Source: a virus
Reading direction: 5' to 3' (one strand)
IMG/VR virus record: IMGVR_UViG_3300025141_000640
Location: 1-26,077 of that record
Length of the DNA: 26,077 nucleotides
Of this stretch, positions 1-26,077 are shown one piece after another. Each line of letters starts with the position of its first letter. Positions within the stretch are counted from its first letter, which is position 1. Under the pieces are notes generated by a model that had not been told where the DNA came from, searched no databases, and was given only the letters and a program-made list of their open reading frames with translations. The position numbers and the translations under genes are program-made.

Positions 1-2
1 TA

Positions 3-101
3 CCTGTTGAGGGAATACGAGCTTGCATCCGCGAATGTTTTATAGATAAGGAGTTAAAAGCTTCAGTTCTATTGGTGCTGTCTTTAGCAGAGAAAAGCTA
101 A
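3..101 (+). CDS. C-terminal end of an unknown upstream gene (partial)
   Basis: The third frame is open from the window edge to a TAA at 99-101 and gives 32 residues ending LSLAEKS. The stop overlaps the next start as TAATG, the same coupling used throughout this genome, which is why I prefer this frame over the shorter first-frame tail that stops at 43-45. The visible residues do not identify a family. The gene probably belongs to the same replication operon as the primase-polymerase that follows. Confidence 0.5.
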   Translation, partial: PVEGIRACIRECFIDKELKASVLLVLSLAEKS

Positions 102-943
102 TGTACGCCCGCATGGCGGCACAACTGCATGAAATGGGCTGGCCTACCATCCCAGTCCTTGGCAAACGTCCAGTCGCTACAAACTGGCAGCACCGTGGGG
201 AGTATATGCCCCATTGGCAAGAGATCTTCATTAACGCTCGACAATATCCAGCGGCAAACATAGGGCTACCCCTAGGGCGAGCCTCTGGTGTGGTAGCCCT
301 GGACCTCGACATAGACGACTACGTGCTTCAGGGGGTCGTACAGGAGCTTGCAGAGGCTATCCTGGGAGCTACCGCAGTCCGTATGGGCAAGCCACCACGA
401 GTGGTCATGCTCTATCAAAGCGATCTGCCGACCAGACGCATGGGAAAGGTCGAGTTGCTAGGCCAAGGCACTCAGGTGGTGATCTATGGACAACACCCTG
501 ACGGGTACTGGTATCGGTGGATCGATGAAGAACCATTCACCATGCACCCACAAGATCTCCCTCGCCTCTATGAAAACTCGTGGAACGACTTTATTGAGGC
601 ACTACACGATACTCTTCCCGAAGAAGCGAGGATATTTCGTCGTGAAAAACGTCAAATCATGGGAACTCCTTTTGATTCTAGTGCTCTTTGGGGTGCTAGG
701 CACGGACGCGGTTCAACGTGGTATCGAAGCGTTGCTAGGCAGCTCTCCGATGCCCGACCAGGAGCGTTGCACAACACAATGGTATCCGCCATCTCAGCCC
801 TGGTTAATAAGGGACTGGACGATGAGCGAATCCTTGAATTCGTCAAGACCCATTTCAACGCTCCCACTGGTGGAGTGTACGCAGAAGTTTGGGATCAAAT
901 AGAGCCCGCTCTAGCAGGAGCAAGGAGGAAACACGATGGCTGA
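101..943 (+). CDS. Bifunctional primase-polymerase (Prim-Pol) domain protein, no helicase part
   Basis: Likely an archaeo-eukaryotic-type primase-polymerase that makes primers for phage DNA replication. The 280-residue protein has the family layout: an N-terminal GWPTIPVLGKRP stretch (residues 13-24), the metal-binding DLDID motif at 68-72, a GKPPR segment at 96-100 and the KVELLGQGTQVV...HPDG strand region at 116-135. Residues 219-248 (ALHNTMVSAISALVNKGL) look like a PriCT-type helical extension. Many phage and plasmid homologues continue into a helicase; this one stops, so any helicase is a separate gene outside the window. The start is the first ATG, coupled to the previous stop (TAATG) with only a weak GAGAAA upstream. 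The stop overlaps the exonuclease start by 8 bases. Family assignment is from motifs seen; polymerase activity is inferred. Confidence 0.8.
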   Translation: MYARMAAQLHEMGWPTIPVLGKRPVATNWQHRGEYMPHWQEIFINARQYPAANIGLPLGRASGVVALDLDIDDYVLQGVVQELAEAILGATAVRMGKPPRVVMLYQSDLPTRRMGKVELLGQGTQVVIYGQHPDGYWYRWIDEEPFTMHPQDLPRLYENSWNDFIEALHDTLPEEARIFRREKRQIMGTPFDSSALWGARHGRGSTWYRSVARQLSDARPGALHNTMVSAISALVNKGLDDERILEFVKTHFNAPTGGVYAEVWDQIEPALAGARRKHDG

Positions 944-1739
944 CTACATCGAACATCGAAAGATAGGTGGCACGGCAGCTTGTGTCATCGCACGAGGCAA
1001 GCACTTCAAGATGACACTCCAAGATCTCTGGGAAGAAACAACTCGCAAGAAGGAGCGCCCCGATCTGTCTTGGGAACTGAATGTCCAGCTGGGCATCATG
1101 TCAGAGTCTCTGAATGCCAAGTTCTTCACTCACAATACTGAGCTAGAGGTCGAGCGCAACGGTGCCACTGAACAGCTTTACGTTCACCCTGAGTACAATT
1201 GGTTGGTAGCGCAGATCGATGGGCTCGTCCATCTGTCTAGGCACTCCAACGGGATCTGGGAGGCCAAGCACACCAACGCCTTTAGTGACATCGAAAAGCA
1301 AGCCGATACCTATTACCCACAAGTTCAACACTACATGAACGTGTTGGACAAGCAAGACTCTTACATCTCAGCGATCTTCGGCAACTCCAAATGGGAGTGC
1401 ATACGAATTCCACGGGATCAGGATTTCATCGACAAGATGATGGAGCTTCAGCACAAGTTCTGGAAGTGCGTTATCATGGACATCCCGCCGAAGGATGGTG
1501 GCATAGAGGAAACTATTGAGCCCACGAAGCCTATCGTCAGGAAGGTGGACATGACGGGTAACAACCAGTGGGCCTCACTGTCCTTGGAGTTCATCGACAA
1601 TCAGCAGTATGCGAAGCTCTTTGAGGATGCAAAGTCAGATCTCAAGAAGCTGGTGCCCATAGATGCTCGTGAGACTACCGGCCACGGGATCATCGCTACT
1701 CGTGACAAGAGGGGCGCATGTACGATCAAAGTGGCTTAA
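936..1739 (+). CDS. YqaJ/lambda-exonuclease-like recombination nuclease
   Basis: A PD-(D/E)XK nuclease of the YqaJ viral recombinase family, which resects double-stranded ends for single-strand-annealing recombination. The family residues are visible in order: GGTAACVIARGK (11-22), WELNVQLG (46-53), the catalytic AQID with D95, the EAK core with E109 and K111 in GIWEAKHT, and the QVQHYM motif at 129-134. At 267 residues it is a normal size. A strong AAGGAGG lies 6 bases before the ATG, inside the end of the primase gene. No partner annealase (Erf, RecT or Redbeta type) is visible in this window, so it may lie upstream. Residues beyond about 190 are less conserved and unassigned. Confidence 0.85.
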   Translation: MADYIEHRKIGGTAACVIARGKHFKMTLQDLWEETTRKKERPDLSWELNVQLGIMSESLNAKFFTHNTELEVERNGATEQLYVHPEYNWLVAQIDGLVHLSRHSNGIWEAKHTNAFSDIEKQADTYYPQVQHYMNVLDKQDSYISAIFGNSKWECIRIPRDQDFIDKMMELQHKFWKCVIMDIPPKDGGIEETIEPTKPIVRKVDMTGNNQWASLSLEFIDNQQYAKLFEDAKSDLKKLVPIDARETTGHGIIATRDKRGACTIKVA

Positions 1740-1912
1740 CCCAAAAAGAACGCTGGCTTAAGCGTTACTGGATCAGTTGCACCCTACTCGCCTCAGACGC
1801 TCTCTCAGAGGCGCAGAGGATCAAGGCTATCTCTAGCCTCAAGAAGCTCTTAGATGTGCCTTGGGAAGCTCTCAGGGCTCGTGTGAGAAGGGAGATAAAT
1901 GATGACACATAA
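1718..1912 (+). CDS. Small phage protein of unknown function
   Basis: A 64-residue basic, helical protein rich in Lys, Arg and Leu. It starts at an ATG 22 bases before the exonuclease stop, preceded by AGAGGGG as ribosome site. The end overlaps the next start by 14 bases. No domain is recognised. Its location inside a chain of overlapping replication genes suggests an accessory replication or regulatory role, which is inference only. Confidence 0.6.
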   Translation: MYDQSGLTQKERWLKRYWISCTLLASDALSEAQRIKAISSLKKLLDVPWEALRARVRREINDDT

Positions 1913-2228
1913 ACCAATGGAAGAAGTAGAGCTTCCAGCTGAAGTCACGACTGGTGAAATCGATGGCTTCTTTACGATCACCACCATGTCCACATCACAT
2001 AGGGCAGTCATCAAATTCAATTATCAACAAGCAGTAACGCTTGCCACGGAACTCATCGTTCACATCAAAAAATATGCTCCTGAAATTGTTGAGCCTTCCG
2101 GCACAGCACAAGCAATGTTAGCGAGGGATAAAGCTGATGACAGATACGATCACGAGACTGAAGCAAATCGGTCAGACGAAGATAGTGGCGAAGGCAGTCC
2201 TGGCACAAATGAACTACAGCCTTCCTGA
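1899..2228 (+). CDS. Small acidic-tailed phage protein of unknown function
   Basis: A 109-residue protein. The first about 65 residues look like a compact domain (strands followed by a helix, IKFNYQQAVTLATELIVHIKKY). The last 35 are polar, acidic and probably disordered (DKADDRYDHETEANRSDEDS). GGGAG lies four bases before the ATGATG start, so either Met codon could be used. The disordered tail shares its DNA with the first 92 bases of the DnaA-like gene in another frame, so its odd composition may be a by-product of dual coding. Family unknown. Confidence 0.6.
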   Translation: MMTHKPMEEVELPAEVTTGEIDGFFTITTMSTSHRAVIKFNYQQAVTLATELIVHIKKYAPEIVEPSGTAQAMLARDKADDRYDHETEANRSDEDSGEGSPGTNELQPS

Positions 2229-2550
2229 GATCTGTAAACCAAACAAGTATGCCGAAGTCGTGGCTGTCCGACAGAAAGCCATGTACGTGTGCAGCGAAAT
2301 TGTCGGTGCAGGAACCTCGACAATTGGCTACGTGTTCAAGCGAGATCACAGCTGCATCGATCATGCAAAGAAACAAATTAAAGGCAAGATGGTTTACGAC
2401 CCTGACATGGAACGCCATGTCCGAGATCTTATTGAAGCAGGTTGGAAAGCACTGGAGCAAGCAGATGATCCTTACAAGAGAACAGAAGATAGCACTCAAA
2501 GCCGTGTACGACCGCGACACAACAGTAGCGCCGAGCTACCTCGCCTTTAG
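2137..2550 (+). CDS. Stand-alone DnaA domain-IV-like DNA-binding protein
   Basis: The 137-residue protein resembles the C-terminal DNA-binding domain of bacterial DnaA without the AAA+ ATPase part. Visible hallmarks are the helix YAEVVAVRQKAMYVCSEIV (38-56), then STIGYVF and the signature FKRDHSCIDHAKKQI (67-81), which matches the DnaA pattern of RDH followed by hA and KKI and would contact DnaA boxes. The N-terminal KIVAKAVLAQMNYSLPEI also fits the first helix of domain IV. AGGG lies 9 bases before the ATG. The gene overlaps its neighbours by 92 and 86 bases, and the last about 30 residues are low in structure. It could mark a phage origin, compete with host DnaA or act as a repressor. The domain call is firm; the function is inferred. 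Confidence 0.8.
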   Translation: MTDTITRLKQIGQTKIVAKAVLAQMNYSLPEICKPNKYAEVVAVRQKAMYVCSEIVGAGTSTIGYVFKRDHSCIDHAKKQIKGKMVYDPDMERHVRDLIEAGWKALEQADDPYKRTEDSTQSRVRPRHNSSAELPRL

Positions 2551-2644
2551 ACGCACAGCCTTCCTGGCCTTTGGTGACTGCGTCATGGTGCCCTGGTGCG
2601 GCATGATCTTAGGGATTGAGACTGATGGCTACACGCACAGCTAA
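2465..2644 (+). CDS. Conserved small phage protein (VPWCGM...DGYTHS type)
   Basis: A 59-residue protein starting MILTREQKIALKAVYDRD, with a core SYLAFRRTAF, then VMVPWCGM, and ending GIETDGYTHS. I recognise this pattern from many uncultured phage genomes, where it is a conserved small ORF of unknown role. The start is set by GGAG about 7 bases upstream of the ATG; a longer in-frame extension to 2249 is only a shadow of the DnaA-like gene. It overlaps the DnaA-like gene by 86 bases and the zinc-ribbon gene by 20. Confidence 0.75.
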   Translation: MILTREQKIALKAVYDRDTTVAPSYLAFRRTAFLAFGDCVMVPWCGMILGIETDGYTHS

Positions 2645-2822
2645 ACGCTACTGCGGCAAGTGTGGCAGGGATCAACTTATCTGGAATGCCGATGTAGATG
2701 TCGATGGTGAAGTGGTTGCTATTTACGATCACTACTCATGTAACTCATGTGCAGCTGAAAAACCGTCGATACTGACACTTCCGCAAGTAACGATTTTGTA
2801 TTCCTCCAAGGCCGCAGAATGA
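2625..2822 (+). CDS. Small zinc-ribbon protein
   Basis: A 65-residue protein with two CxxC knuckles, C10-x2-C13 and C39-x2-C42, separated by 25 residues, the spacing of a zinc ribbon. This fold commonly binds nucleic acid or contacts polymerase. The ATG at 2625 is chosen over a TTG nine bases earlier because AGGGAT lies 8-9 bases before it. The start lies inside the previous gene. Target and role are unknown; transcriptional regulation or replication accessory are the obvious options. Confidence 0.65.
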   Translation: MATRTAKRYCGKCGRDQLIWNADVDVDGEVVAIYDHYSCNSCAAEKPSILTLPQVTILYSSKAAE

Positions 2823-2962
2823 TTCACAGCAGAATCCTTCGTGCCAGACCCATCCCCCACCGTGTCGAGATACCTGAAAAGCAAAGCCATCGTTCTGCTC
2901 CTATCTACACTTGTCTTTCATGGTGTCGTTGTGAGCCCCGATTTGGCGAAGCTCATCACTAG
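2819..2962 (+). CDS. Possible last gene of the rightward operon (47 residues)
   Basis: An open frame starting as ATGA over the zinc-ribbon stop, the coupling pattern used elsewhere here. It encodes a basic peptide containing RVEIPEKQ and a Cys cluster CLSWCRC. It runs 62 bases antisense into the end of the o-spanin gene. The coupling favours a real gene; the antisense overlap and unrecognised sequence argue against it. Confidence 0.3.
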   Translation: MIHSRILRARPIPHRVEIPEKQSHRSAPIYTCLSWCRCEPRFGEAHH

Positions 2963-3086
2963 GGATAACCCTGAACCCTTCTTCTGACACGATGATCTTG
3001 CTGAAGCTGGCGCAAAGGTCACTCTTGGCTGCGGCGCACCCTGTCAACAAGCTCATCCCGATCAGTAATGCCACGATACTCTTCAT
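2901..3086 (-). CDS. Outer-membrane spanin-like lipoprotein (o-spanin, Rz1-type)
   Basis: A 61-residue lipoprotein with an N-terminal signal ending in a lipobox LLTGC; C17 would be lipidated. The mature part is about 45 residues and ends in IGAHNDTMKDKCR, a tail I associate with small phage lipoproteins in lysis cassettes. The gene starts inside the preceding membrane-protein gene in another reading frame (68-base overlap) with AGGA upstream. This embedded layout is the classic Rz/Rz1 arrangement, so together the two probably fuse inner and outer membranes at the last lysis step. It is the last leftward gene. Confidence 0.7.
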   Translation of the reverse strand: MKSIVALLIGMSLLTGCAAAKSDLCASFSKIIVSEEGFRVIPSDELRQIGAHNDTMKDKCR

Positions 3087-3228
3087 CGATCTCGTTCCTA
3101 TCTGAAGCGTCCTGTAAGCCTCTCTCAGCCACCTTGCCCTTATAGGCTTGGATAGCCCCGAAGGCTATGAGAAGAGGCTGTACGAGCATCCTCAAGCCTC
3201 CTAGGACTATCTGAGCCAGAAAGGTCAT
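3019..3228 (-). CDS. Inner-membrane spanin-like protein (i-spanin candidate)
   Basis: A 69-residue protein with one hydrophobic N-terminal segment (about residues 4-26, [22 protein letters not shown]) followed by a short charged helical tail rich in Glu, Asp and Arg. Short i-spanins in phages of this kind have that build. The start overlaps the holin-like gene's stop as ATGA. The role is inferred mainly from the embedded lipoprotein gene; it could also be a small accessory membrane protein. Confidence 0.6.
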
Positions 3229-3458
3229 GCGTTATCGTCCGCATTGCGGTTGCGACCAAAGTTCATCGACAAGAAATTCAGCACTCCTAGGATCTTCCCT
3301 AGGACAACATCATCGTGCTTCGTCGGCGTCAGCACGGTCACGGCATTGGCAGCAGTAACCAACGCAGTAATTGCCACCAGCCATGCTGGCAGAGCGTCTG
3401 CGTAACCCATAACTGTGTTCAAGAGATCCACTTTCTTTCTCCTCTTCAGTAAGTCCAT
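3225..3458 (-). CDS. Small membrane protein, holin-like
   Basis: A 77-residue protein with one strong membrane segment, [19 protein letters not shown] (about residues 22-40), then VLTPTKHDD and a C-terminal [16 protein letters not shown]. Position directly after the endolysin and before the spanin pair suggests a holin, inferred from context. The start is uncertain: ATG at 3458 has no good ribosome site but overlaps the endolysin stop by 13 bases; an internal ATG at 3410 would give 61 residues with the membrane segment kept. A longer frame upstream is the shadow of the endolysin gene. The LGKILG codons contain one of the paired CCTAGG sites. Confidence 0.6.
3286..3303. repeat. Paired CCTAGG palindromes, 12-base period (site A)
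   Basis: CCTAGG-ATCTTC-CCTAGG inside the holin-like gene, where it codes LGKILG. Confidence 0.6.
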
Positions 3459-3859
3459 AACACGGTAGGCCGGGTAAAGAACCCAGTCCCCGTGCCTTCG
3501 CTTGGCTCTGTGCAAGTCTGCGACCTCCAGTCCAGATGGACGAAGGTCGGGGCTATTCCTATGCTCAGGCCACGCTCCAAGGCCACTCCCACTAGAGAAG
3601 CCATCAACGATGAATCTGGTCGCTTCACATCTATCGCGCAAGTCCGCGTGTTCCAGTGCAGATTGAATGTGAGGTGTAGGCTGTTGCGGTGCCCGCCCAC
3701 CATCCGGTTGTGGTCAGGACACCGGCAAGCCGAGGTTGGTATGAGTGGGTGCCCATAGACTCCCCTGAGCCCGTCCAGCTCTTCCGCGAAGCCTTCGGCC
3801 AGTTCCATCGTGCCGCAGCCGCACTTGCACTGAAGTTCTTCTTTCGTGAAATAGTTCAT
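3446..3859 (-). CDS. Endolysin, M15-family peptidoglycan peptidase
   Basis: A 137-residue zinc peptidase of the M15 (D-Ala-D-Ala carboxypeptidase/endopeptidase) superfamily that would cleave the peptide bridge of the cell wall. Expected metal ligands are present: H62 in NSLHLT, D77 in CAIDV and H108 in FVHLD, with an N-terminal CKCGCG (11-16) and the SACRCPDHN segment (43-51). The 8-residue stretch between the first two ligands (FNLHWNTR) is typical of one phage subgroup rather than damage. There is no signal peptide, so it needs a holin or other release. GGAG lies 5-6 bases before the ATG. It overlaps both neighbours slightly. Confidence 0.85.
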
Positions 3860-4158
3860 AGTGACTCCAGCTTTCCTAGGATTCTTCCTAGGGTCTGTTC
3901 TTCTTCGTGCATGTGCATCCCTAACGCTGTCTCCATGCGCTCTATCGAACGAGTGTTCGCTTGTACTGTGGCGCTGATGCCAGCGATCTCTGCACGATCC
4001 TTGGACAATGCCCTGGTGTGCCCGTTAATTTCATCTTGCATATGACTGGTCCCATTCACCTTGCCTAAGCGGCGTTCCACGGAGAACGCCCAGCCCAGAA
4101 TGCCGCCAAGGGCAGCTAGGCCAGTACCAATCCCCCATTTGACAGACTCATCAACCAC
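3856..4158 (-). CDS. Small membrane-anchored coiled-coil protein in the lysis block
   Basis: A 100-residue protein with a glycine-rich membrane segment at about 8-26 (GIGTGLAALGGILGWAF) and a long helical heptad-like region at about 45-100 (RALSKDRAEIAGISATVQAN..SIERMETAL). It uses a GTG start overlapping the stop of the upstream gene by 8 bases. The build (one membrane anchor and a periplasmic coiled coil) would also suit an i-spanin or a holin-type protein, so its role in lysis is open. The C-terminal LGRILGKL codons hold a paired CCTAGG site just before the endolysin ribosome site. Confidence 0.6.
   Translation of the reverse strand: MVDESVKWGIGTGLAALGGILGWAFSVERRLGKVNGTSHMQDEINGHTRALSKDRAEIAGISATVQANTRSIERMETALGMHMHEEEQTLGRILGKLESL
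3875..3892. repeat. Paired CCTAGG palindromes, 12-base period (site B)
   Basis: CCTAGG-ATTCTT-CCTAGG at the end of the coiled-coil lysis-block gene, coding LGRILG, just upstream of the endolysin start. Confidence 0.6.
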
Positions 4159-4462
4159 CAGCTTTTTCCCCTATGCTGGGCTCGGCCTTCTCCCAGGCCT
4201 CCCCCGTGGAAATGATGCAAGCCTTGAGAGGGTCGTTTACAACAACACTCCAGCTACCTTTAGAGCTAACGAATAGCTCAAGAATCATTCCCCCCTCAGT
4301 TAAACCTCGGCCAACAACACGTTCCTTGTATTTGCCGCTAAGGCTTTCCGTAATGTTTTTGCGAGGGCCGCAGAGCATGGCATGGCCCCACGCAGACTTG
4401 GCGCCAAGCCATAGCAAGGCCAGGACGCAGACAGCCACCGTAAGGGTGCCAAGGCGGTTCAT
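4151..4462 (-). CDS. Small exported or membrane-tethered phage protein
   Basis: A 103-residue protein with an N-terminal hydrophobic segment (about 6-20) followed by SAWGHAMLCG, which could be a signal peptide or anchor. The rest reads like a compact domain (ITESLSGKYKERVVGRGL, then ILELFVSSKGSWSVVV and CIISTGEAW). I recognise the pattern from phage and alphaproteobacterial hypothetical proteins but know no function. It starts two bases after the stop of the upstream gene. The periplasm is the likely location. Confidence 0.6.
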   Translation of the reverse strand: MNRLGTLTVAVCVLALLWLGAKSAWGHAMLCGPRKNITESLSGKYKERVVGRGLTEGGMILELFVSSKGSWSVVVNDPLKACIISTGEAWEKAEPSIGEKAGG

Positions 4463-4464
4463 TG

Positions 4465-4794
4465 TTACCGGCTGGGTTCCGCGGCATCCCGTGCTGAACG
4501 GTTTTTATATCCCACCGCCGCAGCAGCTGATGCCACCAATTCATCATCAGTCGCGGGCATCGAAGTCACGCTGGGGTCCGCTTTCAGTCGCTGGACCTCC
4601 GCAATTGCCATCCGTTTGGCACAGTTGTTGATCTTGCCCTGGAACGGCCCAGCGAATATCCAGCCAACGATGTCGCTGGGATCGTCGGCGTTACCGACAT
4701 CGCGGAGGTCATTCTCCAAGGCCAACAGGGGGTTGCCCGTCACAGACTTGGTGAAAGTCTGGCCTTTGTACTCGACCGTAATTTTGAGTGTCAT
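4465..4794 (-). CDS. Conserved phage protein following the tail fibre
   Basis: A 109-residue protein with a predicted beta-rich N-terminus (LKITVEYKGQTFTKSV) and a helical part ending in the KNRSARDAAE segment. The middle holds CAKRMAIAEVQRL and a SMPATDDELV stretch. The pattern recurs downstream of tail fibre genes in podoviruses as I recall it. It could be a fibre-associated or chaperone-like protein, but nothing in the sequence proves this. A clean AAGGA sits 7 bases before the ATG. Confidence 0.6.
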   Translation of the reverse strand: MTLKITVEYKGQTFTKSVTGNPLLALENDLRDVGNADDPSDIVGWIFAGPFQGKINNCAKRMAIAEVQRLKADPSVTSMPATDDELVASAAAAVGYKNRSARDAAEPSR

Positions 4795-4804
4795 TTGTTT
4801 TCCT

Positions 4805-6619
4805 TTATCCTACAAGACGAATGCCGATGTGCGTGTTGCCGTTACCGATATCAACGACCTTTGTTCCGTTCGTGATGCGGGTACTTGTGGTCAGAGTGTC
4901 AGCCGCGTCCATGTCAATCAGCGCGCTGCCGTTGTAATAAAAAGCCGTCCCTGCTTGGTCCGCCGCCGCCCAAGGGTTCAGGCGATTAATTTGCATGGCG
5001 CGGTTGCTGGCCGTGAATGCCGAGATGATACGGGTGTGGCTCGATAGAAGCCCTGTCAAAACAACGGAAAGATCAACCGCATAGGTGCCTGTGACAGGGG
5101 CTGTAAACGTCGAAGTTCCATCAAAGTCGGCGTTTTGGTCCGTGATCTCGGTCGGGAAAGTAAGCGTAACGGTTGTGTCATCACCCGTGGCGTCAGTCTG
5201 GCCCGTACCCGCAGCAACCACGATAGGCTGCAACGGCGTCTGCACAGCCCCGATAGGGTCGAACTCCATCGCTAAGGCACCAGCAACAGCCACGCCAAAA
5301 TTGTTGGCCCCTATGCGATATATGCCGTTGTCTGTATCATCAGCAAAACTTAATCCCGGCGCACCAACTGATCCATCATCTGCCGGAATTACATCACCGG
5401 AAGCAAGGCCGCTGCCAAACCCCGTAGCAGTCCCGCTATTAGCTATGGTCGCCCCACTATCAATATTGAGGGTGCTGCCGGATAGCACACTAAATGTATT
5501 AGCCGTCATTTGGAAATCATCAGCACCAGCAATTTTGATGTCGATCTGGTCGTCTGTATCTGCCGTGATGCTCGTATCGCCGTCCGCATCTAGCACAAGT
5601 TCACCGCCGTTAACGTCAAGACCGGCGAAGACTGGGCTGTCCCCAGTACCGACACCAACCGATGTGCGTAAAGTGGCACCACTCTCCCAGGCCAAAGCAC
5701 CGGCACCAGTAGCAACTGCAATTTCCCCATCAGATGATGCCGCACCAAGAGTATCTAAATCCTGAAGGTTGCCATCCAATTTTGCTAGCTGTGTACCCTC
5801 TACAGAAATCTCACCAGCGGATGCCCGTGCAATAGTGGTATCAGTAGCGTGACCCAGTTCAATTCCGGTGAATTGCGGGCTATCCCCAGTACCAACACCA
5901 ACCGACGTTCGGAGTGTAGCCCCACTCTCCAAGGCCCAGGCCCCGGCACCGGTGGCGACCATCATCTCACCGTCAGCGGTAGCCACACTCAGTGCAGCCA
6001 GATCATCAAGGTGAGCATCCCAAGCCTGGAAGTCTGTGCCAGCTTCCAAATTGGCAAGAGCCTTGAAGTTAGCCTCAGACGTCGCTACCAGCAAAGTCGC
6101 CATGTAGGTAGTCGTAGTGGTTCCGCTAGTCCCGGCAGAGCCTTCCAAGGCAGTCCCTGCTGAATCCCATTTGATGAACTCGTCAGCCACAGGGAAGGGA
6201 AGCTCCACAGAGACCGCGTCAGGCGTACCTACAGCGTGGCGCATGGACCTACCCACGGCACGAGTAACCTGCTGGACGAGCGCCACAACGCGATCTAGAG
6301 CCGTTTCATGCGTGTCCGCACCAAAAGCATCATTCTCCACGTAATCCGTGGCCTGAGTCTCTGGCGTATGACGCTCAACAACTAGTGTCTCGGTAGCTGC
6401 TGGTGCCGTCACCATCGTGACATTACCACCACCCGCATCGCCCGCTCCCGATACGCTGTAGTGAGTGGTGATAGTCTGGAGAACTGCCGCACCCGTGGCA
6501 GTTGTCACCAGCCATACCTTCAGGTCAGTGGTGGCGAAGATCTTGAAAGCATACGCGAAGACTGTCGTAGAGCCGTTGCCTACGGTTTCAACGCGAGAGA
6601 TTGTCGTTGCTATGGTCAT
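4805..6619 (-). CDS. Tail fibre with T7-type N-terminus and C1q-like C-terminus
   Basis: The 604-residue receptor-binding fibre. Residues 1-150 match the T7 gp17 N-terminal virion-anchoring domain (GNGSTTVFAYAFKIF, VVERHTPETQATDY, then LPFPVADEFIKWD). The middle is low-complexity and beta-structured, rich in Thr, Gly, Ala and Ser, with a unit repeated at an 81-residue period (205-250 and 286-331, both holding ESGATLRTSVGVGTGDSP). Residues about 468-604 resemble a C1q/TNF-like jelly roll (FTAPVTGTYAVDLSVVL ... HIGIRLVG), a fold often used as the fibre tip. GGAG lies 7 bases before the ATG. The host receptor cannot be read from the sequence. Confidence 0.85.
   Translation of the reverse strand: MTIATTISRVETVGNGSTTVFAYAFKIFATTDLKVWLVTTATGAAVLQTITTHYSVSGAGDAGGGNVTMVTAPAATETLVVERHTPETQATDYVENDAFGADTHETALDRVVALVQQVTRAVGRSMRHAVGTPDAVSVELPFPVADEFIKWDSAGTALEGSAGTSGTTTTTYMATLLVATSEANFKALANLEAGTDFQAWDAHLDDLAALSVATADGEMMVATGAGAWALESGATLRTSVGVGTGDSPQFTGIELGHATDTTIARASAGEISVEGTQLAKLDGNLQDLDTLGAASSDGEIAVATGAGALAWESGATLRTSVGVGTGDSPVFAGLDVNGGELVLDADGDTSITADTDDQIDIKIAGADDFQMTANTFSVLSGSTLNIDSGATIANSGTATGFGSGLASGDVIPADDGSVGAPGLSFADDTDNGIYRIGANNFGVAVAGALAMEFDPIGAVQTPLQPIVVAAGTGQTDATGDDTTVTLTFPTEITDQNADFDGTSTFTAPVTGTYAVDLSVVLTGLLSSHTRIISAFTASNRAMQINRLNPWAAADQAGTAFYYNGSALIDMDAADTLTTSTRITNGTKVVDIGNGNTHIGIRLVG
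5627..5764 (-). repeat. Tail fibre internal repeat, copy 2
   Basis: Encodes residues 286-331 of the fibre. It shares the DGE...VATGAGA and ESGATLRTSVGVGTGDSP blocks with copy 1 at 5870-6007. The DNA copies have diverged at many third positions, so this is an old duplication held by protein selection. Confidence 0.8.
5870..6007 (-). repeat. Tail fibre internal repeat, copy 1
   Basis: Encodes fibre residues 205-250, offset by exactly 81 residues from copy 2. These modules probably form repeating units of the shaft. Such repeats are natural points for recombination that changes fibre length or tip. Confidence 0.8.
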
Positions 6620-6646
6620 GATCGTACTCCGTTGATCCGCAAGGTA

Positions 6647-9600
6647 CTAGAAAAGGTTCCTATTGCCTAGAGATAGCGCCGCGCCACCCTCTTCAGCCAA
6701 CTGATCCATCCAATCACCCATCCGAGTGACATTTCCCATCTTCAGCCAGAAAAGATTATTGCCTGGAACGCTACGCCACACATCCAATCCAGTATGATAA
6801 TCCATGTCGCCAAGTAAAATATCTTTACCAATCCCAGCAGTTCGTCCTGCAATGCTTGCTACAGGGCCAAAGACTGATCCAGCTTTCCAGGTGAGCGTCG
6901 TACTCCAAGGCGGTGCCGTTCCAGTGACTGGACGAAGACCGATCTCATTATCCGTGATGGACTCAATAATGTTGTTCACAGTGGCGAACCAGCTGGTAAT
7001 TCCAGACTGGTCAATGCCATCAAGAAGGAACCCTGTGACACTGTCTGTGCCAGGACGACCATTCATCTTATCCTTAAGGGAAACCACAAGGGCACCGATA
7101 TAGGTCATCATCATTGCACCATGAAGCGTTGCAGCATCACGGATCTGAATGCCAGGAAGCAGAACCCTCGTAGCACTGGCAAACACAAAAGATTTGTACA
7201 TCGTAATCATCTTGCCCCAGGAAGGGTGCAAGAAAATTCCAGGCCAGTTTTTGGTGGTGTCTTCGTCAAGCACCTGAAACCCAGCATGAGAAAATAGAGG
7301 CTGGTCGCCAACACCAGGAGTCACGATGGTCGCATCGATGTCTCTGACCAGAGCGTTGCGGAAAGTGTCTACAAGACCAGCAGCGTCGGCGTCCCATTCA
7401 AGTGTGTTGGGAATCCATGTGTCTTGCACCACCTCGCCATGCTGTTGGATCTGAGCGGCTATCAGCTTGGCATCCTCAACACTAATACCTGCGGCGCGCA
7501 GTCGCGCAGCCCCAGACTCAGTGACCATACCCTCAACAGTTCTGATTGTGTCACGAGCAATCCGGTTAGAGATCACCACACCAGCGGCTTGCTTCAAGAA
7601 GGCATTCCACGGGCTCAACAGGTTCGCAATGAAGAAAGCATTCGTTGCTCGACCAGAGATTTCCTCAATCCGCGTGAACCTTTGAGGAAGCTCACTGGCA
7701 TTGACCATCGCAAGGGCTCGGCTTTGCAAGATCATGTCTAGACCAGTGCCAGCCATCTTGGCTTCTTCGGCTGCAATCTTCCAAGTCTTGATGTCTGACA
7801 CAATCAGCTTCAACATTGGGAAAGCATTCTCAATGCCGTTAGCCATTACGATCCTGCCCATATCAGGCAGCGATGAGATTACGACACCACCAAGCATTGT
7901 CAGATGCGAAAAGTCAGTAACCAATCTCGCAGTCTTTGACGTCATGCTGAACGGATCAGCAGGAAGGCCGTAGTTACCTCTCAGCAAATCTCTCATTGCA
8001 CGGATATTTTTTAGATCCAGCGCAAGTTGGTCAACCAGCTTCGCCTTTAATTCAGGCGTTGCTGCCGCCTTGATAGTTGCTTGAGCCTCAAACTTCAGCT
8101 GGTCAATGTCTCGCGTCATGCCGACATCACCAAATTCCTTGGTAAGTTCAATGTCGGCAGCAAACTGGCGATTGTAGGTTCGCAGAATTACGTCAATATC
8201 ACTCTCAAGGAATTCCTCAACGACCTCATCGCTAACGTCAATCGTCCGTTCCTTGAAGATCCCCTTCGGGCTTGTCTTGATTGCATCAAGATCGACGTCT
8301 TCCATGCCGTCAGCAGTATGGAGGATGCGCTCAAGCTGAAGGCGGATCTCGGATTTCTTCTTTGCAGCATCACCAACACGACTGATCTGGTCAGCATGGA
8401 TCAGGTCAACAAGCTCATCCATCCGTTCACGTACAGTATGGATATGCCAAATACGAGGCACCCAATTTGCCAGCTTATCCTCTGACTGGATCAAGCCATG
8501 CAAGATGCCTAGCTCCGCATCAGCGTCTAGCTTTGCACGGATCTTCTGAGCCATTGCCCTGACCTCGGGCTCAACCTCCATGTCAGGACGACGTAGGGAG
8601 GCCGTAACGCTCCTGTTAAACTCATCAGGCAGCATGAAGTCCCTTTCCTCCAGGGTCTTCCTTCCTTCTCTTCTAATCGCATCCTTGGCCGACTGAGCCA
8701 CGGTCCCGAACAGACCCTTAGCTTCAGGCTCTCCAGTCACCCTGGCACGATAGGCTCCGTAGTTATCACGTAAGCCAGTAATGAACGATGCAAGAGCGGA
8801 CCCATGCCTCTTGATCTTCGTTTCAACCGCTTGCTTCGTAGCCTTATCAGTGCCCTTCAAGTTTTTCTTATGGAACCCTCCAAATTCAGCCATGCGCTCA
8901 ATGATATTATTCGCATGAGCATGGGTGCTTAAGAGAACCTGAAGCCCAGGATTGACCTTAGCCAAAATATCCTCAAGCCCACCGGCACTAGCAACGGTAT
9001 CCCCACCACGAGGTGGCCCACCATCAAGCAGATCACCCGTAGCACTGGGCGGTAGATCGCTGCCACCGCCACGATTGAATGCCTCTGTCGCAATATCGTT
9101 GATGCGATTTTCATAGTCTGCCTTGCTCTCCCCTTTGTTTCTGGGGAAGTCAGCATGAGCAAGCTCGTGGTTTGTAACGAACCTCTCCCAATCACCAACC
9201 GTGTTAATCATGTCTTCAGGGAGAGGGCGAACGCCTTTGGCTGGATTGAGCCACACCTTGCCATCGAACCCTTCAGCTATCGCAGCCTCGTCCAACGTGA
9301 TCTCGTTCTTGGCGCGATTGAACTTGCCCGCTACAAAGACATCGCCACCCTTCCGCTTGAGCTTGTTCCGGCCACGCTTGATCTTCGTAGTCGTAGACAA
9401 AAGAGGCTCATCAGGAATGGGTGCTTCAACAGGCTCTCCCTCAATGGGACCAGGAGCTATCGGATCATCCGATGCTGGCCGCGAAAGAAGACTAGCGACG
9501 TCGTCATGGGAAGGGATTCTCCCAGTATCAACCAAATGGTTATGAATCACATAAGACAAACTTGGCGTGAAGTCCTCAACATCAGAACCGTATCGCGCCT

Positions 9601-10828
9601 CAACAATACGCTGTAGCTCTAGATTGCGCCTAAAATTAGAAATCTCTTCTTCCGTATAGCCACGAAGCCTACTAAATTCTTCCCAATCCCCCCTACCATA
9701 AGCAGCGATTTCATCATCAGTCCATTTCTTAGGATCTGAGATCTTTTCAGACATCCGAGCTTGGCGTGTACGAAGAACAAATTCCCTCACATCAGGATCT
9801 CGTAATTCGTCCAACGGTGTCCCATCAGGAAGGTCAAAAGACCTTTCAAACTCTGTATCAAGTTTGAAGTCACTTTTTGCCCCAGGAGAAACAACAGGCT
9901 CTATGGGATCAGGAGTCTTCGTAGGAGTCGCAAGGTTCGGCCCCTTGGCTCCCGACACACCCCGCGTCCGCAAAGAAGCGTCCATGCGAGACTCTTCCAT
10001 GTGAGAATGGGTCCGTCGCTGATCGAAGCCAAAGGCAGCGTTGCGAGCCCGCTCAACCTCAAACGGCAGCAAGTCGTCATCGGCTCTGTCAGGGAATGCC
10101 TTCCTAAGAAAGTTCCTGCCAGCCTCAGAGGCTTTGAAGGCAGCAGCACTGACTTGCCCAGAACCAAACTGCATCTCGTGTGTAGCGCGAGCCGCAAGGT
10201 CTTCAAACATGGACTTGCTGGCGAAGTTCGACCAGGGTCCAAGAGAGGCAAGGGTCATTAGACCGCCGCCGAAGCCCGCTGAGAATAACACAGTGGCGGC
10301 GCTGCCCTCTAAGGGGCGATCAGATTGTTCTGCTTGCAGTAACAATTCTGTTGTCAGTCCAGCGGCTCCACCAATCTTAGCACCAGACAATGCGTTCCTG
10401 CCTAACGTATCCATCAGCGAGCGAGACACGCCAGGGGCTGTCGAGAAAAACAAGAGGTTCACTGGGTCAATGATGCCAGCAGCAAGGCCAGTCAGAAGAT
10501 CCTCAAACCCGCTCGCTTGCTCCATGATGAGGCGGTCATTCTGACGCCGGTCAATAGCTCTCTTGATGACGTCAGTCTCAGACGGGCTCCTAGAGGTCAG
10601 GAACTCCATAGCGAAGCTCTCATAGCCCTGGATGTCCTCAAGAGCATCGTAGCCAGGGATAGGCTCTGATCCGCCTGTGGTGTTGACTATGCCAGAGAAC
10701 AGAGTGTTGTTCAGACGCATCTGTGCGCTGAAGATGTCAGGCAGCGAAGGAGACCAATCCAGCTTCACATGGCGAAGCTCATCCTGCAAAGGAAGGACGT
10801 CATCGACAGGTTCAAAGAAAGCGCCCAT
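6647..10828 (-). CDS. Giant internal virion (ejection) protein with HELAH metalloprotease motif
   Basis: A 1393-residue protein in the position of T7 gp16, where the largest ejection protein sits. The N-terminal part has hydrophobic stretches (about residues 110-200). The mid part holds a zinc-protease signature: H554-E-L-A-H558 in FVTNHELAHADF, followed by GESKADYENRIN with acidic residues that could supply the third ligand. Long helical segments follow. The last 400 residues (LTMLGGVVISSLPDMGR, later VWRSVPGNNLFWLKM) resemble the C-terminus of marine podovirus internal proteins. T7 gp16 carries a transglycosylase instead; none is seen here. The start overlaps the upstream stop as TAATG with AGGG upstream. 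Virion location is inferred from size and order. Confidence 0.75.
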   Translation of the reverse strand: MGAFFEPVDDVLPLQDELRHVKLDWSPSLPDIFSAQMRLNNTLFSGIVNTTGGSEPIPGYDALEDIQGYESFAMEFLTSRSPSETDVIKRAIDRRQNDRLIMEQASGFEDLLTGLAAGIIDPVNLLFFSTAPGVSRSLMDTLGRNALSGAKIGGAAGLTTELLLQAEQSDRPLEGSAATVLFSAGFGGGLMTLASLGPWSNFASKSMFEDLAARATHEMQFGSGQVSAAAFKASEAGRNFLRKAFPDRADDDLLPFEVERARNAAFGFDQRRTHSHMEESRMDASLRTRGVSGAKGPNLATPTKTPDPIEPVVSPGAKSDFKLDTEFERSFDLPDGTPLDELRDPDVREFVLRTRQARMSEKISDPKKWTDDEIAAYGRGDWEEFSRLRGYTEEEISNFRRNLELQRIVEARYGSDVEDFTPSLSYVIHNHLVDTGRIPSHDDVASLLSRPASDDPIAPGPIEGEPVEAPIPDEPLLSTTTKIKRGRNKLKRKGGDVFVAGKFNRAKNEITLDEAAIAEGFDGKVWLNPAKGVRPLPEDMINTVGDWERFVTNHELAHADFPRNKGESKADYENRINDIATEAFNRGGGSDLPPSATGDLLDGGPPRGGDTVASAGGLEDILAKVNPGLQVLLSTHAHANNIIERMAEFGGFHKKNLKGTDKATKQAVETKIKRHGSALASFITGLRDNYGAYRARVTGEPEAKGLFGTVAQSAKDAIRREGRKTLEERDFMLPDEFNRSVTASLRRPDMEVEPEVRAMAQKIRAKLDADAELGILHGLIQSEDKLANWVPRIWHIHTVRERMDELVDLIHADQISRVGDAAKKKSEIRLQLERILHTADGMEDVDLDAIKTSPKGIFKERTIDVSDEVVEEFLESDIDVILRTYNRQFAADIELTKEFGDVGMTRDIDQLKFEAQATIKAAATPELKAKLVDQLALDLKNIRAMRDLLRGNYGLPADPFSMTSKTARLVTDFSHLTMLGGVVISSLPDMGRIVMANGIENAFPMLKLIVSDIKTWKIAAEEAKMAGTGLDMILQSRALAMVNASELPQRFTRIEEISGRATNAFFIANLLSPWNAFLKQAAGVVISNRIARDTIRTVEGMVTESGAARLRAAGISVEDAKLIAAQIQQHGEVVQDTWIPNTLEWDADAAGLVDTFRNALVRDIDATIVTPGVGDQPLFSHAGFQVLDEDTTKNWPGIFLHPSWGKMITMYKSFVFASATRVLLPGIQIRDAATLHGAMMMTYIGALVVSLKDKMNGRPGTDSVTGFLLDGIDQSGITSWFATVNNIIESITDNEIGLRPVTGTAPPWSTTLTWKAGSVFGPVASIAGRTAGIGKDILLGDMDYHTGLDVWRSVPGNNLFWLKMGNVTRMGDWMDQLAEEGGAALSLGNRNLF

Positions 10829-13800
10829 TACTGACCCTGCCCTTCTTGGTTTTGCCTAGCACGGTCAATGCGGTTCTTCATACGAGTGTTTGTCATGAAC
10901 TCGTCGTAAGTGTTCGTGTCGCCTTTTATTTCTCGGGCGAAGACGTTCCAGATACGCTGGTACAAAGGAGTCGTCGCCTGAAGCTGCTCAGTCAGGAACA
11001 GAGAATTCTCCTCACGGCGACGCTTGCTTTGAAGGTTGCTACCAGCCAAGCCTCTGGGCTCGCTGTAATCTTGTGCCTCTTGTTGGAACTCCTGAACATC
11101 GCGTTCTTCTGGAAGGTGCTTGAACCCTTGGATACGAGGTGTAGAGCCTTCGCCACGCTCAAGATGTGTTCCCAACATCTTTTTTTGCATCATACCTTTA
11201 TTGTAAAGGGCCCCCTGGAAGTACCGCCCAAATGTATCAACAACAAGATCCATCGGCTTACCAAATATCTTGCGAACGAACTTCGCTCTCTCCAAAGCTC
11301 TCTGGCTATCGTCAACCAAGTCAGGCTGAATAGACAACACCTTTGGTATGATTTTGCCAGAAGCGTCAGGTTCAAACGAGAACCTGGGCTGACCTTTGTA
11401 AAGAATAATAGCGGTAGGCAGACCATTCTTAAACTTACCACGAACAAGAGTTGTGTGGTCTGGAAGCATTTTATTCTGGTTAAGAAGGTGCGGACGATCA
11501 AGCCCAAGAGCAGACGTAAAAGTTTGGGCAGAGCCCTCACCAAAGATTTGGTCAATACCCGACTCAATTCCACGAGCAAGAAAAGTTTTATCATTCTTGG
11601 TCAAGCTAATGCCATTTTCTGAAAGAGTATCTGACAGTAGCTTACGGAACTTGAAGTAGCCCTCGTTGCTATCCAGGCCGAACATTGCTCTGAATGGCTT
11701 ACTGTCAAGAGCGTCTTGTGTCCAGATGATCGGTTGGTCAGGATTAACCAACCGTGAAGCAGAGTATTTCTGACTGAACACGCTCACATAGGTGTTCTCG
11801 AAAGCAGCCTCTAAATCACTGCTGTTGCCAGGACGCAATCGTGTCCCGCCTTCGCCAAGGTGGCGCTCAAATAACATTGACTTAAAAATATTTCGGATAG
11901 CAGGTTTATGCTTACCATTTAGAGCATTGGCAAAGTCATCGGGGTTAGGCGAAATTCCCTGTCCATAAAATCCAGTGAGAGTGCCAACATCATTCTTAAA
12001 CTTCTCGAATAAGAAAGCGTCAACCTTGGCGTCAAGGTCGTCAATAGCATCAAAGAATGCTGTGCGTGTTTCTTCAGTCTTGACTTTCCCAAATAAATTT
12101 AACTCACGCATCCATGCGCCAAGATTGCCAAGGTCAGCCCCTTCAACCACGCGGTCAGCAGCCATCGCTAACTTCCGATCAAAGACAGCGGTTGGATCAA
12201 CTGTGCGAATGACATGAACAACACGAGCAATTTCACCAAGAGCATAATCAGTCATTCCTTCACTAGTTAACTGACCTTTCTTGTTCAGCATATCGACAAT
12301 ACCAGAATGAACATGACCAGTCTGGATTAGAAAGCCGATAGTCATCTCACCGCCAGCACCTACTGTCCCATTGCTATTGAAAAATGTAGCTAATGCGGTG
12401 CTGAGATTGGAGCGATTGGTATTTGGGTCAGGGGCAGACCACCACTGGTTAAATGCTTTCTGCCCAGCGTCTGACAACCCTCCCCTTGACTTGCCGTCAA
12501 GAATTAAGTTCATCTCAGCTTGAAGAACTCGCCGGTCCTGACGAGCCTTACCAGCAGCGTCAATTGCAGCGCCATAGTTCCGTGTCAAGATTGCTCCAAT
12601 GTTAGGATCTTTACTGATCCTTTCAGCAAGACTTTCTCTGGGGCGGTCTTCGGCAAATACACCACTTGCTGTAAACGCAGTGTCAAGCAATTCCTGTGTC
12701 CGTCTTTCTAGCTCTTCATAACGGCCAGGATCGTGTGACAAAAGATCTTTGATCTGAGACAGCTGATCTTCAATGGACTCACTAAGATCTGTGACAACGT
12801 CAACACGAGCCGAGGTATCATCAGCGGTACGCCGAACAGCGACTTTCAAATCATCAAGCGTTTCTCCAAGCTGTGTGGATAGCCGTGTGGCGGCTGTGCT
12901 ATCAGCTTGCTGAAGGGCGGTATCTCTTCGTTTCTCTATGGTCTTGCGCTGTGAGGCCACGCCTTCAAAATTAGCCTTTATTGCAGCAAGGCTACCCGCA
13001 AGGACAAAATTATTGTTCTCAAGTGCAGTTCGTTGAGCAGCGTCAATTATGTCTGTTGCCTCTGAAACATCAGTCCCTTCAGTTTTTGCAACAGCTAAGG
13101 CGTCAGCCGCAATTCTATGAGCATCCAACACTGACCGCATTCTCAACATACGTGGGTCAAGATCTGAAATACCATTTTCATCCTTCCAACGGTTCATGTT
13201 TTCTTCAAGAGTGCTTTTCTTAGCGTCTAGCTCTTGTAACAATTCGTCAGAAGATAATTCATCAGTGCGACTGATAACAGCAAAGTAAGAATTGAAATCT
13301 GGTAAGATCTTAGCATAAGAGTCTGCCGCAGCCTTTCTTGAAGCGACTTCAGCAGCAGAGGTTTTACCCACACGCTCACGAAGAATACGACGAGTAGGAG
13401 CAAGCATCGTGGCAAGCTCTTGCATAACAAGCGGATCGCCACCTTCAGCCGCAAAAGTCAATTCAAGCTCACGAAGGACTTCTTCTGCCTGAGCATCAGT
13501 CTCAGCAAGCGCAGCCCGACTTGCAAAACTAGCTGCACGAGAAGCGGCTATCACATGAGCATCAGCCACAGCGAAATCTTTAGCGTTGAAACTTCCACGG
13601 AAGTCTCTTTTGAATAACGCCTTTTCAGCATAGTAACGATTTGATGCGCGAGTGATTTGCTCAAGAGAGCCTTTAGCATTTTCTGGAGTGATTGCTGCAA
13701 GTAATTTTGATGTGCCAATAGCAGCAGACTTAACGGCAGCAAGCGCAACACCCCTACCTTCAGTTAATGCCTTTTGGGCTTGATCTCTAAAGGTAGGAAA

Positions 13801-14526
13801 TTTCAGAGAAAACTTTGCATATCTCTCAGAACCACCATTAAGCAATCGCTGGGGATCAAACTCAACAAGCCGCTGCATAACTTGTTCTTCAATAGCTATG
13901 TTCAGCTTACGCTTAAACGCCGCTTGCTCATGCTTGCCATAGAACCGCCCAGAACCGTCAACAAGAATATTGAATGGCTCAATAGCATCTGCACGAGCTT
14001 GCGATCCAGGCTCCGTGCGTTCAGCAGCTTTCACAGTCTCGGAAAAAGAGACATTTATTTGAGCCTCCATCTCAGTGGCAAAAGCTGTCTTCGCCGTTTG
14101 CAAGGCACGAATGTTACCAGTTGACTGCTGCTCATCCATTATCTTTTGGAATTCTGCAACAGCAGAAGCAGACATCGATTTCTTGGCTTCAGCCACAAAG
14201 GTATCAGTGATGGTCTGACCACTCTTGGCCGTAGAGCTTACGATTTCATCAGGGCGAGACTGGTCAAATGTCCGGGCCTCGTTAGCACGGGCCTCTTTTG
14301 CAAGACGTTCCAACCGACCTGTCTCTATCGTATCGACATTGTCTTGATGCTCATCAAGCTGTGCAGCAATCTGAGCGCCAATTTTCTGAAGAGCTTCACC
14401 ACCGAAATCCAGCCCACTACGGAAAGGAGCGCGAATAGACTCCCGCTTCTCTACACGTAGATTGACATCACTCGCACGAGCCACGTTAGGACGGACTACA
14501 GGAATGTTAAATTTGAGAGCCATCAT
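10828..14526 (-). CDS. Large helical internal virion (ejection) protein, gp15-like position
   Basis: A 1232-residue, mostly helical protein rich in Ala, Glu, Lys and Arg, without signal peptide or clear membrane segment. It lies between the gp14-like and gp16-like proteins, as T7 gp15 does, so a channel-forming ejection role is likely from context and size. I see no enzyme motif. The start has ATGATG with TTAGGA upstream. Sampled 60-base lines in this gene are AT-rich (about 35-45% GC) compared with the tail genes on its right (about 60%), suggesting a different recent history. Confidence 0.65.
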   Translation of the reverse strand: MMALKFNIPVVRPNVARASDVNLRVEKRESIRAPFRSGLDFGGEALQKIGAQIAAQLDEHQDNVDTIETGRLERLAKEARANEARTFDQSRPDEIVSSTAKSGQTITDTFVAEAKKSMSASAVAEFQKIMDEQQSTGNIRALQTAKTAFATEMEAQINVSFSETVKAAERTEPGSQARADAIEPFNILVDGSGRFYGKHEQAAFKRKLNIAIEEQVMQRLVEFDPQRLLNGGSERYAKFSLKFPTFRDQAQKALTEGRGVALAAVKSAAIGTSKLLAAITPENAKGSLEQITRASNRYYAEKALFKRDFRGSFNAKDFAVADAHVIAASRAASFASRAALAETDAQAEEVLRELELTFAAEGGDPLVMQELATMLAPTRRILRERVGKTSAAEVASRKAAADSYAKILPDFNSYFAVISRTDELSSDELLQELDAKKSTLEENMNRWKDENGISDLDPRMLRMRSVLDAHRIAADALAVAKTEGTDVSEATDIIDAAQRTALENNNFVLAGSLAAIKANFEGVASQRKTIEKRRDTALQQADSTAATRLSTQLGETLDDLKVAVRRTADDTSARVDVVTDLSESIEDQLSQIKDLLSHDPGRYEELERRTQELLDTAFTASGVFAEDRPRESLAERISKDPNIGAILTRNYGAAIDAAGKARQDRRVLQAEMNLILDGKSRGGLSDAGQKAFNQWWSAPDPNTNRSNLSTALATFFNSNGTVGAGGEMTIGFLIQTGHVHSGIVDMLNKKGQLTSEGMTDYALGEIARVVHVIRTVDPTAVFDRKLAMAADRVVEGADLGNLGAWMRELNLFGKVKTEETRTAFFDAIDDLDAKVDAFLFEKFKNDVGTLTGFYGQGISPNPDDFANALNGKHKPAIRNIFKSMLFERHLGEGGTRLRPGNSSDLEAAFENTYVSVFSQKYSASRLVNPDQPIIWTQDALDSKPFRAMFGLDSNEGYFKFRKLLSDTLSENGISLTKNDKTFLARGIESGIDQIFGEGSAQTFTSALGLDRPHLLNQNKMLPDHTTLVRGKFKNGLPTAIILYKGQPRFSFEPDASGKIIPKVLSIQPDLVDDSQRALERAKFVRKIFGKPMDLVVDTFGRYFQGALYNKGMMQKKMLGTHLERGEGSTPRIQGFKHLPEERDVQEFQQEAQDYSEPRGLAGSNLQSKRRREENSLFLTEQLQATTPLYQRIWNVFAREIKGDTNTYDEFMTNTRMKNRIDRARQNQEGQGQ

Positions 14527-14532
14527 CTATTC

Positions 14533-16671
14533 CTAAGTACCAGGAGGTCCGCTACCCGCATCATTCAACCCACGACGACGTTCAGCAGCAGCAGAAATGC
14601 GCTGCCCAGTTTCCTTAGCGGCTTGAGCTTGCTGAAGAAAACCTTGCATCAAAGACGCCCCAGACGGAAAAGGAATGCCAGCCTTCATTAACATAATGGA
14701 AAAGACTTGCACAGCCCGTTCCCTGCTGGCAGGGGCGATCCGTTCAATCTGCGCTGCAAACGACAAGGCTGAGTTCATAATCATAACGTTGCTGCGAAGA
14801 TCTTCCTTAATGCCCAGATCCGAATCGGTCGTGAAGACGGCAATACTCGGATTATTTAAGTCACCTTTGGTGTTCAAAAACATCACTTCCGAATGTCGAG
14901 CCCCGGCGCTACCAACTGGTGCTTCAAACTCACCAAAGGTCACGCGGTACTGCATAACGCCATTTTCGTCTGGACCAAGAGGCTGTGCCGCCACTGGCCG
15001 CCGCCCATCGTCCGTGCGATGAACACCCTTTCCCGTAGGCACCCTGGCTTGACTGCCTGGGGGTCTGCTATCACCAGCATATACCTGAATGATACGCTCC
15101 ATAGATGTGCCGTCAGCCAAATAACTATTGAGAACACTGAAGGCACGAGCCTCGGCCTTGGCCCGCTTCTTCTTGCCCATAGCCTGCAGACCAAAGGCCA
15201 CGGCTGCGAATCCTGCAAAGATTCCTGTTGAAACAAGGGCTGGATTAATAGCGGCTCCAGCAGCATTACTTGCACCAGCAGCACCAATTTCACCAGCGGT
15301 GCCTGAAAAAGTAATACCAGATCCAGAGGCAGCACTTCCAAACCCAGTGGTCCCAGGAACAGCACTCGCAAATTTAGATCCAGCGGAAAATGGTGATGTT
15401 GCATCGAGCCCCAAAAAGCTTTTCACACTTTCACCAAGTTTCCTGCCAGTCAAGAAGTCAGCCACCTTCACAGCACTGGCACCAGCACTCAAAGCACCGA
15501 AAGCCAAGTTCACCTTGGCAGCAGTCTCAGCAGCATCTTGAGCAGATCTCTCAGCCGCAGCACGTTGCTCAGAGTTCGCTATCGCAGCCACAGCCTGTGC
15601 CGAAGCCATCTTCTTGTTCAGTCCAGCTCGCTCCAAATCAATCTGCTTATTGCGCTCTAGCGTGTTGAGAGACTGGGCAGCATCAAACATCGCAGCATCA
15701 AGGCCCTGTTTGATCTGACGTTGCTCCAGATCCAGAGCTTCCATCTGGGCCCGAACATTCGCTAAGGCATCCCGCTGAGTGATCTCAGCAGCAGCTATGT
15801 CCGCATCCCTGCGAAGGGCTGACTGCGAAACAGTCTGGTCACGGCTTAGATCAGCACGGGCAATGTCACCCTCAGAGGTCAACTCAGCTTGCCCAATCTC
15901 CTGGCGCTCACGAGATTTGCCCACTTCACGCTGGAGAACTCTGCCAGCGATCTCAGTGTCCCGCTCAAGTGCCGTTTGCTGAGCCTCAAAGCCCGCCTCA
16001 GTGGCTATCTCTTCCTTCTGGGCGGTCACGGACCCTGAACCTACCCTGACGTTCCCTGCACCCGCTGCAGCCCGTGCTTGTCCAGTGAGTTTGCGCCGCT
16101 TCACTTCGATCTGGCGCATCTTCTCCTGAGACTGCTGCACAATGAAGTTCAGGGTGACGTCCAGGGCAGCGTTCTCCAACTCAGCCCTTTCCTCAATACC
16201 GCCCGTAGTCAAGGCCAGACGACGCAATGAGAGGTCTTCAGTCAGCTCAAAACCAGCGTCAGCGAATTCCCTGGTCAAACGATCCTGGGCAGTAGCCACA
16301 CCACTCGTTAGAGCAAAGCGACTGGTAGCCGTATCAGCAACAATCCCCTGAATCGTTGCCTGGATACCCACCTTCTCCAAAGAAGCAGCGGCATCGAACT
16401 TGGCACGATCCCTGCTTTGCTCAATCTGGGACTTCTCAATGTCGAAAGCCGACTTGATCGACTCAATCTCTTTGTCCAACGCAGACAGTTGCAGCGGCAA
16501 AAGAAGCCGAGCCTGTTCAGCGTTCTGCAAGGCAATGGCAGAATTCGCACCAAACGTCTTGGCCTGAGCCTTCAGAGTCGTGAACTTGCCAAAGCCCGTC
16601 GCCAAAGCGCCAGCGGCAGTAAAGCCACTGGAGAGCGCGCTCGTTCCTGTCGTGCTTGATTGATCTGTCAT
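14533..16671 (-). CDS. Coiled-coil internal virion protein, gp14-like position
   Basis: A 712-residue protein. Residues about 44-390 are a long helical, coiled-coil-like region packed with Ala, Glu, Gln and Arg. An Ala/Gly-rich hydrophobic segment at about 474-498 is followed by KKKRAKAEARAF, the look of a membrane-inserting helix. The C-terminal 200 residues read as a separate compact domain. Place and build fit the first ejection protein (T7 gp14-like), which inserts in the outer membrane during infection. GAGG overlaps the end of the tubular protein B gene and serves as ribosome site. Role inferred from order and composition. Confidence 0.65.
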   Translation of the reverse strand: MTDQSSTTGTSALSSGFTAAGALATGFGKFTTLKAQAKTFGANSAIALQNAEQARLLLPLQLSALDKEIESIKSAFDIEKSQIEQSRDRAKFDAAASLEKVGIQATIQGIVADTATSRFALTSGVATAQDRLTREFADAGFELTEDLSLRRLALTTGGIEERAELENAALDVTLNFIVQQSQEKMRQIEVKRRKLTGQARAAAGAGNVRVGSGSVTAQKEEIATEAGFEAQQTALERDTEIAGRVLQREVGKSRERQEIGQAELTSEGDIARADLSRDQTVSQSALRRDADIAAAEITQRDALANVRAQMEALDLEQRQIKQGLDAAMFDAAQSLNTLERNKQIDLERAGLNKKMASAQAVAAIANSEQRAAAERSAQDAAETAAKVNLAFGALSAGASAVKVADFLTGRKLGESVKSFLGLDATSPFSAGSKFASAVPGTTGFGSAASGSGITFSGTAGEIGAAGASNAAGAAINPALVSTGIFAGFAAVAFGLQAMGKKKRAKAEARAFSVLNSYLADGTSMERIIQVYAGDSRPPGSQARVPTGKGVHRTDDGRRPVAAQPLGPDENGVMQYRVTFGEFEAPVGSAGARHSEVMFLNTKGDLNNPSIAVFTTDSDLGIKEDLRSNVMIMNSALSFAAQIERIAPASRERAVQVFSIMLMKAGIPFPSGASLMQGFLQQAQAAKETGQRISAAAERRRGLNDAGSGPPGT

Positions 16672-16672
16672 C

Positions 16673-18883
16673 TCAGACCTCGTTCACATCCTGGCGCACC
16701 ACCATAGCGGTGATGGCAAAGTCATAGGGATCGCTCCCCGTAATCGTAATCTTGCCCTCAGTATCCCAGCCAGTATCAGGAGACATCTCATAGTCCCCTG
16801 TAATGGGCGTGGGTGAGCTGTCCATGAGGTCCGAACTGTCGCGGGCCAATATGGGGTCACCATTGATCGTGCTGCCCAGTGAGCTTCTGAGGCGCAGCAA
16901 GACCCCATATGGACGCCGCTTCTGCCCAAGGGTCTGCCCACGCTGTGTGGCTTGCTCAAGGGCAAGGTTCTCGACCTTGTGCGTGTAGGCCAAGCCAACC
17001 TCTGCCGTCGAGTACGTCTTGGAGTTCGCAAAGGTGATTGCACCACCAGTCACAGTCAACGTCCCGGCAGCATCGCCGTCACCCTTGACCGTCACCGTTT
17101 CACCTTCCAGATGGTGAAGGTTGCTCAAGGTGGCTACAGCAGAGCCACTGTAATAAACGAGACTGTCAGTATTGCGGGAGCTATCAAGATACTCCACATA
17201 GCGATGTGTCGTGCTATTGATCGTCCTCTTCACAATAACCCAGGTCTGATCGAACTCTGACGTTCCATCGCCAGCCCGCGGAATTGTCGTGACGCTCTCA
17301 AAAGCTGGTGACGTCCCACCTGAAATCATGCGGCCCCAGCCAAGCACACCCTTGTCCCGGTAGTAGCTCAAGGCACACATCTGACCATCATCACGAATGG
17401 CCCAAATAGTGTTGTTGGGATCACCGGCATACGCCATCTGACTCACACCATCGCCGGTAACGGTATCCGCATGGAATGTCAGTTCGTCAGATCGGTATGC
17501 CTTCCTCACCGTGTCGCCATCAAAGTAGATGTCGAAGATACGCTTGCCAGACCGCTTGAGATGGATCAGGGACTTTTTGGCATTGACCGGCATCACCAAT
17601 GCGTTGCCCTCATAGCTGTGAGGCAAGAAAGAACCATTGGTTGGAGTCGCTGGAGGGCTATCTGCCGTCAAGTTCCACTCTGCGCCAGAAGTCCCGGCAA
17701 AGAGATCTGTGCCTAGCGTAGCCAACCACCGCACACGGTTCATCGTGACATTGGCAATCGTAAAGCTGATGGCACTATCAGCATCGGTCCCAGGAGTGTG
17801 TGTCTCAAACAAGCCTGTCTTTGACCCCCAGATGCCTTGAGGCTCACTCTTGGTGGAGGCAAGCATGAGCCGCTGCTCAAAGAACGACACACAAGCAGGG
17901 TAACCAGTCGTGTCACTAAACGAACCCATCCTGAACTGAGTATGAGCCCCTACCCCTGAGAGGGTCGTATCCACGATGGTCACTGTAACGACCGTGGTGG
18001 ACGTATAAGCGGTGATCTTGCACCAATGCCAGTTAGTGCCGTCGTGAACCCTGATGAGCCTGTCGTACTGGCCTGTGCCGCCTGAGCCACTGGTGTCCGT
18101 ATCAGCAAAGAGAGCCGCAGAAGCCGTGCAGGAGGTCGAGCCGGATGTCGCGCCGAAGGTCAATGTGGTTCCGCTCGTGTCCTCGGCCATATAAGGCCCG
18201 TCAGTCCAATCCACCTCGGCCAATGTCCAGGCAGTATCGCTGGTCCTGGTCAGCTTATTGGTCGGATGGTCCTCCTGACAGAGATACATCGTAGACCCGT
18301 CCTGAGCGTGTTGAAGCTCAAACAGATCCGCCGTTACCCACGGCGTCGTGATCTCGACAACCTTCTCTGCCGTACCAGCTGACGAATAAGCCGTATGAGC
18401 AGAGCCATCCTCACCAGAAAGCTCAAGATCATTCGCATTGGGATTGGCTACCGTGAACCATCGATCGTTGATCTCGGTCATGCCGACTACGTCTTGGACC
18501 TTGATCTGATCGCCAGCACTGTACCCATGAGCCGTAATGGAAAGCACCACGGGATTTGCAGCCGTTGCCCCTGTGATGGTCGTGGCCGACTCGCGCACCT
18601 GAGCATCACTGGTGAAGAAGCGGGCTATCGCGCTCTCCAGACACACAGCGTAAGCCGCATCCGTGGATTGCTCAAAAGGTAGCAATCGCGCTTTAGCGGT
18701 TTCATCCCCAAGCGGCGCGGCGAAGACAGAGCCGTCACGACGCTCTATCCCGCCTTGCGGCAGGATCACCATGTTCTCAAGCGTCTTCAGTCCTTGCTTG
18801 TAAAGGTCAAGGTCAGTGCGGCCATAGAGCTTGTTGGAAAGCTCGCCACCGCCGAAGGCGTTGAGGACTGAGGAAACGGCCAT
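16673..18883 (-). CDS. Tail tubular protein B / nozzle protein (gp12-like)
   Basis: A 736-residue structural protein of the tail tube tip. The N-terminus FGGGELSNKLYGRTDLDLYKQGLKTLENMVILPQGG (residues 10-45, read here in pieces) has the typical gp12-like pattern of GGE-S...R-D...Y..G...L-N in phages of this type. Residues about 102-176 match the FCCH-type beta domain known from phage tail proteins (HGYSAGDQIKVQDVVGM, INDRWFTV). A middle CVSFFEQRLMLAST...IWGSKTG motif is also typical. The start follows the previous stop as TAAATG. It would join tubular protein A to form the DNA exit channel and hold the fibre. Confidence 0.85.
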   Translation of the reverse strand: MAVSSVLNAFGGGELSNKLYGRTDLDLYKQGLKTLENMVILPQGGIERRDGSVFAAPLGDETAKARLLPFEQSTDAAYAVCLESAIARFFTSDAQVRESATTITGATAANPVVLSITAHGYSAGDQIKVQDVVGMTEINDRWFTVANPNANDLELSGEDGSAHTAYSSAGTAEKVVEITTPWVTADLFELQHAQDGSTMYLCQEDHPTNKLTRTSDTAWTLAEVDWTDGPYMAEDTSGTTLTFGATSGSTSCTASAALFADTDTSGSGGTGQYDRLIRVHDGTNWHWCKITAYTSTTVVTVTIVDTTLSGVGAHTQFRMGSFSDTTGYPACVSFFEQRLMLASTKSEPQGIWGSKTGLFETHTPGTDADSAISFTIANVTMNRVRWLATLGTDLFAGTSGAEWNLTADSPPATPTNGSFLPHSYEGNALVMPVNAKKSLIHLKRSGKRIFDIYFDGDTVRKAYRSDELTFHADTVTGDGVSQMAYAGDPNNTIWAIRDDGQMCALSYYRDKGVLGWGRMISGGTSPAFESVTTIPRAGDGTSEFDQTWVIVKRTINSTTHRYVEYLDSSRNTDSLVYYSGSAVATLSNLHHLEGETVTVKGDGDAAGTLTVTGGAITFANSKTYSTAEVGLAYTHKVENLALEQATQRGQTLGQKRRPYGVLLRLRSSLGSTINGDPILARDSSDLMDSSPTPITGDYEMSPDTGWDTEGKITITGSDPYDFAITAMVVRQDVNEV

Positions 18884-19096
18884 TTATTTGCGATCTACGA
18901 AGATGTTGCCAAAAAGACGCTTTCTAGGCTTTCGATCACCACCCATCATTTTCTGACGAAGATGCTTTCGGGTAGCGGCCCCGCTCTCTTTAATTTCAAC
19001 ACGCAACTTATCTTCAGAAATTGCTTTCTGCGTTTCCTTAGCTATTTTGACTCCGGCAGAAAACCGCTCAAACAGGCTTTTCAGATCTTCAGTCAT
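18884..19096 (-). CDS. Small basic phage protein between tubular proteins A and B
   Basis: A 70-residue protein, helical at first (LKSLFERFSAGVKIAKETQ), then strongly basic with KHLRQKMMGGDRKPRKRLF. It starts as TAATG over the upstream stop. No family is recognised. Its place in the tail block and its charge suggest a minor virion or DNA-binding component, but that is a guess. Confidence 0.55.
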   Translation of the reverse strand: MTEDLKSLFERFSAGVKIAKETQKAISEDKLRVEIKESGAATRKHLRQKMMGGDRKPRKRLFGNIFVDRK

Positions 19097-19488
19097 TAGA
19101 ACATCTTCCTCTCACGACGGGTGGGGATGCCCATACCAGATGCAACACCCTTGCCAAATTGACGTTTGAAGCGGCTAGTCCCAGCAGCTTGTTTGGTGGT
19201 GGGTGTTCTTGGATTGACGCTGTGGGTATCGCCAAAATTCTTCCTTGCCGAGGCATCAAGAGCTTTAGTCGTTATCATCACAGGCTTTGGCTTGGTTGAC
19301 TTCTTGTTATGTTCAATCCGCTGCGCTGCACTGATCCGATCTTGCGCTGTGGCGTGTTTGACTTTGCGCTGAGTCTTGAACTTACTCTTCGGTTTCGAGA
19401 AGCCGCTAACAATTTCCTTGTCAGAGAAATTGCGCTTGAGCTGTCGCTTCCTAATCACTCCAGCGTTCGGGAATCTAGTATCAGACAT
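19096..19488 (-). CDS. Highly basic small phage protein
   Basis: A 130-residue protein dominated by Lys, Arg, Ser and Thr, predicted largely disordered, ending FGKGVASGMGIPTRRERKMF. The ATG at 19488 overlaps the tubular protein A stop as TGATG with GAGG about 6 bases before; a GTG one codon earlier is possible. Composition fits a nucleic-acid-associated or internal virion protein. A sampled line is about 42% GC, lower than the gene before it. Not recognised. Confidence 0.55.
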   Translation of the reverse strand: MSDTRFPNAGVIRKRQLKRNFSDKEIVSGFSKPKSKFKTQRKVKHATAQDRISAAQRIEHNKKSTKPKPVMITTKALDASARKNFGDTHSVNPRTPTTKQAAGTSRFKRQFGKGVASGMGIPTRRERKMF

Positions 19489-20060
19489 CACAGCCTCACA
19501 TCTGTAAAGGTGCTGGACTCAACGACAGGCATGGCACCCTCCTGCCCGTCAATGGACCGGGAGTCCTTCAAGTTGTCCTTGTAAATCCCGATCATGCGGT
19601 CCTGCTCGCCCTTGTCGCTCGTCAGACGATAAGCGATCTGGTAGGCCAAGCGAGCCGCAATGCACTGGGTCAGCATCGTGTCCATCAGCATCGGGTCCGT
19701 CACCCGAGCCAGATATTTGATGTTGACCGAAGAGTTGTCGCACTGAATGTAGCGCCCGAAAACTTCCCATTCCTCCATCTTCAGATCTTGAATCTCAAGC
19801 ACCCTCAGACACCAAGGGTCCGTAGGAAGCAGGAAGCGGTTCGTCCAGCCCCAGGTGGGGGACGTAGCGTCACTGGCTATGTTCGCAAGCTCCATACAGG
19901 AGTTCCAACGGTGAGCCCGCTGCACATAGTCCCTGACATTGGCATAGTTGGCGTTGCAAGCCCGACCCTGGTTACTGTTTTCATCCAGGGCCGTGATGGT
20001 CTTGTCACCCAACAGCGTCAGAGCGTTGTTGCAAATCGAGACTTCAGAGACTTCGGTCAT
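19488..20060 (-). CDS. Tail tubular protein A / head-tail adaptor (gp11-like)
   Basis: A 190-residue adaptor that seats on the portal and starts the tail. The sequence shows the gp11-like pattern: EVSICNNALTLLGDKTITAL at the N-terminus, then NYANVRDYVQRAHRWNSC (39-56) and a helical C-terminal half with QCIAARLAYQIAYRLT. Normal length for the family. AAGGA lies about 11 bases before the ATG. The gene is followed by small basic proteins and tubular protein B. Confidence 0.85.
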   Translation of the reverse strand: MTEVSEVSICNNALTLLGDKTITALDENSNQGRACNANYANVRDYVQRAHRWNSCMELANIASDATSPTWGWTNRFLLPTDPWCLRVLEIQDLKMEEWEVFGRYIQCDNSSVNIKYLARVTDPMLMDTMLTQCIAARLAYQIAYRLTSDKGEQDRMIGIYKDNLKDSRSIDGQEGAMPVVESSTFTDVRL

Positions 20061-20081
20061 CAGAACAAGTTCCTTTCATGT

Positions 20082-20153
20082 CTAGCATGAAGACCTGCCC
20101 CCACGGCGCTCCAAGGAGGTCTTGTTGTCGCTTAGAAGGAACCACAAGCTCAT
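20082..20153 (-). CDS. Possible 23-residue leader peptide before tubular protein A
   Basis: An open frame starting inside TAATG over the peptidase stop and ending just before the tubular protein A ribosome site. It encodes MSLWFLLSDNKTSLERRGG plus four residues. Its stop codon falls in CATGCTAGACATG. Weak ribosome site; it may only serve translational coupling across the 90-base gap or be chance. Confidence 0.2.
   Translation of the reverse strand: MSLWFLLSDNKTSLERRGGRSSC
20090..20123 (-). promoter_or_regulatory. Inverted repeat in the leader of tubular protein A
   Basis: Seven-base arms AAGACCT (20090-20096) and AGGTCTT (20117-20123) could form a hairpin in the mRNA, about 30 bases before the gene start. 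It is not followed by a U run, so it does not look like a terminator. It may protect or process the message. Confidence 0.3.
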
Positions 20154-20902
20154 TACCAGCGATACTTCTTACGCTTCTCTGGGCGCTTTGAAAATTCTTC
20201 CAGGAGGATGCCAGCTGCTTCATCTAACAATGTATACATAGGGCTAGATTTTCTTTTTCGACTATCCGCACTGTAAGAACTTAGCCCAGGAATATATTCA
20301 TCCCAGGCTCCACCTATTTTATTTAGTAACTCCTTGGCATTTGTAAGAGTATCTTTACGGGTATCTGTAAGATTAGCCCACCACCCAGATTGTTTAGTAA
20401 CCTCAAACTGGTCATCATTCAACACTTTATTCATAAAATCTAAGGCTCTATGGGTTATTTCATGAGCTAGAGTTTTTTCTTGTTCCTTTTGTTTTCCAGA
20501 AGGGTCATCCCCATGACGTTTTTTAGCTCGTACGTTTAAGGAAGCATCCTCAAGAACAATATTCTTACTTATGGGTAGCTGACCTTCGTCTAGAAAATAC
20601 ACCCCAAACCAATTAGTAGGATACCCATCAAGGTTAGTAGATATATCCTTAGCTGAAGTCCCTAGTCTAATTAAATTACCTGCCTGGGGGGCAGTAGTCA
20701 TGTGGGTTGCTAGTTCATCATCAGCTATAATAGCTTCAGGGGTTCTCTCCCTATACTCTTTAGCCCTAACAGCAGTATTAAACCTTCTAACTTGTTTTCT
20801 CGCCTTAATGCTAACCCCCGAGGGCTTTCTGTGAGGAATGTGTCCCCGTGTAGTCTTTCTTGCAAACTTGCGGATCATCGCTTTCTTGATATCGTCAACC
20901 AT
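20153..20902 (-). CDS. Putative zinc metallopeptidase in the head-tail block
   Basis: A 249-residue protein with a zinc-peptidase signature H147-E-I-T-H151 in LAHEITHRALDF and, about 70 residues on, LLDEAAGILLEEF, where an acidic third ligand could lie. The first 60 residues are very basic (IRKFARKTTRGHIPHRKP). ATG at 20902 is preferred to a TTG 66 bases upstream because GGAG sits 7 bases before it and the extension overlaps a small coupled ORF. Sampled lines are about 37-43% GC against about 60% in the flanking cement and tubular genes, so it was probably acquired separately. It may process virion proteins, attack the cell wall or be a cargo gene. Function inferred from the motif only. Confidence 0.6.
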   Translation of the reverse strand: MVDDIKKAMIRKFARKTTRGHIPHRKPSGVSIKARKQVRRFNTAVRAKEYRERTPEAIIADDELATHMTTAPQAGNLIRLGTSAKDISTNLDGYPTNWFGVYFLDEGQLPISKNIVLEDASLNVRAKKRHGDDPSGKQKEQEKTLAHEITHRALDFMNKVLNDDQFEVTKQSGWWANLTDTRKDTLTNAKELLNKIGGAWDEYIPGLSSYSADSRKRKSSPMYTLLDEAAGILLEEFSKRPEKRKKYRW

Positions 20903-20934
20903 CACGGTGCTCCAAGCACGAAACAGCCCCAAGA

Positions 20935-21042
20935 TCAAAAGCCGCTCTCCTGAGTAGGCTCCGACCAAGGGGCGGGGTCGATGGTGGTTGTCGCCTCGGG
21001 GTGCCAGACCGGAAAGCCTCGCTCCCCGATGCGATCAACCAT
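20935..21042 (-). CDS. Small 35-residue phage protein
   Basis: It starts 9 bases after the cement protein stop with AGGTG six bases upstream. It encodes MVDRIGERGFPVWHPEA, then an acidic, Pro/Thr-rich tail ending ESGF. Spacing and composition fit a real minor virion or assembly gene, but no family is known to me and the peptide is short. Confidence 0.45.
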   Translation of the reverse strand: MVDRIGERGFPVWHPEATTTIDPAPWSEPTQESGF

Positions 21043-21051
21043 ACCTCTCAC

Positions 21052-21537
21052 CTAGTCTACGACATAAACGAAGTGGCCCATGAGCGTAGCTGCAATTGGG
21101 ATGGTGCCATCATTGATTTGAGCATCAATGGTAACGCCACCCTGACTCTCAAACAGATACGTCTCGTGAGTGCCAACAGTGCCACCAGGGATCACACTAC
21201 CAGCACTAGAAACGTCAACACCGTCATCAAGCCCGTTGGGGTCAGCGGCGACAGAGTCGCCATCGTCGTCGGTATAAGCCTGCCAGCCCAAATCCATCGT
21301 GCGGGACGATCCAAGAGCAGAGAACCCAACATACGACAAGCGAAGCATAAGGCGGACCTTACCGGCAGGAAGTTTCACCAGCGAAGCGGTAGAAGTCGCA
21401 TCACCAGCACCAGCCCCCTGGGTGAAAGCAAAGAAGGCAATCCGAAGCCGACCATGAAGCTCATGGGTGGCAGGATGCTTCTCTGGAGTTGCAGTCGTGT
21501 AACCGACTTGCGTGGAGTCTTCGGTGGTAACAGCCAT
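21052..21537 (-). CDS. Capsid cement (decoration) protein, Bbp16-like
   Basis: A 161-residue beta-rich protein that would bind the outside of the capsid shell and stabilise it. The pattern fits the Bbp16 family: RLRIAFFAFTQGAGAGDATS near residue 31, SLVKLPAGKVRLML, SALGSSRTMDLGWQAYT, GLDDGVDVSSAG and a C-terminal DGTIPIAATLMGHFVYVVD. Its place directly after the capsid gene is the same as in BPP-1 relatives. AAAGGAG lies 8 bases before the ATG. Confidence 0.85.
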   Translation of the reverse strand: MAVTTEDSTQVGYTTATPEKHPATHELHGRLRIAFFAFTQGAGAGDATSTASLVKLPAGKVRLMLRLSYVGFSALGSSRTMDLGWQAYTDDDGDSVAADPNGLDDGVDVSSAGSVIPGGTVGTHETYLFESQGGVTIDAQINDGTIPIAATLMGHFVYVVD

Positions 21538-21563
21538 TGCTGTTCTCCTTTCCTACCTATGGC

Positions 21564-22466
21564 CTAGGGATCACAAGCGATCTCGACCACCAACTCTTCC
21601 TGAATGCGCGTGGCACCCACGGAGAAGTCGAGGTAGACCTGAGTCGAGTAGTTCTTGTCCGCTCGCTCAGTCACCCTGGTCGTGATCTCTTGGCCGACAG
21701 CAAGCCCAATAGCGTTTGGGGTCCAGCAGTAAACCAACTCGTCGCTAGAACCGTCCGTCGAGAGGGTTTCATACCGGATGAAGGAGAACCCCATGAAACT
21801 ATTGACCTTGCCCTGGACCAGCGCGAATACGTCGTTGTAATCGCGGCTCTGGACCTCGGTTTCGGAAAGCAGCTTCGACAACTGTTGAGCGTTGGCAACG
21901 CAGAAGAGAGGCGCGTTGTCATCGATCTCGCCGTTCGACATGAGGATCTTCTTGGCAGCGATGAGCTTGCCGACCGAGAGGCCAACGTCACCCGAGCCAG
22001 AATCGTAATCATGGTTGTTCACGGCGACTTGCTGGGCGGCGGGAAAGGACACACTTGACGCAGAATCGTCCTCGTCCATTGAAGTGGCGTTGCCACCCAT
22101 GGCCGAGTAGATGCTGGAATCAAACTGACGGCCAGCAGCCCAACCCGCGTTGACCGCATAAGGGCCCTCGGGATCAATGAGCAGCTTGACACGATCAGCG
22201 TTGTCGATCAGGTCAGCCCAAACATAATCGTTCAGGGTGACGCGCCGACGACTGTGTGGCGTGTTGATGAGCGGGGTGTCTTGATGACGGGAAGTGCGGG
22301 CCTGAACGGCAGTAGCGCCGATCCGCTCAAAATAGCCAGCCTTTCCCTTCAGGAAATCGGGGTCAGTACGAACAGCATTGCGGAGCCGTGAGCCCTGCTG
22401 CTGTGCGAGCATGACCACGTTGTCCTGAAACTGTTGCACAAAGGCAACTGTGATTTCCGTGGACAT
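21564..22466 (-). CDS. Major capsid protein, Bbp17-like
   Basis: A 300-residue shell protein. Recognisable parts are RRRVTLNDYVWADLIDNADR (73-92), the following LLIDPEGPYAVNAGW, an AAKKILMSNGEID helix region and a C-terminal VYLDFSVGATRIQEE. This is the capsid type of BPP-1-like podoviruses, presumed HK97-fold. It is preceded by scaffold and small protein and followed by the cement protein. The ATG is set by GGAGAG six bases upstream, which sits in the 3' arm of a perfect hairpin (see leader). The stop lies in a CCTAGG. High expression is expected, so the sequestered ribosome site is odd. Confidence 0.9.
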   Translation of the reverse strand: MSTEITVAFVQQFQDNVVMLAQQQGSRLRNAVRTDPDFLKGKAGYFERIGATAVQARTSRHQDTPLINTPHSRRRVTLNDYVWADLIDNADRVKLLIDPEGPYAVNAGWAAGRQFDSSIYSAMGGNATSMDEDDSASSVSFPAAQQVAVNNHDYDSGSGDVGLSVGKLIAAKKILMSNGEIDDNAPLFCVANAQQLSKLLSETEVQSRDYNDVFALVQGKVNSFMGFSFIRYETLSTDGSSDELVYCWTPNAIGLAVGQEITTRVTERADKNYSTQVYLDFSVGATRIQEELVVEIACDP

Positions 22467-22472
22467 CGGGAT

Positions 22473-22510
22473 CTCTCCGATTTGGTTGAAGCCAAATGTT
22501 TATCGGAGAG
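22473..22510 (-). promoter_or_regulatory. Hairpin sequestering the capsid Shine-Dalgarno
   Basis: Perfect 9-base arms: CTCTCCGAT as the 5' arm in the message (22510-22502) and ATCGGAGAG as the 3' arm (22481-22473). The arm contains the GGAGAG ribosome site, six bases before the ATG. An inner TTGG/CCAA stem with a 6-base loop stacks inside. As drawn, the ribosome site is fully paired. Confidence 0.75.
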
Positions 22511-22520
22511 TAACCCGGAA
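22507..22520. repeat. 14-bp leader repeat, copy near the capsid start
   Basis: AGAGTAACCCGGAA on the plus strand, identical to 22596-22609, 89 bases apart. This copy overlaps the 5' arm of the hairpin that covers the capsid ribosome site by four bases. Confidence 0.85.
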
Positions 22521-22595
22521 ACCCGGACCCTTCCTTGACTGATAACGCTCAGTCCCGACGACTACTCTTGGTAGCCAGCACGGACCCTGCAAAGC

Positions 22596-22609
22596 AGAGT
22601 AACCCGGAA
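22596..22609. repeat. 14-bp leader repeat, distal copy
   Basis: AGAGTAACCCGGAA, identical to 22507-22520. In the message both copies read UACUCU at their 3' end and are complementary to AGAGUA at 22568-22563 between them. Confidence 0.85.
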
Positions 22610-22617
22610 GAGTCTTA

Positions 22618-22646
22618 TCCCTAGACGAATGAAAAACTTATGTCAA
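22618..22646 (-). promoter_or_regulatory. Possible promoter for the capsid gene
   Basis: A perfect TTGACA (22646-22641) followed after 17 bases by TAGGGA (22623-22618), a poor -10. The TTGACA overlaps the last codons of the small gene upstream. It sits just where a capsid-gene promoter would be useful, but the -10 match is weak and a phage polymerase promoter would look different. Confidence 0.25.
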
Positions 22647-22829
22647 GGGCAATTGTTTTTTTACAGGTCCATTTTTGACGTACTGAAAATATTCCTCTGC
22701 CTTTTCTGTGGCAGCAAGAATCTGTGAAGCCGACCCGTGAACATGGGCCAGCTTCAAGCATTCCAGTCGGATGAGTTCATCAGTTAGTGGTTTGGGAAAG
22801 GCCGCATCTTTCGATGTTGGGTTCTTCAT
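22638..22829 (-). CDS. Small conserved phage protein before the capsid gene
   Basis: A 63-residue protein containing LTDELIRLECLKLAHVHG and ILAATEKAEEYFQYV, a helical pattern found in small phage ORFs near head genes. It starts as ATGA over the scaffold stop. Function unknown; it could be a head assembly helper. Another open frame overlapping it on the same strand lies inside the scaffold gene and is a shadow. Confidence 0.6.
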   Translation of the reverse strand: MKNPTSKDAAFPKPLTDELIRLECLKLAHVHGSASQILAATEKAEEYFQYVKNGPVKKQLPLT

Positions 22830-23593
22830 GCGGCTTCAGTCCCGTGGATAACCTCATAGAGCTTGGCTGCATCAAGGACAGCTTGCTGATGCTCAGGGTG
22901 TTGCCGATCAAAGTAAGCAGAGTCTTTTCCACCGCTGCGGATCTCGGCCAGCTTGGCTTTCGCATCTTCAACACTCACGCCAGCCATGCCGCCACCTCCA
23001 CCATCTCCACCAACGGAGTTTTCAGAAATCATCCCACCAATCTTGGCAAATGCCTTAGCCAGTGTCGAATTGCTGGCGACCAGGGCATTGAGCCCAGCAT
23101 GATCCTCTTCAGCAAAGAAGCCAGTGATTGCCCTATTCACAGCACCAGTCTGTGCTTCATAGGTCAATCCCCATTCTGTGCGTAATTCAGCTGCGGTGCG
23201 CTCAATGTCAGCAGCATCAGTGGCCTCCATGTCACCGCTCTGCTCTGCGACACTAGCCATCTGATGATTCAGAATACCTTGCGCCTGAGTCGGCGTAAGA
23301 CCAAGAGCGTGAGCCGACGCCTTAAACGCCCCTACAGCCTCCTCATCGTATTGATGACCCTCAACCTCTGGAAGCTCAAGTTCGTACTCTGCGGCGCTCT
23401 CAGGGCGTCCCAGCTTACCCCACAGACTGTTCCAAGCCTCTCCTGAAGATCGTCCATCTGGGATTGCCACCATTCCGCCCACTTTGGACTTGGTGTCGAT
23501 GTACGACTTAGCCAGACCTCCGACATCTTTGAAATCGGCAAGGGATGCGTTGTCGCGCATGTCTTCAGGGAGTTGTTCATGCCATTCAGCCAT
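22826..23593 (-). CDS. Scaffolding / capsid assembly protein
   Basis: A 255-residue acidic, helical protein typical of podovirus scaffolds. It begins WHEQLPEDMRDNASLADFKD followed by VGGLAKSYIDTKSKVGG and a KLGRPESAAEYELELP segment, the usual N-terminal pattern. A glycine run (GGDGGGGGM, about residue 195) separates the C-terminal helical domain that would bind the capsid protein; its ending AKLYEVIHG is amphipathic. It overlaps the previous gene by 8 bases with AGAGG upstream. It directs shell assembly and leaves before or during packaging, by family knowledge. Confidence 0.8.
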   Translation of the reverse strand: MAEWHEQLPEDMRDNASLADFKDVGGLAKSYIDTKSKVGGMVAIPDGRSSGEAWNSLWGKLGRPESAAEYELELPEVEGHQYDEEAVGAFKASAHALGLTPTQAQGILNHQMASVAEQSGDMEATDAADIERTAAELRTEWGLTYEAQTGAVNRAITGFFAEEDHAGLNALVASNSTLAKAFAKIGGMISENSVGGDGGGGGMAGVSVEDAKAKLAEIRSGGKDSAYFDRQHPEHQQAVLDAAKLYEVIHGTEAA

Positions 23594-23828
23594 TTTTCAT
23601 TTCCTCTAAAGCAACGTCTTTAATTTCAAATCCTGACTTCCGACAGATTCGTAGGACCATGTCACGCTGACCTTCCCTGAATGCTGTGTCACAGGGATCG
23701 GAACCTTGTTTGTGGCTGATCCGAAGTAGGTGGTTGCGGATAAGGTCTCGGATGACGTTTTCGCCATGAATAGTCGAGAAGGCATTCACGTAAGCCTCAT
23801 CACGATGCTTGACCTCTTTTTCGTTCAC
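23586..23828 (-). CDS. Bbp19-like small head-region protein
   Basis: An 80-residue protein with the Bbp19-type pattern: an F-x3-G segment (FSTIHGENVIRDLIRNHL), then DPCDTAFREGQRDMVLRICRK with the conserved EG-R-D motif. In BPP-1 relatives this small gene lies between portal and scaffold, the same as here. GTG start overlapping the portal stop as GTGA. Exact role unknown. Confidence 0.7.
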   Translation of the reverse strand: MNEKEVKHRDEAYVNAFSTIHGENVIRDLIRNHLLRISHKQGSDPCDTAFREGQRDMVLRICRKSGFEIKDVALEEMKNG

Positions 23829-25450
23829 GCTTGTGGGTTCCTCACGGCATCAGCCTGTGCTGCCTGGAGGTCAGCCTTGGACGTATCAAGGCCAAGCTGG
23901 GCTTGCTGCTGCTGCTGTTGCTGCTCTGCGCGAGCCTGACGGGCCTCAGTCAAAGCCGCTTCATCACGAAGCACCGAATCATCAACATCCAGCTGCTCTG
24001 ACACAAAACGAGCCACAGCATCGGTGTCGAGGATGTCCAATATCGTTGGATCTACTTGCGCCAAGGGTACCAGTGTCTCAACAAGACGCTGAATGGAACT
24101 GATTTCAGATTGGCGTTCCGCTCTCGCAAGGGGGCCTGTGTACTGAACATCGATTTCCGTTCTGTCGGATAGAGCCTGGGGGATCTCACCCAGAGCGCCA
24201 GCACGAAGCATGATGCTAAACACCCGCTGGATGAGCGGATTCAGAAACTCTGTCTCAAGCCGACCTAGGGTTGGCCCTAGGACACGCTGCATAAGCTCAA
24301 CGCGAGTGCGGATTTCCTCTGCCGTCATCCTGTCGGACTGAGGGAGTTCCAGTTGGTCAACGAAGAATGATTGTTTGATCCCCTGACGTAATTCCTCCAG
24401 CTTGATCCGGCCAATGTCCGGTCTGCCACGGAATTCGTAGAACCACAGGGCATCCTTGTCCCTGACGGTGGTCCCCTTGCCTGGGTTCAGATTGACCTTG
24501 CCCACCACGCCATCATCTTCCATGAACCAGGGAGGATCGATATGCTTGGCCCAAGCCTGAAGCTCAAGCTCAGTGGCCTTGTTCAAGACCTTCAGATCGG
24601 GCAACGCCGTGCTGCCAGGGCCTCGTCCGTACTTCTCACCAGCATTCTTGGACCAACGGGGCAGGAAAGCAGGGAACTCCTCGTAACCTGACTCCTCTAG
24701 CTTCTTCTCACCCGTTACACTGATGTAGATCGACTGCCACGGCATCTCGGTAGACGCAGGGCTATCCTTCTTGCGGCTCGCTCGCGGCCTGATCCAGTGA
24801 AGGAATTTCCATGTGTGCGTCGGATCTTTCTTGTCAGCGTCAACAATCTTCTTCGGCAGCTTGTCAGCACCGAACCGCTCTATGGCTTGAGCCGCTGTGA
24901 AGTTGATTTCGATACACATACTGTTGCCGTGACCCTCAGCATCCTCTTCAAACACGTATGCTTGTATTGGATACGAAGTAAAGACGAGTCCGTTAAAAGA
25001 TTTGTCTCCCTTAAGCTCCTCACACAGCATTCCACCTGTTCCGAAACCCGAGATGTCAATATAGAACTCATGGCTTTGGCTATGGAAGTTTGATGCATTC
25101 ATCGCTCTCCACATTTTCCGTGAGGCCAGCTGAAGCCAATCAATAACCTCTTTGTCCTCGCCAGCTTCGTCACCCTCCTCCAGCTTCAGACTAAACCATC
25201 TGAAGGCACGGCTCGTTAGAGTGCCTTGGAGATTTGCAGACAATATCTCGTGGCTGTGAATCCCCACAGAGGCGAATCGCTGCTTCTGCTTTTTCTCACC
25301 AGGGGTCCGACGCACGGTAATATCGGACTTCCGAGGAATCAGGTGGTCCCCAATCTCCTGCCAGTGAGCTTCCCAGGTGTTGCGTCGTCCAACGTGGAGC
25401 GCGTTGAAGCGTTTGATGAGGGCTTTTACTTCTTCTGAGGTTGTTGCCAT
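23825..25450 (-). CDS. Head-tail connector / portal protein (T7 gp8-like)
   Basis: A 541-residue portal that forms the ring for DNA entry and exit. The N-terminal AHWQEIGDHLIPRKSDI (28-44), SANLQGTLTSRAFRWFSL (71-88) and SGFGTGGMLCEEL (about 133-145) are hallmarks of the T7-type head-to-tail connecting family. Length is normal. A run of seven glutamines (510-516) lies near the C-terminus, coded by a CAG/CAA tract. It follows TerL by 3 bases without a strong ribosome site. The segment VLGPTLGRLE is coded by a paired CCTAGG site. Confidence 0.9.
   Translation of the reverse strand: MATTSEEVKALIKRFNALHVGRRNTWEAHWQEIGDHLIPRKSDITVRRTPGEKKQKQRFASVGIHSHEILSANLQGTLTSRAFRWFSLKLEEGDEAGEDKEVIDWLQLASRKMWRAMNASNFHSQSHEFYIDISGFGTGGMLCEELKGDKSFNGLVFTSYPIQAYVFEEDAEGHGNSMCIEINFTAAQAIERFGADKLPKKIVDADKKDPTHTWKFLHWIRPRASRKKDSPASTEMPWQSIYISVTGEKKLEESGYEEFPAFLPRWSKNAGEKYGRGPGSTALPDLKVLNKATELELQAWAKHIDPPWFMEDDGVVGKVNLNPGKGTTVRDKDALWFYEFRGRPDIGRIKLEELRQGIKQSFFVDQLELPQSDRMTAEEIRTRVELMQRVLGPTLGRLETEFLNPLIQRVFSIMLRAGALGEIPQALSDRTEIDVQYTGPLARAERQSEISSIQRLVETLVPLAQVDPTILDILDTDAVARFVSEQLDVDDSVLRDEAALTEARQARAEQQQQQQQAQLGLDTSKADLQAAQADAVRNPQA
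24264..24281. repeat. Paired CCTAGG palindromes, 12-base period (site C)
   Basis: CCTAGG-GTTGGC-CCTAGG inside the portal gene, coding LGPTLG. Confidence 0.6.
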
Positions 25451-25453
25451 TGC

Positions 25454-26077
25454 CTAGTCCAGTACGTTAAAGCCGCCGTCTGACATGGTCGTGGCAGATG
25501 CGGGGCCATTGGAACTGGAGGAAGGCCGACGAGCATGATGCAAGCTCATCGCTAAGTACCTGGAGGCGTCCATGAGATCGTCCCGCTCCTTGACGATCTT
25601 GCCGTCTTTGCGGTGGTACAAGCGAAATTCCTCAAACCAATCATTAAGGTGGGCAGCAACCTTAAGTCGGCCAGTCTCCATACGATCAATCATTATGTCA
25701 AGACCGGCCTGAACTGAGATACCTCCGTCTTTGTGCTGTGCGTGGTCCTTCATCATCCTCAGACCGGCCTTGCGCCAGATCTCGGAGACAGGTTTTCCTG
25801 AGTTCTTGTCGTGCTTGTGACCATCGTGGGGCCACGCTATCGGGTAGCCCTTGGGCTTGGAGCGCGCCAGGAAGGCAGCATGGTGGGTGGCGGCTGTCAC
25901 CTTGCTCTGCCGATAGACGTCATGGATGTAGACGACATCCGAATCCATGTCGTAGCGAGCCCAGACCCCAGCCGTGGGATGGTCCCACTCGCTGAAATCC
26001 ACGGCGGCGATGCAGCGGAAGTGATCGGGAAAGCCGCCCTTCAACTGATCGTGGGTGTATTTGATCTGGTCCTCACC
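25454..26077 (-). CDS. terL: Terminase large subunit, C-terminal nuclease part (cut by window edge)
   Basis: The frame is open to the window edge, giving 207 residues of the packaging motor's nuclease domain. RNase H-like features are visible: D27 in CIAAVDFSEWDHP, a second acidic region in AWPHDGHKHD, and D in ERDDLMDASRYLAMS near the end. The pattern GGISVQAGLDIMIDRMETGR followed by HLNDWFEEFRLYHRKDGKI is very typical of podovirus terminases. The ATPase half lies outside. An apparent TTG start at 26044 is an internal Leu codon and not the true start. Confidence 0.9.
   Translation of the reverse strand, partial: GEDQIKYTHDQLKGGFPDHFRCIAAVDFSEWDHPTAGVWARYDMDSDVVYIHDVYRQSKVTAATHHAAFLARSKPKGYPIAWPHDGHKHDKNSGKPVSEIWRKAGLRMMKDHAQHKDGGISVQAGLDIMIDRMETGRLKVAAHLNDWFEEFRLYHRKDGKIVKERDDLMDASRYLAMSLHHARRPSSSSNGPASATTMSDGGFNVLD

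Follow-up and report, generated by a model that had tools for sequence, protein, structure and literature searches.

A ribosome-site hairpin before a viral capsid gene forms the end of a larger conserved leader RNA

In a 26,077-nt viral sequence (IMG/VR record IMGVR_UViG_3300025141_000640, positions 1 to 26,077; hereafter the window), the ribosome site of the major capsid protein gene lies within one arm of a hairpin, which raises the question of whether this pairing controls synthesis of the product that the phage needs most. The perfect 9-bp inverted repeat reported in the original prediction is exact in its coordinates, with CTCTCCGAT (22510-22502) pairing with ATCGGAGAG (22481-22473) across a 20-nt loop. 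The spacing given there is exact as well, GGAGAG lying inside the 3' arm and 6 nt (spacer ATCCCG) before the ATG at 22466. We refer to this ribosome-site hairpin as the lock, and its parts and neighbouring genes in the window are as follows.

21564..22466, (-), major capsid protein gene, 300 aa, ATG at 22466
22473..22481, (-), lock 3' arm ATCGGAGAG with the ribosome site GGAGAG at 22478-22473
22482..22495, (-), inner stem-loop UUGG CUUCAA CCAA, which lengthens the lock behind a 6-nt bulge
22502..22510, (-), lock 5' arm, the anti-ribosome-site strand CTCTCCGAT
22638..22829, (-), small ORF of 63 aa directly upstream, as in HTVC010P-type phages

The 300-aa product matches the PHROG 3437 major head protein profile (E 4e-81) and is about 41-48% identical to the capsids of HTVC010P-type pelagiphages. 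The 63-aa upstream ORF has no PHROG match, and searching phage records with the window by DNA similarity gave a single chance-level match and no relative. When the leader was folded computationally, as had been proposed for the original prediction, the ribosome-site hairpin was part of the fold, and its stem is longer than first noted because UUGG/CCAA (22495-22492 / 22485-22482) adds pairs past the bulge. The lock then has 13 pairs and a computed energy of about -16 kcal/mol, with a computed ribosome-site pairing probability of 1.0 for the window-type leader L001. A bare 9-bp hairpin is nevertheless at chance level, since the window holds 3 perfect ones with a loop length of 3-40 nt, versus 2-14 in dinucleotide shuffles. 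Pairing of the ribosome site is frequent in shuffled leaders too (mean 0.5-0.9), so only an exchange of arms between lineages carries weight for the lock. The computed window-leader fold also contains a long pairing of GACUCUUCC with GGAAGGGUC, which we left out of the model because, by reading, it is not kept in L091, L095 or L099.

We gathered capsid-gene leaders from IMG/VR, phage records and metagenome-assembled genomes. The nearest distinct relative (L003) retains the lock with a changed loop, and the clade whose capsids are 66-73% identical builds the lock from other sequences, as in these three leaders.

L091, lock arms CTCTCCG/CGGAGGG plus AAAACT/AGTTTT
L099, lock arms TCTCC/GGAGA plus AAGTAG/CTGCTT
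L100, lock arms CTCAG/CTGGG plus ACAGA/TCTGT

A sister clade likewise re-pairs the lock (L195, L199, L021, L022, L017, L028 and L275, the last from a bacterial assembly). In the arm-swap test, 5' and 3' arms were exchanged among 16 lineages and native pairing was compared with swapped pairing. Native arms were better than every swap in 6 of the 16 (the window, L091, L099, L017, L199 and L275), and in 7 further lineages they were beaten by at most 6 of 28-30 swaps. The test failed in L090, L094 and L188, where the lock is weak or absent, and reading of the leaders found no lock in the L023-L080 group or the T7-like cyanophage group. The compensatory arm changes by which the original prediction was to be judged thus appear in the majority of lineages in the window and L022 clades, and fail to appear in the three lineages in which the swap test failed. 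Because most of these lineages preserve the pairing despite different arm sequences, the hairpin is significant beyond chance; judged from these sequence comparisons, it is under selection in the window clade and its sister clade, and it is not universal. The control role first suggested for it is therefore reasonable in these two clades, where a ribosome-site hairpin is kept with co-changing arms, and does not amount to a general rule, given the lineages and groups in which the lock is weak or missing. Identical 9-bp arms, likewise placing the ribosome site in the 3' arm, are present at 2756-2793 of an unrelated 57.9-kb viral contig (L085), where they precede another reading frame; a collection this large should yield about one match of this kind by chance.

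The lock does not stand alone. It forms the end of a longer, conserved leader RNA, with one strand common to both, and the leader does not need the lock. In the window, the leader consists of the following elements, in which hairpin assignments outside the covariance models were made by eye.

22503..22612, (-), whole conserved leader core (hairpins A, M1, M2 and B), 100.8 bits and E 1e-23 with covariance model R1, which includes the window sequence
22581..22606, (-), hairpin A, CGG-GUUA-CUCUGC-uuu-GCAGGG-U-CCG, first loop copy, 4-nt strand first
22560..22576, (-), hairpin M1, GGCUAC caaga GUAGUC, by reading
22537..22554, (-), hairpin M2, GACUGA GCGUUA UCAGUC, by reading
22532..22536, (-), linker AAGGA joining M2 to B, identical in all 5 sequences of R1
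22507..22531, (-), hairpin B, AGGG-U-CCGG-guuu-CCGG-GUUA-CUCU, second loop copy, single base first, then the 4-nt strand

Hairpins A and B each hold a 4x1 internal loop, made of a G.U or A.C first pair plus a 3-nt bulge. They use the same strand in opposite order, which explains a 14-nt direct repeat, AGAGTAACCCGGAA, at 22507-22520 and 22596-22609 that overlaps the hairpin first noted. By reading, M1 is re-paired in L003 (GACCAC/GUGGUU) and L091 (GCAGGA/UCCUGC), and the M2 loop (GCGUUA/ACGUUA) is found again in distant leaders. The strand common to leader and lock is CTCT, the first four bases of the lock 5' arm and also the 3' strand of the B closing stem; in the window clade its partner is AGGG in B and AGAG in the lock. 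The shared strand of L100 reads CTCA, and each partner differs along with it, being TGGG in hairpin B and CUGGG at the ribosome site. The anti-ribosome-site strand of the L022 clade lies beside B, with an overlap of about 1 base.

The twin loops follow a simple rule: base 1 of the 4-nt strand is G if the opposite single base is U and A if it is C, a wobble exchange of the same shape, with a pyrimidine at base 2 and A or U at base 3. By eye, the G.U and A.C forms are mixed between the hairpins of one lineage in L003 (AUUA/C in A, GUUA/U in B), L175 and L022; exceptions to the rule are L116 and L015/L016, which have A opposite U. The exchange is a direct, testable prediction on the leader fold. 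For counting, we used a loop descriptor with flanks of at least 3 bp, earlier minima of 2 bp having been too permissive, and our main test covered 81 leaders, clustered at 85%, for which protein homology was the sole selection criterion, with motif-found leaders left out. These leaders contain 172 rule loops, compared with a mean of 66 and a maximum of 79 in shuffles that ignore relatedness, and 52 of the 81 have a B-type rule loop 28-75 nt upstream of the ATG (shuffle mean 10.4, maximum 15). Watson-Crick control loops were near background (A-U 81 vs 64, G-C 47 vs 38) in a set of 96 leaders that includes 15 motif-selected ones and is circular for those 15. In the alignment of the L023-L080 group, 98.1% of cells pair, and the covariation score is 0.066 versus 0.038 in shuffles, which again take no account of relatedness.

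To what extent is this leader shared? Whole-leader alignment across clades with MAFFT misaligns hairpin A, and we therefore relied on per-clade covariance models, R1 from five window-clade leaders and R2 from 23 L023-L080 leaders, together with the descriptor and its shuffles. R1 gave 13 matches in 667 kb, all at capsid leaders by position and none elsewhere, including L099, L090, L100 and the distant L030, L007, L022, L116 and L059. R2 weakly matches the L018 and L142 leaders, among other low-scoring matches. Each phage record searched has one sense-strand copy of the leader, only before the capsid gene. An unbiased search of IMG/VR with the exact DNA pattern GAGTCCN{2,14}GGGTAGCTC found at least 120 stretches, and 69 of the 120 matches listed lie 15-115 nt before a capsid gene; the six downstream proteins taken as representatives, of T7-like cyanophage-type and other groups, are without exception PHROG 3437 members. 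By reading, both loops are present in Alteromonas phage ZP6 and Vibrio phage K300. The Syn5 capsid leader has a B-type loop, and HTVC010P and its close isolates carry, at the usual place, a changed form that misfits the descriptor. The ribosome-site lock is lineage-specific, and the twin-loop leader is general. At the gathering score, Rfam 15 yielded no family matches in the leaders scanned, the sole hit being Glutamine-II in P-SSP7, and the window gave nothing at either gathering or relaxed thresholds. We found no description of the leader in the open-licence literature; a compendium of viral structured RNAs, reportedly by Fremin and others in 2023, could possibly list it already. The leader is apparently an undescribed RNA carried by many marine phages at the start of the capsid message. 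An RNA on this message, conserved in several abundant ocean phage groups, would be a new control point in infection.

The leader probably serves to set the amount of capsid produced. We infer a switch, its direction and a binding role for the twin loops along the following lines. In the folded RNA, hairpins A and B would flank one or two plain hairpins, and the identical internal loop in A and B looks like a recognition site used twice. By default the lock would be closed and capsid translation low; translation would go up when the AGAG of the ribosome site is freed, either early in transcription or because a factor recognising the twin loops holds B closed. The closing stem of B and the complete lock would be mutually exclusive in the window clade because CUCU belongs to both. 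Computed energies are -45.8 kcal/mol with the lock closed and B partly open, and -37.8 kcal/mol with B closed, the lock partly open and AGAG free, a gap of 8 kcal/mol that rests on nearest-neighbour rules perhaps unfit for these loops. The exclusive switch is not general, since the overlap in the L022 clade is too short for it, and the leader must act without the lock because most of the distant twin-loop relatives have none. As these relatives keep the twin loops regardless, the loops have the more basic role. We see an even chance that the ribosome-site hairpin is the output end of the structured leader and that the switch sets capsid translation in the window lineage. For the fuller proposal our confidence falls a little short of that: tentatively, the twin-loop leader would be an undescribed RNA family at the capsid gene of many marine podophages (HTVC010P-type relatives, T7-like cyanophages and Vibrio/Alteromonas phages), its two wobble-pair-plus-bulge loops binding RNA polymerase, a ribosomal protein or a metabolite of the host and so setting capsid output, and in the window clade it would be wired to the ribosome-site lock as a switch. 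It would then possibly be a new RNA acting on host machinery.

This arrangement resembles the translational platforms of riboswitches in its position as a 5' leader, its conserved upstream domain, its shared strand and its ribosome-site helix with co-changing arms; it is unlike them in that the window-type lock occurs in some lineages only and that no Rfam family matches. An aptamer-like conserved domain does lie upstream of the lock, as seen from the R1 matches, the loop statistics and the covariation, and in the window clade, unlike the L022 clade, the shared strand has a partner in both states. In the computed fold the ribosome site sits inside a stable helix, as in control elements that sequester it.

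An effect of the leader on RNA polymerase is the leading rival to the translation switch, with which it could coexist, and bears on how the capsid gene is transcribed. The window has one promoter candidate near the leader.

22618..22646, (-), possible promoter TTGACA-17-TAGGGA, by reading, second hexamer weak

This candidate failed the promoter scan, and relatives have better promoters at the same place. Just upstream of the leader, sigma-70-like promoters are enriched at a match of at least 9/12 (22 of 80 leaders, versus a shuffle mean of 9.8 and maximum of 17) and at 10/12 or better (8 of 80 vs a mean of 1.6), and Alteromonas phage ZP6 has a perfect TTGACA-17-TATAAT there. A terminator precedes the leader in several lineages, and in T7-like cyanophages it overlaps hairpin A: in L349 (3524-3554), L285, L288, L291, L307 and L374, a strong terminator hairpin GGCTAT..GTAGCC-TTTTTT has TTGACA before it, and its 3' arm is the 5' strand of hairpin A. 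From this overlap, the capsid transcript of T7-like cyanophages would start inside a terminator, so that their capsid promoter may start within the terminator of the upstream genes. Another intrinsic terminator, AGCCGGCATTTGCCGGTT plus a T run, lies between the leader and the capsid ATG in L296 (4549-4566) and also in L322, L346 and L348; it has 7 bp, follows hairpin B, varies in sequence between two species and was seen in the L296 clade only. A stretch in L028, GGGCACCCG, presumably resembling the Syn5 polymerase promoter, was set aside as a probable coincidence.

The rival reading compares the leader to the put RNA of phage HK022: placed at the start of the late capsid transcript, it would bind the transcribing RNA polymerase so that pauses and terminators are ignored over a long late operon, with the lock as a local addition. 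Like put, which consists of two bulged stem-loops near early promoters (PMC9378689), the leader is a cis RNA of bulged stem-loops close to a phage promoter, although this promoter is seen in relatives and is weak in the window. The enriched promoters and the perfect one of ZP6 favour this reading, as does the terminator of the L296 clade, which polymerase arriving from upstream must read through. Some phages of the leader group are also without their own polymerase: one is Skadi, of the HTVC010P type, which lacks an RNA polymerase gene and in which its authors reported no riboswitches (PMC10504331). Unlike put, the leader has another sequence and stands at the capsid gene in a single copy, whereas HK022 has two early sites. 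Moreover, the leader-bearing T7-like cyanophages belong to a group that encodes its own polymerase (Syn5), the terminator after the leader is confined to one clade, and neither R1 nor R2 matches anything in HK022, a weak test as the same models miss some true relatives. On balance we consider such a polymerase-binding role rather unlikely.

Somewhat less probable still is a passive structure, in which the folded 5' end protects the message from decay and ribosomes open the hairpin unaided, with neither switch nor ligand. From the promoter position, the leader would indeed be near the 5' end of the transcript, and structured leaders are common among highly expressed phage genes, for example T7 gene 10, whose podophage capsid message starts, like that of the window, with a structured region. 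We know of no twin loops in the T7 leader. Stability requires neither a doubled, unusual G.U/A.C loop over many lineages nor a strand that keeps two partners.

Binding of the twin loops or the lock by the capsid or scaffold protein, which would repress or activate its own translation, fits an RNA tied to the single capsid family PHROG 3437 and present once per record, yet the leader is retained while capsid proteins drop to about 30% identity (L142, L179 and L182), and we regard this as improbable. An RNA thermometer, whose typical layout does place the ribosome site in a perfect stem, has very little to recommend it, the lock being stable at seawater temperatures with its 13 pairs and thermometers needing no upstream fold, and we give equally little credence to a functionless hairpin, since a few perfect 9-bp hairpins do arise by chance per 26 kb but their arms would not be re-paired in related lineages.

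A known riboswitch occurs in a comparable setting. The Glutamine-II riboswitch (RF01704) is found in marine phages and once upstream of a capsid gene, in P-SSP7 (L399, 2023-2076; 48.1 bits), where it lies about 250 nt before the gene, between the psbA region and the capsid gene, and is followed by a 17-codon ORF. It was not detected in the window or, P-SSP7 excepted, in the other loci scanned. In Syn5 (L398, 19830-19885), an unannotated tRNA-like stretch with a T-arm-like CAGGG TTCGATT CCCTG precedes the capsid leader upstream of the major head gene, and P-SSP7 has a similar T-arm-like stretch.

Some of the records themselves call for comment. Three phage capsid contigs (L274, L275 and L276) were binned into metagenome-assembled genomes named Bermanella, alphaproteobacterium and Methanotrichaceae archaeon, and the archaeal one is probably mis-binned. 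In L166 and L180 (OQ414636 and OQ414635), the locus tags of Baldr and Hodr have apparently been exchanged between records, the Baldr record carrying Hodr tags and vice versa.
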